In this document: in pieces, positions 1-64,000 of the stretch
Layout: each line of letters opens with the position of its first letter
Position numbering within the stretch: the stretch's first letter is position 1
Assembly: GCF_025950095.1 (NCBI RefSeq)
Contig: NZ_JAPDDR010000002.1
Location: 372,001 to 436,000 of the forward strand
Length of the DNA: 64,000 nucleotides
Reading direction: 5' to 3'
Source: Luteolibacter rhizosphaerae
GTDB lineage: Bacteria; Verrucomicrobiota; Verrucomicrobiia; Verrucomicrobiales; Akkermansiaceae
The notes under the pieces: generated by a model
What the model saw: the letters and a program-made list of their open reading frames with translations, nothing else
Databases searched by the model: none
Told to the model about the DNA's origin: nothing
Program-made: the position numbers and the translations under genes

Positions 1-225
1 GTAGAGGCGGGTGAGCTCCGGTGAGTCTAGTAGTTGGGCGGCTTCGTCGAGGGCCTTGGCCTCGATGCGGCCGCCGCCGACGGTGCCGGAGAGCCGGCCA
101 TCCCGGGTGACGAGCATCTTGGCACCGGGATCCGCGGGGACGCTACCACGGGCGGCGGCGACGGTGACGAGGATCAGGTCGGTGCCGGATTCCTGGCAGC
201 GGAGGATGTCCTGCCAAGGGGTCAT
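1..225 (-). CDS. xdhC: XdhC/CoxI-type molybdenum cofactor chaperone, N-terminal part
   Basis: Only the first 75 residues are in the window; the gene runs off the left edge, so the Rossmann-like C-terminal domain is not seen. The protein begins MTPWQDILRCQ and shows two hallmarks of the XdhC/CoxI family, the run VAAARGSVPADPGAKM and the glycine loop GTVGGGRIEAKALDEA. Family members bind and deliver molybdenum cofactor to xanthine dehydrogenase, an enzyme that makes urate. That fits the uricase gene lying just upstream on the same strand, 155 bases away. The start is the ATG complementary to 223-225. An inverted-repeat element begins about 10 bases upstream of it, inside the expected leader. 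Confidence 0.85.
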   Translation of the reverse strand, partial: MTPWQDILRCQESGTDLILVTVAAARGSVPADPGAKMLVTRDGRLSGTVGGGRIEAKALDEAAQLLDSPELTRLY

Positions 226-235
226 GGAAGGGATG

Positions 236-358
236 AATGACGAATGCGGAATTTCCGAATGACGAATGGCGTGTGAGAAGAAGGTGTGGCTGGGGTTTGA
301 GTGCTCCTCCCCTTACTCAACACTTCATTCGGCATTCGGGAATTGGTCATTCGGCATT
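236..358. repeat. Imperfect inverted repeat, 33-bp arms, 57-bp centre
   Basis: Left arm 236-268 and right arm 326-358 are inverted copies matching at 27 of 33 positions. Each arm is built from heptads resembling GAATGAC (reverse GTCATTC). The 57-bp centre (269-325) has no gene. It fills most of the gap between the end of the uricase gene and the start of xdhC. The heptad logic resembles the 23-bp arms around the four-helix gene at 58097-58522, so this may be a gene-less relative of that element (inference). Confidence 0.7.
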
Positions 359-380
359 GGTTGTCGCGGCGAAGCATATC

Positions 381-1226
381 CTAGCGCGTGATCACGGCTT
401 CGATCTCGCCGTGGGGTTCGTCGGTGGGGAGGAGGACGGCCTTCTGGCCGGGGCGGCCGAGCTTGGTGAGGTCGAGGCCGAGGAAGTGGACGTTTGGCAT
501 CTTGAGCTCGATGCGGGAGAGCGAGGGGGCGCGGTCGATGGCCAGCGCTCCGATCTCGTAGAGCGTGCGCTGGACGGAGGGGCTGTAGGTGGTGGCGAAG
601 ATCTCGTGGGCGGCAGTGAGGACGGCGTCATCGGCACTGCAGAAGTCGGTGGCGGTGGGATCGAAGGTCCACTCCGCGGTGAGGCGGGTGGCGAAGACGC
701 GGTCGTTCGTGGGCGGCAGGGTAGTGAGCTCGCAGAGGTTGTAGCCTTCGAATCCGGATTGCGTGGTCTTCATCACCAGGTGGCCGCGGATGCCGGAACT
801 GAGGAGCGGCGCTTGCCCGCGGGTGAAGGAGCCGCGGGAGAATGGTTCGCCATTCGCGGCATGGGTGAAGGAGTGCGGGTGCGGCTGGCCGCCGATGAGC
901 ATGCGTTCCCATTTCCGCTCGCGCAGCTCGACCTCCACTCCGGCGAGGTGCGGATACTTGCCGAGGAAGTGCTCGCCGATGACCTCGGCGAAAGTGGTCC
1001 GGCAGGTTTCCAGATGATCGTGGGCGAGGAAATGGACCGTATTCTTCACCGTGTCCGTGGGGACGATCGAGCTGTTGTCATCGCTCAGGTAGGAGCCATC
1101 GAGCTCGCCCTGCAGGAGGACATCGGCCTCCAGTTCGCAGACCTCGTGACGGGTGTCATCGTGGCGGATGACTTTCATCACGCGGACACGGAACTTGCCG
1201 TAACGGTTGGATTCGAGCGTTGCCAC
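381..1226 (-). CDS. Urate oxidase (uricase), cofactor-free type
   Basis: The 281-residue product matches the length and pattern of uricase (PucL/UOX), which oxidises urate to 5-hydroxyisourate with O2 and no metal or flavin. Recognisable elements are NRYGKFRVRVMKV at residues 7-19, the active-site segment IVPTDTVKNTVHFLA with the conserved Thr, and the C-terminal PNVHFLGLDLTKLG region. The start is GTG at 1224-1226; no better ATG lies upstream in frame. It is divergent from the OHCU decarboxylase gene, with 31 bases between the two starts, so the promoters must lie inside or overlap the coding ends. The next step, 5-hydroxyisourate hydrolase, is not in the window. Confidence 0.9.
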   Translation of the reverse strand: MATLESNRYGKFRVRVMKVIRHDDTRHEVCELEADVLLQGELDGSYLSDDNSSIVPTDTVKNTVHFLAHDHLETCRTTFAEVIGEHFLGKYPHLAGVEVELRERKWERMLIGGQPHPHSFTHAANGEPFSRGSFTRGQAPLLSSGIRGHLVMKTTQSGFEGYNLCELTTLPPTNDRVFATRLTAEWTFDPTATDFCSADDAVLTAAHEIFATTYSPSVQRTLYEIGALAIDRAPSLSRIELKMPNVHFLGLDLTKLGRPGQKAVLLPTDEPHGEIEAVITR

Positions 1227-1257
1227 GGTTAGAGACAGTTGGGAAGGTTCAGGAGCA

Positions 1258-1773
1258 ATGGAAAGGCTATCGATCAGCGCGCTGAATGCGATGGAGAAAG
1301 AGGAATTCGTCGGGCATGTCGGCGGGGTCTACGAGCACTCCGCCTGGGTAGCCGATCGTGTGGCTGAGCAAAGGCCGTTCCAAGACCGCGCCCAGCTGAT
1401 CTCGGCGATGCGGCTGGTGGTGGAGACGGCAACCGATTGGAGGAAGCTGGAGCTGATCCGCGCGCACCCGGATCTGGCGGGAAAGCTGGCGCGGGCCGGG
1501 GGGCTGGGTGCGGAGTCCGCGCGCGAGCAGGCCGGGCTGGGGCTGGACCGCCTGAGCGACGATGAATTCGCGCGCTTCACCGACCTGAATACCCGCTACC
1601 GCGAGCGCTTCGGCTTTCCCTTCGTGATCTGCGTGCGCCTCACCGATAAGCCGGGGATCCTGCAATCCTTCGAGGCGCGGCTGGAGCATGGCGAGCGGGA
1701 GGAGATCGGCGAGGCGCTACGGCAGATCCATCACATCGCCCGGCTGCGGCTGGGCGATGCCGTGGAGGAGTAG
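1258..1773 (+). CDS. uraD: 2-oxo-4-hydroxy-4-carboxy-5-ureidoimidazoline (OHCU) decarboxylase
   Basis: This 171-residue protein has the OHCU decarboxylase signature. An N-terminal LNAMEKEEFVGHVGGVYEHS segment is followed by ELIRAHPDLAGKLA with the catalytic His, and then FPFVICVRL. The enzyme decarboxylates OHCU to S-allantoin, the last step of urate conversion. I chose the ATG at 1258 because family members begin a few residues before the LNA motif and because AGGAG/GGAAGG lies just upstream. An in-frame upstream start would overlap the divergent uricase gene. Together with uricase and xdhC it forms a small purine-degradation locus. Confidence 0.9.
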   Translation: MERLSISALNAMEKEEFVGHVGGVYEHSAWVADRVAEQRPFQDRAQLISAMRLVVETATDWRKLELIRAHPDLAGKLARAGGLGAESAREQAGLGLDRLSDDEFARFTDLNTRYRERFGFPFVICVRLTDKPGILQSFEARLEHGEREEIGEALRQIHHIARLRLGDAVEE

Positions 1774-2189
1774 GCCCCTACACGGCTGTGCGGGGAGATC
1801 ACGGAAACGCGTACTTGATCTCTGCGTGATATCCCGTATTCTACGGTTCGCTGACCCCTCCCCCCCCCATGAAAAGACGCATCTGTCTCGCATGGTTCGG
1901 CGATCTTGAATCGTCGGACTCTCTCTCCCGCAATAGGGCTACAAGCCCACGTGCCGCCGGTGCCGTGGCGCCGGAGCCAACCACGGCGCTGCCGAAGAGC
2001 CGTGAACGAAGCGCGGTGGCGCGACGCGAGAGCCGGAAGTCCTGATGCCCCTAGGGCGCGGGAATTGCGGGCTGCTAGAGTTACTCGGGCGGACTAAAGT
2101 TGTCCGGTTGGGAAGAAGGCAGTCAGCCGGACCTCTTCGCTTCGCGAAGTTCGCGCTCCCGGGGGGCGCGAGACGCACCCTCTCCTTGA
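1774..2189. other. Gene-free stretch of 416 bases
   Basis: I see no convincing gene here. It lies between the end of uraD and the end of the metallo-beta-lactamase gene. It has a run of nine C at about 1861-1869 and a hairpin with 7-bp arms GCCGTGG (1962-1968) and CCACGGC (1981-1987). The short open frames inside have no recognisable protein character. The stretch may include the terminators of the two convergent genes, but none is clear. Confidence 0.5.
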
Positions 2190-3560
2190 TTACTCGCCGA
2201 TGCGGTAATCGACGCCGGGCTCGGGGATGATGGCCTCGGTGGAGGGCAGCTTCTCGCGGAGCTGGTCCTTGAACCATGCGCTGGCCCTCGGATCGCCGTG
2301 GACCAGGAAGGCCTTCTTGGGCCTCACCTTCAGGATGTATTCCAAGAGCGCGTCGCGGGTGGCGTGGCCGCTGAAGTCGAAGATTTCCATCTCGCAGCGG
2401 CGCACCACGGGCGGCTTGGCGGAGTCGAGCACCACCTTGTCCCCCTGCTGGCCCACGCGGATGTGGCCTGCCGGAGAATCCGGATCGGCGTAACCCACGA
2501 AGTGGATCGCGTTCTTCGCGTTCTCCAGGAAGCCGGCTTGGGCGAATTGGTTCGAGACCGTGTTCTCGCTCATCATGCCGCTGGAGAGGCAGTAGATGGC
2601 GCCGGGCTGCATGGGGATGGGGCCCTTGCGCTTCTTGGTGCCGGCCTCCAGCTCCATGTCTTCGAGGATGCGGAAGCTATCGTCGCTGCGGCGGGTGCGG
2701 CCCTTCGAATACTTGTCGTAGATCACCGTCATCTTGGTGCTCAGGCCGCCGATGAAGACCGGGGTCTTCTTCGGGATCAGCCCGCGCTTCTTGAAGCGGT
2801 GGATCATGGTCAGGACTTCCTGCGTCTTGCCCATGGCGAAGACAGGGACGAGCACGGAGCCGCGGCGCTGGATCACGCGGGAGAGGGCCTCCGCGAAGCG
2901 CAGTTCCTCATCCTCCCGGGTGTAGTCCGGGCGGCGGGCGCTATCCCCGCGGGTGGTCTCGATGATCAGGGCATCGACATGATCTTCCGGGAAGATCGCG
3001 CCCTTGATCAGAGTGGAGTCCTCGAAATTCACGTCGCCGGTGTACATCACGCGGTGCCCGTTGCACTGCATGGTGATGCCGGTGGAGCCGAGCACGTGGC
3101 CGGCATCGTGGAAGGTGGCGCGGACGTGGCCCTCCGGATCGAGGTCGAAGGGGCGCTCGATCCCGCGGGTCTCGAAGTGGCGCTCCAGCTCGTCCAGATC
3201 GCGGTGGGTGAAGAGGGGATACTCCGCGATGCCCAGCTCGACGCGCTTGGACTGCATCACGTTCACGGAATTGTGGAGCATGGCCGTGGCGAGTTCCGCG
3301 GCGGCGGGCGAGAAGAAGGCCTTCGCCTGTGGCTGGCGATTCAGCAGTACGGGCAGGGAGCCGATGTGGTCGAGATGCGCGTGGGTCACCACCACCGAGT
3401 CGATCGAGCCATCCTCAAGCTGGTCGTAGCGGGGCAGGCCTTCGAGGCCGTCGTGCTTCGGGTGGAGTCCGGCATCGAGTACGATCCGGGCGCTTCCGGT
3501 GTCGAGCAGGTAGGAATTCGCGCCGATTTCGGCACTGCGGCAAAGGCTACGGAACAGCAT
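2190..3560 (-). CDS. Metallo-beta-lactamase / beta-CASP RNA-processing exonuclease
   Basis: This 456-residue protein combines an N-terminal metallo-beta-lactamase fold with a beta-CASP insertion, the architecture of Ysh1/CPSF73-like bacterial RNA nucleases. Visible zinc ligands are HAHLDH at residues 60-65, H in DAGHVLGS, D in YTGDVNFED and the C-terminal H in FLVHGDPRA. Later beta-CASP signatures are IETTRGD, PVFAMGKTQEV, SSGMMSENT and DFSGHATRD. It should act in the cytoplasm on RNA (family knowledge). The ATG at 3560 fits the usual N-terminus (RS..AEIGANSYLLD); an in-frame ATG at 3587 would add nine residues. It is the last gene of a minus-strand run with DUF3160 and peroxiredoxin. Confidence 0.85.
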   Translation of the reverse strand: MLFRSLCRSAEIGANSYLLDTGSARIVLDAGLHPKHDGLEGLPRYDQLEDGSIDSVVVTHAHLDHIGSLPVLLNRQPQAKAFFSPAAAELATAMLHNSVNVMQSKRVELGIAEYPLFTHRDLDELERHFETRGIERPFDLDPEGHVRATFHDAGHVLGSTGITMQCNGHRVMYTGDVNFEDSTLIKGAIFPEDHVDALIIETTRGDSARRPDYTREDEELRFAEALSRVIQRRGSVLVPVFAMGKTQEVLTMIHRFKKRGLIPKKTPVFIGGLSTKMTVIYDKYSKGRTRRSDDSFRILEDMELEAGTKKRKGPIPMQPGAIYCLSSGMMSENTVSNQFAQAGFLENAKNAIHFVGYADPDSPAGHIRVGQQGDKVVLDSAKPPVVRRCEMEIFDFSGHATRDALLEYILKVRPKKAFLVHGDPRASAWFKDQLREKLPSTEAIIPEPGVDYRIGE

Positions 3561-3620
3561 TCTCAAACGTGTGGGCCCGCTGACCATGGGGGCGGGGGCG
3601 GAAATGTCGAATGCTGATTT

Positions 3621-5699
3621 TCAGCGGGATTTGTAGAGGCGGGCCCGGGCTTGGTCAGATTCCGCGGCGATGTGGGCCCCGACGATGGGGGCGCTCCAAG
3701 CGGGCCACGGGGACTTTTCGGACTCCGCTTGCCAGGTCTTCAGGGGCAGGACGGCGGGGCGGGGGACATCCCGATAGGCGTAGACAGCGCCTCGGCAGAG
3801 GACTTCCTTGCCATCCGGAGCGGGGTAGCGGACGAGCAGGAGCCGCGGGCGGGCGGTGGCGGCGTGGAGAACATCGACCCCTATCCCGTCCTCGGTGGAG
3901 GCGTAGCGAGCGATGCGCGGGGCATTGTCCTCCGGGTGCAAGTAGCTATTGCCTTGGTAGAACATGATCCGCGCTAACTCGTAGCCGTAGGACTGGATGA
4001 AGATCTCTTCTTCCTCGGTCCACGGGCTGCCCGCGAGCTGGCGCTCGGCCATGGCTTCGAGGCGGATGGACAGCATGGCGAGTTTCCACAGGCTGGTGCC
4101 GAGCTCGTCCGGGGTAGCGAGGACCTCCTTTTGCAGGGTGGCCACGGCGAGGGGATCATCCGCCCAGTAGCGCTTCAGGAGCTCCTCGAGTTGGGAGGCG
4201 AGATCATCGAAGAGCTTCTGGGTGGAGCCTTCGAATCCCAAGAAATCCTTGTGATCGAAGATGGCCGGGAAGAGACGCGAGAGCAGCTCTTGCTGAGGTT
4301 GGATCGCATTCAAGCCCGGGATGTAGGCCGCCTCGTCCTTCAGAGAGCGCAGGGCCTGCGGGAGCGCTTCGAGCCGGAAGGCGGCTGCGTCTACCGAGGC
4401 TAGCTTGAGAGCGGGGATGGCCGAGTAGTAGGTGGCGCGGGCTTCTGCCGCGGCGCCCAGCTTTTGGAAGAACTTCGGGACGGGCTCCACGAATCCCGGC
4501 TGCTCCCGGCCTTCACCTGCGAAGATGGCGTCCTCCCGGCTGGAGAGCTGGAGGGCGTAGCGATATTCGGCCCACGAGCCGAGGGTAGTATTGAGCTGCT
4601 TGCGCTGCCATGCCTCTGATTTCATAAAGGTGGGCGAGCGGGGATCCGGGGCGACATTGAGTTCTTGCAGGGCGCGGAAAAACGCACCCGGCAGATGGCG
4701 GCCCTCGCGCTTGGCGTGCTTCAGCAAGCGCTCATCCAAAGCCGCGGTGGCGAGGGGATTGCCGAGCGCGGCGGCCACGATCATCGGGGCTTGCCCGGCC
4801 TCCCCGGTTTTGAGCAGGGCGCGGGCGGCGTCGCTACCGAAGGGGACCTGCACCTCCATGAAGCGTCCCAAGCGGGGATCGCGGATCTTCAGGTGGGACC
4901 GGACAGATTCGAGATTCCAATCCTGACTGCGGATCAACCGGGCGTCGCGGCCATCGAAGTTATCGAAGAAACCGGGGTGCTCCGTGTCGCCCGGCGGCCA
5001 AGTGAAAGCGAGTGTGAGGGCGGGATCGGTCCGCCCCACGGCGAGGGCGAGGTGCTCGACCATCGAGGCAAGCGCTTCCTCGTGCGAATCGATCTGCATC
5101 TCCTGCAGCCATTTGCGGCAGCGGTAGTAGCGCTGCATCGCTGGATTGCCGTTGCCGTAGGATCCGGGATCGAAAAGGGGATAGGCGACGTATTCCGGAG
5201 TGAGCTTGTCGGACTCCAGCCATGCGGGCCCGCGCCGGCCTTGGTAGGACTCGACGCGTGTCACCTCGGCCATGACTTCGTCCGCTTCCTCCTGGGACAG
5301 GCCTTCCGGGAGATGGCCGGTGAGCAGGCGCTGCGCGCAGGCGAGGGTCAGGCGGGCATGGCGCAGGCCCTCCCGGGCTGCGGGCGTTTCTTCCAGCGGT
5401 GCTGCGGGCAGATTCCGCCACATCGCGGGCAGGCCTCTCCGCAGCGAGCCCATGATCGCCAGCTCCTCCCGCGACATGGATTCCTCGAAGACGCGGCCCC
5501 AGACCATCAGCAAGCTATCGCTGGTGATGAAGACGGGTCGGGTGGAATCGATGTAGGAGGAGAAGCCTTGGCGCAGCGGCTGATCGAGGATCACGAAGCC
5601 ATTCGCCTCCAGCTTGGCCACTGCCTCCGGGGAGGGCTCCATCGCGGGCGTGCGAGCGGAGACGCTGGCGCAGAGGCATAGCCCGAGGATCCACTTCAT
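3621..5699 (-). CDS. Secreted DUF3160-type protein
   Basis: The product has 692 residues and a short signal peptide (MKWILGLCLCASVSA). The segment NGFVILDQPL...YIDSTRPVFITSDSLLMVWGRVFEESM matches my memory of the DUF3160 family, large secreted or lipid-anchored proteins of unknown function. The rest is mostly helical, without catalytic motifs I can name. It sits 60 bases upstream of the beta-CASP nuclease gene and about 60 bases downstream of the peroxiredoxin gene on the same strand, so the three may be co-transcribed. A functional link is not evident. Family assignment is moderate; function is unknown. Confidence 0.7.
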   Translation of the reverse strand: MKWILGLCLCASVSARTPAMEPSPEAVAKLEANGFVILDQPLRQGFSSYIDSTRPVFITSDSLLMVWGRVFEESMSREELAIMGSLRRGLPAMWRNLPAAPLEETPAAREGLRHARLTLACAQRLLTGHLPEGLSQEEADEVMAEVTRVESYQGRRGPAWLESDKLTPEYVAYPLFDPGSYGNGNPAMQRYYRCRKWLQEMQIDSHEEALASMVEHLALAVGRTDPALTLAFTWPPGDTEHPGFFDNFDGRDARLIRSQDWNLESVRSHLKIRDPRLGRFMEVQVPFGSDAARALLKTGEAGQAPMIVAAALGNPLATAALDERLLKHAKREGRHLPGAFFRALQELNVAPDPRSPTFMKSEAWQRKQLNTTLGSWAEYRYALQLSSREDAIFAGEGREQPGFVEPVPKFFQKLGAAAEARATYYSAIPALKLASVDAAAFRLEALPQALRSLKDEAAYIPGLNAIQPQQELLSRLFPAIFDHKDFLGFEGSTQKLFDDLASQLEELLKRYWADDPLAVATLQKEVLATPDELGTSLWKLAMLSIRLEAMAERQLAGSPWTEEEEIFIQSYGYELARIMFYQGNSYLHPEDNAPRIARYASTEDGIGVDVLHAATARPRLLLVRYPAPDGKEVLCRGAVYAYRDVPRPAVLPLKTWQAESEKSPWPAWSAPIVGAHIAAESDQARARLYKSR

Positions 5700-5759
5700 G
5701 ATGACATGACATCATGAGGGGCTGGGGTGGGGCAAGAAGGGTGGTGGAGATCTGAAGGC

Positions 5760-6266
5760 TCAGCCTGCCTTCTCCAGCTCCTTCAGCACATCCGCGGCTT
5801 GCTGGTCGGTGGAGGCTTCGAGGTCGCGCCAGACGAGCTTGCCGTCCTTGAAGAGGAAGGCCTGCCGCTTGGCGAAGCCGGCGGCGTGCGGGACACCGAA
5901 GGCGTCGGCGACCTTCGCCTCCTTGTCGGCGAGCAGGGTGAAGGGGAGCTTGTATTTGTCCTTGAAGGCCTTCTGGGCTTCCACGGTGTCCATGCTGGCT
6001 CCGTAGATCTTCACGCCCTTGTCGGTCATGGTGGCGTAGGCATCGCGCAGGGAGCAGGCCTGCTTGGTGCAGCCGGGGGTATCGGCCTTCGGGTAGAAGT
6101 AGACGAGGGTCCAGCCCTTGGCCCCGTCCTCGGCCAGCTTCACGTCCTTGCCGTCCTGATCCTTCGCGGTCACGGCGGGGAGGGCGGCACCGGTATCGAT
6201 CGGCTCGGCGGAGAGAGAGGCGATGGCAATTCCGGCGGCGGCGGCGAGAAGTCGCAAAGGATTCAT
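5760..6266 (-). CDS. Peroxiredoxin of the BCP/PrxQ type, exported
   Basis: A 168-residue thioredoxin-fold peroxidase. An N-terminal hydrophobic segment (LLAAAAGIAIASLSA) suggests export. The catalytic region YFYPKADTPGCTKQAC carries the peroxidatic Cys66 and a resolving Cys71 five residues later, the arrangement of atypical 2-Cys PrxQ/BCP enzymes that reduce hydroperoxides with thiols. I chose the ATG at 6266, which gives a normal signal peptide; an in-frame ATG at 6302 would add an unlikely leader. It heads a minus-strand run with the DUF3160 and beta-CASP genes. Its 5' region faces the tRNA-Met gene and contains a strong GC hairpin at 6331-6362. Confidence 0.9.
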   Translation of the reverse strand: MNPLRLLAAAAGIAIASLSAEPIDTGAALPAVTAKDQDGKDVKLAEDGAKGWTLVYFYPKADTPGCTKQACSLRDAYATMTDKGVKIYGASMDTVEAQKAFKDKYKLPFTLLADKEAKVADAFGVPHAAGFAKRQAFLFKDGKLVWRDLEASTDQQAADVLKELEKAG

Positions 6267-6330
6267 GGGGCCTGAGGTTGCCATCGGAAATCGCGACCGC
6301 AAGGGAACGATTTTTCAATGGACAGAAGCG

Positions 6331-6362
6331 GCGGGCGGGGCTAGAGCCTTCGCCCCGCCCGC
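6331..6362. other. Perfect 11-bp GC hairpin between prx and tRNA-Met
   Basis: Arms GCGGGCGGGGC (6331-6341) and GCCCCGCCCGC (6352-6362) are perfectly complementary around a 10-base loop. No T-run follows directly on either strand, so it is not a standard terminator. It lies upstream of both the peroxiredoxin gene and the tRNA. Confidence 0.6.
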
Positions 6363-6386
6363 AAGGGCAGGAGTAAATTTGGTAAC

Positions 6387-6461
<75 letters not shown>

Positions 6462-6574
6462 AATCTTTTTCCCCGCCGCCGGAGCGTTCCGGAGTGGCGA
6501 TCCCCGCAGAAGGCGTTTTCGCGGGACTTCGTGAAGCCGCGGTGATGGCTGTCTTCTATCGCGCGGTGCTTCCG

Positions 6575-6617
6575 TCTCGTCTTGTCCATTTCCCTAGGGG
6601 GGTGACACGAGATGAGA
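6575..6617 (+). repeat. CCTAGGGG palindrome, family 1, copy 1
   Basis: A 43-bp palindrome: arm TCTCGTCTTGTC..., centre CCCTAGGGGGG, arm ...ACACGAGATGAGA. The arms pair if G-U is allowed. It is the same 43-bp unit as 7051-7093 and 7149-7191, which are in the opposite orientation. Confidence 0.75.
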
Positions 6618-6649
6618 AGATCGCTTCCTGACCTCGGATCAAGGATCCC

Positions 6650-6695
6650 CGTCCCGTCCGTCCCACTAGCCTAGGGGAGTGGGACGGACGGGACG
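6650..6695. repeat. CCTAGGGG palindrome, family 2, copy 1
   Basis: The 18-bp arms are perfectly complementary (GTCCCGTCCGTCCCACT at 6651-6667 plus one flanking C-G pair), around the loop AGCCTAGGGG. The sequence differs from family 1 but the CCTAGGGG centre is the same. Confidence 0.8.
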
Positions 6696-6885
6696 AAGCG
6701 GGGAGTCGCGCGGCGGCAGAAGGTGGGTGGCGTGAAAGCGGAAGTGGTGGCAGGGAGGGAGTGGTAAGTAACTATTATATCTTCTTCTCTCTCTTCTCCT
6801 CACTCCTCCTGCCTTCCCCTGTGAACCGCGTTACGGCGAAAGCAGCCGCGCCATGACGAACGTGTCTCCCTTTTCCCGTGCCCAT

Positions 6886-6939
6886 GCTCTGTCCCGTCCG
6901 TCCCAACCCCCTAGGGGAGTGGGACGGACGGGACAGAGC
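6886..6939. repeat. CCTAGGGG palindrome, family 2, copy 2
   Basis: The 20-bp arms are perfect: GCTCTGTCCCGTCCGTCCCA at 6886-6905 and its complement at 6920-6939. The centre is ACCCCCTAGGGGAG. The core GTCCCGTCCGTCCCA is identical to the copy at 6650-6695. The outer bases differ yet still pair. Confidence 0.8.
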
Positions 6940-7050
6940 GGATGGGAGAGATCGCGGGTAGCGGGCAGTGACGATGGCGCGATAAGGACGTGGAGGATCG
7001 ATTCTCCTCTCTTCTGCGCGACCTGCTCCGTCCCCTCCCACGCCGATCCC

Positions 7051-7093
7051 TCTCATCTCGTCTCCCCCCCCTAGGGAAATGAACAAGACGAGA
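7051..7093 (-). repeat. CCTAGGGG palindrome, family 1, copy 2 (inverted)
   Basis: Read on the minus strand this 43-bp unit closely matches 6575-6617: TCTCGTCTTGTTCATTTCCC, then TAGGGGGGGG, then AGACGAGATGAGA. Arm substitutions preserve pairing. Confidence 0.75.
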
Positions 7094-7148
7094 CCGTCTG
7101 AAGCATCCTGCTGCACTGCCCGGTTCACGGTGCAGGCGCACCCGATCG

Positions 7149-7191
7149 TCTCGTCTCGACTCACCCCCCTAGGGAAATGAGCGAGATGAGA
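7149..7191 (-). repeat. CCTAGGGG palindrome, family 1, copy 3 (inverted)
   Basis: The 43-bp unit on the minus strand reads TCTCATCTCGCTCATTTCCC, then TAGGGGGGTGAG, then TCGAGACGAGA. It has the same layout as the other two family 1 copies. Several changes in one arm are matched in the other. Confidence 0.75.
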
Positions 7192-7476
7192 AGGCCCGCC
7201 CAGTCGCGGCCGGATCGGCGTGCTTTCCGGGTGGGGAGGGTGAATTTTTCTTTCCGGGCGGATTCTGGTGGTTGGGGCCCCCGCGTGACTCCGGGAGGCG
7301 GATTTGTGGGGAAAGCTTGGCCGCCGGAAGGGACGGACGAAGTCGTAAGGATCTGAGGAGAGGGACTTTGAGGGGCTTGGAAGCAGATCCCGGAGCCGAT
7401 TGGATCGCTGGAAATTCTCTAAAAAATCAGGGTTCCTGAACGATTTTCGGGGCGTAAAATTTTCTCGAAATAGGAC

Positions 7477-7504
7477 TTGCCAGCTTGGTCGCGATCCCTA
7501 GATT
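7477..7504 (+). promoter_or_regulatory. Candidate sigma70-type promoter for the str-S10-spc array
   Basis: TTGCCA (7477-7482, five of six matches to the -35 consensus) and TAGATT (7499-7504, four of six to the -10) are 16 bases apart. An A/T-rich tract lies just upstream (about 7418-7475, including CTAAAAAATC and GTAAAATTTTC), possibly an UP element. Transcription would start near 7511 and give a leader of about 160 bases before rpsL. This is a pattern match only. Confidence 0.4.
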
Positions 7505-7671
7505 CGCCGCCCCACATCGCCACCCGTTCCCGGCACAAATGCCACGCGGGCGGCTTCATTCTCCAAACACTATCGGGTGCAGCTCCGGATAACAGGCTCC
7601 TGCGAGGGATTTATCGCTCGCTTCCTGCCCGGTACTGCCCTTGAGCGAAAACCGAACCACGCAGGAATCCA

Positions 7672-8085
7672 ATGCCGACCATCAATCAGCTCGTCCGTAA
7701 AGGACGGCAGACTCCGATCGAGAAATCGAAGTCTCCGGCCATGGCCAATTGCCCGCAACGCCGCGGCGTTTGCCTCCAGGTCATGACCCGCACGCCGAAG
7801 AAGCCGAACTCGGCTCTCCGGAAAGTGGCAAAGGTCCGCCTTACCAACGGTTACGAAGTCATCGCCTACATCGGCGGTGAGGGCCACAACCTCCAGGAGC
7901 ACTCCATCGTGCTGGTGCGCGGCGGCCGTGTGAAAGACCTTCCGGGTGTCCGTTACCACATCGTCCGTGGTTCGCTCGATACCCTCGGCGTGGACAAGCG
8001 CCGCCAGAGCCGCTCGAAGTACGGCGCCAAGCGTCCGAAGCCGGGTCAGGCCGCTGCTCCTGCCAAGGGTGGCAAGAAGAAGTAA
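7672..8085 (+). CDS. rpsL: 30S ribosomal protein S12
   Basis: S12 lies in the decoding centre and helps monitor codon-anticodon pairing. The 137-residue protein is unmistakable: [12 protein letters not shown] at the start, the [11 protein letters not shown] loop at residues 41-51 and [10 protein letters not shown] near residue 88. The lysines where streptomycin-resistance substitutions usually occur (loops TPKK and VKDLPG) are wild type. The C-terminus is about a dozen residues longer than the E. coli protein, with a Pro/Ala/Lys tail. GCAGGAA precedes the ATG. It is the first gene of the ribosomal array, 37 bases before rpsG. Confidence 0.98.
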
Positions 8086-8122
8086 TCCCGCTTCGAAAGC
8101 TTCATTCTAATCCTTTCCGACC

Positions 8123-8596
8123 ATGTCACGCCGCAAGCGCACTTTCCACAAGCCCGACCGCCGGGACTCCCGCTACGACAGCTCCCTCGTGGGTCACCTG
8201 ATTTCCAAGGTGATGCAGGACGGCAAGCGGTCCCTCGCGGAACGCATCGTCTACGCCGCCATCGATAAGGCGAGCGAAGGCGTCGATACCGTTGATCCTC
8301 TCGAAGTCGTCACCCGCGCGATCGAGAATGCCAAGCCCCGCGTGGAAGTGAAGAGCCGCCGTGTCGGTGGCGCGACCTACCAGGTGCCGCTTGAAGTGGC
8401 CGCCGATCGTTCCGAGTCCCTGGCCCTGCGCTGGATCGTCGGTTACGCCCGCGGCCGCAAGGGCACCCCGATGCACGTGGCTCTGGCCAACGAGCTGAAG
8501 GACGCCGCCAACAACCAAGGCTCGTCCGTCCGCAAGCGCGACGACGTGCACAAGATGGCCCAGGCCAACCGCGCCTTCGCCCACTTCCGCTGGTAA
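8123..8596 (+). CDS. rpsG: 30S ribosomal protein S7
   Basis: S7 starts assembly of the 3' domain of 16S rRNA and lines the exit site. The 157-residue product shows the family run MSRRKRTFHKPD, LVGHLISKVMQDGKRSLAE, the PRVEVKSRRVGGATYQVP block and the C-terminal HKMAQANRAFAHFRW. Length is normal. It lies between rpsL and fusA, the classic str operon order, with 33 bases before fusA. Confidence 0.98.
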   Translation: MSRRKRTFHKPDRRDSRYDSSLVGHLISKVMQDGKRSLAERIVYAAIDKASEGVDTVDPLEVVTRAIENAKPRVEVKSRRVGGATYQVPLEVAADRSESLALRWIVGYARGRKGTPMHVALANELKDAANNQGSSVRKRDDVHKMAQANRAFAHFRW

Positions 8597-8629
8597 ATTG
8601 TCAAAAGGGGCGTTTCGTCCCATCCCGCC

Positions 8630-10777
8630 ATGTCTTCCAATCCCAACAGTCCTGATCGTCCGTATCCGCTTGAGCGGACGCGGAACATTGGGATTGCGGC
8701 GCACATCGACGCCGGGAAGACCACGCTCACGGAGCGCATCCTGTTCTACACGGGTGTGATCCACAAGATCGGCGAGGTGCACGATGGTGCCGCCACGACC
8801 GATTGGATGGAGCAGGAGCGGGAGCGCGGTATCACGATCACTTCCGCCGCCGTGACCACCAAGTGGTTCCAGCGCGAGGAGGAGGGCGTGACCAAGCTCT
8901 TCCCGAAAGAGGAGCAGCGCATCAACATCATCGATACCCCCGGCCACGTGGACTTCACGGCCGAGGTCGAGCGCTCCCTGCGCGTGCTCGATGGAGCGAT
9001 CGTCGTTTTCTGCGGCGTCGCCGGGGTGCAGCCCCAGACCGAGACGGTCTGGCGCCAGGCCACGAAGTATCACGTGCCGCGCATCGTGTTCGTCAACAAG
9101 ATGGACCGTGTCGGCGCGAACTTCGACAGCGTCTTCCACGAGGTGAAGGACAAGCTCGGCGCGAATGCCGTGCGGATCCTGATCCCGATCGGTGCCGAGG
9201 ACTACCTCAGCGGCCAGATCGACGTGGTGAACCAGAACGAGATCCACTTCAACGATGACGACAAGTTCGGCTCGACCTACGAGGTCCGCGAACTGAGCGC
9301 CGAGCTGAAGGAGATCGCCGAGTCCGCCTATGCGGAGCTGCTGAGCGCCGTGGCCGATGTGGACGACCAACTCGGCGAGAAGTTCCTGATGGAGGAGCCG
9401 ATCACCAAGGAGGAGCTGAAGCAGGCCATCCGCCGCGCCACGATCGCAAACAAGCTGGTGCCCGTCGCCGGTGGTTCCGCCTTCAAGAACAAGGGCGTCC
9501 AATACCTCATCGACGCCGTCGTCGATTACCTGCCGAGCCCGCTGGACATCCCGCCGGCTGTCGGCATGGACCCGGACAACGAGGAGACGAAGATCGAAGT
9601 CCACACCAGCGACAACGAGAAGTTCTGTTCGCTGGCCTTCAAGCTCTGGGCGGACAAATTCGTCGGCAAGCTGGTCTTCTTCCGCGTCTATTCGGGGGTC
9701 ATCAAGAAGGGCGACACGGTCTACAACCCGCGCACCCGCCGCAGCGAGCGAGTCGGCCGCCTGATCCAGATCCAGGCCGACGAGCACAAAGACATCGATG
9801 CCTGTTACGCCGGCGACATCGCCGCGATGGTCGGGATCAAAAACGTCACCACCGGTGACACCCTGGCCAAAGAAGGCTACGACGTCGTTCTCGAACCTCC
9901 CACTTTCCCGGATCCCGTCATCTCCATGGCGGTCGAGCCGAAAACCAAAGCCGACCAAGAGAAGCTGGCGAATGCGCTGGCCCGGCTTTCGGAAGAAGAC
10001 CCCACTTTCCAGGTCAAGACCGACGAAGAGACCGGTCAGACCATCATCTCGGGCATGGGCGAGCTCCACTTGGAGATCATCGTCGACCGCCTGAAGCGCG
10101 AATTCAAGGTGGAGGCCAATACCGGCGCTCCGCAGATCGCCTACCGCGAGACCATCACCGCCGAAGCCCCGGGCGAAGGCAAGCTGGTCAAGCAATCCGG
10201 TGGACGCGGCCAATACGGCCACGTGCGCCTGGCGGTCCGCCCGAACGAAAAGGGCAAGGGCCTGACGATCGAGAACAAGATCGTGGGCGGCGAAATCCCG
10301 AAGGACTTCCACAACGCCGTCTTCAAGGGCGTGCGGGAGGCCATGACCAACGGGATCATCGCCGGCTACCCTGTCATCGACGTGCATGTCGATGTGCTCG
10401 GCGGCTCCTTCCACGAAGTGGACTCGAACGAGAATGCATTCACCATGGCGGCCATCTTCGCCATGAAGGATGCTTTCAAGAAGGCGAAGTCCATCCTCCT
10501 TGAGCCGATCATGGCCGTGGAAGTCTCCACTCCGGACGACTACCAAGGCGATGTGATGGGCGACCTGAACCGCCGCCGCGGCCAGATCCAGAACATGGAA
10601 AGCAAGGGCAAGCTCGCCGTCATCCGCGCGAACGTCCCCTTGAAGGAAATGTTCGGCTACTCCACCGCCGTCCGCACGCTTTCGTCCGGCCGGGCTTCCT
10701 ACTCGATGACCCCCTCGCACTTCGAACAAGTGCCGGGCAACATCGTCGCCGAGATCGTCACCGACCGCGGCCACTAA
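8630..10777 (+). CDS. fusA: Translation elongation factor G
   Basis: EF-G is the ribosomal translocase GTPase. The 715-residue protein has all the G motifs: [12 protein letters not shown] at residues 24-35 (P-loop), RGITITSAA (switch), DTPGHVDFT, and NKMD. Domain II and the domain IV segment GGRGQYGHV (residues about 524-532) with [12 protein letters not shown] follow. Length is typical. In many bacteria tuf follows fusA; here rpsJ follows after 35 bases, so the str and S10 operons are joined without tuf. Confidence 0.98.
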
Positions 10778-10812
10778 CCACCTTACCCAACATCTCAAAC
10801 CAATCCACCGCC

Positions 10813-11121
<309 letters not shown>

Positions 11122-11173
11122 GCCGCCTGAGGATCTCAGATCTCCAATTCCAACTTTCTAATTCCTGTCCACC

Positions 11174-11815
11174 ATGTCTCTCGGACTTCTCGGCAAAAAA
11201 CTCGGTATGACCCGCCTCTTCGATGAGAAGAGCCAGGCCATGATCCCCGTCACCGTCATCGAGGTGAGCGGTAACACCTGCCTGCAGGTCAAGACCGTCG
11301 AAAAGGACGGCTACTCCGCTGTCCAGGTCGGCTACGACGACAAGAAGGAGTCCCGCACGGACAAGCCTTCGCTCGGCCACTTCAAGAAGTACGGCTCCGG
11401 TGCCAAGTATCTGGTGCAGGAGTTCCGCTTCCCCGCCGACCAGGCTGCTCCGGAGACGCACACCGGTCTCGACACCTTCGCGGTGGACCAGTGGGTGGAC
11501 GTGATCGGCACCAGCAAGGGCCGCGGCTTCCAAGGCGCCGTGAAGCGCCACGGCTTCGGTGGTCTGAAGATGACCCACGGATCGATGATGCACCGCCGGA
11601 CCGGTGCCATCGGTTGCCGCTCCACTCCCGGCCGCGTCTGGAAGAACCAGAAGATGCCCGGACACATGGGTGACGTGCCCCGCACCGTCCAGAACCTCAA
11701 GGTGGTGGCCGTGCGCAAGGATGACGGCGTGATCCTGATCTCCGGTGCCGTCCCCGGCGCCAAGGGCAGCTACGTCACCGTCCGCCCCGCCAAGAAGAAG
11801 ACCGCCGCCGCCTGA
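11174..11815 (+). CDS. rplC: 50S ribosomal protein L3
   Basis: L3 is an early 50S assembly protein reaching toward the peptidyl transferase centre. The 213-residue product begins MSLGLLGKKLGMTRLFDE and has the signature KGRGFQGAVKRHGFGG, the MHRRTGAIGCRSTPGRVWK loop and the C-terminal GAVPGAKGSYVTVRP. Length is standard. It is the second gene of the S10 operon, 52 bases after rpsJ and 41 bases before rplD. Confidence 0.98.
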   Translation: MSLGLLGKKLGMTRLFDEKSQAMIPVTVIEVSGNTCLQVKTVEKDGYSAVQVGYDDKKESRTDKPSLGHFKKYGSGAKYLVQEFRFPADQAAPETHTGLDTFAVDQWVDVIGTSKGRGFQGAVKRHGFGGLKMTHGSMMHRRTGAIGCRSTPGRVWKNQKMPGHMGDVPRTVQNLKVVAVRKDDGVILISGAVPGAKGSYVTVRPAKKKTAAA

Positions 11816-11856
11816 GGCCAAGCGTCTGAACCGTAACTCTCAAACGCATCCCAGTC

Positions 11857-12465
11857 ATGCCCGCGAAAACTTTCACCGCTGACGCCGCGCAGAGCGCGAA
11901 CATCCAGCTTGCCGAAGCCGACAAGGGTGGCCAGGCCGTGCACGATCTCGTGACCGCCTACCGCGCCAACCGCCGCACCGGCTCCGCGAACTCCAAGACC
12001 CGTGGCGAAGTCCGCGGTAACAACAAGAAGATCTACAAGCAGAAGGGCACCGGTAACGCCCGTCACGGCGACAAGCGCGCCCCGATCTTCGTGGGTGGTG
12101 GCGTGGTCTTCGGTCCGCGTCCCCGCGATTACTCGAAGCACGTGCCGAAGAACGTCCGCAAGCTGGCCCTGCGCCGCGTGCTGGGTGATCTCGTCCGCGG
12201 CGAGACCATCAAGACCCTGCCTTCCTTCTCCATCTCCGATGGCAAGACCAAGTCCTTCGTCGCCGCCGTGACCGCCGAGGTCGAGGCCAAGAAGGTCCTG
12301 ATCGTGGCCAAGAGCTTCGACGACAAGACCTACCTCGCCGCCCGCAACGTCGGCTGGGCGCAGCTGGTCACCGTCGAGAGCGTGAACGTCGAGGAACTGC
12401 TCCACGCCAACTCGGTGCTCGTCGTCGAAGACGCGCTCGAGACCCTCGCCAAGCGCACCGCCTGA
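11857..12465 (+). CDS. rplD: 50S ribosomal protein L4
   Basis: L4 lines the nascent-peptide tunnel; in E. coli it also represses the S10 operon. The 202-residue protein has the tunnel loop region RTGSANSKTRGEVRGNNKK, KGTGNARHGDKRAPIFVGGG and FGPRPRDYSKHVPKN. The N-terminus is only loosely conserved. The start is the ATG at 11857, 41 bases after rplC. No leader hairpin of the E. coli type is visible upstream of rpsJ, so autoregulation may work differently here. Confidence 0.97.
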   Translation: MPAKTFTADAAQSANIQLAEADKGGQAVHDLVTAYRANRRTGSANSKTRGEVRGNNKKIYKQKGTGNARHGDKRAPIFVGGGVVFGPRPRDYSKHVPKNVRKLALRRVLGDLVRGETIKTLPSFSISDGKTKSFVAAVTAEVEAKKVLIVAKSFDDKTYLAARNVGWAQLVTVESVNVEELLHANSVLVVEDALETLAKRTA

Positions 12466-12488
12466 AACCTTATCGCTGAACCCGCGCC

Positions 12489-12773
12489 ATGAAAGACATC
12501 TACCAAGTCATCAAGAACGTCCGCCTCAGCGAGAAGGCCACCATGCTCCAGGAGACCAACAACGAGGTCACCCTGGAAGTGGATCGCAAGGCCAACAAGC
12601 TCGACATCAAGCGTGCCGTCGAAACCCTGCTGGGCAAGAAGGTCTCCGCTGTCCGCACCGCCAACTACGCCGGCAAGGCCAAGCGCAAGCGCCGTGCCGA
12701 CGAGGGCCGCACCAACCACTGGAAGAAGGCCATCGTCCGTCTGAAGGACGGCGAGTCCCTCGATCTCGTCTGA
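12489..12773 (+). CDS. rplW: 50S ribosomal protein L23
   Basis: L23 sits at the tunnel exit and is a docking site for trigger factor and SRP. The 94-residue product begins MKDIYQVIKNVRLSEKATM and contains LEVDRKANKLDIKRAVETLLGKKVSAVRTAN, the usual L23 core. Trigger-factor contact by the acidic residue of this surface is family knowledge. It lies 23 bases after rplD and 40 before rplB, in standard S10 operon order. Confidence 0.97.
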   Translation: MKDIYQVIKNVRLSEKATMLQETNNEVTLEVDRKANKLDIKRAVETLLGKKVSAVRTANYAGKAKRKRRADEGRTNHWKKAIVRLKDGESLDLV

Positions 12774-12813
12774 TTTTCCAACCGGCTAACCCCGAACCAA
12801 CCTCACCAGAGCC

Positions 12814-13656
12814 ATGCCTCTCAAGGAGTTCACACCGAATACCCCGTCCGAACGCTACAAGGTGCTTCCGTCCTTCGACGAGATCACCAAGCACAAGCCG
12901 GAGAAGAGCCTTCTGACCCCGCTCAAGAAGAGCGGCGGCCGTAACAACACCGGCCGTATCACGACCCGCCACATCGGTGGTGGTCACAAGCGTCACTACC
13001 GCCTGATCGACTTCAAGCGCGGCAAGTACGACGTGGCCGCGACCGTGGTCGGCATCGAATACGATCCGAACCGCACCTGCCGCATCGCGCTGATCCAATA
13101 CAAGGACGGCCAGAAGAGCTACATCCTCGCCCCTGCCGGCCTGGAAGTCGGCGGCACCGTGGTGTCCGGCGAGAAGGCCGCCCCGAAGGTGGGCAACGCG
13201 ATGCCGCTCAAGAGCGTCCCGCTCGGCACCGCGATCCACAACATCGAGCTGATCCCCGGCAACGGCGGCAAGGTCGCCCGCGCCGCTGGCCAGCAGGCCG
13301 TGCTCTCCAACCGCGAAGGCGGCTGGGCGCTGGTCAAGATGCCTTCCGGTGAGATCCGCCGCTTCAACGAGAACTGCTTCTGCACGATCGGCACCGTGGG
13401 CAACCGCGACCACATGAACGAAGTGTCCGGCAAGGCCGGCCGCACCCGCTGGCAGGGCGTCCGCCCGACCGTCCGCGGCATGTGCATGAACCCCGTCGAC
13501 CACCCGAACGGTGGTGGTGAAGGTAAGTCGAAGTCCGGTGGTGGTCGCCAGCACCTTCTCAGCCCCTGGGGCCACGCGAAGGGCCAGAAGACCCGCAAGC
13601 CGAAGAAGCAGACCTCGACCTTCATCGTCGAAAGCCGCCACAGCAAGAAGCGCTAA
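12814..13656 (+). CDS. rplB: 50S ribosomal protein L2
   Basis: L2 is needed for subunit association and peptidyl transferase activity. The 280-residue protein shows [22 protein letters not shown] at the N-terminal third, the SH3-like core and the C-terminal [18 protein letters not shown]. The first His of that motif (E. coli His229) is kept; the second His is Asn here, which also occurs in other bacteria. The C-terminus is Lys-rich as usual. rpsS follows after 18 bases. Confidence 0.98.
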
Positions 13657-13674
13657 TCTTTACCTAACGAACCT

Positions 13675-13944
13675 ATGCCTCGCTCTCTCAAGAAGGGTCC
13701 GTACATCGACCAAAAGCTTCTGACCAAGATCGACGTGGCGATCGCCGCGAACGACAAGAAGCCGATCAAGACCTGGAGCCGCGCCTCCATGGTCACCCCG
13801 GACTTCGTGGGCCTGAACTTCGCCGTGCACAATGGCAAGACCTTCGTCCCGGTGTATGTCACCGAGAACATGGTCGGCCACAAGCTGGGTGAATTCGCCC
13901 CGACCCGCCTGTTCCGCGCTCACGGCGGTATCGGCAAGAAGTAA
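13675..13944 (+). CDS. rpsS: 30S ribosomal protein S19
   Basis: S19 is in the 30S head and contacts S13 and tRNA. The 89-residue product has [31 protein letters not shown] and the C-terminal [11 protein letters not shown]. In most bacteria rplV follows directly; here a gene for a secreted coiled-coil protein is inserted between rpsS and rplV, starting 27 bases downstream. Confidence 0.98.
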
Positions 13945-13971
13945 GAATTGTCCGCACGCCTTTCCGCCGCC

Positions 13972-14691
13972 ATGCGCCTCCGCCGTTCCATCGCACTTAC
14001 CGCCGCAGCCTCCGGGTTGTTCGCGGGGGCGTGGACCTGCGCCGCGCAGGAGGCGGATGTGGCCGCGCTCCAATCGACTATCGAGGCGCTCCGCCAGCGC
14101 AACGAGTCGCTCGAGAAAAGCATCCTCGAAGCCAACCGCGCCGAGAAGGAAGCCTCCGAGCAACTCGCCCGCGTGCGGCAACGTCTCGAGGCGCTGGGCC
14201 GCGACCTCCTCGATGGCGGCGACGAGCGTCTGGTCCAGGCCACCGCGGATCTCCAGATCCTCGGCAGCCGGGTCTCGAACCTCGAAGGTGCTTCCAGCCG
14301 CCTGATCGCGGTGGTGTCCGACTACCTCCGCCAGGCGGTGGCCGCAGACCCGGAAGCCCGGCTTCGTGTCGAAACTGCTATCAGGGAGCTTGACTCCCTG
14401 CTGGGAGTGGTGCAGAAGCCCGCCCCCGCGGCCACCGGTTCCGCCGGTAACGCCAAGGTAATGAACGTCGATCCTCAAAGCGGCCTGCTCGTCCTGAACA
14501 TCGGGGAGAACCAGGGCGCGCGTATCGGCACCACTTACCGCCTCGTCCGTGGGGAACAACCATTCGGCTCCGCCATCGTGGCCGACGTCCGCCGCAACGT
14601 GTGCGGTGCCTTTGTCGAGGAACTCGACCCGGGAGCCGACCCGGTCCGCCTCGGCGATTCCGCCATTCTGATCACACAGCCCGGCCGCTGA
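13972..14691 (+). CDS. Secreted coiled-coil protein of unknown function inside the S10 operon
   Basis: I do not recognise a named family for the whole protein. The 239-residue product has a classical signal peptide (MRLRRSIALTAAASGLFAGAW, likely cut near CAAQ) and a heptad-rich coiled coil at residues about 28-140. After a Pro/Ala linker comes a C-terminal beta-rich domain with the pattern LNIGENQGARIGTTYRLVR and GDSAIL, similar in layout to FlgT-type C-terminal domains. It should act in the periplasm or envelope. An in-frame TTG at 13948 is possible, but the ATG at 13972 gives the proper signal peptide. It is on the same strand, 27 bases after rpsS and 38 before rplV, so it must be co-transcribed with ribosomal proteins. 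Confidence 0.85.
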   Translation: MRLRRSIALTAAASGLFAGAWTCAAQEADVAALQSTIEALRQRNESLEKSILEANRAEKEASEQLARVRQRLEALGRDLLDGGDERLVQATADLQILGSRVSNLEGASSRLIAVVSDYLRQAVAADPEARLRVETAIRELDSLLGVVQKPAPAATGSAGNAKVMNVDPQSGLLVLNIGENQGARIGTTYRLVRGEQPFGSAIVADVRRNVCGAFVEELDPGADPVRLGDSAILITQPGR

Positions 14692-14729
14692 CGGCCCCTT
14701 TTCCCGCAACCTTTCACCGACCCAGATCC

Positions 14730-15125
14730 ATGGAAGTCAAGAGCAGCAGCAAATACGTCCGCCTCTCCCCGAAGAAGGCACGCGACGTCGCCCGTGAAAT
14801 CCAGGGCCTTCCCGTGTCGAGCGCGCTCGACATCCTTACCTTCACCCCGAAGAAGGCGGCCGCCCTCATCAACAAGACGCTCAAGACGGCCATCGCCGAT
14901 GCGGAGCACAACTTCTCCCTCAGCGCCGAGACGCTGATCGTGAAGGAAGCCGTGATCGGAGCGGGTCCGGTGCTCAAGCGCTTCTCGCCCCGTGCCAAGG
15001 GCTCGGCGGGCGGCATCCTGAAGCGCACCAGCCACATCTACATCACCCTGGCCGAGGCTCCCGAAGGCGGTGCCAAGCCGAAGAAGATCAACGTTTCCAA
15101 GAAGGCAGCCAGCAAGGACGCCTGA
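14730..15125 (+). CDS. rplV: 50S ribosomal protein L22
   Basis: L22 forms part of the exit-tunnel constriction with L4. The 131-residue product begins MEVKSSSKYVRLSPKKARDVA and has the beta-hairpin tail region with RFSPRAKGSAGGILKRTSH. A short Lys/Ala-rich extension follows the usual end. The ATG at 14730 matches the family start; the open frame extends upstream but that part overlaps the preceding gene and lacks homology. rpsC follows after 24 bases. Confidence 0.97.
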   Translation: MEVKSSSKYVRLSPKKARDVAREIQGLPVSSALDILTFTPKKAAALINKTLKTAIADAEHNFSLSAETLIVKEAVIGAGPVLKRFSPRAKGSAGGILKRTSHIYITLAEAPEGGAKPKKINVSKKAASKDA

Positions 15126-15149
15126 TCCCACCACTCACCGCACCTTATC

Positions 15150-15869
15150 ATGGGCCAGAAAGTCAACCCCATCGGTTTCCGCCTCGCCGTCTCCAAAGAT
15201 TGGCGCTCCAAGTGGTTCGCCTCCGGCAAGGATTACGCCGAGAAGCTCCACGAGGACCTGAAGATCCGCGGCTACATGCGCCAGCGCCTGCAGTTCGCCG
15301 CCTTGGCCCGCGTGGTCATCGAGCGTGCTTGGAATAGCGTCCGCGTGACCCTGCACACCTCCCGCCCGGGCCTGATCATCGGCCGCAAGGGTTCGGAGAT
15401 CGAGCGCATGACCAAGGAGCTTTCCGACATCTGCAAAGGTGCCCAGGTCAAGATCGACATCGTCGAGATTCGCAAGCCGGAGCTGGATGCCCAGCTCATC
15501 TGCGAGCAGGTTGCCGTGCAGCTCGAGCGTCGTATCTCGTTCCGCCGCGCCATGAAGCGCGCCGTGCAGACCGCCATGGACTTCGGTGCCGACGGCATCC
15601 GGATCCGTTGCGCCGGTCGCCTCGGCGGTGCGGACATCGCCCGTTCCGAGTGGTACCGCGAAGGCAAGGTGCCGCTGCAGACCCTGCGCGTGCCGCTGGA
15701 CTACGGCTTCGCCGAAGCCCGCACCGTTTACGGCATCATCGGCATCAAGTGCTGGGTGAACAAGAAGGAAGACGACGGCAGCTCCCCGCGCCCCGAACGT
15801 GGCGGTGACCGCCGCGACCGCGACAACCGCGGTCCCCGTGGCCCGCGTCCGCCGCGTGGCAACCAGTAA
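15150..15869 (+). CDS. rpsC: 30S ribosomal protein S3, with Arg/Gly-rich C-terminal tail
   Basis: S3 lines the mRNA entry channel together with S4 and S5 and takes part in mRNA unwinding. The 239-residue protein has GQKVNPIGFRLAV at the start, the KH-domain loop GLIIGRKGSEIERM and the C-terminal domain IKCWVNKKE. From about residue 208 it continues into a disordered tail rich in Arg, Gly, Asp and Pro (ERGGDRRDRDNRGPRG). S5 from the same array carries a comparable Gly/Arg-rich N-terminal extension. rplP follows after 45 bases. Confidence 0.98.
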   Translation: MGQKVNPIGFRLAVSKDWRSKWFASGKDYAEKLHEDLKIRGYMRQRLQFAALARVVIERAWNSVRVTLHTSRPGLIIGRKGSEIERMTKELSDICKGAQVKIDIVEIRKPELDAQLICEQVAVQLERRISFRRAMKRAVQTAMDFGADGIRIRCAGRLGGADIARSEWYREGKVPLQTLRVPLDYGFAEARTVYGIIGIKCWVNKKEDDGSSPRPERGGDRRDRDNRGPRGPRPPRGNQ

Positions 15870-15914
15870 GACTAACATTTCAACTTAACCATTTTCCCCA
15901 AGGAGGACTGAGCC

Positions 15915-16334
15915 ATGCCCTTGATGCCAAAACGCACGAAGTTCCGGAAGTCGCACCGCGGCAGCCGGGCTGGCAATGCACAACGCGGAACGACCGTTGC
16001 CTTCGGTGACTTCGGTCTCCAAGCGCTCGACCGCGGCTGGATGACCAACCGCCAGATCGAAGCCTGCCGTATCGCGATCAACCGCTTCCTCAAGCGTAAA
16101 GGTAAGGTCTGGATCCGGATCTTCCCGCACAAGTCGATCACCGCCCGTCCGCCGGAAACCCGTATGGGTAAGGGCAAGGGCGCCGTCGAGGCCTGGGTCG
16201 CCGTGATCCGCCCCGGCAACATGCTGTTCGAAGTTGCCGGCGTGCCGGAGTCGCAGGCCAAGGAGGCCATGCGCCTTGCTTCCTACAAGCTCGGCCTTCC
16301 GACCCGCTTCGTCGTCCGCAACCCGCACGCCTGA
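15915..16334 (+). CDS. rplP: 50S ribosomal protein L16
   Basis: L16 helps position the acceptor arm of A-site tRNA. The 139-residue product has [28 protein letters not shown]-type residues ([17 protein letters not shown]) and [12 protein letters not shown]. Its Shine-Dalgarno, AAGGAGG at 15900-15906 with eight bases to the ATG, is the strongest in the ribosomal array. Most other genes here have weak or no such site. rpmC follows after 27 bases. Confidence 0.98.
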
Positions 16335-16361
16335 GGCACCACCTTCTAAAGATCTACTGCC

Positions 16362-16568
16362 ATGGCCAAGACCAAGTCCAAGGACACCAAGGAGCTCTCC
16401 GTGAAGGAGCTCGAGTCCAAGCTCCGCGACCTCAAGGAAGAGGGCTTCAACCTCCGCCTCCAGAAGGCTACCGGGACGCTTGAAAATTCCGCCCGCATCC
16501 GCACGGTCCGCCGCGAGGCCGCCCGTGTCCAAACCGCGCTCAGCAGCCACCGCAACAAGCAGGCCTGA
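16362..16568 (+). CDS. rpmC: 50S ribosomal protein L29
   Basis: L29 lies next to L23 at the tunnel exit. The 68-residue product has the expected two-helix hairpin: [25 protein letters not shown] followed by [18 protein letters not shown]. Gene order (after rplP, 40 bases before rpsQ) supports the call. Confidence 0.96.
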
Positions 16569-16608
16569 GCCCGTCCGCACCCGCAGCAACCATTAGCGAA
16601 ACATTTCC

Positions 16609-16878
16609 ATGAGCGAGCAGCCCCAGGAGACCGCCAAGCACGTCCGCAAGACCCGCGTCGGCGTCGTCACTTCCAACAAGATGAGCAAGACCCTCGTGGT
16701 CGAGCACGTCGCCCGCGTCCCGCACCCGACCTTCAACAAGATCGTCAAGCGCTCCAAGAAGTACTACGTGCACGACGAGAAGGGTGAAGCCCAGATCGGC
16801 GACAAGGTCCGCATCGTCGAGACCCGCCCGATGTCCAAGCTGAAGCGCTGGGCCCTTGAGAAGGTGCTCTCGCACTAA
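16609..16878 (+). CDS. rpsQ: 30S ribosomal protein S17
   Basis: S17 binds the 5' domain of 16S rRNA early in assembly. The 89-residue OB-fold protein shows [38 protein letters not shown] and the [11 protein letters not shown] end. A short N-terminal extension ([14 protein letters not shown]) precedes the core. It lies 40 bases after rpmC and 50 before rplN. Confidence 0.97.
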
Positions 16879-16928
16879 GATTCCCCGCCGGTTCTACCGA
16901 TCCTTTTACCACTTACGCCTTTCCCGCC

Positions 16929-17294
16929 ATGATCCAGATGGAATCCCTTGTAACGGTCGCCGACAACACCGGCGCCCGCTCCGCCAAGATGATCGGTGTT
17001 CTCGGCAAGCGCTCCCGCACTGCCGGGATCGGTGACATCATCACCGCCCACATCCGCGACTCGATCCCGACCGCTTCGGTCAAGAAGGGCTCCGTCGTGA
17101 AGGCCGTGGTCGTGCGCACCGCTTTCCCGATCCGCCGTGCCGATGGCTCCGTGCTCCGTTTCGATGGCAATGCCATCGTCATCATCGACAAGGACAACAA
17201 CCCCAAGGGCACCCGTATCTTCGGACCGGTCGCCCGCGAGCTGCGTGAAAAGCAGTTCATGAAGATCGTGTCCCTCGCTCCCGAGGTTCTCTGA
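16929..17294 (+). CDS. rplN: 50S ribosomal protein L14
   Basis: L14 is at the subunit interface and is the target of the silencing factor RsfS in many bacteria (family knowledge). The 121-residue product begins [19 protein letters not shown] and contains [16 protein letters not shown] and [16 protein letters not shown]. It is the first gene of the classical spc operon, 50 bases after rpsQ, with no separate promoter or terminator evident. Confidence 0.98.
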
Positions 17295-17316
17295 TCCTTC
17301 CCACCTCATTCCTGAA

Positions 17317-17544
17317 ATGAAGAAGACTCACGTTAAGAAGGGCGATCAGGTCAAGATCATCGCCGGCAGTTCCAGAGGCAAGACCGGCACCGTGGTGTCC
17401 GTCGATGCCGCCAAGGGCAAGGTCGTCGTCGAAGGCGCCCGCTCCGTCATCAAGGCTACCCGCCCCTCCGAGAAGAACCCCGATGGTGGTTTGATCTCCC
17501 AGGACGGCGCCGTCCATATCTCCAATGTCCAGAAACTGGGCTGA
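17317..17544 (+). CDS. rplX: 50S ribosomal protein L24
   Basis: L24 is an assembly initiator of the 50S subunit. The 75-residue product has the KOW motif region [20 protein letters not shown] at the N-terminus and [21 protein letters not shown] near the end. It is shorter than E. coli L24 (about 104 residues), ending soon after the HISNV segment, but complete for a short-type L24. rplE follows after 60 bases. Confidence 0.96.
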
Positions 17545-17604
17545 GGCTACGGCCTCTGCCCGCGCTTAAGCGCAACAACCAAAGCGCTGACCCGCTGAAA
17601 TCAA

Positions 17605-18186
17605 ATGAGCACACCAGTACTGCAAAAGCACTACACGGATAAGGTGGCGCCGGCTCTCAAGGAGAAGCTCGGCTACGCCAATCCTCACCAGATCCCACGG
17701 CTTGAAAAGATCGTGGTGACCTCCTGCATGGGCAAGTCCCCGGACCGCAAGGTCGCGGTGGACGATGCCGTCGCGGAAATCGGCAAGATCACCGGCCAGA
17801 AGCCGTCGATCACCTTCTCGAAGAAGGCCGTTGCGAACTTCAAGCTGCGCGAGGGTGAGCCCCTCGGAGCGCGCGTGACCCTGCGCGGCGCCCGCATGTG
17901 GGAGTTCCTGCACCGCTTCATCAACATCACCACGCCGAACATCCGCGACTTCCGCGGGATCTCGCCGAAGAACTTCGACGGCCGCGGCAACTACGCCGTT
18001 GGCTTCGCCGACCAGTCCATCTTCCCGGAAATCGAGCTCGACCAGATCAAGCGCAACATCGGTTTCGACGTCATCTTCGTCACCTCGGCCAAAACCGATG
18101 ACGAAGGCCGCGCCCTGCTCGCCGAGCTGGGACTGCCCTTCCGCGACATCAAGAAGGCGGAAGCAACCGAAGGCGCTGCCGCCTGA
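17605..18186 (+). CDS. rplE: 50S ribosomal protein L5
   Basis: L5 binds 5S rRNA and contacts the P-site tRNA. The 193-residue protein shows NPHQIPRLEKIVVTSCMGKS, TGQKPSITFSKKAVANFKLRE, and the FRGISPKNFDGRGNYAVGF loop. A short Ala/Glu tail ends it. rpsN normally follows rplE; here rpsH follows after 27 bases, with no room for S14. Confidence 0.98.
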   Translation: MSTPVLQKHYTDKVAPALKEKLGYANPHQIPRLEKIVVTSCMGKSPDRKVAVDDAVAEIGKITGQKPSITFSKKAVANFKLREGEPLGARVTLRGARMWEFLHRFINITTPNIRDFRGISPKNFDGRGNYAVGFADQSIFPEIELDQIKRNIGFDVIFVTSAKTDDEGRALLAELGLPFRDIKKAEATEGAAA

Positions 18187-18213
18187 TCCTGACACTCCCA
18201 CAGAACCACCATC

Positions 18214-18612
18214 ATGGCCGTTCTCACCGATCCCATTTCCGATTTCCTCACCCGCTTCAAGAACTGCTGCCGCGCTGGCAACGAGCAGTTCAAGGCTCCC
18301 TACTCCCGCATCAAGGCTGACATCGCCAAGATCCTGCAGGAAGAAGGCTACATCTGGGGCTACGAAGTCATCTCCGAATCCGGTCACCCGGAGCTCAAGG
18401 TCAAGGCCCGCTATGTCGATGGCCGCCCCGTGCTCACCGACCTGAAGCGCGTTTCCAAGCCGGGCCGCCGTGTCTACTGCGGCGCCAACGAAATGCCCCG
18501 TGTCCTCAACGGCCTGGGCATCGCCGTCATCTCCACCTCCAAGGGTGTCATGACCGGAGCCACTGCCAAGCGTAGCTCGCTCGGTGGCGAAGTCATCGCT
18601 CACGTCTGGTAA
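18214..18612 (+). CDS. rpsH: 30S ribosomal protein S8
   Basis: S8 is central to 30S platform assembly and in E. coli represses the spc operon. The 132-residue product has TDPISDFLTRFKNCCRAGNE at the N-terminus and the conserved C-terminal block GVMTGATAKRSSLGGEVIAHVW. It follows rplE directly because rpsN is missing here, and precedes rplF by 27 bases. Confidence 0.98.
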   Translation: MAVLTDPISDFLTRFKNCCRAGNEQFKAPYSRIKADIAKILQEEGYIWGYEVISESGHPELKVKARYVDGRPVLTDLKRVSKPGRRVYCGANEMPRVLNGLGIAVISTSKGVMTGATAKRSSLGGEVIAHVW

Positions 18613-18639
18613 ACCCCAACCCGAGAAAGGAAAACTACC

Positions 18640-19179
18640 ATGTCACGAGTTGGTCTCAAGCCGATCTCCCTGCCCGCCAAGGTCAGTGTGAAGGTCGATG
18701 CCGGCAGCGTCGTTGTCGAAGGCCCGAAGGGTAAGCTCGATCTCGCGCTTCCCACCGGTATCTCCGTCAAAGCGGAAGATACGAGCGTCATCGTCGCCCG
18801 CGCCAGCGAAGCCCGCGCCCTCCGCGCTCTGCACGGCACCGTGCGCAGCCTGGTGAACAACATGATCACCGGAGTCTCCCAAGGCTTCGTCAAGGACCTT
18901 GAAATCCAAGGCGTCGGTCTCCGTGCCGCCGTCAAGGGCAAGGATCTCGACCTGTCCCTGGGCAAGTCCCACCCCATCCTTCACCCGATCCCGGCCGGTA
19001 TCACCGTGACCGTGAACGAAAACACCAAGATCAAGGTGGAAGGTATCGACAAGCAGCTCGTCGGTCAGTTCGCTGCCGATGTCCGCGGCTACTACCCGCC
19101 GGAACCCTACAAGGGCAAGGGCGTCCGCTACGTCGGAGAACACGTCCGCCGCAAGGAAGGCAAGAGCGTCGGCAAGTAA
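18640..19179 (+). CDS. rplF: 50S ribosomal protein L6
   Basis: L6 lies near the sarcin-ricin loop. The 179-residue product begins MSRVGLKPISLPAKVSV and has the duplicated L6 fold, ending with the signature PPEPYKGKGVRYVGEHVRRKEGK. A purine-rich AAAGGAAAA precedes the ATG. rplR follows after 20 bases. Confidence 0.98.
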   Translation: MSRVGLKPISLPAKVSVKVDAGSVVVEGPKGKLDLALPTGISVKAEDTSVIVARASEARALRALHGTVRSLVNNMITGVSQGFVKDLEIQGVGLRAAVKGKDLDLSLGKSHPILHPIPAGITVTVNENTKIKVEGIDKQLVGQFAADVRGYYPPEPYKGKGVRYVGEHVRRKEGKSVGK

Positions 19180-19199
19180 CCCCTTAATCTTTCGCTATA

Positions 19200-19556
19200 A
19201 TGAGCAAGATCAATCGCAAGGAAGGACGCCGCCGCATTCACGCGCGCATCCGCAAGAAGGTCGCCGGAACCGCCGAGCGTCCCCGCCTCGCCGTGCATTA
19301 CTCGAACCAGCACGTCTACGCCCAGGTCATCGACGATACCGCCGGTCGCACCCTCGTTTCCGCCTCGACCCTCGACAAGAGCATCGAGAAGGCCGCCTCC
19401 AACGTGGAATCCGCCGCGAAGGTGGGTGCGCTCGTCGCCGAGCGAGCGAAGGCAGCCAATGTCAGCGCCGTGGTCTTCGACCGCGGTGGTCACCTCTACC
19501 ACGGCAAGATCAAGGCGCTGGCCGACGCCGCCCGCGAAGCCGGCCTCCAATTCTAA
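19200..19556 (+). CDS. rplR: 50S ribosomal protein L18
   Basis: L18 binds 5S rRNA together with L5. The 118-residue product has the basic N-terminus [21 protein letters not shown], the [20 protein letters not shown] strand and the C-terminal [26 protein letters not shown]. It lies 20 bases after rplF and 15 before rpsE. Confidence 0.98.
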
Positions 19557-19571
19557 TTTAGCGCAATCGTC

Positions 19572-20243
19572 ATGGTATCTCCAGATTCGACTCCCAGCCC
19601 CGCCCCGCAGCAACCGCAAGGTCCGCAGCAGAACCAAGGCGGTGGCGGCTATCAACAGCGCGGCGGCTACGGCCAGCGCGGTGGTGGTGGCGGCTACGGT
19701 GGTGGTGGCCAAGGCCGCGGTCCCCGCGGTCCCCGCCGCGACGACCGTCAGCAACAAGAGACCGACGGCCCTCAGTTGGCCGAGAAGGTTGTCTTCATCA
19801 ACCGATGCGCCAAGGTCGTGAAGGGCGGCCGTCGCTTCAGCTTCTCCGCACTCGTCGTCGCTGGCGACAAGGAGGGCAAGGTCGGCCTCGGCTTCGGCAA
19901 GGCCAACGAAGTGGCCGACGCCATCAAGAAGGCCGGTGAGTCCGCCAAGAAGTCGCTCAAGCCGATGAACATCGTGGAAGGAACCATCCCCCACGAAATC
20001 TACGCCGAGTTCGGCGGTGGCAAGGTGCTCCTCAAGCCCGCCTCGCCGGGAACGGGCATCATCGCCGGCGGTGGCGTTCGCGCCGTCTGCGAAGCCGTGG
20101 GCATCCGCGATATCCTCGCGAAGTCCATGGGCTCCTCCAACCACTCGAACGTGGTGAAGGCCACGCTCAAGGCGCTTACCCAGCTTCGCACCCGCGACCA
20201 GATCCTCGGATCCCGCGGCAAGAAGAAGGAAAAGGCGATCTAA
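19572..20243 (+). CDS. rpsE: 30S ribosomal protein S5 with a 67-residue Gly/Gln/Arg-rich N-terminal extension
   Basis: S5 forms part of the mRNA entry pore and affects fidelity. The S5 core starts near residue 68 ([19 protein letters not shown]) and continues through FGFGKANEV-like [35 protein letters not shown] and the C-terminal [14 protein letters not shown]. Before it is a low-complexity extension of Pro/Gln then RGG, GGYG and RGPRGPRR repeats, which the family normally lacks or has much shorter. No internal ATG suits the core better, and the spacing to rplR (15 bases) fits the upstream ATG at 19572. rpmD, which usually follows, is absent. Confidence 0.97.
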
Positions 20244-20260
20244 TCCATTCCGGATCCCGG

Positions 20261-20291
20261 GCGGTCGGAGCATGAATCCTCCGGTCGCCCG
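20261..20291 (+). other. Hairpin between rpsE and rplO
   Basis: GGGCGGTCGGAG and CTCCGGTCGCCC, separated by about 7 bases, form a 12-bp stem if two adjacent G-U pairs are allowed. No T-run follows. It sits in the 77-base gap where rpmD would normally be. It may be an mRNA structure or processing site; the role is unknown. Confidence 0.5.
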
Positions 20292-20320
20292 CTCTTCCAC
20301 CACTCCATTTCTTTAGCAGA

Positions 20321-20773
20321 ATGAAACTTCACACTCTCGCCCCGAACAAGGGTGCCAAGCATCGGGTCAAGCGCCTCGGCTGCGGCGAAAGCTCCGGCCA
20401 CGGCAAGACCTCCTGCAAAGGCAACAAGGGCCAGAAGGCACGTTCCGGCAGCGGCACCCGCGTCGGTTTCGAAGGTGGCCAGATGCCCCTTCACCGCCGT
20501 CTGCCCAAGCGCGGCTTCAACAACATCAACTTCAAGACCAAGGTCGAAGTGGTGAACCTCGCCCAGATCGAAAAGGCCTTCAACGACGGCGACACCGTCA
20601 CCGAAGAGGCCCTTCGCAAGGCAGGTCTCATCAACCGCGCCTGCGACGTCGTGAAGGTGCTCGGCCAAGGCGACCTGACCAAGAAGCTGGTCTTCGCCGT
20701 GGGCACCCTCAGCGCCTCCGCCAAGGAGAAGGTTGAGAAGGCCGGCGGCAGCGTCCAAGCAGCCGAAGCCTGA
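20321..20773 (+). CDS. rplO: 50S ribosomal protein L15
   Basis: L15 is a late-assembly 50S protein. The 150-residue product has MKLHTLAPNKGAKHRVKRLG, the Gly/Lys-rich GHGKTSCKGNKGQKARSG and FEGGQMPLHRRLPKRGF. The length is normal. It follows rpsE with L30 missing and is followed after 101 bases by secY; the gap holds a nested hairpin with a T-tract. Confidence 0.98.
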   Translation: MKLHTLAPNKGAKHRVKRLGCGESSGHGKTSCKGNKGQKARSGSGTRVGFEGGQMPLHRRLPKRGFNNINFKTKVEVVNLAQIEKAFNDGDTVTEEALRKAGLINRACDVVKVLGQGDLTKKLVFAVGTLSASAKEKVEKAGGSVQAAEA

Positions 20774-20794
20774 TGCTCTGTTTGATCCCCACAT

Positions 20795-20857
20795 GACGGG
20801 TCTCCGGTGAGGAAGCGCTTGAACGCTTCCTCTCCGCGTTTACAAACCCGTCGCTTT
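20795..20857 (+). terminator. Nested hairpin with T-tract upstream of secY (candidate attenuator)
   Basis: An outer stem GACGGGT (20795-20801) with ACCCGTC (20846-20852) is followed by GCTTTTTGC. Inside it is a perfect 9-bp hairpin, GAGGAAGCG (20809-20817) with CGCTTCCTC (20824-20832). The outer stem plus T5 resembles a weak intrinsic terminator. Since secY, adk and map follow on the same strand, partial termination or attenuation would adjust their level relative to ribosomal proteins. Confidence 0.45.
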
Positions 20858-20874
20858 TTGCATCCCGATTACCC

Positions 20875-22374
20875 ATGATCTCCGCTTTTGCGAATACTTG
20901 GAAGGTGCCGGAACTCCGTGACCGGATCCTCTTCACCCTCGCCATGATCATCATCGTGCGCCTCGGGGTGCACATCACCCTCCCGGGTGTCGATGCCGGC
21001 GTGATCGAGAAGTGGATGGAACACGCCGCGAAGCAGCAGGGCGATGGCGGTAACGCCTTCGGTGCCATGCTTACCATCTTCGCCGGTGGTGGCCTCCAGC
21101 AGGCGGGTATCTTTGCTCTCGGGATCATGCCGTATATCTCGGCATCGATCATGGTCCAGCTCATGACCGCGGTGGTGCCGAAGCTGGCCCGCCTCGCCCG
21201 TGAGGATGGCGGCCGCCAGAAGATCACCCAGTACACGCGCTACATCACGATCGTGATCGCGCTGGTGCAGAGCTTCTTCGTGGCCCGCTCGCTGGCGAAT
21301 CCGGAGACCCTCTTCTACATGCCGGGTATCGATGACGAATCGAAGTTCGGCGTGCTGGTCCCGGATCCTTCCACGCTTTGGTTCGCGCTGATCGTGATCA
21401 CCCTCGTTGCCGGCACCCTTCTGCTGATGTGGATCGGTGACCAGATGACGGAGCGCGGTATCGGTAACGGTACCTCGATCATCATCACGGTGAACATCAT
21501 CTCGGCCCTGCCGGGTGCGCTGGTCCAGACCTGGCAGCACTTCGTCACCGGGGATGACGTCAGCCCGTTCCGCTCGGTCATGCTGGTCGTCATGATCGCG
21601 ATGCTCCTGCTCGTGATCGCTGGAACCATCGCCATCACCCAGGCCCAGCGCCGGATCGCGGTCCAGTATGCGAAGCGCGTCGTCGGCCGGAAGCAATTCG
21701 GCGGCCAGACCCAGTATCTCCCGCTGAAGGTGAACTACGCCGGCGTGATGCCGATCATCTTCGCCACGGCGATCCTCTCGCTGCCCGCGATGATGCTCAC
21801 CTGGTTCTTCAAGGGCGCTCCTTGGGCGGTGAAGCTCCAGACCCAGCTCAACCCCGGCGGCACTTGGTACTACATCCTCGGCGGTATCTTCATCTTCTTC
21901 TTCTCCTACTTCTGGGTGGCTACCATGTTCCAGCCGTCCCAGATCTCGGAAGACCTGAAGCGCAACGGCGGCTACGTCCCCGGCGTGCGCCCGGGCAAGC
22001 CCACCGCGGACTTCCTCGACTTCACGATGACCCGCCTGACCTTCGCGGGTGCCATCTTCCTCACCCTGATCTTCGTGCTCCCGGCCTTCATCGGTCACTT
22101 GGTGAGCCTGCCGCCCGGATCGATGGTGCTGCAGTTCTTCGGCGGCACCAGCTTGCTGATCTTGGTGGGCGTGGTGCTCGACGTCATGCGCCAGGTGGAG
22201 ACCCACCTGCTGCAGCGCCACTACGATGGCTTCCTGCGCAAGGGTAAGATCAAGGGTCGCTACGACCGTCTTGCCCAGACGGGGAATGCAGCTTCCAGCA
22301 CCGCGCTGGTTTACCTCTGGGCCGTGATCGGCCTGATCGTGGTGGTGGCGGCGGCGGCGTGGATCGCCAAGTGA
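20875..22374 (+). CDS. secY: Preprotein translocase subunit SecY
   Basis: SecY is the channel of the Sec translocon. The 499-residue protein begins MISAFANTWKVPELRDRILF, the usual cytoplasmic start, and has the TM2 plug region GIMPYISASIMVQL, the ERGIGNGTSIII loop and the cytoplasmic C5/C6 loops (VPGVRPGKPTADFLD). It is about 55 residues longer than E. coli SecY, with an enlarged first periplasmic region and a long periplasmic/TM segment around residues 150-175. A final hydrophobic segment (VYLWAVIGLIVVVAAAAWI) lies after the usual C-terminal tail and may be an additional membrane helix. adk follows after 23 bases. Confidence 0.97.
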   Translation: MISAFANTWKVPELRDRILFTLAMIIIVRLGVHITLPGVDAGVIEKWMEHAAKQQGDGGNAFGAMLTIFAGGGLQQAGIFALGIMPYISASIMVQLMTAVVPKLARLAREDGGRQKITQYTRYITIVIALVQSFFVARSLANPETLFYMPGIDDESKFGVLVPDPSTLWFALIVITLVAGTLLLMWIGDQMTERGIGNGTSIIITVNIISALPGALVQTWQHFVTGDDVSPFRSVMLVVMIAMLLLVIAGTIAITQAQRRIAVQYAKRVVGRKQFGGQTQYLPLKVNYAGVMPIIFATAILSLPAMMLTWFFKGAPWAVKLQTQLNPGGTWYYILGGIFIFFFSYFWVATMFQPSQISEDLKRNGGYVPGVRPGKPTADFLDFTMTRLTFAGAIFLTLIFVLPAFIGHLVSLPPGSMVLQFFGGTSLLILVGVVLDVMRQVETHLLQRHYDGFLRKGKIKGRYDRLAQTGNAASSTALVYLWAVIGLIVVVAAAAWIAK

Positions 22375-22397
22375 TTCGCCCCATCCCGCCGGAGCTC

Positions 22398-23051
22398 ATG
22401 CCACATCGACTCGTTCTTCTCGGTCCCCCTGCCTCGGGCAAGGGGACACAGGGGCGCCGCTTGGCCGAGGATCTCGGACTCGCCTACCTCAGCACCGGTG
22501 CCCTGCTCCGCTCCGCGGTCGAGCAGGGGACGGAGCTGGGCAAGCAGGCCGCGCCCGTCCTTGAGCGCGGCGAATACCTGTCCGACGAGCTGATGTGCTC
22601 GATCATGGGCGAATGGCTCGGCCGTCAGAAGGGCGGCTGGGTGCTGGACGGATTCCCGCGCAGCATCACCCAGACCGACTTCCTTTCGGCATGGCTGGCG
22701 GACAAGAGTCTGAAGCTCGATGCCGCGATCTTGCTGGAAGTGCCGCTGGACGAGTTACTCATCCGTCTCGGCAACCGGATCGAATGTCCGGAGTGCCGCT
22801 GGTCCGGTCGCAAGCAGGACCTGAACGGCGCCGACCGCTGCCCGGAGTGCGGTGGCGTTCCCGCTCCGCGTGCCGACGATACCCCTACGAATTTCCGTTC
22901 CCGCCTTGCGGAGTACGAGGAGAACACGCTACCCGTCGTCTCCCGCTACGAGCAGGAAGGCCTGCTCCATCGTTTCGATGCAACCCGCGGTCCCGATGAA
23001 GGAGCGAAGCGCCTTCTCGAACTCGTGAAATCCCTCAAGTCCCATGGCTAG
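22398..23051 (+). CDS. adk: Adenylate kinase, zinc-lid type
   Basis: Adk converts ATP and AMP to two ADP. The 217-residue protein starts MPHRLVLLGPPASGKGTQ with the P-loop at residues 9-16. It has the AMP-binding LSTGALLRSAV and DGFPRSITQTD motifs. The lid carries four cysteines in two CxxC pairs (IECPEC, RCPECGG), the zinc-binding form found in many Gram-positives and some other phyla. An earlier in-frame ATG at 22359 overlaps secY and adds residues without homology, so 22398 is preferred; GGAG lies upstream. The gene overlaps map by eight bases. Confidence 0.97.
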   Translation: MPHRLVLLGPPASGKGTQGRRLAEDLGLAYLSTGALLRSAVEQGTELGKQAAPVLERGEYLSDELMCSIMGEWLGRQKGGWVLDGFPRSITQTDFLSAWLADKSLKLDAAILLEVPLDELLIRLGNRIECPECRWSGRKQDLNGADRCPECGGVPAPRADDTPTNFRSRLAEYEENTLPVVSRYEQEGLLHRFDATRGPDEGAKRLLELVKSLKSHG

Positions 23052-23826
23052 GCGGCATAAGATTAAGATCAAGACCCCGCATGAGATCGGCAAGATGCGG
23101 GTCGCGGGCCAGGCTGCCAGCGAGGTCCTCATGGAACTCGTGAAGGCGGTCGAGCCGGGGCGCACCACCTTGGAGATCGACCAGCTTGCCAAGGAGCTGA
23201 TGAAGGAGCGCGACTGCAAGAGCGCCTTCCTCGGCTACCGCGGCTTCCGCGGCCAGATCTGCATCTCGGTGAACGAGGAGATCGTTCATGGCATCGGCGG
23301 TCCCCGCAAGATCCAGCCCGGCGATGTGGTGAAGCTCGATGTCGGCGTGGTGAAAAGCGGCTTCATCGGCGACAATGCCATCACGGTGGCCGTCGGTGAG
23401 ATTGCCGAGGAAACCCGCCGCCTGCTTGTCGCCACGGAGGAGTCCCTTTTCGCAGCGATCAATCACGCCCGCGCCGGGGAACGCCTCGCGGATCTGTGTG
23501 GCGCAGTTGAAGAGCATGTCCGCCCGCTCGGTTTCACCGTGGTCCGCGAGTTCGTCGGTCACGGCGTCGGCCGCGATCTCCATGAGGAGCCGCAGGTCCC
23601 GAACTACCGCCCGCAGGGCAAGAGCCCGATCCTCGAACCGGGCATGACCCTCGCCATCGAGCCGATGGTGAATGCGGGCACGGCTTCCATCCGGATCCTG
23701 GATGATGGCTGGACCGTCATCACCACGGACAAGAAGCCTTCCGCGCACTTCGAGCACACCGTTCTCGTCACGGATGGCGAGCCAGAGCTGCTCACCTGGC
23801 GCCCGCGCGGCGTTCCGGGTCTCTAA
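23044..23826 (+). CDS. map: Methionine aminopeptidase, type I
   Basis: Map removes the initiator Met from nascent proteins. The 260-residue protein has IKIKTPHEIGKMRVAG, NEEIVHGIGGPRKIQPGD and all five metal ligands: Asp in LDVGVV, Asp in FIGDNA, His in VGHGVGRDLHE, Glu in AIEPM and Glu in FEHTV. It overlaps adk by eight bases and ends the ribosomal array. Downstream is the convergent amidase gene, only 17 bases away. rpmJ, rpsM, rpsK, rpsD and rpoA, which often follow, are not here. Confidence 0.97.
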   Translation: MARRHKIKIKTPHEIGKMRVAGQAASEVLMELVKAVEPGRTTLEIDQLAKELMKERDCKSAFLGYRGFRGQICISVNEEIVHGIGGPRKIQPGDVVKLDVGVVKSGFIGDNAITVAVGEIAEETRRLLVATEESLFAAINHARAGERLADLCGAVEEHVRPLGFTVVREFVGHGVGRDLHEEPQVPNYRPQGKSPILEPGMTLAIEPMVNAGTASIRILDDGWTVITTDKKPSAHFEHTVLVTDGEPELLTWRPRGVPGL

Positions 23827-23843
23827 GACTCCGAGGCGTCGCT

Positions 23844-24848
23844 TCAGGGCTTTGTCACCGGCTTCTTCGTCACCGCGGCGCGGTAACGTTCGATCGCCTC
23901 GGCGATGCCCGTGCTCACCGCATTGCGGTAAGCTTCCGTGTGGATCAGGCGCGCCTCGTAGCCGTGCGTCATGAACCCGCACTCCACCAGGATGGAGGGG
24001 TGACGTACCCCGGTCAGCACGCTGAAACGCGCGCGCTTGATGCCGCGGTCGAAGGTGTTCTTGCCCAGCCGGCGGGTCATGCAGCCGTGCACCGCAGTGG
24101 CCAGCGCCACATTCGCGGAGTCATGGCTATTGCCCGTACGCTCTTGGAAATCGCTTTGGTTCAGGCCGCGACCGTAGTGCGCCACACCAATTGGCGAGAG
24201 GGTGAAGGTCTCGATCCCGCGCGCCGCACTGCCGCCGGAATTGTGATGGATCGAGATGAAGATCGCGTTGTCGCGCACCCGGTTCGCCACGTCCACCCGC
24301 TCCTGCAGGGTCAGGTAGCGGTTGGTCTCCCGCGTCATGATCACCTTGTAGCCGCGCTTCGCGAGCATGCCCTTGAGCTTCTCGGCGATCATCAGGTTAT
24401 AGACCGCCTCCGTGCCCAGCGCATTCGTGGCTCCCGGATCCTTGCCGCCGTGGCCGGCGTCGATGATCACCGTTTTGAAGTTCCCGGCATTGTCGATGTA
24501 GCTCGGGCGTAGCACGGGATCGACCAGCTTCGCGAGATCGATGCGGGAGATCCATGCCTTCCCGCCCATCTCCTCCACCTTGTAGCTGAAGACGAATTTC
24601 ACGCCGTTCATCAGGCACTCCTGCCCGCCCACGCGCATCTTCAGTTTGATCTTCTTGTTCTCCAGCACCACCTCGTTGCCGGAGCGGCTCAGGGATTCGA
24701 AGCCGTAGAAAGTCTTCATCCCGTCCACCGCGACATAATCGCGACCGTTGATCGGCTTCGTGTCCCACTGCGCGGACACGGGAGCGATCACGCCGAACCA
24801 GAGCAGGACGGCGAGGATAAGGGGGCTTTTTGCGAGTCGGGACGACAT
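23844..24848 (-). CDS. N-acetylmuramoyl-L-alanine amidase (Amidase_3), secreted
   Basis: This enzyme cleaves the amide bond between MurNAc and the stem peptide. The 334-residue protein has a signal peptide (LILAVLLWFGVIAPVSA) and an N-terminal beta-rich region (residues about 35-110) resembling a copper-amine-oxidase N1 or AMIN-like domain. The zinc amidase domain follows with H133 in VIIDAGHGG, E147, H201 in SIHHNSGG and catalytic E289 in ILVECGF, so all key residues are present. It is divergent from the SMP-30 gene and convergent with map. It should act in cell separation or wall turnover. Confidence 0.93.
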   Translation of the reverse strand: MSSRLAKSPLILAVLLWFGVIAPVSAQWDTKPINGRDYVAVDGMKTFYGFESLSRSGNEVVLENKKIKLKMRVGGQECLMNGVKFVFSYKVEEMGGKAWISRIDLAKLVDPVLRPSYIDNAGNFKTVIIDAGHGGKDPGATNALGTEAVYNLMIAEKLKGMLAKRGYKVIMTRETNRYLTLQERVDVANRVRDNAIFISIHHNSGGSAARGIETFTLSPIGVAHYGRGLNQSDFQERTGNSHDSANVALATAVHGCMTRRLGKNTFDRGIKRARFSVLTGVRHPSILVECGFMTHGYEARLIHTEAYRNAVSTGIAEAIERYRAAVTKKPVTKP

Positions 24849-25005
24849 GACAAGTTAGGCGCGGGGGCGCTGCTTTGGGTTCGGCCCCCGGTCGATAGGG
24901 CCTGATTTCTACGCCCTTCCGCGGCGCATGACAAATCCGTTTTCCATGAATTGCTTGACCTCCTTTGGGCTTTTCGCGGGCTCCTCCTCCCGTAGTTTCC
25001 CGGCC

Positions 25006-25857
25006 ATGGTGATCGAAACCGTCGGCAATTATCGGGCGAAGTGGGGCGAGGGCTCCCTGTGGTGGAATGGAACTCTTCTCTATGTGGACATCGAGGCGCA
25101 CCGGGTGATCCGCTTCGATCCCGCCAGCGGCGAGGAGAAGATTTGGGAGGTCGGCGAGCGCGTCGGCACCGTGGTCCCGCGCGAGGCCGGCGGCCTGGTC
25201 ATCGCCGGGGACAATGGGTTCCATTTCCTCGATGAGGCCAATGGCAAGCTCAGCGCCATCGGCGATCCCGAGCCGGACAAGAAGCCGGACAACCGCTTCA
25301 ACGACGGCAAATGCTCTCCGGACGGCCGCTTCTTCGCCGGCACCATCAGTCTGGTGAAGAAGACTGGTGATGCCCGCCTCTACCGCCTCGATCCCGACCG
25401 GACGATTCACGAGGTCTTCGGTCCCGTCACGAATTCGAACGGCATCGTGTGGAGCGCGGACGGCCGCACGGTCTATTACATCGATACCCCGCGCAAGGAG
25501 GTGCTCGCCTTCGACTATGAGGCGGGCCATCTCACGAATCTTCGCAGTGTTGTTTCGACCGCGCATCACGAGGCTTCCCCGGACGGCATGACCATCGATG
25601 CGGACGGCAATCTCTGGATCGCCTTCTGCCACGGCGCCTGTGTCGCCTGCTTTAGCCCGCTGAGTGGGGAGGAGCTGCGGAAGGTCGATCTGCCCTGCTT
25701 GGAAACGACTTCCTGCGCCTTCGGCGGCCCGGATCTTGCCGATCTCTACGTGACCACCGGCCTGCACAAGAGCGTGGTGGAGGAGGATGCCGGTCGCCTT
25801 TTCGTGATCCGCGGCTTGGGGATCAAGGGCCTCCCCGCCCACGCCTTCGCCGGGTAG
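25006..25857 (+). CDS. SMP-30/gluconolactonase/LRE family hydrolase
   Basis: A 283-residue six-bladed beta-propeller. Typical elements are GEGSLWWNGTLLYVDIEAH with the first metal-binding Glu, the NRFNDGKCSPDGRFFAGT segment (Asn and Asp), SNGIVWSADGRTVYYIDT and SPDGMTIDADGNLWIA (the metal Asp). Members hydrolyse sugar lactones such as gluconolactone. I chose the ATG at 25006 because the family start is close to the GEG motif; an in-frame ATG at 24928 would add 26 residues. No signal peptide is seen, so it is probably cytoplasmic. It stands alone between the divergent amidase and the PSCyt gene. Confidence 0.88.
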   Translation: MVIETVGNYRAKWGEGSLWWNGTLLYVDIEAHRVIRFDPASGEEKIWEVGERVGTVVPREAGGLVIAGDNGFHFLDEANGKLSAIGDPEPDKKPDNRFNDGKCSPDGRFFAGTISLVKKTGDARLYRLDPDRTIHEVFGPVTNSNGIVWSADGRTVYYIDTPRKEVLAFDYEAGHLTNLRSVVSTAHHEASPDGMTIDADGNLWIAFCHGACVACFSPLSGEELRKVDLPCLETTSCAFGGPDLADLYVTTGLHKSVVEEDAGRLFVIRGLGIKGLPAHAFAG

Positions 25858-25926
25858 CCGCTTTGGGTGAATCTGCCGTCGTTGTGAAACGATTGGCGCT
25901 TTGCTAGGGTAAAGATCGCGATCCTG

Positions 25927-28900
25927 ATGTCGCGATTTCTGCTCATTCCTGCGCTTGCTGTCGCTTCTGCCGCCAAGGCCGAGGTCTCGTATGCGTATGA
26001 GATCCGGCCGATTCTCTCGGACAAGTGCTTCGCCTGCCACGGGCCGGATGGCGGGAAGCGCGAGGCGGACCTGCGACTGGACACGGCGGAGGGTGCCACT
26101 GCGAGCGCGATTGTGCCGGGAGATCCGGGTAAGTCGGAGGCATGGCAGCGCATCCTTTCGCAGGATCCGGAGGAGCTCATGCCTCCGCCTTCATCGCACC
26201 TCAGCCTCACCAACGCGGAGAAAGCTCTGATCAAGCGCTGGATCGAGGAGGGCGCGAAGTATCAGCCGCATTGGTCCTTCCAGCCGCTGCCGGAGAGCGT
26301 GGCGGTGCCGCAGCCGCAGGATGCCGCTTGGGGGACCCAGACACTCGATCGCTTCGTGCTCGCGCGTTTGGAGCAGGAGCAGCTCAAACCTTCTCCTGCG
26401 GCGGATCCCTTGCGTTGGCTGCGGCGGGCCAGCCTGGATCTCACCGGGCTGCCGCCGACGACGGAGGAGATCACGAACTTCCAAGGTGCTGCGGCGACGG
26501 ACTTCCCGGCGGCGAAGGCCGCGGCGGTGGAGCGCCTGCTCGCCAGCCCGCGCTTCGGCGAACACTTCGCGGTGCCGTGGCTGGATGCAGCACGTTATGC
26601 CGACTCCTACGGCTACCAGTCGGATCAGCTCACCGCCTTCTGGCCGTGGCGGGATTGGGTGCTTCGATCCTTGAATGAGAATCTGCCGATCGACCGCTTC
26701 ATCTCCTGGCAGGTCGCCGGTGATCTCCTGCCGGATGCCACGCGCGAGCAGAAGCTGGCTACGACCTTCAATCGCCTGCACCGTCTGACGAATGAAGGCG
26801 GCTCGGTGGCGCAGGAGTTCCTCGTCGAGAACATGGCGGACCGCGTCCACACCTTCGGCTCGGTCTTCCTCGCGCTGACCATGGAGTGTACCCGCTGCCA
26901 TGATCACAAGTACGACCCGATCGGCATGCGGGACTACTACTCGCTGGGAGCTTTCTTCAATTCGATCCCGGAGCGCGGCTTCTACACCTCGCAGGGCATC
27001 CAGCCCTCGCCCGGACTCCTGCTGCCGAATGCGGAGCAAGAGTCGGCGATGGCGGCGGCGAAGGAGAGGATATCGGCTGCCTCCGCGGCGGTGGAGGCTC
27101 GCCGTGCGGCTTCGGATCCGGAACTAGACGCTTGGCTGGCGGGCGCACCTGTTGCGCCGCTGGGAGTGGATCTGGTATCGCATCAGACCTTCGATGACGG
27201 AGTAGTAAAGCTGGATGGGGACAGCGGCGTGCCCTTGCCCGGAGTGCTAGCCCATGATCGCTGCGACCCTTTCAGTGTGGATCTGGTAATCCGCGATACG
27301 GTGGCGAATCCCGAGCCGGTGATCCTGCTTCATCGCAGCTTTGGCACGGATGTGGGTTACAATGGCCTGGAGTTGTTCCTCGCCGGCGGGCGCTTGGAAG
27401 CTCGTGTGGTGCGGGATTGGCCGGGAAATGCTTTGGGAGTGAGGAGCGAACCGGTGGTTACGAAAGATCAATGGGTGCGGATCACATGGACCTACGATGG
27501 GTCTAGTAATACGAACGGGATAAAGCTGTATGTCGATGGCAAGCCTGTGCCGGTCGAGATCACGGCGGATGAGATCTACAAGTCAATCGCTACGCCGAGT
27601 CATGGTGATGGCACGGCGACCATCGGTCAGCGCTTCCGGGATCGTGGCTTCGCCGGTGGTGAGGTGGATGAGATCCGGGTCTTCAAGCGTGAGCTCGGAT
27701 CCTTGGAAGTGGCGGCTTTGCAAGATCCGGCAGCTTGGCAGGCAGCCTTGGCCGATCCCGTGGCTCATCGTGCGGAGTTGCGGGAGGCGTGGCTAAGGTC
27801 GTCGGATACGGCATTCCGCGAGGCATTGGAGAAGCTTCGGCTTGAGCGTTCGGCCCTGATTGCGGCGGAGGAGAAAGTCTTCGAGATACCCGTGATGAAG
27901 GAAACACCGCATCCTGTTCCGGCGCATGTCCTGGCACGAGGTGCCTACGATGCACCTCGTAGCAAAGAGAACGAAATCGGGCGAGATGTCTTCTCTCAGA
28001 TCCTGATTCCCTTTCCGGAGGATGCGCCGCGAGACCGTCTTGGTTTGGCCAAGTGGCTGGTCGATCCGCGGCATCCGCTGACATCGCGGGTCTTCGTGAA
28101 CCGGGTGTGGGCGAATTTCTTCGGCAGCGGGATCGTGGAGACCACGGACAACTTCGGGCTTCAGGGCTCGCTGCCGAGTCATCCGGAGCTGCTCGACTGG
28201 TTGGCCCGGGACTTCATTTCCGGAGGCTGGGATCTCAAGAAGCTGTGCCGCAGCATCGTGCTGAGCTCGACCTACGGTCAGGATAGTAGAATGCGCTCGG
28301 ATCTCGCCCGGCGTGATCCTGCAAACCGCCTGTTGGCGCGCGCGACTTCGCGGCGATTGTCTTCCGAGCAGATCCGCGACCTTGCGCTGGCGTCCTCGGA
28401 CTTGCTCCAGCAGCAGGATGGCGGACCGCCGGTTTCACCTTATCAGCCCGGTGGCGATTTGTGGCGGGAGTCGAACTCGATGTCGCCCGCCTATCATCAA
28501 TCGAAGGGGGCGGACCTCTACCGCCGCTCGCTTTACTCGGTATGGAAGCGCACCGCGCCGCTGCCGAACATGCTCGCCTTCGATAGTCCCACGCGCGAGG
28601 TCTGCACCATCCGCAGGCCACAGACAAACACGCCCTTGCAGGCCTTGGTGCTTTTGAACGACGAGCAGTTTGTCGAAGCGGCGCGCGCTTTGGCAATGAA
28701 GGTCTCCTCGCTCCCTCCAGAACGCAGGTTTGCCGAGGCCTTCATCGCCGCAACATCCCGTCCTCCCACGGATAAGGAAGCCGCGCTCCTAGATGCGCTT
28801 CACCGCGAACAACTCGAGCTCTTCAAGGCCACACCTGAGGAGGCGAAGAAGATCCTCGCCATCGGCGAAGGCCCCGCGCCACCCGATCTCGATCCCGTCG

Positions 28901-28968
28901 AAGCCGCGGCTCTCACCGTCGTCTGCCAAGCCATTCTCAACCTCGATGCATCCGTTTGGAGCCGATGA
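25927..28968 (+). CDS. Planctomycete-type cytochrome c / DUF1549 / LamG / DUF1553 protein (PSD1 type)
   Basis: The 1013-residue secreted protein has a short signal peptide and an N-terminal PSCyt1 haem site C34-F-A-C37-H38 ([22 protein letters not shown] type). DUF1549 (PSCyt2) follows at about residues 130-340 and contains a second CxxCH at C321-C324-H325. A concanavalin/LamG-like insertion (about 415-600, [13 protein letters not shown]) precedes C-terminal DUF1553 (about 680-960, [18 protein letters not shown]). Such proteins are abundant in Planctomycetes and Verrucomicrobiota and are thought to act in extracellular polysaccharide breakdown; the reaction is unproven. It overlaps the DUF1501 gene by four bases (ATGA), the usual pairing. 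Confidence 0.93.
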
Positions 28969-30425
28969 ACACGACCCTTGATTCCTTCGCCGGTCTGACG
29001 CGTCGCCACTTCTTCAAGGCCGGGGCCTCGGGAATCGGTGGCGCTGCACTCGCTTCGATGTTCGGAGAGAGTCTCTCTGCGGCGGCCCCGTCCTTCGCTC
29101 CGAAGGCGAAGCGCATCATCTACCTGTTTCAGTCGGGTGGTCCGGCTCAACAGGACCTCTTCGATCACAAGCCGCTCCTGATCGAGAAGAACGGCGAGCC
29201 GCTGCCCGATCACGTCCGCGGCGGCCAGCGCCTCACCGGCATGTCCGCGCAGCAGGCCTCGATCCCGCTGGCGGGCAGCCACTTCAAGTTCGCACAGCAC
29301 GGGCAGTCGGGCGCATGGGTGTCGGAGCTGCTGCCGCACACCGCCGCGATCGCGGACAAGCTCTGCTTCGTGAAGTCGATGTTCACGGACGCGATCAACC
29401 ATGACCCGGCGATCACCTTTTTCCAGACGGGTTCGCAGATCGCGGGGCGGCCCTCGATCGGGTCCTGGCTGTCCTACGGCCTCGGCTCGGACAACGCGAA
29501 CCTGCCAGCCTTCATCGTGCTGGTCTCGGCAGGGCAGGGGGATCAGCCGCTCTATGCCCGCTTGTGGGGAAATGGCTTCCTCGATTCGAAGTATCAGGGC
29601 GTCCAATTCCGCTCGGGGAAGGATCCCGTGCTCTATCTCTCGAATCCCGATGGCATCTGCCGCTCCGGCCGTCGGGCGATGCTCGACAAGCTTTCCGATC
29701 TCAACCGTCTGCAATTCGAGAGCGAGCTCGATCCGGAGATCGAGTCACGCATCGCCCAGTACGAGATGGCCTATCGCATGCAGGCCAGTGTGCCGGAGAT
29801 CACCGATCTTTCCGGCGAGCCGGAGTCGGTCTATCAGCTCTATGGCGAGGATAGCCGGAAGCCCGGCACCTTCGCCGCGAACTGCCTGCTGGCCCGGCGT
29901 CTTGCGGAGCGCGGGGTCCGCTTCATCCAGCTCTATCATCAGGGCTGGGACCAGCATGACAATCTGCCCGGTGCGATCCGGGGCCAATGCATGGAAACAG
30001 ATCAGGCCTCCGCCGCGTTGGTGCGGGACCTGGAACAGAGAGGTCTCCTTGAGGACACGCTGGTGATATGGGGCGGAGAGTTCGGTCGCACCTCCTACTC
30101 GCAGGGGAAGCTGACCAAGGATAACTACGGCCGAGACCACCACCCGCGCTGCTTTACGATCTGGATGGCGGGCGGTGGGATCAAGCCGGGCATCTCACAT
30201 GGCCACACCGATGCCTATGGCTACAACATCGCGGATGCGGACGGGAATCCGCTGCACGCGGATAAACACGTCTACACCCCGGGGGCGGTGCACGTGCATG
30301 ACCTGCAGGCCACCATCTTGCACCTCATGGGGGTGGATCATACCGCGCTGACCTATCTCCATCAGGGGCGGCGCTTTCGCCTGACCGACGTGCACGGGCA
30401 CGTGGTGAAGGAGTTGCTGGCCTAG
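28965..30425 (+). CDS. DUF1501 secreted protein with Tat signal
   Basis: This 486-residue protein has a twin-arginine type N-terminus ([23 protein letters not shown]) and the DUF1501 pattern: [43 protein letters not shown] and [21 protein letters not shown]. The fold is related to alkaline phosphatase/sulfatase superfamily proteins. The exact activity is unknown. The start at 28965 overlaps the stop of the upstream PSCyt gene (ATGA), implying translational coupling; a TTG at 28956 is also in frame. The two proteins are probably exported together, one by Sec and one folded by Tat. Confidence 0.93.
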
Positions 30426-30499
30426 GTGCCACCGCTTTCGCAGGAAATTCACCACCTCTTCTCGCTTGCTTCTGACTTGCCGGAAATTGTTCCTCCGCA

Positions 30500-31465
30500 A
30501 TGATGGCAGCCGTGGCTAACGACAAGAACGACCTTCCGGACCGCTTCGGTGCGATGCTGGTGAAGGAACTCCGCCAGAACATGCGGCGGGGAAGTTTCGT
30601 CTATCCCTTCTTGGGGATCCACATCTTCGCCATCATCGCCCTGCTGGTGGAGTTCCAGGACCAGAGCGGTTACTCCTTCGAGAAGTATGCCGGCATGCTC
30701 AATGTCGAGCTGCTGTGGGATTCGGGTCCTTTCTGGATCGTGGTGACGATCATCTGCGCCATCATCATGCCGCTCGGCGGACTGGTGCTGATGGGGCAGG
30801 AGCTGGATGAGGGCAACCACGAGCTCCTGCTGCTCACCAAGCTCAACCGCTGGAAGGTGGTGAGGGGGAAGTTCATCACGCTTTGGGGGCTTTCCGTGCT
30901 CACCTTCATCTCGCTGCTGCCCTATGTAATCGTGCGCTACAATGTGGGTGCCATCGAAGTGCTGCGCGAGCTGGCCTGCTCGCTGAGCGTGGTCGCCCTC
31001 TCGGCCATGATGTGTGCGGGCGCCATCGGGGCTTCGTCGTTCAAGGGCTTGCTCGCGCGCATCGCGGTGATCGCGCTTTTCATCGGCTCCGCGGCGGTCG
31101 GCTGCGGAATTCCCATCGGCTTCGCAGGCGTGGTCACGAAGGAGGCCGGACTCTTCTACCACCTCAATGCCGTGGCCGCGACGATCTGCTACACGGTGAT
31201 GGGCTTGTCGCTGGCCCGCTCCCGCCTGCGTCTGGTGATCCATGCTTATGAGGTGAAGCCCAGCTTCATGGTCGTGGGCCTGCTCATCTTCACGCCCTTC
31301 GTCGTCGGCATGGCCACGGCCATGACCGTGGGTCACGCGGGTTTCGTCGGTCTGATCGGGATGACCTTGGTGGCGATCTATGCCGATGCCACACCGAAGG
31401 CTCCGGCCTGGGTGAAGCCACCGTCCCCGAATGTGCCGCCGCCGATGCAGGAGGCCTCGGCCTGA
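30500..31465 (+). CDS. ABC-2-like multi-spanning membrane protein
   Basis: The 321-residue product has a cytoplasmic N-terminus with FGAMLVKELRQNMRRGSFVY, the usual entry of ABC-2 permeases, then about eight hydrophobic segments. The cytoplasmic segment GQELDEGNHELLLLTKLNRWKVVRGKF resembles the coupling loop of ABC-2 exporters. No ATP-binding subunit is adjacent. The C-terminus is Pro-rich. An in-frame second Met lies at the third base pair triplet, and the exact start is uncertain by one codon. Substrate is unknown. The gene lies between the DUF1501 and GH39 genes. Confidence 0.7.
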   Translation: MMAAVANDKNDLPDRFGAMLVKELRQNMRRGSFVYPFLGIHIFAIIALLVEFQDQSGYSFEKYAGMLNVELLWDSGPFWIVVTIICAIIMPLGGLVLMGQELDEGNHELLLLTKLNRWKVVRGKFITLWGLSVLTFISLLPYVIVRYNVGAIEVLRELACSLSVVALSAMMCAGAIGASSFKGLLARIAVIALFIGSAAVGCGIPIGFAGVVTKEAGLFYHLNAVAATICYTVMGLSLARSRLRLVIHAYEVKPSFMVVGLLIFTPFVVGMATAMTVGHAGFVGLIGMTLVAIYADATPKAPAWVKPPSPNVPPPMQEASA

Positions 31466-31538
31466 GGTCCGGATTAGGACGTTTGCGACGTGATTCCCTA
31501 CAAGCGCGGATGGGGTCTACTGCTTCAATGTGGGGCGA

Positions 31539-33197
31539 ATGACCTCCATCAAAACCCTCGCGCTGCTCCTCCTGTCCGGGTCCGCCATGGCGGAATCCTT
31601 TCCCGTCACCATCCGCGTGGACGTGGAGCGGCCCGGTGCGGAGCTCAAACCGATCTGGCGTTTCTTCGGCGCGGATGAGCCGAACTACGCCTACATGAAG
31701 CATGGCGACGAGTTGTTGGGGCATCTCGGTTCGATGAAACCGAAGGAGGTCTTCTTCCGTGCCCACAGCCTGTTGGTCACCGGCGATGGTACTCCGGCAT
31801 TGAAGTGGGGCTCGACCAATGCCTACACCGAGGATGCGCAGGGAAACCCGGTGTATGACTGGACCATCGTTGACCGCATCTTCGATACCTACCTGAAGAA
31901 CGGCGTGCGTCCCTACGTGCAGATCGGCTTCATGCCGCAGGCGCTTTCTGCCAAGCCCGAGCCCTACCGTCATCACTGGACCCCGCTCGCGAAGTATGAC
32001 GACATCTACACCGGTTGGACCTACCCGCCGAAGGATTGGGCGAAGTGGGAAGATCTCGTCTATCAGTGGGCGAAGCACTCCGCGGAGAAGTATGGCAAGG
32101 AGGAGGTGCTGAAGTGGTACTGGCAGACCTGGAACGAGCCGAACATCGGCTACTGGCGCGGCACTCGCGACGAGTTCTTCAAGCTGCATGATCACGCGAT
32201 CCGTGCCGTTCGCCGTGCCATCCCGGATGCAAAGGTGGGTGGCCCGGATCTTGCGGGAGGTGCCGGCGGGGATTTCCTGCGGGCCTTCCTCGATCACTGC
32301 ATCAAGGGCAAAAACAAGGCGACCAGCGAGACCGGTACGCCGATCGACTTCATCTCCTTCCACGCGAAGGGCCAGCCGAAGGATATCAACGGTCGGGTGC
32401 AGATGGGCATCTCAAGCCAGCTGCGCGATATTGACGGCGCCTTCGCGGTGATCGCGCGTTATCCGGAGTTGAGGGACACGCCGATCGTCATCGGCGAGTC
32501 CGACCCGGAAGGCTGCGCGGCCTGTCAGGGACCGAACCTCGCCTACCGCAATGGCACCATGTATTCCAGCTACACCGCGGCCAGCTTCCCGCGGAAGCTC
32601 GATCTTGCGGACAAGCACGGAGTGAATCTGGAAGGCGCGCTTACCTGGGCTTTCGAGTTCGAGGATCAACCCTACTTCGCCGGCTTCCGCTCGCTTGCGA
32701 CCAACGGGATCGACAAGCCGGTGCTGAATGTCTTCCGCATGTTCTCGAAGATGAGCGGCTCGCGCCTGCCGGTATCCAGCGACTCGGCGGTATCCCTGCC
32801 GGACATGCTCCGTTCCGGCGTGCGGGGGAAGCCCGATGTGTCGGCACTCGCCGCGGCGGATGGCAAGAAGATCACGGTGCTCGCCTGGCACTATCACGAC
32901 GACGATCTGCGCGGTCCGGATGCCGAGCTGCGGATCGATCTGTTAGGCGCGCCGAAGGGGGTGCCGAAGGTGAAGCGCTATCTGGTGGATGAAACCCACT
33001 CGAACTCCTTCACCGCATGGCAGGCGATGGGATCTCCTCAGACCCCGACGGCCCAGCAGATCGCCGACTTGGAAGAAGCATGCAAGCTGGTGGAGCTGAA
33101 GGAAGAGCCGCGCTTCATCGAGGAGGAGAAGCTCTCTGCCGTGTTGCTTACCCTGCCACGGCAAGGGGTGACGCTGCTGGAACTGGAGTGGGAGTGA
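31539..33197 (+). CDS. Secreted glycoside hydrolase, GH39-like (beta-xylosidase type)
   Basis: The 552-residue protein has a signal peptide (TSIKTLALLLLSGSAMA) and a (beta/alpha)8 domain. WQTWNEPNIGYW carries the likely acid/base Glu200 and TPIVIGESDPEG the likely nucleophile Glu320, the spacing and motifs of GH39 clan A enzymes. A C-terminal beta-sandwich (residues about 415-550) follows. GH39 members remove xylose or iduronate residues; the substrate here is not predictable. The ATG at 31539 gives a proper signal peptide; a GTG at 31530 is the alternative. It follows a PSCyt/DUF1501 pair, consistent with a polysaccharide-use region. Confidence 0.85.
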   Translation: MTSIKTLALLLLSGSAMAESFPVTIRVDVERPGAELKPIWRFFGADEPNYAYMKHGDELLGHLGSMKPKEVFFRAHSLLVTGDGTPALKWGSTNAYTEDAQGNPVYDWTIVDRIFDTYLKNGVRPYVQIGFMPQALSAKPEPYRHHWTPLAKYDDIYTGWTYPPKDWAKWEDLVYQWAKHSAEKYGKEEVLKWYWQTWNEPNIGYWRGTRDEFFKLHDHAIRAVRRAIPDAKVGGPDLAGGAGGDFLRAFLDHCIKGKNKATSETGTPIDFISFHAKGQPKDINGRVQMGISSQLRDIDGAFAVIARYPELRDTPIVIGESDPEGCAACQGPNLAYRNGTMYSSYTAASFPRKLDLADKHGVNLEGALTWAFEFEDQPYFAGFRSLATNGIDKPVLNVFRMFSKMSGSRLPVSSDSAVSLPDMLRSGVRGKPDVSALAAADGKKITVLAWHYHDDDLRGPDAELRIDLLGAPKGVPKVKRYLVDETHSNSFTAWQAMGSPQTPTAQQIADLEEACKLVELKEEPRFIEEEKLSAVLLTLPRQGVTLLELEWE

Positions 33198-33252
33198 TCT
33201 TGCGGAGCACTGCCCGCTTGTCTCCACGGCGTGTTATGTCACGGTGGCCGCG

Positions 33253-34026
33253 ATGACCCTCGGCCGCCTTCTCGCGTTTGTCTGGCTTCTCACGGCTGGA
33301 GTGCTCTGTGCCCAGGACGATGGAGAGCCGCCGAAGGACGAGAAGAAAGCCGGGCGGCAGGTACGTTTTCTCGCGGTGGGTGATCTGCCGCCGTTCCGCC
33401 AAGAGATCCGGGACGGGGTGGCCTATGAGCTTGAGCCGCCCGCAGGGAGCATCCCGCCGCGCGAGCTGATCGTGGGCTCCGGCCAGCCCGGCGGTGCCGA
33501 GGCGCGGATGCTGCTGAACCAGGTGACGGAGGGCTTCAAGATCCCCGCGGGAGCCGGTCCGCTCGTCCTTCGCTACAAGGGCGACAACGGGCAGGCCGAG
33601 CCTTGGCTCCAGGTCCAACGTCCGCCGGATGGCGACATGCTGGTGATCCTCTGGCGTGCGGACGGCAACAAGGGAACTTGGGCCAAGCCGACGGCGCTGG
33701 TTCTTCCCGACGGCGCGGAGAAAGCCCCCGCGGGGCGCATCCGGATCCTGAATATCGCACCGGTCACGGTGGGCTTGGTCATGGGTGCGGAGAAGCTCGT
33801 GCTGCTGCCGGGCAAGCCTTTGGACCGCGCCATCGCGCAGGGTAAGGATGTTCCCTTCCAGCTCGGAGCCGTGGATGCGAAAGGCGAGTTCCGCCGCTTC
33901 TACTCGGGTAGCGCGCTGCAAAATCCCGGCGAACGCACGCTGGTGGTGGTCTATCGCGCCGATGGCGTGGACCCGAGAAACGATCTGAAGGCGAACGTGA
34001 TGCGCGAACCGGTGAACGCGCTTTGA
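33253..34026 (+). CDS. Secreted protein of unknown function
   Basis: I do not recognise the family. The 257-residue product has a signal peptide (LLAFVWLLTAGVLC, cut near AQDD), then an acidic/Lys linker and a beta-rich domain. One repeated feature is the PPRELIV...LPDGAEKAPAGRIRILN pattern, reminiscent of DUF-type proteins that measure surface film or sit near secreted hydrolases, but I cannot assign it. The ATG at 33253 follows a GTG at 33244 in frame; the ATG gives the better signal. It lies 49 bases upstream of the EVE gene on the same strand. Confidence 0.75.
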   Translation: MTLGRLLAFVWLLTAGVLCAQDDGEPPKDEKKAGRQVRFLAVGDLPPFRQEIRDGVAYELEPPAGSIPPRELIVGSGQPGGAEARMLLNQVTEGFKIPAGAGPLVLRYKGDNGQAEPWLQVQRPPDGDMLVILWRADGNKGTWAKPTALVLPDGAEKAPAGRIRILNIAPVTVGLVMGAEKLVLLPGKPLDRAIAQGKDVPFQLGAVDAKGEFRRFYSGSALQNPGERTLVVVYRADGVDPRNDLKANVMREPVNAL

Positions 34027-34075
34027 GCCGCGGGCGCGCCTTGCCAGCCAGCGCCCATCCGCTAGTCTGCGGCCC

Positions 34076-34540
34076 ATGCGCTACTGGCTGATCAAATCCG
34101 AGCCCGACGTCTTCTCCATCGATCACCTGAAGAAGGCCAAGCGCGAGCCATGGAGCGGCGTGCGGAATTACCAGGCGCGCAACTACATGCGGGATGACAT
34201 GAAGCCCGGCGATCTCGCGCTCTTCTATCATTCGAGCACGAATCCGCCCGGCGTGGCCGGTATCGCGAAGGTGGCCGGTGAGCCCTATCCGGACCCGACC
34301 CAGTTCGATCCGAAGTCCGAGTACCACGATCCGAAATCGACCAAGGAGAACCCGCGCTGGATGCTCGTCGATTTCGACTTCGTCGCGAAATTCGAGGCCG
34401 AGATACCGCTCCAAACGCTCAAGGAAGACCCTTCGCTCGAAGGCATGGTAGTGCTGCAGAAGGGCACCCGCCTCTCGATCACTCCGGTCGAAGCCGCCCA
34501 CTTCAAGCGCGTCTGCAAGCTCGTCGGCTGGAAGCCTTGA
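34076..34540 (+). CDS. EVE domain protein
   Basis: The 154-residue protein is a stand-alone EVE domain, a PUA-like fold that binds modified bases in nucleic acids. MRYWLIKSEPDVFSIDHL at the start and GVRNYQARNYMRDDMKPGDLALFYHS are diagnostic, as is RWMLVDFDFV. It resembles bacterial thymocyte nuclear protein 1 homologues. Substrate and role are unknown. It is followed after three bases by the next gene, so the two are probably translationally coupled. Confidence 0.93.
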   Translation: MRYWLIKSEPDVFSIDHLKKAKREPWSGVRNYQARNYMRDDMKPGDLALFYHSSTNPPGVAGIAKVAGEPYPDPTQFDPKSEYHDPKSTKENPRWMLVDFDFVAKFEAEIPLQTLKEDPSLEGMVVLQKGTRLSITPVEAAHFKRVCKLVGWKP

Positions 34541-34543
34541 GCC

Positions 34544-35953
34544 ATGCCGGACGACGCGTTGAACCCCTATGCCCCGCCGCTTGAAAGCGAGGTGGCTGCC
34601 GATCCGCCTGCCGAGGGCTGGATGGTGCAGGGCGGCTACCTCTTGGTGAGGCCCGGCACTGCCTTGCCCCCCATCGCGCTCAATGGCGATGGCCGGGACG
34701 AGCATCTCACACCCGGCTTGCGCCGCTTCCAAGTCATCAAAGGCGGAGGCAAGGGCCTGCTGGTTGCGTGCCTGCCCTCGATCCTCGGGATGGCCTGGTT
34801 CGTTTTCTGCAAGCTGAACGGCTTCGATCACTATGCGTGGATCGGGTTGCTGGCCATCATCCTCATCGCCCGTCTCAGCGCCGGAAGGGCAGGGGGCGCG
34901 ACCAGCGTGACCATCTCCGGCTTCTTCTCGGTGGAAGAACTCCGGCGCACGAAGCGCAAAGGTCGCTGGACCGGGCCGATGATGCTCGCCGGCCTTGCCT
35001 TTTTGTTCGCCGCGGTCGGGCTGCTGATCTCGGGTGCCGAAATCGAAGTCCCGGCGCTTGGGAAAATAGGCGGGAGAGACCGTGTTTTCTCAGGCTTTCT
35101 CCTCTTCGTGTTGATAGGCCTCGGCTTGGTGGTTGGTGCCGCCCGTTGGAGCCAATCGCTGCAGGGCCTGCGCTCACAAGCGTTCCGGGATGGCTGGCTC
35201 TATCTAACCGGTGTCCCGCCCCATGCGCTTCACAAGCTCTCGGCCAAGTCGATCGAGCCGCTGCCCCCGCTCCGCATGCGGAAGGTCTCGAAATTCTATC
35301 AGCACCGCCTGCCGCTCTCCATCCTGTTAAGGGGACAGGCCACCCACCCGTGGCTCGCGCTGTGGCTCACGATCTTCAAGCTCACTTCATCCCCCCGCTT
35401 GGTCCGGCTGCAGTTCGATTGGAGCGAGCGGATTCCGCTACCGCTCGCAGAGGCCGACCGCGATTTGACAGAGCGCTGGAAGAAAGAGTCCGCCAACACC
35501 CCGATGGAGAATTGGCAGCTCGTCATGGCCGAACGCCGGGACTCCCCCACGAACGATCTCCGCATGGAGTTCGTGACCTACGCTTCTCCCGATTGGACCC
35601 AATTCGTCAGCCTCGTAGCCACGCGCATTTCCGCAGGCCACATCTACACGGAGATCTATCAGGGCATCCTCCAATCATGGAATACGGATGGCCGCTATCA
35701 CTTCACCTCCAATCCCCCAATGGCCTTCTTGCTTCCCGACTACTTCGATTCACTGGAAGTAAAGGGAACGCTTGAGACCATCTATCAAGCCCATCTCGTC
35801 CGCACCGAGGGGCAATCGCTGATTCCCATTTCCGGGGAAGAATACCTTACCGACCTCTATGAGGCCCAAGCCAAAGACATCGCGGCCCTCTATGAGAGCC
35901 GCGGCCTACAGTCTCCCTCCGAAGAGATGGAACTGCGGGACTTGCCTGTATAA
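34544..35953 (+). CDS. Membrane protein of unknown function with NPYAPP motif
   Basis: I do not recognise a functional family. The 469-residue protein begins with the NPYAPP sequence seen near the start of many planctomycetal and verrucomicrobial membrane proteins. Four to five hydrophobic segments lie at residues about 65-220 and the C-terminal half (about 230-469) is soluble. The product likely sits in the inner membrane with a cytoplasmic or periplasmic domain. The ATG is three bases after the EVE stop. It is convergent with the BON gene, with six bases between stops. Confidence 0.75.
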   Translation: MPDDALNPYAPPLESEVAADPPAEGWMVQGGYLLVRPGTALPPIALNGDGRDEHLTPGLRRFQVIKGGGKGLLVACLPSILGMAWFVFCKLNGFDHYAWIGLLAIILIARLSAGRAGGATSVTISGFFSVEELRRTKRKGRWTGPMMLAGLAFLFAAVGLLISGAEIEVPALGKIGGRDRVFSGFLLFVLIGLGLVVGAARWSQSLQGLRSQAFRDGWLYLTGVPPHALHKLSAKSIEPLPPLRMRKVSKFYQHRLPLSILLRGQATHPWLALWLTIFKLTSSPRLVRLQFDWSERIPLPLAEADRDLTERWKKESANTPMENWQLVMAERRDSPTNDLRMEFVTYASPDWTQFVSLVATRISAGHIYTEIYQGILQSWNTDGRYHFTSNPPMAFLLPDYFDSLEVKGTLETIYQAHLVRTEGQSLIPISGEEYLTDLYEAQAKDIAALYESRGLQSPSEEMELRDLPV

Positions 35954-35959
35954 GCGGTG

Positions 35960-36994
35960 TCACGGAGTGACGGCCGCCACGCGGGGATCCTTCACGTTCT
36001 GAGCCGTGCTGCTTTCGCCAGTCACGCGAATCTCGTTCGATACGATTGAAATGCCCGGAAGACCGCGCGCGGTGGACTCAGCCGCACTACGGGCCTCGCG
36101 GCTGGGAGCCGTGCCGGTGATCTTCAGCACCCGCTCGGTCAACTCGCCGCGGATGTCCGCATTCACCAAGCGCTCATCGGCAGCAATCGCCGCGTTGAAG
36201 GCCTTCAGCGTATCGTGCTCGCTGGGCACCTTCCCGCCCATGCCTTCCATCGCCAGATCGCTGTTGATCATGATGTCGTCCGCCCACACTTCAGTGACGC
36301 CGGTCACGTGCGAGAGATGCACCAGTTGATCCTTTTCACCCGGGCTGCCGACTTCGCCACCCAAGCTGACCACGCCCTCCTTCACCATCACATCCACGTG
36401 CACGCCGGTGAAGAGCGGGTTGTCCGCCACCATATAGCGGATCTGCTCGCGGATCGCATCATCCGTCCGCACCGTGTCAAAGGTCACTTCGAGGCGGTTG
36501 TCCACCTCTGAAATTCCCGGGATTTCGGTCGCGATTTCGCGGGCAAGCTCCTGCTCGTCCCAAGAACCGATCTCGCCACTCAGAGTCGCGAGACGGTGAT
36601 CCACGCTCACCTTCACCCGGGTCGCATCGATCGCTCCATGAGCCACCAAGCGCTTCTCCACCCGCTCGGCTAGGACGGCATCCTTTGCCACCGGATTGAT
36701 GATTCGTACCCGGTTCACGACAGCGCGCACGCCCTCCATGGACTTGGCTCGGGCGACAGCTCGCTCGGCTTGTTGTAGGGACAAAGCGGTACCGCTGACG
36801 GTTGCGATGCTATTATCGACCGAGACATCCAGTTTGCAGCCCACCAGCTGTCGGTCGGCCTTGATGTCCATGGCGATGAAGTCGGCGGTGTCCGGGCCGC
36901 CTTCAGGGCCCATCTCCGGTGTTGCTGTAGCAGTATTGATAGCTGCGGCCAGCATCATCCACCGGAGGGATCGGAAGAGATTTGATGTATTCAT
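35960..36994 (-). CDS. Secreted protein with four BON domains
   Basis: The 344-residue product has a signal peptide (FRSLRWMMLAAAINTATA) and four consecutive BON domains at about residues 40-110, 115-185, 190-255 and 270-330. Each has the pattern D..I...V......V.G.V....e...a...a..v.GV..V.N.l. BON domains are found in OsmY-like periplasmic proteins and are thought to bind phospholipids or membranes. The ATG at 36994 gives the proper signal; an in-frame ATG at 37012 is possible. It probably acts in envelope stress. About 160 bases upstream are gene-free and likely carry its promoter. Confidence 0.87.
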   Translation of the reverse strand: MNTSNLFRSLRWMMLAAAINTATATPEMGPEGGPDTADFIAMDIKADRQLVGCKLDVSVDNSIATVSGTALSLQQAERAVARAKSMEGVRAVVNRVRIINPVAKDAVLAERVEKRLVAHGAIDATRVKVSVDHRLATLSGEIGSWDEQELAREIATEIPGISEVDNRLEVTFDTVRTDDAIREQIRYMVADNPLFTGVHVDVMVKEGVVSLGGEVGSPGEKDQLVHLSHVTGVTEVWADDIMINSDLAMEGMGGKVPSEHDTLKAFNAAIAADERLVNADIRGELTERVLKITGTAPSREARSAAESTARGLPGISIVSNEIRVTGESSTAQNVKDPRVAAVTP

Positions 36995-37155
36995 GGCGAA
37001 GCGTTTCAGCATTCCTGTCTCGCAAGGGCCGTGCCACGCACGCTACGCCTGTTAGCGCTGAATCGCTTGCGACGATTCCGCCGCATATATCACCCTCCTG
37101 CGGGCGTTTGAAGGTCGCTCCACTGCACCCTCTGGGATGCGTATTGCACCCTCCC

Positions 37156-37914
37156 TCAAGCCTTCTCCCCGGCTTCCACGTCGCCTTCTTCCGCGACGAA
37201 ATCATTCTCGGAAACCGCATCCTCCTCACTCTCTTCGGAAAGCATCGCTTCCTCCGCGGACAAGCCGCTCTCAGCCGCCTCATCCTCGGAAATCGCCGCG
37301 CTCTCCTCGGCCTCTCCTGCCGCAGGATCATCTACCTCCACGGGCTCCTCCGTCGAAACCGGCACCGCCTCTTCAACAGGAGCTTCCTCTTCCACATTCC
37401 GCCCCGGCTCCAGCAGCAGGATCACCTCCTCCTGCACCTTCTCCACCTCGGCCAGCGGAATGTCCGGATCGCGGACTATGAAAACATCACCCAGCTTGCG
37501 GTGCTCGTAGACGCGCAGGATCCCGCTCGGGGTGCGCTGCGTGTCCGTCTCGCGCAGCACCTTTTGGCGCTCCAGCATCACCGCCAGGATGTAGCGGGCG
37601 TTCTCCGTGTGCTCTTCCCCCTCCTCCACCAGACGGCGGAGCAGTTCTTCCGGGCTCTCCCGCTTGAAGGCGTCCTGCTTCTCCGCACCGGCCACCGGCG
37701 CGTGATAAACGGTCTTCCAAAAGCAAAAGGCCTTCTCGTCCTCCGCGGTCCGCGCCTTCCACGCGTCCATGCTGAAGTCCTTCCGCACGTAGCCGGAAGA
37801 CTCCGGATCCGGAAACAGCGCGGTCATGATCTTCTCGCCGTCGTCGAAGGGACGCTCGGTGGCGGAGCAAGCGCGTGCGCGCGAACGGATGTGCCAGGAT
37901 TCGTTGAGTGCCAT
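37156..37914 (-). CDS. Conserved protein of unknown function with acidic C-terminal tail
   Basis: I cannot assign a function. The 252-residue product begins MALNESWHIRSRARACSATE and continues with PFDDGEKIMTALFPDPESSGYVRKDFSMDAW, a pattern I associate with uncharacterised planctomycetal/verrucomicrobial proteins. A mid-region (about 70-150) is helical, and from residue about 165 there is a long Glu/Ala/Val-rich acidic tail. The ATG at 37914 is preferred over upstream in-frame starts, because those would overlap lptF/G and look non-coding. It is the gene downstream of the LptF/G permease, 29 bases away, suggesting a linked envelope role. Confidence 0.75.
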   Translation of the reverse strand: MALNESWHIRSRARACSATERPFDDGEKIMTALFPDPESSGYVRKDFSMDAWKARTAEDEKAFCFWKTVYHAPVAGAEKQDAFKRESPEELLRRLVEEGEEHTENARYILAVMLERQKVLRETDTQRTPSGILRVYEHRKLGDVFIVRDPDIPLAEVEKVQEEVILLLEPGRNVEEEAPVEEAVPVSTEEPVEVDDPAAGEAEESAAISEDEAAESGLSAEEAMLSEESEEDAVSENDFVAEEGDVEAGEKA

Positions 37915-37943
37915 GGAAAACGGAAATCGGTCGCCGCAAGCCC

Positions 37944-39290
37944 TCAGGCCCCGGACGGCAGGAACTTCATCAGCGTCTGGTAAATCGGGCGGCCCGCCAA
38001 GCGGCGCTGGAAGAGGTAAACCGCGATCGTGCCGAAAATGATGCTCGGCAGCCATGCCGCCCACACCGCCTTTACGTGGCCGGAGGCGCCCAGGTTCAGG
38101 CACACGTTGGAGACGAAGAGCATCCCCGCGCACAGGAAGACCGCCATCGCCACGCCACCGCTCGCCCCGCGCCGCGAAAATACCACTCCCAGCGGCGTCG
38201 CCAGCAGCACCACGATGAGGCAATTCACCGGCTGCGCCCAGCGGTAGTGCCACTGCGTCAGGTGACCGCCGCGGCTCGCCCAGCTATTGTCGGGATTCGC
38301 CTCCAGCCAGTCGTTCAGATCGGGGATGCCGAGTTGTTCGGCAGGCAGGCCGGGCCGGATGATCTGCGTCGGCACTTCCTCCCAGCCCTCGATCCGCATC
38401 GGATCCGGCAGGTTCTTCACGAAGTCCGGGTAGCGGTTCTCGCCGAAGACCCGTTGCCGCGGCTCGGTCAGGGTCCACACGCCCGTCGTCGGCGACCATG
38501 CCGCCGTTTTGCCTGAAATGATTGTGTTCAGACGACCGTCCGGGTGCTCTTGGATCACCGTCACATCCTGCAGCGGCACGCCCTTTTGGTAATCGCGCGG
38601 GAAGGAGCCCACCATCCAAAGCCGCCGCGCTTGGAAGTTCCGGTAGCGGATGTTCGGCTCGGCCACACCGCCGATGCCCTTGGCTTCGCGCAGGATCGAG
38701 TTCTCCGCGCCGATCGCGGCCGGGGCCCACTGGTAGTTTAGCCCCGCGCACAGCACCGCGGCCAGCGTGCCAGCAACCAGGAACGGCATCGTCAGCTGGG
38801 CCAGCCCGCGGCCGGTCTGGATCATCGCCACGATCTCCCGCGAGCGGGAGAGGCGGCCCAGGCAGTAGAGGATCGAGAGCAGCAGCGAATAGGGCAGCAG
38901 CATCACGATGATCTCCGGCAGCCGCACCGTGTAGAGCTTCAGCGCCAGTTTCACCGGCTCCGGAGCCAGCTTCAGGTCGTCCAGATTATCGCCCAGATCC
39001 GCGACCAGCCAGACCACGAAGAGGCCGCCGAGACAGATCAGGAAGATTACCAGGAACTGCCGCGTCACGTAGCGGGCCAGCGTGCCGCTCATGATGTAGA
39101 AGAAGCCGCCGATCGCCGGCAGCATGCACAGCGCCATGGCGATCATCGGGCGCAGTGCGTGCGCCTGCTCCTGCACGCCGGGGAAATTCTCCATTTGCTC
39201 GGCTACCGCCTCCCGTTCGAGAGGGCCCACCTTGAAGGCGAGAAGAGCGCCGGCGATGGCGAGGATGAGCGGAACGAGGATGCGCGGCAT
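37944..39290 (-). CDS. LptF/LptG family LPS-export permease
   Basis: The 448-residue protein has the YjgP/YjgQ layout of three N-terminal membrane helices, a periplasmic beta-jellyroll (about residues 190-330) and three C-terminal helices. Signatures include TLARYVTRQFLVIFLICLGGLF and PYSLLLSILYCLGRLSRSREIVAMIQTG, the LptFG loop. LptF and LptG form the transmembrane dimer of the LptB2FG exporter that pulls lipopolysaccharide to LptC. Which of the two it is cannot be told from sequence alone. The ATG at 39290 gives MPRILVPLILAIAG; longer in-frame starts lie further upstream. The partner permease and lptB are not in the window. Confidence 0.9.
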   Translation of the reverse strand: MPRILVPLILAIAGALLAFKVGPLEREAVAEQMENFPGVQEQAHALRPMIAMALCMLPAIGGFFYIMSGTLARYVTRQFLVIFLICLGGLFVVWLVADLGDNLDDLKLAPEPVKLALKLYTVRLPEIIVMLLPYSLLLSILYCLGRLSRSREIVAMIQTGRGLAQLTMPFLVAGTLAAVLCAGLNYQWAPAAIGAENSILREAKGIGGVAEPNIRYRNFQARRLWMVGSFPRDYQKGVPLQDVTVIQEHPDGRLNTIISGKTAAWSPTTGVWTLTEPRQRVFGENRYPDFVKNLPDPMRIEGWEEVPTQIIRPGLPAEQLGIPDLNDWLEANPDNSWASRGGHLTQWHYRWAQPVNCLIVVLLATPLGVVFSRRGASGGVAMAVFLCAGMLFVSNVCLNLGASGHVKAVWAAWLPSIIFGTIAVYLFQRRLAGRPIYQTLMKFLPSGA

Positions 39291-39392
39291 GGCGGGGAAT
39301 CCGCCCGGAGCATGCGGCGACTTGGCGGTTTGTAAAGATCGCCGGTTTGGTGCTTGGCAGCGGGCTCGCTCCACAGTGCAAATGCGGGCCGC

Positions 39393-41390
39393 ATGATCGC
39401 CTCCCTCGAGGGCCAGCCCCTGCCCGATGCCTTCGTCGAGGAGATCGCCTTGGCATTCTCCCACGGCGGCGCCCTCGCCCGGTCAAAGGACTTCGAATTC
39501 CGGGCCGAGCAGCAGCAACTCGCCGTGGCCGTGGCCGAAGCCTTGGTCGGGAAACGCTGCCTCGTGGCGGAAGCCGGCACCGGCGTGGGCAAGTCGCTCG
39601 CCTACCTCGTCCCCGCCGCCCGCTTCGCCCTTCAGAGCGGGCGCAAGGCGATCATCTCCACCCACACGATCAACTTGCAGGAGCAGTTGATCCGTAAAGA
39701 TATACCAATTGTTCGGAAGATCTTGGGTGAGGAACTTCCCGCCGTGCTCTTGAAGGGTCGGGGAAACTACCTCTGCCCGCTCCGCCTGCGCCGCGCCTTC
39801 GAGCAATCCGGCGACCTCTTCACCTCCACGGAAAACGAGGAGTTGAACCGCATCCGCGAGTGGGCGGAGGGCACCAAGGATGGTACCCTGAGCGATCTCG
39901 ACTTCCAGCCCTCCATGAAGGTCTGGCTGCAGGTCTGCTCGGAGGCGCACCTCTGCACCGCCCGCCACTGCGGCCCGCGCGGGAATTGCTTCTTCCAGGA
40001 AGCCCGCAAGGCCGCGGCCGAGGCCAAGCTGGTGGTGGTCAACCACACGCTCTTCTTCGCCCTGCTGGAGACCGGGGATTCCTTGGAAAACGAGAAGCCC
40101 TCCGGTTTCCTGTTTCCGAATGACTTCGTGATCCTCGATGAGGCGCACACGCTGGAGCAAGTCGCCGCCGTCCAGCTAGGCCTCCGTGTCAGTCAGGCGG
40201 GCATGCGCTTCGATCTCCAGCGGCTCTACAATCCACGCACCCGCAAGGGCTTGTTACGCTCCTTCCGCAAGTCGTCCGCGCTGCTCGCGGTGGAAGACGC
40301 GATCAAGGCGGCCGACGAATTCTTCGGCGATCTGGGCCACGCCGCGCACTTCGGCGAGTACTCGAAGGAATGGCGCGTCCGCCAACCGGAGCTGGTGCCG
40401 AATAGCGCCGCCGAGCCCCTGCGTCGCCTCTGGACGGAGATCGATGCCCTCGCCGCGGATGTGGAAAGCGAGACGACCCGCGCCGAGCTGCAGGATGCCT
40501 CCCGCAAGCTTCGCGAGGCCCATGGCGCCATCGGCTGCTTTCTCGATCAGAGCGGGGAGGACAATGTCCACTGGATCGAGCGCTCGGGTCGCGATGAGAG
40601 CCTTTTCTCCCTGCATGCCGCGCCGATCCGCGTGGCGGACAAGCTCCGCACCCTGCTCTTCGCGCCGGGGAAAACCTGCGTGATGACCAGCGCCACGCTC
40701 GGGGTGGGGGATCCCTTGCTCGGCTGGTTCCGCGGCCGGGTCGGCGCGGAGGATGTGCCCGCCCTCTGCATCGGCAGTCCCTTCGATTTCCAGCGCCAGA
40801 TGAAGATCCGCATCTGGAAAACCATGCCGGAGCCCACCGCTCCCGCCTATGGCAAGGCGCTTGTGGAAGCGATCCGCGCCGCCGTCGAAGCCAGCGAGGG
40901 CAAGGCCTTCGTGCTCTTCACGAGCTATCGCACCATGAAAAACGCCGCGGACGCGCTCCGCCGCCACTTCGAGGATCGCGGCTGGCGCCTGCTGGTTCAG
41001 GGCGATGGCATGCCGCGTCACCGCATGGTCGAGGAATTCCGGAAGGATATCCACAGCATCCTCTTCGGCACCGACAGCTTCTGGACCGGCGTGGATGTGC
41101 CCGGGGAAACGCTCTCGAACGTGGTCGTCACCCGCTTGCCCTTCGCCGTGCCGGACCATCCGCTCACCCAGTCTCGCTTGGAAGCACTCGAAGCGGAAGG
41201 GGCGAACCCCTTCATGGAATACTCCGTCCCGGAGGCTATCCTGAAGCTCCGCCAAGGCGTCGGCCGCCTCATTCGCACCGCAAAGGACCAAGGTCTCGTC
41301 TCGATCCTCGACAACCGGATCCTGACCAAACGCTACGGCCGCCTCTTCCTCGACGCCCTCCCGCAGGCCCCCGTCGAAGTTGTCGGGTGA
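39393..41390 (+). CDS. DinG/XPD-type ATP-dependent DNA helicase with Fe-S domain
   Basis: The 665-residue superfamily 2 helicase has Walker A GTGVGKS at residues 62-68, the DEAH box at 249-252 (VILDEAHTLEQ) and C-terminal motif VI-like GVGRLIRT. Between motifs Ia and II, a cluster of cysteines (NYLCPL, VCSEAHLC, RHCGPRGNCFF) marks the 4Fe-4S domain of the DinG/XPD group, which unwinds DNA with 5'-3' polarity and often handles R-loops. The ATG at 39393 gives MIASLEGQPLPDAF; an in-frame start at 39354 is possible. It is divergent from the LptF/G gene across about 100 bases. Confidence 0.9.
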   Translation: MIASLEGQPLPDAFVEEIALAFSHGGALARSKDFEFRAEQQQLAVAVAEALVGKRCLVAEAGTGVGKSLAYLVPAARFALQSGRKAIISTHTINLQEQLIRKDIPIVRKILGEELPAVLLKGRGNYLCPLRLRRAFEQSGDLFTSTENEELNRIREWAEGTKDGTLSDLDFQPSMKVWLQVCSEAHLCTARHCGPRGNCFFQEARKAAAEAKLVVVNHTLFFALLETGDSLENEKPSGFLFPNDFVILDEAHTLEQVAAVQLGLRVSQAGMRFDLQRLYNPRTRKGLLRSFRKSSALLAVEDAIKAADEFFGDLGHAAHFGEYSKEWRVRQPELVPNSAAEPLRRLWTEIDALAADVESETTRAELQDASRKLREAHGAIGCFLDQSGEDNVHWIERSGRDESLFSLHAAPIRVADKLRTLLFAPGKTCVMTSATLGVGDPLLGWFRGRVGAEDVPALCIGSPFDFQRQMKIRIWKTMPEPTAPAYGKALVEAIRAAVEASEGKAFVLFTSYRTMKNAADALRRHFEDRGWRLLVQGDGMPRHRMVEEFRKDIHSILFGTDSFWTGVDVPGETLSNVVVTRLPFAVPDHPLTQSRLEALEAEGANPFMEYSVPEAILKLRQGVGRLIRTAKDQGLVSILDNRILTKRYGRLFLDALPQAPVEVVG

Positions 41391-41509
41391 CCCGGGAGTA
41401 ACGCACGCAACCCTGAGGATTTGAGAGGCAGGGACCTTTCTCCGAAAGGTCAGGCGGGGGGCGGTCGGAACCTTGGACCTAAAGTTACCCCACTCGAACT
41501 CGCGCCTCC

Positions 41510-41567
41510 AAAGCCCCAAAGGGCGAAAAGAAGAAAGCCTAAGGTAAGGAGCGAGGCGACGCAGCCC
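41510..41567 (+). repeat. Intergenic tandem repeat, copy 1 (degenerate)
   Basis: Begins AAAGCCCCAAAGGGCGAAAAG and continues to GGAGCGAGGCGACGCAGCCC. It aligns with copy 2 at 41574-41637 through most of its length, but the hairpin arms are partly decayed (CCTAAGG for CCCAGGG). Confidence 0.75.
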
Positions 41568-41573
41568 ATCTCA

Positions 41574-41637
41574 AAAGCCCCAACGGGGCGACAAGGAGAA
41601 AGCCCAGGGTAAGGAGCAACGCGACGCAACCCTGGGT
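41574..41637 (+). repeat. Intergenic tandem repeat, copy 2
   Basis: Begins AAAGCCCCAACGGGGCGAC with a small GCCCC-AAC-GGGGC hairpin, then CCCAGGGT...ACCCTGGG as a second stem. This form, with two stems, resembles repeats I remember from planctomycetal, verrucomicrobial and other genomes that produce spurious small open frames. It is probably a mobile or structural intergenic repeat. Confidence 0.8.
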
Positions 41638-41731
41638 CTACGCGTCAAAAAAATTGGCCCCCTGAAGGGGGGCGAGGAGCTCGCAACTGAAAGAACCGCC
41701 CGGATCCACCGAACGCCCTCCACCCCGCGCC

Positions 41732-42445
41732 TCAAATCCCCACCGAGTCCGCGATCGCCTCCTTCAGCAGCCGGGCGCTCCACTGCCCCGGTGCCGTCGG
41801 CGCATTCCCGATGTAGCCGTAGTTTAGCACCCCTCCGTGCTGCGCGCACAGCACCCGGGAAGCCGGTGCCAGCGGCCCCATCCCCATCAGCGCCAGCGGG
41901 ATCTCAGCTCCCGCCTTCTGTAGCGCTACAAGTTTCTTAAGTCCCTCCAGATCATGCAGTCGAACCGCCGCCTTGAAACATGAGGCACCGGCCTTGGCCG
42001 CCTCCGCCGCCAGTTCCGGAATCCTGCCGAAGCTATCGTCCCGGCCCTCGAAATCGTGCCAGGACGCCACCCAGGACAGCCCCTGCTCACGCAGTTCCTC
42101 CTTCAAGCTTCCGCTCACATCCACGGAAGCCAATTCGATGTCGATGATCGCCGCGTCGGGAAGACTCGCCCGGAGCAGTTCGAGGCGCTTCCCGGCATCC
42201 AGATCTCCGGCTCCTCCCTCATCTCCGCGGCGGGCGGTGAAGAGCAGCGGGAGACCCTCCAGATGTACCCAAGGCCTTGATCCTGTTAGGATGTCTTCCA
42301 CGTCCAACAGATCGAGCCGGATCTCGATCAGGTCGCAGGCCACCCTCGCCTCGGCAATGCTTGCGGCTGCAAGGCTTTCCGCATTTCCGAAGCTTCCAAC
42401 CACCAAGGGTTGGTAGGGCTTGAGCACGGGGCGTTGGGAACTCAC
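41732..42445 (-). CDS. aroD: 3-dehydroquinate dehydratase, type I
   Basis: Class I dehydroquinase makes 3-dehydroshikimate through a Schiff base. The core begins PLVVGSFGNAESLAAAS. Catalytic features are EIRLDLL (Glu), SWHDFEG (His), CFKAAVR (the Schiff-base Lys), GPLAPASRVLC (Arg) and the C-terminal PTAPGQW loop, where the usual Ser-Ala-Pro-Gly-Gln has Thr for Ser. With the GTG at 42445 the protein is 237 residues, the normal size, and 161 bases remain for the divergent promoters. An ATG at 42562 would add 39 residues without homology and leave 44 bases, so I prefer the GTG. Confidence 0.85.
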   Translation of the reverse strand: MSSQRPVLKPYQPLVVGSFGNAESLAAASIAEARVACDLIEIRLDLLDVEDILTGSRPWVHLEGLPLLFTARRGDEGGAGDLDAGKRLELLRASLPDAAIIDIELASVDVSGSLKEELREQGLSWVASWHDFEGRDDSFGRIPELAAEAAKAGASCFKAAVRLHDLEGLKKLVALQKAGAEIPLALMGMGPLAPASRVLCAQHGGVLNYGYIGNAPTAPGQWSARLLKEAIADSVGI

Positions 42446-42606
42446 CGCAGGAGCAGAAACGCCGGGCCCTCCGCCTGTCAACCGTGGCCGTCGATGCACG
42501 GCAGTTTCGATGTATATACCTGACGGATTTTTCTCCTGAATTACGAGGATTTCTCTGGTCAATACCCGGAGGCTTTCCCTAGTTCTCCAAAAACCTAAAG
42601 CCCACC

Positions 42607-43239
42607 ATGAAACATCGCTTTGCTACCGTCCGTAGGTCGGCACTCGCCGCCGTCGCCGCCACCGCAGCTGCTTTTGCACTGCTTCCGGCATCCGTTTCCG
42701 CCCAGGCAAAGGGCGAGGTGGGAAACCTCACCTTCGATGACCTCCCGTCCCCGGACATCAAGGCCGGCAAGGACAAGGCCTTCAAACCGAAGGATTGGCT
42801 CGAGGTCGAAGCCGGCTTCAAGCTCCCGGGCACGCCGGAGCAGAAGAAGATCGGCTTCATCAACTCTGTCACCGTGAAGTGGTACGTGGCGATGAAGAAC
42901 CCGGATGGCAAGGGCTTCATCAAGCTCTCCAAGACGATCGAGCACATCAACGTGCCGGTGGATGAAGAAGTCTTCACTTCCGTCTACATGTCGCCCAGCG
43001 CCCTGAAGCGCCTGACCGGTAAGGACAAGGCTGGCAAGGGTGCCGTAGAAGCCGTCGGCCTCGAAGTTCTCGTCGATGGCGAGAAGGTCGGCCAAGCCTC
43101 CGTGAAGCAGAAGGAAGGCTGGTGGTCGTCCGGCAGCCTCTCCGACCAGAGCGACAAGTTCCCCCTTCTCAACAAGAACGAGACTCCGTTCCAAATGTTC
43201 TGGTACGACCGCTACGCGGAGATCCAGAAGGAGCGCTGA
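42607..43239 (+). CDS. Secreted protein, Amuc_1102-like, first gene of a pilus cluster
   Basis: A 210-residue protein with a signal peptide (LAAVAATAAAFALLPASVSA, cut near QAKG) and a beta-rich mature part of about 178 residues. There is no enzyme motif. It opens a five-gene cluster whose order matches the Akkermansia Amuc_1102 to Amuc_1098 locus, and its size and position correspond to Amuc_1102 (recalled, not aligned). Its role in that locus is not established; a periplasmic accessory protein of the pilus machine is likely (inference). The next gene begins 60 bases downstream. Confidence 0.8.
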   Translation: MKHRFATVRRSALAAVAATAAAFALLPASVSAQAKGEVGNLTFDDLPSPDIKAGKDKAFKPKDWLEVEAGFKLPGTPEQKKIGFINSVTVKWYVAMKNPDGKGFIKLSKTIEHINVPVDEEVFTSVYMSPSALKRLTGKDKAGKGAVEAVGLEVLVDGEKVGQASVKQKEGWWSSGSLSDQSDKFPLLNKNETPFQMFWYDRYAEIQKER

Positions 43240-43299
43240 TCGCGGCTTTCCCTCCCCGGCGTCCGCTCTCGAATTCCCGTCTTTTTCCCAAAGCCCGTC

Positions 43300-45174
43300 A
43301 TGGCTGACAACCAGTCCTCAATCGCATTAAACATCGGCTCCCAGCGGGTCAGCATGGCCGTCTTCGAGCCATCGAAGTCCGGCAGCAGCCTCGTCCTGAA
43401 GGCCTACGACAGTGAAACCGTGCTGGCCGATCCGGCCACCGAGGCTTCCCGTCCGGCCCAGATCGCCTACGCCATCGGCCAGCTCAGCCAGCGGCTGAAG
43501 GCCAAGGGCAAGGTCCGCTACGCTGTCTCCGGCCAGTCCGTCTTCACCCGCTTCGTCAAGCTTCCGCCCTTGGGCGACGATGACATCGAGCAGCTGGTGA
43601 CCTTCGAAGCCCAGCAGCACGTCCCCTTCCCGCTGGAAGAGGTCGCATGGGACTACGAGATCCTCGAAAGCTCCGGTGAGAAGGAAGTCGTGATCGTTGC
43701 GATCAAGGCTGAATCCCTCGACGAACTCAACGAGTCGGTGACCTCCACCGGCATGAGCACCGCCGAAGTGGATGTCGCCCCGATGGCGCTCTACAATGCC
43801 TTCCGCGCCGCCTATCCGAATGTCACCGAGCCGGTCCTCCTGATCGACATCGGCGCGAAGGCGACCGACCTGCTTTACATCGAAGGCAAGCGCTTCTTCA
43901 CCCGCAGCGTGAACCGCGGCGGCGTCTCGATCACCTCGGCGATCTCGAAGGAGTACGGCGTGCCCTTCGGCGAGGCGGAAGCCCACAAGACCCAGAGCGG
44001 TCTGGTGGCCCTCGGCGGCGGTCACACCGAGCAGCTCGATGAGACGACGGCGGCCCTCGCCTCGACCATCCGCAATGCCCTCGGCCAGCTGCCGGCGGAA
44101 ATCGCCCGCACCACGAACTACTACCGCAGCCAGCACGGCGGCAATGCGCCGAAGATGGTGGTGCTCGCCGGTGGTGGCGCGAACCTCCCTTACACCAAGG
44201 AGTTCTTCGAAGAAAAGCTGCACCTGCCGGTGGAGTTCTTCAATCCCGTCAGCGCCATCTCCGTCGGCAAGAACGTCGATACCGAGAAGCTGGGCCGCGA
44301 GGCTCACCTGATGGGCGAGCTGGTGGGCCTCGGCCTGCGCAGCATCGGCAAGTCCGCGATCAACATCGACCTCGTTCCGACCAAGGTTCAGGCCGCCCGT
44401 ACCGCGGACAAGCAGAAGCCCTTCTTTATCGGAGCGGCGGCTCTCTTCCTCGGCGGTCTTGCCGCATGGGGGCTCTTCAACACTCTCGCCAAGGCCAAGG
44501 CCGAAGGTGAACTCAAGAGCCTCACCGAGCAGAAGGAAGCCCTCGAGCAATACAACACGCCGCTGCAGGCCCAGACCAAGCAGCAGGCCGCGCTCGTGGA
44601 ACGCGCCTCTCAATACACCAAGACCGAAGAGGAGCGCAGCTTCTGGCTCGAAACCATCCAGGAGGTCCAAGCGGCATTCGCCAGCGAGGCGGTCTGGATC
44701 ACCGACTTCGAGCCGGTCTTCGGCTATCAGCCCTTCGAGAAGGACAACAAGCCGCGCTCGACCGTGAAGGGCGAGTTCTACAGCATCAACTACGGCCAGA
44801 CCGCCCTTGAGAGCATCAAGGTGGAAGGCCCGAATGCTGGCAAGAAGCCGGCGAAGGGTGCTCCGCCCGCTCCGGAAATCACGCCGACCGCGAATGCCAT
44901 CCGCATCACCGGTTTCTGGCGCAGCAATCCACGCGGCAGCAATGTCATCTACGACATCCTGAAGAAGCTCCGCGCGAATCCGCAGCACCTCAAGTTCGAG
45001 GCGCTGCCGTGGACCGCCGCTTCCGGCAAGACCCCGGCCAAGTTCGGCACCGAGCCGGTCGAAGTGCCGGATCAGAACATCGTCAAGCAATTGGAAAGCG
45101 CCCCGGCCGCCGAGGAATTCGCTGCTCCTTTTGTCGTCGTCATCCCGCTTTCCCGCGAAGTTCCCGTCCGCTGA
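43300..45174 (+). CDS. PilM-like ATPase fused to a PilN-like membrane/periplasmic part
   Basis: The 624-residue protein has an N-terminal actin-like PilM domain (residues about 5-350; NIGSQRVSMAVFEPS, LIDIGAKATDLLYI, VLAGGGANLPYTK are nucleotide-binding loops). A single membrane helix follows (about 373-392, FIGAAALFLGGLAAWGLF), then a coiled coil (about 395-430) and a C-terminal periplasmic domain. In pseudomonad type IV pili, PilM binds the cytoplasmic tail of separate PilN; here the two activities appear joined in one chain. It corresponds by order to Amuc_1101. It should link the cytoplasm to the inner-membrane platform. Confidence 0.88.
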   Translation: MADNQSSIALNIGSQRVSMAVFEPSKSGSSLVLKAYDSETVLADPATEASRPAQIAYAIGQLSQRLKAKGKVRYAVSGQSVFTRFVKLPPLGDDDIEQLVTFEAQQHVPFPLEEVAWDYEILESSGEKEVVIVAIKAESLDELNESVTSTGMSTAEVDVAPMALYNAFRAAYPNVTEPVLLIDIGAKATDLLYIEGKRFFTRSVNRGGVSITSAISKEYGVPFGEAEAHKTQSGLVALGGGHTEQLDETTAALASTIRNALGQLPAEIARTTNYYRSQHGGNAPKMVVLAGGGANLPYTKEFFEEKLHLPVEFFNPVSAISVGKNVDTEKLGREAHLMGELVGLGLRSIGKSAINIDLVPTKVQAARTADKQKPFFIGAAALFLGGLAAWGLFNTLAKAKAEGELKSLTEQKEALEQYNTPLQAQTKQQAALVERASQYTKTEEERSFWLETIQEVQAAFASEAVWITDFEPVFGYQPFEKDNKPRSTVKGEFYSINYGQTALESIKVEGPNAGKKPAKGAPPAPEITPTANAIRITGFWRSNPRGSNVIYDILKKLRANPQHLKFEALPWTAASGKTPAKFGTEPVEVPDQNIVKQLESAPAAEEFAAPFVVVIPLSREVPVR

Positions 45175-45204
45175 TCGTCACCCCAATTTAACACGCCCTC
45201 GACC

Positions 45205-46209
45205 ATGAGCTGGATCCAGGAAAACCGTTTCGCCGCCGGACTCGGCGGTATCACCGCCGTCGCCGCTGCCGGCCTGATCGCTTGGGCGGTCAGCGCGGGC
45301 AATGGCTACACCAAGGCCAAGGAGGAGTTCGACACCACCGCTCAAGAAGTGGATAAGATGGTGAAAGGCCCTGTCTTCCCGAACGACGAAAACCTCTCCG
45401 AGAAGGAGAAGGCCGTGAAGGATTACAAGGAGTCCGTCTCCAAGCTGGAGCAGGCCTTCGACAAGTTCCGCGCGCCGACCCCGGCCAACATCGAGCCCGG
45501 TGACTTCAACGACGCCGTGAAGAAGGCGCTCGAAGCCGCCACCAAGGCGATCACCGATGCCAAGGGTGAAGTGCCCGCCGACTTCTTCATCGGCTTCGAA
45601 GCCTACAAGGACGCCCCGGCCCGCAAGGAAGCCACCGGCATCCTGAGCTACGAGCTGGAAGCCATCAGCAACCTCTTCGCCAGCCTCGCCGCTTCCGGCC
45701 CGGCCAAGGTGCTTAACGTGACCCGCCCGCTGCTTGAAGAAGAAGAAGGCAAGGTCTTCGACGGCAAGGGCAAGAGCTACCGCGCCCTGCCGATCGAAAT
45801 CTCCTTCAACGGCAAGGAAGATGTCCTGCGCAAGTTCCTCTCGTCCTTGGATGACTCCGGGAAGTTCTACTATGTGATCCGCTCGGTTCGCGTGGTGAAC
45901 GAGAAGCTGAAGGCTCCGACCGCTGCCGATGGTCAGTTCAAGACGGAGGAAGCCGGTGCCGAAGGCGCGGCTGCCGCGCCTGCCGCCGATCCCTTCGGTG
46001 GTGCCGCTGCCGGTGGCTTCGTGCTGCCGGGAGAAGGCGATGCCGCCGCCCCCGCTGCTCCTGACGCTGCTGCTCCTGCCCCCGCTCCCGAGGCCGCCGC
46101 GCCTGCTGCCGGTGGCAGCGGTGTGATCCTTCAAGAAGTCCTCGGTGCAGAGAAGATCAATGTCTTCCTCCGCATCGACATCATCCAATTCCTCGACGCG
46201 AAGGCTTAA
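45205..46209 (+). CDS. Amuc_1100-like membrane-anchored pilus platform protein
   Basis: The 334-residue protein begins MSWIQENRFAAGLGG with one membrane helix (TAVAAAGLIAWAVSA, about residues 15-30). A coiled coil and an alpha/beta domain follow, containing SYELEAISNLFASLAAS, KVLNVTRPLL and LPIEISFNGKEDVLRKFLSS. A Pro/Ala-rich linker and a last strand VFLRIDIIQFLDAK end it. These blocks parallel Amuc_1100 of Akkermansia, a protein known for signalling to host receptors, as I remember its sequence. The layout resembles PilO (one helix, coiled coil, ferredoxin-like domain), so a platform role is likely. It lies between the PilM/N gene and the Amuc_1099-like gene. Confidence 0.85.
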   Translation: MSWIQENRFAAGLGGITAVAAAGLIAWAVSAGNGYTKAKEEFDTTAQEVDKMVKGPVFPNDENLSEKEKAVKDYKESVSKLEQAFDKFRAPTPANIEPGDFNDAVKKALEAATKAITDAKGEVPADFFIGFEAYKDAPARKEATGILSYELEAISNLFASLAASGPAKVLNVTRPLLEEEEGKVFDGKGKSYRALPIEISFNGKEDVLRKFLSSLDDSGKFYYVIRSVRVVNEKLKAPTAADGQFKTEEAGAEGAAAAPAADPFGGAAAGGFVLPGEGDAAAPAAPDAAAPAPAPEAAAPAAGGSGVILQEVLGAEKINVFLRIDIIQFLDAKA

Positions 46210-46222
46210 CAAACCCACGTCC

Positions 46223-47287
46223 ATGTCCAAGCTACCGAAAAACTTTGAAAAGATCCTGCTCGGCGTTGGTGGCGTGTGTGCCATCGGCTTCGCCGCCATG
46301 GGATTCATGAAACTCGGCGCAGTCGAAAACGACTTCTCCGCCACGGTGCCCAAGTCGGGTAAAGACGAGATCGCGATCCCGGAAGCCCCGGCCACCGCCA
46401 AGGCGGTGAACTCGCTGACCTCGAACCGCACCATCGAAGTGGGCCAAGCCGGGGATCGCCCGGTGGATCTCTTCATCGGCGTGCCGCTTTTCGTCGATAA
46501 GAACAACCTTACCGATCCCGTCGATCCGCTCGCCACGGGTGGTCGCGTCGTTCATCCGCCGATCCCGAACGATTGGTGGATCAAGACCGGTGCCAACATG
46601 ACCTTCGCCGACTCGCCGCAGCGCGACGACGACAGCGACGGCTTCTCCAACCTCGACGAATACGAGGCGAAGACCGATCCGGTCGATGGCAAGAGCATCC
46701 CGCCGCTCATCTACAAGCTCGCCTACCTTAAGGACGAGTCGATCAAGTGGTATGTCGAGTTCGGCTTCGAGTCGGAAGGCAAGTGGGGTCCGAAGCTCCT
46801 CGGCCAGATGCCGGACAAGAAGGCATTCAACAACCGTGTAGGTGCCGCTGAGATGCTCGCTCCGGGGGACACCTTCTTCATCGGCAAGCAGCCCTTCCAG
46901 AACCGTTTCAAGTTCATTGGTATCGTCCAGAAGGAAGTTACTAGCAAGCGCACCGGCCTGACGCAGAACGTCAACGTGGCCGAGTTTGAAGACCTCAAGC
47001 CCAACAAGAAGGGCACGAAGTACCAATCCCAGTATGGTCTCCCGGACGCGGAGATCGATGCCAATGCCTACTATGATCGCACCGCGGTGCTGGATCTCCA
47101 GGCCATCGGTGAATCGGGTAAGGAATTCAAGGTCGAGGAAGGCACTACCTTTGCCCTGCCGCCGAGCGCGACAGAGAAGAAGTACCTCCTCAAAACAGTG
47201 ACGCCGGAAGGCATCGAGGTTGAGTACACCGAGGGAACTGAGACGAAAACCGTTTCAATTCCAAAGGGCGGCACAGCTACAAAGTAA
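46223..47287 (+). CDS. Amuc_1099-like membrane-anchored protein with Ca-binding repeat
   Basis: The 354-residue product has a single N-terminal membrane helix (ILLGVGGVCAIGFAAMGFM) and a periplasmic part. It includes a thrombospondin type-3-like calcium loop, DDDSDGFSNLDEYEAKTDP, at about residues 138-156. No enzyme motif is present. By order it corresponds to Amuc_1099. It could play the role of PilP, linking the inner-membrane platform to the secretin (inference). I chose the ATG at 46223, 14 bases after the previous stop; the open frame starts earlier but overlaps that gene. Confidence 0.82.
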   Translation: MSKLPKNFEKILLGVGGVCAIGFAAMGFMKLGAVENDFSATVPKSGKDEIAIPEAPATAKAVNSLTSNRTIEVGQAGDRPVDLFIGVPLFVDKNNLTDPVDPLATGGRVVHPPIPNDWWIKTGANMTFADSPQRDDDSDGFSNLDEYEAKTDPVDGKSIPPLIYKLAYLKDESIKWYVEFGFESEGKWGPKLLGQMPDKKAFNNRVGAAEMLAPGDTFFIGKQPFQNRFKFIGIVQKEVTSKRTGLTQNVNVAEFEDLKPNKKGTKYQSQYGLPDAEIDANAYYDRTAVLDLQAIGESGKEFKVEEGTTFALPPSATEKKYLLKTVTPEGIEVEYTEGTETKTVSIPKGGTATK

Positions 47288-47353
47288 ATCAATTCGTTTT
47301 TGAAAAAATCGCTTCCCAATCGCCGGTCTGACCGGCAGAACACAGCCCCAACC

Positions 47354-49984
47354 ATGCAAAAAACGCCAACCAATCGCACCTGCAAGACTGCCGCCACGCT
47401 GATGGCTTTGGCAGCTGTCATGCCGGTCACCCTTACGGTTGCCAACGCCGGCGAAGGATACTCCGGCGGCGGCGGCTATAGCGGTCTCGCCCAAAAGGAA
47501 ATGATCCGCCGCCAAAACGCGGTTGCAGACGCGGACCGTCTGCTCGTCGAAGGCCGCGAGGCCTACGCGAAGGAGAAGTACAAGGAAGCCGTGGACAAGT
47601 ATCGTGAAGCCCTCGCCGTCCTCCCGGATGCGCCGATGGTTGCCGATCGCCGCGCCGTCCTCGTCGCCCACCTTGGCGACGCTTCCACCGCTCTGGGTGA
47701 TGCCTACCGCCGGGTTGGCAAGTATGAAGAAGCCCGCTCCCTCACTGCTGCGGTGCTCGAAGAAGATCCGCACAACGTGGATGCCAAGCGCATCAACGAG
47801 TGGCTTGACGATCCGATCCGCACGAACCCGGCGCTCACCTACGAGCACACCGAGAACGTCGACAAGGTCCGCCGCAGCCTCTACCTCGCCGAAGGTGCCT
47901 ACAACCTCGGCAAGTATGACGACGCTTTCCGTCACTACGAGGACGTCATCCGCGTGGACCCCTTCAACAAGGCCGCCCGTCGTGGTATGGAGCGCCTTGC
48001 CCAGGCCAAGACCGATTACTATCGCGCCGCTTACGACCACACCCGCGCCGAGCTTCTCTCGCAGGTGGACGCGGCATGGGAGCTTTCCGTTCCGCCGATC
48101 ATTTCGGACATCCCGGCTTCCGGCACCGATAGCAATGTCGTTTCCGGCGGCACCACCTACATCCTCGAAAAGCTTCGCGACATCACCATCCCGGTGATCG
48201 ACTTCGAAGACACCTCCGTGGAAGAGGCCATCGACTTCCTCCGCCTGCGCTCCCGCGAGCTGGACACCAAGGAAGCCGATCCGACCCGCAAGGGCATCAA
48301 CTTCGTGATTCGCAAGCCCCGCTCCGGCGGCAGCGGTGATGCCGCTCTGGATGCCGACGCCGCTGGCGGTCTCGGTGCCACCGCGGACCCGGGCTCCCTC
48401 CGCATCCGCGAACTGCGCCTTCGCAACGTTCCGCTTGCTGAAGCCCTGAAGTACATCTGCGAACAGACCAAGCTGCGCTACAAGGTCGACGAATACGCCG
48501 TGACCCTCGTGCCGGCCACGGAAACGGATGAAGATCTATTCAACCGCACCTTCCGCGTTCCGCCGGATTTCCTCGCCAAGCTTGGCGGTGGCGGCGCAGC
48601 CGACGCGGGTGGTGGCGATGCCGATCCCTTCGCTTCGGATGCCGGTGGCGGCACCGGTGCGCGTATCCAGCCCCGCGCGAACGAAACCGATCTGCTCAAG
48701 CAGAACGGCGTGAAGTTCCCGGAAGGCGCCTCGGCCAAGTTCTTCCCGGGCAACTCGACGCTCCTCGTCCGTAACACCCCGACCAACCTCGACCTGATCG
48801 AGGGCATCGTGGACAACATGGGCAAGGACACGCCGAAGCAGGTGAAGATCTCCACCAAGTTCGTGGAAATCTCCCAGGAGAACACCGACGAGCTCGGCTT
48901 CGATTGGATCGTCTCGCCCTTCGGTCTCTCCGCGAACTCCGTCTTCCTCGGCGGTGGCACGGTGAGCGCCGGCCAGACCCGCACGAATGCTGACTTCATC
49001 GGCACCGTTTCCGGCGTGAACATCCCGGGCGTCCCGGCTGCGACCGGCACCAATGTGAGCGACATCGTGACCGCCGGTCTTCGTTCCGGTGACGGCGCGA
49101 TCAACCGCAACAACATCGATGCCGTCCTGAACAATCCGAACCGCACCGCACAGAGCGCCAGCCCGGCACCGGGTATCGCTGCTCTCACCGGTCTGTTCTC
49201 GGATGGCCAGGTGCAGCTCATCATGCGCGGTCTCGCCCAGAAGAAGGGCACCGACCTGATGACCGCTCCCAGCGTGACCGCCCGCTCGGGTGAGAAGGCG
49301 CTGATCGAGATCATCCGCGAATTCATCTACCCGACCGAATACGAGCCCCCGGAACTTCCGAACTCGATCGGTGCGACCGGTGGTGGTGGTATCGGCATCG
49401 GCGGTGGTAACTCCGGTATCTTCCCGGTGACCCCTGCTACCCCGACCTCCTTCGAAACCCGCAACACGGGTGTTACCCTCGAAATCGAGCCCACCATCGG
49501 TGGTAACGACTTCGTGATCGACCTCCGCTTCGCTCCGGACATCGTCGAGTTCGAAGGCTTTGTGAACTACGGCAGCCCGATCCAATCGCCTGCCACCGAC
49601 TTCCTCGGCAACCCGACGACCGTGACCATCACGGAAAACCGGATCGAGATGCCGGTGTTCTCGAGCCGCCGCGTGACCACGGCCCTCACCATCTTCGACG
49701 GTTACACCGTCGCAGTCGGTGGCCTGATGCGCGAGGACGTGCAAACCGTTGAAGATAAGGTGCCTGTGCTTGGTGACCTCCCGGTCGTCGGCCGCCTGTT
49801 CCAGTCCAAGGCTGAGAACCGGATCAAGAGCAACCTGATCATCTTTGTTACCGCACAGATCATCGACGCGACCGGCAAGCCGATCCGCGAGAGCGCTGCA
49901 ACCGCTGGCAATGCGCCGGTGAGCGATGCTCTCCCGACCGCCACCGGCGGTGCCGATCTGCTTCCGCCGCCTCCGGCCGAGTAA
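47354..49984 (+). CDS. Type II/III secretin, PilQ-like, with N-terminal TPR region
   Basis: The 876-residue outer-membrane secretin has a signal peptide (TAATLMALAAVMPVTLTVANA), then helical repeats of TPR type (about residues 45-190; AKEKYKEAVDKYREALAVLP). N-domains (about 270-480, including ITIPVIDFEDTSVEEAIDFLR) and the secretin core (about 580-850) follow, the latter with KVPVLGDLPVVGRLFQSK and LIIFVTAQIID at its end. Low-complexity Gly/Ala loops lie between N-domains. It forms the gated pore for pilus extrusion. The ATG at 47354 gives the signal peptide. It is the last gene of the cluster, followed by a strong terminator. Confidence 0.93.
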   Translation: MQKTPTNRTCKTAATLMALAAVMPVTLTVANAGEGYSGGGGYSGLAQKEMIRRQNAVADADRLLVEGREAYAKEKYKEAVDKYREALAVLPDAPMVADRRAVLVAHLGDASTALGDAYRRVGKYEEARSLTAAVLEEDPHNVDAKRINEWLDDPIRTNPALTYEHTENVDKVRRSLYLAEGAYNLGKYDDAFRHYEDVIRVDPFNKAARRGMERLAQAKTDYYRAAYDHTRAELLSQVDAAWELSVPPIISDIPASGTDSNVVSGGTTYILEKLRDITIPVIDFEDTSVEEAIDFLRLRSRELDTKEADPTRKGINFVIRKPRSGGSGDAALDADAAGGLGATADPGSLRIRELRLRNVPLAEALKYICEQTKLRYKVDEYAVTLVPATETDEDLFNRTFRVPPDFLAKLGGGGAADAGGGDADPFASDAGGGTGARIQPRANETDLLKQNGVKFPEGASAKFFPGNSTLLVRNTPTNLDLIEGIVDNMGKDTPKQVKISTKFVEISQENTDELGFDWIVSPFGLSANSVFLGGGTVSAGQTRTNADFIGTVSGVNIPGVPAATGTNVSDIVTAGLRSGDGAINRNNIDAVLNNPNRTAQSASPAPGIAALTGLFSDGQVQLIMRGLAQKKGTDLMTAPSVTARSGEKALIEIIREFIYPTEYEPPELPNSIGATGGGGIGIGGGNSGIFPVTPATPTSFETRNTGVTLEIEPTIGGNDFVIDLRFAPDIVEFEGFVNYGSPIQSPATDFLGNPTTVTITENRIEMPVFSSRRVTTALTIFDGYTVAVGGLMREDVQTVEDKVPVLGDLPVVGRLFQSKAENRIKSNLIIFVTAQIIDATGKPIRESAATAGNAPVSDALPTATGGADLLPPPPAE

Positions 49985-50012
49985 GCTTAGAACGATCAAA
50001 GGATCAATCACG

Positions 50013-50048
50013 CGGGCGGAAGGGAAACCTTCCGCCCGTTTTCTTTCC
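50013..50048 (+). terminator. Strong intrinsic terminator after the secretin gene
   Basis: CGGGCGGAAGG (50013-50023) pairs perfectly with CCTTCCGCCCG (50028-50038) around a GAAA tetraloop, followed by TTTTCTTTCC. It separates the pilus cluster from coaE-rho. Confidence 0.92.
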
Positions 50049-50108
50049 GTCGGGAGTCGGTTGGATTTGCCAGTTGCACGGATCGGTCTCCCGCTCCTAT
50101 CTCGGCCC

Positions 50109-52034
50109 ATGCACGTCTTCGGCCTGAGCGGTGGGATCGCGAGCGGGAAATCCACGGCCTGTCGTCTTCTCGCGGAGATCTTCCCGGGCACGGTGCTTTT
50201 TGATGCCGACGCTTGTGTACACGCGCTCTTGGCCAAGCCGGGACCGGTCGCTTATGCGATTGCAGCTCGTTTCGGCTCCGGAGTGATCGCCGCGGATGGA
50301 TCGGTCAGCCGGGCGGTGCTGCGGGAGATCGTGTTTCAGGACCCGCATGCACGTAAGGATCTGGAAGGCATCGTCCACCCCCGGGTCCGCGAGGAATGTC
50401 TTGAATCTTCGGCATCCGCCCGCAGAATGGGCGCGGCCCTCTTCGTTGCGGACATTCCGCTGCTCTTCGAGAACGGATTCGACCTCGGCCAACAGGCGAA
50501 TCTCCTCGTTGCCGCCGGAAACGAAACCCGGCGCAGACGATTGCGGGAGCGCAACGGATTCGACGATGCTAAAATCGATGCCGTTTTCGCGGCCCAGATG
50601 CCCCAGGATGAAAAGCTCCGCCGTGCGGATCATGTGTTCTGGAATGAAGGCCCGGCCACCGTCCTTGAAGCGCAACTCAGGCGCTTCCTCCAATCCCACG
50701 CTATCATGAGCGAAGACACCGAGCTCCCCGAGCTTCCCGCAGGAACCTCTGCCGCCGTCCAAGAAACCGCGCCTGCCCCGCAGGTGATCGATATCAATTC
50801 CTTCCGCCTCAAGCCTTTGGGAGAGTTGCTCGCGATGGCGGAAGCGGTGCCGGCGCGGATCACTCCCGGGGCACCGAAGACCCAGTTGATTTTCGAGCTC
50901 CTTAGCTTTTACGCGAACGAGGGCGCCACCTTGATCGGCGAGGGAATCGTCGAACAAGCGAAGGAGAACTACGCCATGCTGCGCGACCCCGCCCGCAGCT
51001 TCCGCACTTGTCCGGATGACCTTTACGTGAACGGGCACCTGCTCCGCGATCACAACCTGCGTGCGGGCAATCGCGTGAAAGTCCGGATTCGTGCGCCGCG
51101 GGACCGTGACAAGTATCTTTCCGCCACCGAGATCTTGGAGATCGAGGGCATCCCCCTCGCCGAGTACAAGACTCCGAAGGAGTTCGACAAGCTCACCCCG
51201 CTTTTCCCGGACCGCCGCATCGTGCTGGAGGGTGAGGGACCGGAGGCCATCGGCGTGCGCGTCCTCGATCTCGTCGCCCCGCTTGGCAAGGGCCAGCGCG
51301 GCCTGATCGTGGCTCCGCCGCGTGGAGGCAAGACGATCTTGCTCAAGCAGATCGCCAAGTCGATCCGGCGCAATCATCCCGAGGTCGAATTGATCGTGGT
51401 GCTGCTGGATGAGCGCCCGGAGGAAGTTACCGACTTCGAAGAAACGGTGGGGACCACGGTCTATGCTTCAACCTTCGATGAGGCACCGCGCCGGCACGCC
51501 CAAGTGGCGGACCTTGTGATCGAACGGGCGCGCCGCTTGGTGGAGCAAGGGAAGGATGTCGTGCTTTTGCTGGATAGCTTGACCCGTCTCGCCCGGGGCC
51601 ATAACGCCGCGAATCAAGGCGGGCCGATTGGCAGCGGCGGGGTAAGTCCGGCAGCGCTCCAAAAATCGCGGAAGTTCTTCGGGAATGCGCGGAATGTCGA
51701 GGAGGGCGGTAGTTTGACCGTTCTCGCAACCGCTCTCATCGAAACCGAGAGCCGGATGGATGACGTGATTTTCGAGGAGTTCAAGGGGACCGGTAACATG
51801 GAGGTGCGCTTGGACCGGGAGCTTGCGGAACGCCGCGTTTACCCGGCGATCCACATCCCGCAGAGCGGCACCCGCAACGACGACCGCCTCTACCATCCTG
51901 AAGAATTCGTGAAGGTTTTGGATATTCGTAGACAACTGGCCCAGTTGCCGGTGGGGGATGCCATCGAGACCCTTCTCAAGAACCTCCGCGCTACGAAAAC
52001 CAATGCGGAATTGCTCCTTCGGGGCTTGCGCTAA
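50109..52034 (+). CDS. Dephospho-CoA kinase fused in frame to transcription termination factor Rho
   Basis: One open frame of 641 residues. Residues 1-199 are CoaE: P-loop [44 protein letters not shown] and [14 protein letters not shown]. From about residue 220 the frame is Rho: the N-terminal helical domain ([11 protein letters not shown]), the RNA-binding cold-shock domain, then the ATPase with Walker [12 protein letters not shown], Walker [14 protein letters not shown] and the Q/R loops ([12 protein letters not shown]). There is no stop between them. An internal ATG at 50706 ([11 protein letters not shown]) could start Rho alone, but no Shine-Dalgarno precedes it. Both catalytic domains look intact. 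CoaE makes coenzyme A; Rho terminates transcription. Confidence 0.93.
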
Positions 52035-52166
52035 TGCGTGTTGTGTGGCATGGCATTGACATTGCATTCAGTGGCTTTTGCGGATCAATGTGAAGACGCC
52101 GTGAAGAGCGCGTTTGCGCCAAGAATCTGCTTGTCAAAGCAGGGGAGGGGCTGAAGGTTTTCCCAC

Positions 52167-54227
52167 ATGAAAACCCGCCGGACCTTGCTCACCCTTGCAG
52201 CCCTTATGACCGTTCAGGCCGCGAAAGCGGACTTGGTCATGGCATTGGGTGCAAACAAAACCCACTATCAGATTAGCGGCCAAACCCTCCGTTTCGAAGG
52301 TGGCGAATTGAACCTTTTCCTTCGCGACGGCTTGGTCATTCTTGACGGTGCCTGCGTCATCGACCCGCAGCTTTTCTTCTTCCCGCCCAGCAATATCCCG
52401 CCGTGTCCGCTTGGTGCCACCGGCTTCATCGCGACAGGTGATGTGGATCGCGACGGCGTGCGCGATGACAATCAATACTGGTCGGTGGCGAGCGTGATTC
52501 CCGCGTTCGTGATCGAGCCGTCCCGCCCGGAGATTCCCCAGCTTTATTCCGGCCCGCCTTCAAAGCTGCCGCGCCCGCTCCAGAACTTCCGCGACGACGC
52601 GGTGGTTACTTTCTACGACATCAGCACGGCGGTGGTGCGCCAGTATGATCAGTCCCGCTACGAACTCATTCGTCCCTACGGCTCGGTCCGCCAGGTGGAA
52701 ACGGCACAGGCTTTGGGCAACGTGCTGGCCGACGGTAACATCGAGGTAATCGTCACTGGTGCCGATATTGCGGGCTCGCCGCTTTCCGTCCCCGTCGCGG
52801 TGACGGGTCCTTTCATCAACGAAGATGACGAGCTTGTCCCCGGGATGACCGGTCCGCAATGGGCTGCAGCCATTCGGGAAGCGCTGAACGACGTGGACGC
52901 CATCACCGACTTTTACAGCGTGGGCGGACAAGGTAACTTGGTCACGCTGAGCGAAATTGTTCCGAACGGCAATGATCCGACCCTTAACATCAATCTCCAG
53001 CCTGGCACGGCGGTAGTGGTTGGTCTGCCTTCCACGGTAAGCCTCAATACCACGGTGGGAGCTTTCAATGCGCCCGTGGCCGCTCTGAAGCAGATGAACG
53101 AGGAGATCGTTCCGGGCCAATACATCTTCACCTTCCCACGCCTCGGTAGTCCGGATCTCAATCCGGTTGCGATTCCGGTGACCATCGTGCCGAACTTGGA
53201 GGCCGTGAATCCCGCCTCCCGCACGCGCGCCGGCTTCCGCTTCACCTCCGGCACATGGAATGGCGATATCTACCAGATGGATCCCCGTTTGATCAGCAGG
53301 ATCACATGGACGGGTAATGACCGCTCAGTAATCCGTCCGGGAGACCAGTTCTATTTCTCGATCTTGAACGATGCCGAGGATTTCCTGCAGTTCCCCCCGA
53401 CCATCCCACAGAACCCGGTGCTGCTGCCGATTCCGACGGTCCAGCAATACAATCTGCCTCCGTTCTTCTTCGACGTCGGTCAAACCGGCGTGATGGACCT
53501 GCGGTATCAGCGGAATTTGTTGACCAATGGCGTATCGGGTGACTTCTCCGAGCGTAATTTCCGCGCCAAGGTGGCCTTCGTGGATAGCTTCAACGGCTTC
53601 GTCCAAACCACCTTCCCGCTTGGGACGATGAAGCGCGACCTGACCCCGAAGGGTGATATCGACAGGGACGGGATGACGAATGTCGAAGAGTTCGCCTACC
53701 AGTTCCCCACCAACGAGGATATTTCGGCACGTGCTCGCGAGCAATTTGTTCCTGGCCCGCCTAGCCTCTTCAATGGCATCCCTGTAACGGAGCGGTTCTC
53801 TCGCGTAATCACGAAAGTCCCGACGCCGATCATCGACTCGGCCGATCAGCCGACCGGTCCTGCTGCTCCCTTCCTTGATGAGGAAGACAAGGTAACCTTG
53901 GAAGTGCCGGTCCGTCCGCGCACGGGCAATACCCTGCGCTACAGCTTTGTGGAGAGGATCGAAGGGAAGAAGAAGGGTAAGAAGATCAGGATCCCTCAGG
54001 ACTACACTGTCTCCAGCCGTTTTGTGGAATCTTCCATGCAGGTGATCCTCGAGGTCGAACTGGTAGCTGCCGGTGGACAGACCGTCGGATTCCGGACTCG
54101 TGCGGGCGAAACCACCGTGAATTTGACACAGGAGTTCTTGGTCCTGAAGGCCAACAATCCGCTTGTCGGCGAGGAAGCAACTGTTCCTGACATCCAAGTG
54201 ATCCTCGATGCCGTTACGGTGAAGTAA
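52167..54227 (+). CDS. Large secreted protein with Ca-binding DxDxDG loops, unknown function
   Basis: The 686-residue product has a signal peptide (RTLLTLAALMTVQAAKA) and a mostly beta-strand mature part. I do not recognise a family. Two thrombospondin type-3-like calcium loops are visible: GDVDRDGVRDDNQYW at about residue 91 and KGDIDRDGMTNVEEFAY at about residue 495. The latter type often borders dockerin-like or repeat regions in Verrucomicrobiota. No sorting signal is obvious at the C-terminus. It stands alone between rho and rnd, with about 130 gene-free bases upstream. Confidence 0.78.
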   Translation: MKTRRTLLTLAALMTVQAAKADLVMALGANKTHYQISGQTLRFEGGELNLFLRDGLVILDGACVIDPQLFFFPPSNIPPCPLGATGFIATGDVDRDGVRDDNQYWSVASVIPAFVIEPSRPEIPQLYSGPPSKLPRPLQNFRDDAVVTFYDISTAVVRQYDQSRYELIRPYGSVRQVETAQALGNVLADGNIEVIVTGADIAGSPLSVPVAVTGPFINEDDELVPGMTGPQWAAAIREALNDVDAITDFYSVGGQGNLVTLSEIVPNGNDPTLNINLQPGTAVVVGLPSTVSLNTTVGAFNAPVAALKQMNEEIVPGQYIFTFPRLGSPDLNPVAIPVTIVPNLEAVNPASRTRAGFRFTSGTWNGDIYQMDPRLISRITWTGNDRSVIRPGDQFYFSILNDAEDFLQFPPTIPQNPVLLPIPTVQQYNLPPFFFDVGQTGVMDLRYQRNLLTNGVSGDFSERNFRAKVAFVDSFNGFVQTTFPLGTMKRDLTPKGDIDRDGMTNVEEFAYQFPTNEDISARAREQFVPGPPSLFNGIPVTERFSRVITKVPTPIIDSADQPTGPAAPFLDEEDKVTLEVPVRPRTGNTLRYSFVERIEGKKKGKKIRIPQDYTVSSRFVESSMQVILEVELVAAGGQTVGFRTRAGETTVNLTQEFLVLKANNPLVGEEATVPDIQVILDAVTVK

Positions 54228-54341
54228 GGATTGCCTTCGTCCCGTTCCGAATGATCCGGGATTTTGAATTCGACAATGGCTCCGGAGTCCGCGATCAGGG
54301 CTCCGGAGCTTTCCCTTTCGCCTGAAGGCTTCCCCCGGGTC

Positions 54342-55406
54342 ATGTCATCCCAATCATTGGTCAGCGATTCCCAAGAACTCGTTTCTCTGCTTTCCCGGCC
54401 TCCCGCCGGTGCTGTTTGTGCCATCGACACGGAGGCGGATAGCTTGCACCGCTATCGGGAATCTCTCTGCCTCGTTCAGTATTCTTGTGCGGGCGATGAC
54501 GCGCTGATCGACCCGCTTTCCATCGACGATCTCTCGCCGCTTGGCGACTTCCTAGGAGCCCGCACCGTGTGGATGCATGGGGCGGATTACGACATGACCA
54601 TGCTGCGGCGGAGCTTCGCGAGCCTCCCACCGGTGGTTTACGATACGCAGATCGGTGCCCGCCTGTTGGGCGTGCGCCGTTTCGGTTTGGCGGACCTGGT
54701 CGAGCTGTATTTTGGAGTGGTGCTGTCGAAATCGTCTCAGAAAGCGGATTGGGGCAAGCGCCCGCTGTCCGCCAAGATGATGGAGTATGCGCTTAACGAC
54801 GTTCGCTATCTGCTTCCGATGGGAGAGAAGATTAGCGAAGAGCTGAAGTCGAAGGGGCGTTTCGACTGGTTTGTCGAAAGCTGTGAGGCTGCCCGCCTGA
54901 AGGTATTGGAGCGTGACGAATCCCGTGGGGAGCCGTGGCGGATCCAAGGTTCCGGACGGCTTGATCGCTGTGGCCTGAATTTCCTGAAGGCGCTGTGGGA
55001 GTGGCGGGATGCGGAGGCTTCCGCGTGGGATCGCCCCTCCTTCATGGTGATCACCAATCGCCAGTTGATCGATTGGAGCTTGGCACTGGCGGCAGGGAAG
55101 CGGATCGAGATCCCTCCCCACTATCGCCCCGACCGGCGCAAGCGCCTCACGGACGTGCTGGACGCAGCCCGGGCCGGGAAGCCGGAAGAATGGCCCGAGA
55201 AGCCGCGTGGCTTGCGCCGCCGCCGGGACTCCGACTTCGATGCCAAGGTGGCGCGCTTGATCTCCCTGCGCGACTCCAAGGCCGCGGAATTGGACATTGA
55301 TTCCTCCTTGATCGTGCCGCGTTCGATCATCGAATCTATCGCCGACGGTGAGGTTCAACCTCCCGATGTTTTGCTCAAGTGGCAGCTTGCTTGCCTCGGG
55401 CTCTGA
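54342..55406 (+). CDS. rnd: Ribonuclease D (DEDDy exonuclease with HRDC domain)
   Basis: RNase D trims the 3' ends of tRNA and other small RNAs. The 354-residue protein has the DEDDy exonuclease fold with D29 and E31 (AIDTEADS), D84 (HGADYDM) and the Y149-x3-D153 motif (YALNDVRYLL), so all catalytic residues are present. An HRDC-like helical domain (about residues 205-290; LDRCGLNFLKALWEWRDAEA) and a C-terminal basic tail follow. The ATG at 54342 (MSSQSLVSDSQEL) is the best start; an in-frame upstream ATG at 54264 adds residues without homology. gyrB follows after 134 bases. Confidence 0.92.
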   Translation: MSSQSLVSDSQELVSLLSRPPAGAVCAIDTEADSLHRYRESLCLVQYSCAGDDALIDPLSIDDLSPLGDFLGARTVWMHGADYDMTMLRRSFASLPPVVYDTQIGARLLGVRRFGLADLVELYFGVVLSKSSQKADWGKRPLSAKMMEYALNDVRYLLPMGEKISEELKSKGRFDWFVESCEAARLKVLERDESRGEPWRIQGSGRLDRCGLNFLKALWEWRDAEASAWDRPSFMVITNRQLIDWSLALAAGKRIEIPPHYRPDRRKRLTDVLDAARAGKPEEWPEKPRGLRRRRDSDFDAKVARLISLRDSKAAELDIDSSLIVPRSIIESIADGEVQPPDVLLKWQLACLGL

Positions 55407-55444
55407 GATATGCGATTCGGTTAATTGCAATCGTTTGATTGTGA

Positions 55445-58084
<2,640 letters not shown>

Positions 58085-58096
58085 AATTTGCCATTG

Positions 58097-58119
58097 GTCA
58101 GTGGTCAATTGTCATCGGT
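58097..58119 (+). repeat. Left 23-bp inverted-repeat arm of the four-helix element
   Basis: GTCAGTGGTCAATTGTCATCGGT. It matches the inverted right arm (58500-58522) at 21 of 23 positions and contains GTCA at a 7-base spacing. It starts 13 bases after the gyrB stop. Confidence 0.85.
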
Positions 58120-58126
58120 GGAGAAT

Positions 58127-58507
58127 ATGAATGCTTCGATCAACGATCTCGAAATCTACCGCGAGTCAATGAGTCTCGCGGAGGTGATTTGGGATTCAGT
58201 TGGATCCTGGCCTCTGTTCGCGAAGGATACCCTCGGTAAGCAGATTGTGAGATCTGCAGACTCGATCGCCGCAAATCTTGCCGAAGGTTATGGCCGCTAT
58301 CATTTCAAAGAGAACCAGAAGTTCTGCTATTATTCCCGCGGTTCTTTGCAAGAAACCCAAACATGGATCGAGAAGGCCGTTAGACGCAATCTCATTCCCG
58401 ATGAAGCGGGTCGTGCCCTCTATCGAGAGTTCGATTTACTGAAGAAGCGACTCAACGCCTACATCCGCTCAATTGGCCCGGTCGAGTCTGACACGAGTGA
58501 CCGCTGA
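58127..58507 (+). CDS. Four-helix-bundle protein (23S rRNA intervening-sequence protein family)
   Basis: The 126-residue product carries the family signature: RSADSIAANLAEGYGR, then KFCYYSRGSLQETQTWIEKA, both typical of the small helical proteins first seen as open frames inside 23S rRNA intervening sequences of Leptospira and others. Related folds include the Avd accessory protein of diversity-generating retroelements. Function is unknown; RNA binding has been suggested. GGTGGAG lies four bases before the ATG at 58127. The stop codon (58505-58507) falls within the right inverted repeat. Confidence 0.93.
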   Translation: MNASINDLEIYRESMSLAEVIWDSVGSWPLFAKDTLGKQIVRSADSIAANLAEGYGRYHFKENQKFCYYSRGSLQETQTWIEKAVRRNLIPDEAGRALYREFDLLKKRLNAYIRSIGPVESDTSDR

Positions 58508-58522
58508 CCATTGACCACTGAC
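58500..58522 (-). repeat. Right 23-bp inverted-repeat arm of the four-helix element
   Basis: Read on the minus strand: GTCAGTGGTCAATGGTCAGCGGT. It differs from the left arm at two positions. It holds the stop codon of the four-helix gene and ends 9 bases before the gyrA start. Confidence 0.85.
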
Positions 58523-58531
58523 TTTTTCCGC

Positions 58532-61150
58532 ATGTCTCAGGATTCCATCAAGCCCATCAACGTCGCCGAGGAACTCTCGAACTCCTTCCTGGAGTACTCG
58601 ATGTCCGTGATTATCTCGCGGGCCCTTCCCGATGTCCGCGACGGCCTCAAGCCATCCCAGCGCCGCGTCCTTTACGCCATGCGCCAGCTCGGCGTGACGC
58701 CGGGCAAGGCCCACGTGAAGTGCGCCAAGATCGTCGGCGAGACGATGGGTAACTATCACCCGCACGGCGACCAATCGATCTACTCCACGCTGGTGAACAT
58801 GGGCCAGCCTTGGTCGATGCGCGAGATGCTCGTGGATGGCCAGGGTAACTTCGGCTCGGTGGAAGGCGATGCCGCCGCATCCATGCGATACACCGAGGCC
58901 CGTCTTCATCCCCTCGGGATGGCGATGATGGAGGACCTCGACAAGGACACCGTCGACTTCCAGCCGAACTACGATGGCTCGCAGGAGGAGCCCTCCGTGC
59001 TGCCTTCCGCTTTTCCGAACTTCCTGGTCAACGGCGGCACCGGCATTGCGGTCGGTATGGCCACGAACCTTGCCCCGCACAACCTGGGCGAGGTGATCGA
59101 GGGCATCTGCGCCCAGATCGATAATCCGGACATCACCCTGCCGGAGCTGATGGGCTATATCAAAGGGCCGGACTTTCCCGTTTCCTGCGAGATCCGCGGT
59201 ATTCGTGGTATCGAAGAATATTTCCGCACCGGTCGCGGCTCGATGCGTCTTCGCGGCAAGGTCGAGATCGAGGAGAACGAAGGTGGCAAGTCTCTGATCG
59301 TCATTCGTGAAGTGCCTTACGGCGTGAACCGCGCGGTGCTGCAGGAGCGCATCGCGGAGCTGGTGAACGAGAAGACGCTCACCGGCATCTCCGGCATGCG
59401 CGACCTCTCCGACGAGGAGACCCGCATCGAGATCGAGCTGAAGCGCGATGCCCGCCCTCAGGTGGTGATCGCCCAACTCTTCAAGCTCACCGCGCTGGAG
59501 ACCTCCTTCAGCGTGAACATGCTGGCGATTCACAAGAACCGCCCGAAGCAGCTTTCGCTGAAGGAAGCGATCGATGCCTACATCGAGCACCGCCGGGAAG
59601 TCGTCATCCGCCGCACGCGATATCTGCTCGGCAAGGCGGAGGAGCGGGCCGAGCTGCTCGAGGCATTCCTGCTCGCCTTGGGTCACCTCGATGACTTCAT
59701 CAAGATCATCCGCGATTCGAAGAATCGCGATGAAGCCCGCGAACGACTCGCGGCCTATCAGTTCAGCACGGCCACGGCCGAGGGGCTAGGAATCCTGATC
59801 CGCTCGCAGCCCGCGGTTCAGGGGGATCGCTACGTCTTCAGCGAGCGCCAGGTGAATGCCATCTTGGAACTCCGCCTCTATCAGCTCACCGGCTTGGAGC
59901 GCGACAAGGTCAAGGGTGAGTACGACGAGGTGCTCGCGACCATCAAGGACTTGCTCGATATCCTCGCCCGCGAGGAGCGCGTGCTCACCATCATCAAGGA
60001 CGAGCTCCGTGCGATCGGTGAGAAGTACGCCACTCCTCGTAGATGCCCGATCTTGGCGGAAGCCGGTGAGATCGCGATGGAAGAGCTCATCGCGAACGAT
60101 GCCATGATCGTTACCCTCTCGCATCGCGGCTACATCAAGCGCACCGCCGCTTCCGAGTACCGCCTGCAGGGACGCGGCGGCAAGGGCCTGAAGGGCATGG
60201 AGACCCGTGCCACCGGAAAGGACGAGCCCGACGACTTCATCGAGCATCTCTTTAGCGTTCAGGCGCACGACTACCTGCTGTTCTTCACGAATACCGGGCG
60301 CGTGTATGTCGAGCGGGTCTATGATCTTCCGGAAGGCTCCCGCACCGCGATGGGCCGCAGCATCAAAAACGTGCTCGACCTCAAGCCGGAAGAGAAGATC
60401 GCGGCCCTGCTCCGTCTGGAGCGCGCCACGGATGAGAATGGCAACGACGTCACTTTCCGCGAGGATGCCGGCTTTGTCTTCTTTGCGACCCGTAGCGGGA
60501 AGGTGAAGAAGACCGCTCTCAACGACTTCCGCAACTACCGCAAGGCAGGCCTTACCGCCATCATCCTGGAGGAGAACAACGAGCTCATTGGTGTCCGCCT
60601 TACCTCGGGATCGGATGAGATCGTCCTCGTCACCCACGAAGGCTTGAGCCTGCGTTTCCACGAGGACGATACCCGCTCGATGGGCCGGGCCTCGGCCGGC
60701 GTGATGGGCATCCGCCCGGTCGAGGGTGACTTCGTGGTCGGCCTCGCCCTCGTGACCCAAGGCTCCACGCTGCTGGTGGCTTCCGAGAACGGTCTCGGCA
60801 AGCGCACCTCATTCGAAGAGTACCGCAAGCAGACCCGCGGTGGTAAGGGCATCATCACCATGAAGGTGACTGACAAGACCGGCCCCGTGGTGGGCGCTGT
60901 CACGGTCACCGACGCGGATGAATTGATGCTCATGACCTCCACGGGTCAGAGCATCCGCATCCGGGTCAACGAGATCCGCGAAACCGGCCGCAATGCTCAA
61001 GGGGTTAAGTTGCTCACCTTGAAGGAGGGAGAGGCCCTTCAGGACATTGCGTTGGTGATCCCCGATGGCGAAGATGCCCCGGGCGAGGGATCGGAAGGGA
61101 CTGAAGATGCCACTCTGGAAGAGACGGATTCTCCAACCTCAGACGAGTGA
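58532..61150 (+). CDS. gyrA: DNA gyrase subunit A
   Basis: GyrA breaks and rejoins DNA and wraps it. The 872-residue protein has the winged-helix domain with catalytic Tyr120 (AASMRYTE), the tower and coiled coil, and a C-terminal beta-pinwheel with a GyrA box variant QGRGGKG (residues 546-552), which marks it as gyrase rather than topoisomerase IV. In the quinolone-binding helix the residues equivalent to E. coli Ser83 and Asp87 are Gln81 and Ser85 (HGDQSIYSTLV). The C-terminal tail is acidic (Glu/Asp-rich). The ATG at 58532 gives MSQDSIKPINV; it lies 9 bases after the right arm of the four-helix element. Confidence 0.97.
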   Translation: MSQDSIKPINVAEELSNSFLEYSMSVIISRALPDVRDGLKPSQRRVLYAMRQLGVTPGKAHVKCAKIVGETMGNYHPHGDQSIYSTLVNMGQPWSMREMLVDGQGNFGSVEGDAAASMRYTEARLHPLGMAMMEDLDKDTVDFQPNYDGSQEEPSVLPSAFPNFLVNGGTGIAVGMATNLAPHNLGEVIEGICAQIDNPDITLPELMGYIKGPDFPVSCEIRGIRGIEEYFRTGRGSMRLRGKVEIEENEGGKSLIVIREVPYGVNRAVLQERIAELVNEKTLTGISGMRDLSDEETRIEIELKRDARPQVVIAQLFKLTALETSFSVNMLAIHKNRPKQLSLKEAIDAYIEHRREVVIRRTRYLLGKAEERAELLEAFLLALGHLDDFIKIIRDSKNRDEARERLAAYQFSTATAEGLGILIRSQPAVQGDRYVFSERQVNAILELRLYQLTGLERDKVKGEYDEVLATIKDLLDILAREERVLTIIKDELRAIGEKYATPRRCPILAEAGEIAMEELIANDAMIVTLSHRGYIKRTAASEYRLQGRGGKGLKGMETRATGKDEPDDFIEHLFSVQAHDYLLFFTNTGRVYVERVYDLPEGSRTAMGRSIKNVLDLKPEEKIAALLRLERATDENGNDVTFREDAGFVFFATRSGKVKKTALNDFRNYRKAGLTAIILEENNELIGVRLTSGSDEIVLVTHEGLSLRFHEDDTRSMGRASAGVMGIRPVEGDFVVGLALVTQGSTLLVASENGLGKRTSFEEYRKQTRGGKGIITMKVTDKTGPVVGAVTVTDADELMLMTSTGQSIRIRVNEIRETGRNAQGVKLLTLKEGEALQDIALVIPDGEDAPGEGSEGTEDATLEETDSPTSDE

Positions 61151-61194
61151 TTCCGTCTTTTTAAGACTGGAAATAGAAACAAAAGCGAGCCTTG

Positions 61195-63492
61195 ATGCGT
61201 TTCTGCATCATGCGCTCGCCCCGTTGTCTCCTTTTCCTGCCGCTTTTGACGGCCCCGCTACCCGGCGCGCCGGTTGAAACGGCTCCTTTCGAGTCCTCTT
61301 CTTCTTGGGCTCTCCCCGGAGGGGAGAAGGGCGTGCTACTGGAAAAGGACAAGAGCACGGCGGTTTCCGTGAGGGTCCCGCAGCTCACCGACAAGGAGAA
61401 GGAAGTCGGTGGCAAATGGCATGGCGTCCTTTCGGTGGATGTGTACGGGACCTTGGATGGAGGGAAGGGGAGCATCGAACTGGAAGCTCTGGATCCGCCG
61501 AGTGGCGAGGTTTTCGCGAAGGTCAGCGCGACCGCGAATGGCCCGGCGCCTCGGGCTGCGTGGGGGGTGATATCCTCCTCGGAGCAGCAGGGAGCGGAGG
61601 CGGAGCGTGCCTTCGATGGCGATCCGAATACCGATTGGCACACCCGCCACGGCAAGGAACAGCCTGCGCCGCCTCACTGGATCGGGCTCGAGTTTGCCAG
61701 CCCGCAGCGGCTGGAAGGCCTCCGCTACATTCCTCGTCTCGGCGGCTACGCCAATGGTGTCGCCAAGAACTACCGCCTCGAGATCCGCAAGGACGGCTCG
61801 GAATGGGAAACGGTAGCGAAGGGCGTGACCGGCAAGGATGTGTCGGATTCCCGGCTCCCGCTCCTGATCAATCTCCCTGCTCCCCAAGAGGTGAGCGCCT
61901 TCCGCTTCGTGATCGAGAGCGATTGGAGCGGCGGCGGCTTCGGCACTGCCGGAGAGCTGGTTCCGCTGGGCATCAGCCTGGAAAAGAAGTCGCTGCCGGT
62001 GGCGGCATCATCCCGTGCATGGTTGGAGATTCCGGACCAGTTGATGGGGCTGCTGCCCGGCAAGACCTTCGGTCTGCGCGTGCGGGCAGGGGAGGGTAGG
62101 GCCGTGGTCATCGGTAGCCCCCGCTTCAGCCGCGTGCACGAGAAGCCCGGTGACAAGCTCTTCGGTCGCTCGAACGGAGGCAGCGGTCCGGATCTGTTAG
62201 GGGCCGGCTTGCTCGGCTTCGATGCGCTCACCGAGCACCAGCAATCCGTGCTCACCATCATGTCGGTGCGCGGCGGCAGCCCGGCCTCGAAAGCCAAGCT
62301 TAAGGAGGGTGATGTGATCCTCTCCGCAGGGGAGATGCCTCTGCCTGTCAATGATCTCAATCCCGGCTGGGAGTGGTTCCAGCGTAGTCATGAGGCCACC
62401 TTGGGTCGCAGATCGGAGGCGGCCCTGAAGGCTGGCTTGAGGGTGCTCCCGCTCACGGTGCTCCGCGAGGGCCTGCCGGTGACGGTGAATGTGGAGCTGC
62501 CTCGCAGCCGCTCCTTCACCACCATGAATCCCGCGAACGATCCGGAGGCGGCGGCGATGCTGAAGGACATGATCGGCTTCCTTGAGGAATCGCAGAAGGA
62601 GGATGGTTCGTGGTCGGGAGATATCATCCGCACAACCTTCTCCTCACTCGCTCTGCTGGCGACAGGTGAGAAGAAGTATCGCAGCCGCGTGAAGAAGGCG
62701 GTGGAATGGTCGCTCGAGAAGTATCCGAAACCCGATGCCTATGGAAACCTCGGCTTCTGGGCCGGCGCCTATGCCGGGATTCTTTACAGCGAGTGGCATC
62801 TGCTTACCGGCGACAAGCAGGTGCTGCCACACCTCGAGGCCCTGCGTGATTGGGCGGTGAAGGGGAAGCATAACTCGGTGTGGAATGTTCCGGCGCTCGG
62901 TCATGGTCCGAGCGGCCTGCCTTACGAGAACAAGGCTCTGGTTGCACCTGCGGTGCATCTGCTGGTTTATGAATCGCTCGCCAAGCGCTGCGGGATGAAG
63001 TCGGGCATCTGGGAGATGATCATGCCCTACATGGAGATGGCTTGGTCGGATCCGAAAGAAGGCGGCCATGGCTCGCTCGGCTACAATCGCTCCTACAAGG
63101 ACAAGGAAGAGTTCTGGTCACGCAGCGGCATGTTCGCCATGGCGGCGCATCTCCGCGGTGAGCGGCCGGACATGAGCAGCGCGATGATCGGCTTCATGGA
63201 GAAGAATCATCCGTGGATCCGCAATAGCCATGCCTATGGCGAGCCCGGCGGCTCATGGGGCCTCCTCGGCCTGAATCTCCTGAAGCCCGAGGCCTATGCC
63301 AGCGTGATGAAGGACTACGCATGGTGGTTCTCCTTGGCATGGGAGCCGGGCTACGGCCTGCACTTCACCCAGCCCCACATGGGCGCTCCCTATATGGGTG
63401 AGGAAGACCTGATCAATGCCACCTATGCTCTGGTCCTTCAGGCGCCGAAGCGAAACCTGCATCTGACCGGCGCGCACTTCAGCGGCCGCTGA
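61195..63492 (+). CDS. Secreted discoidin/PDZ/alpha-toroid protein (DUF6288-like)
   Basis: The 765-residue protein has a signal peptide (RCLLFLPLLTAPLPGAP). An F5/8C (discoidin) carbohydrate-binding-like domain at about residues 115-240 (AFDGDPNTDWHTRH...) is followed by a PDZ domain at about 350-420 (VRGGSPASKAKLKEGDVILSAGEMPL) and a C-terminal alpha-toroid of the terpene-cyclase-like type, about 460-760, with repeats such as EKYPKPDAYGNLGFWAGAYAGILYSEWHLL. The combination matches DUF6288 proteins of Planctomycetes and Verrucomicrobiota. No catalytic residues can be named. The ATG at 61195 is one option; 61210 is the other. The next gene starts 18 bases downstream and may be co-transcribed. 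Confidence 0.85.
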   Translation: MRFCIMRSPRCLLFLPLLTAPLPGAPVETAPFESSSSWALPGGEKGVLLEKDKSTAVSVRVPQLTDKEKEVGGKWHGVLSVDVYGTLDGGKGSIELEALDPPSGEVFAKVSATANGPAPRAAWGVISSSEQQGAEAERAFDGDPNTDWHTRHGKEQPAPPHWIGLEFASPQRLEGLRYIPRLGGYANGVAKNYRLEIRKDGSEWETVAKGVTGKDVSDSRLPLLINLPAPQEVSAFRFVIESDWSGGGFGTAGELVPLGISLEKKSLPVAASSRAWLEIPDQLMGLLPGKTFGLRVRAGEGRAVVIGSPRFSRVHEKPGDKLFGRSNGGSGPDLLGAGLLGFDALTEHQQSVLTIMSVRGGSPASKAKLKEGDVILSAGEMPLPVNDLNPGWEWFQRSHEATLGRRSEAALKAGLRVLPLTVLREGLPVTVNVELPRSRSFTTMNPANDPEAAAMLKDMIGFLEESQKEDGSWSGDIIRTTFSSLALLATGEKKYRSRVKKAVEWSLEKYPKPDAYGNLGFWAGAYAGILYSEWHLLTGDKQVLPHLEALRDWAVKGKHNSVWNVPALGHGPSGLPYENKALVAPAVHLLVYESLAKRCGMKSGIWEMIMPYMEMAWSDPKEGGHGSLGYNRSYKDKEEFWSRSGMFAMAAHLRGERPDMSSAMIGFMEKNHPWIRNSHAYGEPGGSWGLLGLNLLKPEAYASVMKDYAWWFSLAWEPGYGLHFTQPHMGAPYMGEEDLINATYALVLQAPKRNLHLTGAHFSGR

Positions 63493-63510
63493 ACCCGAAC
63501 CCTCCTCGTG

Positions 63511-64000
63511 ATGATTCATCGCATCGCCCCGCTTCTCCTGTTCGTCCAGCCCCTTGCGGCCATCTCCCTGCCGGAGAATGAAGCCGCGCTCGAGGTCACT
63601 GCCGAAGATGTCGCCACCCGCCGCCAATGGGCCCTTGCCGAGCTCGAGCGGGTCTTGGGTGAACGCGAGTGGAAGAACCTGACCAACGGCCCCCGCTCGA
63701 CCTTCTTCCGGGAGATGCAGGGCAAGCTCTTGGATGAGTTGATGTTCTCCGGCCCCTTGCCGGATGAGCCCGCCAAGATGATGCGGATCGCCGAAGCGCT
63801 GTGGAAAGAGTTCCGCGGCGACTTCTCGGACCGGCGGGAGCTCACCACGGCTGCGGCTGTCGCGCTGATGTATGCGCGGGAGAAATGGCCGGAGGATCAA
63901 GCCTCATCCCGCTACCGCTATTTCCGCGACTCGCGGAAGGCCGGGAAGCTGCATCCGGTTTTCGATACGCTGGAGACATGGGAAAAGCGCTTCGTCGTTT
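63511..64000 (+). CDS. Secreted protein, 5' part only
   Basis: The frame runs off the right edge after 163 codons. It begins MIHRIAPLLLFVQPLAAISLP, a probable signal peptide, and continues with a helical segment (EDVATRRQWALAELERVLG, then FFREMQGKLLDELMFSGPLP). I do not recognise the family. It starts 18 bases after the DUF6288-like gene on the same strand, so the two are probably co-transcribed and the product likely acts with it outside the cytoplasm. Confidence 0.8.
   Translation, partial: MIHRIAPLLLFVQPLAAISLPENEAALEVTAEDVATRRQWALAELERVLGEREWKNLTNGPRSTFFREMQGKLLDELMFSGPLPDEPAKMMRIAEALWKEFRGDFSDRRELTTAAAVALMYAREKWPEDQASSRYRYFRDSRKAGKLHPVFDTLETWEKRFVV

Follow-up and report, generated by a model that had tools for sequence, protein, structure and literature searches.

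The closest known system to the unit described here is the intervening sequence of 23S rRNA, which in Leptospira and Coxiella burnetii carries an S23p/intervening-sequence protein (IVP) ORF within complementary termini and is cut by RNase III (PMC4990558). According to the excerpts of that paper drawn on here, GACAGAT heptamers precede the S23p ORF in the Coxiella copy, whose stem is 28 bp long, and the authors regard the protein as probably not made and decaying (PMC4990558). The IVP of 23S rRNA is also listed, in a figure legend, among proteins associated with CRISPR adaptation modules (PMC10910872). Heptamers are described in intergenic DNA as well: a survey of 7006 genomes ranks them first in abundance among the tandem repeats of prokaryotic intergenic DNA and, in the excerpted text, sees no clear clue to what they do (PMC6344855), the GGGAATC heptamer of Xanthomonas, which forms 70 inverted pairs in one genome and 75 in another, is described as having no general link to mobile elements (PMC4692102, excerpts), and sets of TAACTGA heptamers occur in Beggiatoaceae (PMC4679880). 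These are 7-nt intergenic arrays, as are those that we report around IVP genes, but nothing in the excerpts of the three papers ties them to the IVP family (PMC4692102, PMC4679880, PMC6344855).

We analyzed a window of 64,000 nt in which a unit with the same ingredients, an IVP-type ORF and complementary, stem-forming termini, lies between two protein genes, gyrB and gyrA, and not inside 23S rRNA (positions 58097-58522). The upstream gyrB ORF spans 55445-58084 from its first possible start, and gyrA spans 58532-61150, with its ATG 9 nt past the right arm; both are on the + strand, and no Rfam match was found between 55000 and 61500. The left arm (58097-58119, + strand) is a heptamer array, GTCAGTG-GTCAATT-GTCATCG-GT, around which 7-nt periodicity begins at about 58086, and the right arm (58500-58522) is an inverted array, reading GTCAGTG-GTCAATG-GTCAGCG-GT on the - strand. 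The arms, each of 23 nt with three GTCA at 7-nt spacing, are short arrays of GTCANNN, which match at 21 of 23 positions (91% complementary) and stand 380 nt apart. The single gene between them (58127-58507, + strand; ATG at 58127, stop codon at 58505-58507, within the right arm) encodes a four-helix-bundle protein of 126 aa that scores 97.4 bits with PF05635 (cut-off 33.8) and 96.7 bits with TIGR02436 (cut-off 24). PF05635 is its sole Pfam match, and no transposase lies inside the repeats, unlike in a DNA transposon or insertion sequence. The profile match and the arm alignment bear out what a preliminary description had read from the letters, namely an IVP-family gene between 23-bp inverted repeats matching at 21 of 23 positions, with its stop codon in the right repeat and GTCA at 7-base spacing in both arms, the whole splitting the gyrBA pair.

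Among solved structures, the sequence matches only XCC0516 of Xanthomonas (2gsc, chain 2gsc_A, E 8.5e-10), which is taken to be the X. campestris S23p homopentamer of four-helix bundles described in PMC4990558. Three further PF05635 genes are present in the same genome, two of which align with the window's protein at 19 and 29% identity and the third (L004) at 35% over a partial match; no near-identical copy of the window element was found there, which differs from the many such copies of a MITE or REPIN-like element. When the arm geometry was placed at random within the window, the score of the true arms (17) was reached by 3 of 2000 placements, all of them within another repeat cluster, at 6.6-7.2 kb, and apart from the gyrB-gyrA arm no array in the 64-kb window attains 16/21 matches at lag 7. 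In this other cluster (6570-7190), which sits downstream of what may be a tRNA (judged from the sequence alone), inverted repeats are centred on CCTAGGGG, and a GTCCCGTCCGTCCC hairpin occurs twice, together with CATTTCCCTAGGGGGGTGA arms.

IVP loci were then gathered without regard to their flanks or arms, from the same genome, its genus and its order (33), from named records (80), from a sample of the phylum (30) and from IVP-rich genomes (40), three of the 183 being duplicates that were left out. The set is not random, since the named loci are the best 80 of at least 578 from one pattern-limited genome scan and the last 40 come from IVP-rich genomes. Usable loci numbered 136 of 143 in a first set and 173 of 180 in the full set, those dropped having a short flank or an interrupted frame. 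For each locus, the inverted match between its own upstream and downstream regions was compared with the matches obtained with 40 swapped downstream regions. The results show that own arms exceeded all 40 swaps in 114 of 173 loci, with about 4 expected by chance (86 of 136 in the first set), and did so in every source: 25/32 among relatives, 48/75 among named loci, 18/29 in the phylum sample and 23/37 among multi-copy loci. Within the 136-locus set, the loci above all swaps include records titled Pseudomonas, Bacteroidales, Acidobacteria, Deltaproteobacteria, Clostridia and Lentisphaerae; neither of the Planctomycetota loci scored in that set (L079, L084) was among them. The arm-IVP-arm unit is thus real and widespread, gene and inverted repeats recurring together across loci as the compact unit that had first been proposed from the window. 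The preliminary description had also treated the link between this protein family and such DNA repeats as one not known to be described. For terminal inverted repeats it is already on record in the 23S rRNA intervening sequences (PMC4990558); outside rRNA we found no account in the openly licensed literature joining IVP genes to heptamer arrays.

The 7-nt period is as general as the matching of the arms. Lag-7 arrays were present on both sides of the gene in 102 of 173 loci, compared with 0 of 123 far-flank control pairs, while two-sided arrays at lags 5, 6, 8, 9 and 10 numbered 0, 0, 9, 2 and 1 among the same 173. A strong lag-7 run, scored independently of arm matches, was found upstream (220 nt) in 64 of 136 loci and downstream in 78 of 136, compared with 3 of 130 in far flanks 680-900 nt upstream; each of the remaining lags from 4 to 12 reached 0-9 of 136 loci. 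Array length peaks at 4 and 5 units (73/135 on the left, 82/136 on the right), the two sides of a locus being correlated (rho 0.33, p 8e-4), and the arrays fit the gene tightly, with a median of 20 nt from the end of the left array to the start codon and of 4 nt from the stop codon to the right array. One could suppose that an ordinary gene happens to lie beside neutral slippage arrays, heptamer repeats being common in intergenic DNA (PMC6344855, excerpts), but the inverted matching at nearly two thirds of loci and the lack of two-sided arrays in the controls make this highly improbable. Thirty-five of the 173 loci have neither matched arms nor two-sided arrays, and these count against the binding-and-copying explanation that we propose below.

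Phase alignment of 82 of the 86 loci with matched arms in the first set gave a repeat unit of (A/G)G(T/G/A)NNNN when each end is read inward, with a consensus score of 130 compared with 93 +/- 3.6 for permuted columns. The GACAGAT heptamer of the Coxiella intervening sequence, when rotated to AGATGAC, fits this (A/G)G unit. Beyond the shared dinucleotide the words diverge: 69 distinct consensus heptamers were found among the 82 loci, the commonest, AGTTTTC, occurring six times, so that sites mostly have their own repeat word around a shared (A/G)G. We also compared heptamers with proteins at unrelated sites, using 108 of the 114 loci of the full set. Heptamer similarity was 0.43-0.45 below 55% protein identity, 0.51 at 55-70% and 0.66 in the five pairs above 70%, and the similarity of pairs at 45% identity or more exceeded all but 2 of 5000 permutations. 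Such a weak rise makes a strict one-heptamer-one-protein recognition unlikely, and we therefore rejected the idea that each protein recognises a fixed heptamer.

Orientation was assigned by a longest-ORF rule, which classified 131 of 143 loci, 100 of them by a stricter rule. Among these 100 confident loci, both flanking genes run in the direction of IVP in 63 and in the opposite direction in 8, the other 29 being divergent or convergent junctions. This preference for the sense strand at tandem junctions (63 vs 8) is what one would expect if the unit were an RNA-level element, that is, an intervening sequence outside rRNA whose arms pair in the operon transcript and are cut by RNase III, releasing the IVP message and separating the flanking ones, with selection on the RNA stem keeping the arms matched. 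The predicted RNA fold indeed pairs the arms of the window unit (z -4.2), and the 23S rRNA intervening sequences act in this way, including that of Coxiella with its heptamers and stem (PMC4990558, excerpts). However, maintenance of an RNA stem would favour G-U-compatible differences, and these are not in excess: arm mismatches at the 114 loci comprise 68 G-U-compatible and 82 A-C type differences (G-U-compatible share, 95% interval 0.37-0.54, in a test of limited power), and those of the smaller set of 86 loci comprise 53 and 65. In addition, none of the 80 named loci matches an rRNA model, and gene-less arrays occur, some of them within coding sequence. We thus set aside RNA-stem upkeep as the cause of arm matching, within the limited power of the mismatch test, and consider the RNA-level reading rather unlikely as a whole; as regards the matching of the arms, the RNA-level basis that the preliminary description had raised as possible gains no support from the mismatch test. 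The lack of an RNA signature in the arm mismatches, a further difference from the 23S rRNA intervening sequences, favours copying at the DNA level.

Orthologues at the same site bear on this point, as their words differ between species while each species tends to keep its own two arms alike. Own arms matched better than cross-species arms in 26 of 39 orthologue pairs (mean 17.3 vs 12.9), counting as a non-win the gyrB-gyrA pair, where the own scores are 17 and 12 and the cross scores 9 and 12; counting it as a win gives 27 of 39. By site, the proportion was 10/15 at metK-ahcY and 13/15 at argD-argF, compared with 2/6 at pheS-pheT and 0/1 at nuoI-nuoJ, and the results at these last two sites stand against the copying explanation. 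At the junction studied in genus g3, each arm of genome G164 comprises about six units, compared with about four in each arm of its relatives (counted by eye).

Presence at any one junction is patchy. Within the genus, the unit is missing from most gyrB-gyrA junctions, being present in 2 of 18 genomes, and IVP genes were found at metK-ahcY in 6, at pheS-pheT in 4 and at argD-argF in 6 of 17 genomes (apart from gyrB and gyrA, the junction genes are named from a reading of their translations). At metK-ahcY, IVP-free junctions can measure as little as 14-15 nt, and some of the junctions lacking IVP carry apparent array remnants (argD-argF in G005, G008 and G012, by eye; pheS-pheT in G004). On a four-gene tree of the genus, in which 7 of 15 inner branches are weakly supported, the minimum number of presence changes is 2 at gyrB-gyrA, 5 at metK-ahcY, 4 at pheS-pheT and 5 at argD-argF. 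Outside the genus, an IVP gene of the window's subfamily (62% identical) stands at gyrB-gyrA between matched GTCA arms in G031, a member of another family, and the same junction of G027, from a third family, holds an IVP remnant of that subfamily. Given these two occurrences, the gyrB-gyrA element looks like an old, often-lost resident of the order. The protein itself is under purifying selection in the two pairs whose dS is not saturated (dN 0.02/dS 0.21 and dN 0.04/dS 0.28), a result with which the view of the Coxiella authors, that S23p is probably not made there, is at odds (PMC4990558).

The gyrB-gyrA junction also looks like a hot spot. A larger, different insert with related ORFs occupies it in 4 of 18 genomes (L040, L041, L043 and L044, in G008, G010, G005 and G011, respectively), and sequence resembling the end of that insert lies just upstream of the IVP element in G031 (by eye). 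At the g3 junction, two unlike IVP versions (proteins 53% identical) sit between flanks that are 87-95% identical, a pattern suggestive of replacement or of independent arrival. IVP genes that are broken, or appear so, with array sequence still adjoining, were seen at the same junction in G060 (L339) and G099 (L327).

Mobility of the element is plausible. In REPIN/RAYT systems, a gene is flanked by inverted repeats, further copies of which lie elsewhere without the gene; the RAYT protein belongs to the tyrosine HuH transposases, and the repeats form one sequence family. IVP units share with them both the gene between inverted repeats and the gene-less copies, as the preliminary description had led one to look for: in the same genome, L180 and L182 are inverted heptamer pairs some tens of nucleotides apart with no gene between, that is, miniature versions of the element. 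A strict transposase-less mobile element, with arms serving as terminal inverted repeats for an enzyme acting in trans as REPINs do for RAYT, would account for these hairpins, for the patchiness across junctions of the genus and for the two versions at the g3 junction, as well as for IVP genes on 19 of 72,556 plasmid records (Nostoc accounts for 10 of the 19, and 6 are typed conjugative). The arms, however, are not constant between sites as the ends of a single transposon family would be, most IVP sites having their own heptamer, and IVP has no known enzyme activity. Moreover, no precise target duplication was found at insertion sites, filled and near-empty junctions showing none by eye and having spacers that differ widely; the closest pair within one genome, among the copies compared, is 88% identical and 2.3 kb apart, with the next at 72%; the gyrB-gyrA site is orthologous across families; and one IVP query found no match in 50,697 phage records. 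We consider this reading unlikely. Mobility, which the preliminary description had raised as a possibility, is not supported as a recent event for the gyrB-gyrA unit, for which neither a target duplication nor a near-identical copy was found and whose IVP gene stands between gyrB and gyrA in another family too. Plasmid copies were also tried as a means of defining the element ends and were rejected, two Calothrix copies lying within a longer shared stretch according to gene tables.

To account for the layout and its spread, the locus-specific words, the arm matching, the sense orientation, the patchiness and, in the pairs tested, the purifying selection that we observe, we propose a binding-and-copying mechanism, to which we give a probability of roughly one half. 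The unit is a single-gene element made of a left heptamer array, the IVP gene and an inverted right heptamer array, living mostly in the gap between co-directional genes and read their way. Its arms would act, and stay alike, as DNA, one arm being copied from the other by template switching or by conversion between inverted repeats, and slippage would alter the number of units in 7-nt steps. IVP, as a relative of the Xanthomonas protein that has been reported to form a pentameric ring (PMC4990558), may bind the G-rich strand of the array, each subunit taking up a single (A/G)G heptamer, and arrays of 4-5 units would suit such a ring. Such binding could bring the two ends into contact, favour the copying of one from the other and, on rare occasions, allow a move to a different hairpin or junction. 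The gyrB-gyrA copy is best seen as a long-standing resident of the order that has been lost repeatedly. Several further observations weigh against this mechanism: the weak tie between heptamer and protein, the 29 of 100 confident loci outside co-directional gaps, array counts that do not clearly differ between genomes with and without IVP, the arms of PF13366 genes, the view that S23p is decaying in Coxiella (PMC4990558), and the fact that we know of no enzyme activity of IVP. Nor do we know of any other function of this protein family. Avd of diversity-generating retroelements, which belongs to the same four-helix-bundle pentamer fold group as IVP, is a nucleic-acid-binding partner of reverse transcriptase. 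Since IVP was named after rRNA inserts, its tie to heptamers gives both a testable partner, the question being whether the protein binds, builds or copies arrays, and offers a lead on why intergenic heptamer repeats are so common. Ends that differ by site and yet match each other would be an unusual way of maintaining element termini. Where housekeeping genes are concerned, as at gyrase, pheST, metK-ahcY and argDF, the layout may influence their expression.

Arrays also occur without IVP. In the genome of the window, a GTCANNN triple has 27 matches compared with 17 for a control pattern. One IVP element (L001) and one gene-less array (L170) of this genome have GGGAAACAGCCGT in common, just inside the arm. 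Genomes with and without IVP contained 9 vs 4 arrays at a threshold of 16, 3 vs 3 at 17 and 1 vs 2 at 18 (400 kb each, G060 being taken as IVP-free in spite of its apparently broken IVP sequence), and heptamer density was rejected as a marker of IVP genomes, for lack of a clear difference in 2 x 400 kb. Genome G123, which has no PF05635 match, carries gene-less GTTGAGA arrays (L320, positions 17644 and 18383; L319, position 9852), which are in frame and encode LSTLNSQ-type peptides; they are located within a gene that, by eye, seems to encode a P-type ATPase, and at the beginning of a further ORF. These arrays, the gene-less remnants at argD-argF noted above and the weak heptamer-protein link would all agree with an origin in which the arrays come first, as self-propagating heptamer hairpins that fill intergenic gaps, IVP homing into their loops and not making the arms. 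We find this doubtful, because of the tight fit of the arrays to the start and stop codons and because the 7-nt period goes with IVP and is rarely shown by the arms of another family, PF13366.

PF13366 genes (L361-L390, 29 of 30 loci used) have own arms exceeding all swaps in 22 of 29 cases. Their strict period is weak, with lag 9 in 4/29 upstream and 3/29 downstream and lag 7 in 1/29 and 0/29. The presence of similar arms around these genes without IVP indicates that IVP is not the sole maker of arms and that arms belong to a wider class of genes, in which the period may follow the protein family. The two families tend to co-occur: by hand counts over 59 genomes, 24 have both, 2 PF13366 only, 16 IVP only and 17 neither (Fisher p 5e-4, kinship ignored). 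Extending the binding-and-copying reading, we tentatively suggest, as a possibility that we hold less firmly, that IVP genes and, at other spacing, PF13366/GxxExxY nuclease-like genes might together define a broad class of bacterial elements, each with one gene, that end in two short tandem arrays matched to each other in place of a fixed sequence. Each site would write its own word, copied to the other end at the DNA level, with a word length set by the protein family; arrays and their remnants would then be a main source of the unexplained heptamers of bacterial genomes, and the rRNA intervening sequences a special case. A GxxExxY-like gene (by eye) lies at pheS-pheT of G017 (L214), and the arms of PF13366 genes have, by eye, a spacing of about 8-10 nt, as in CACGGANNN.
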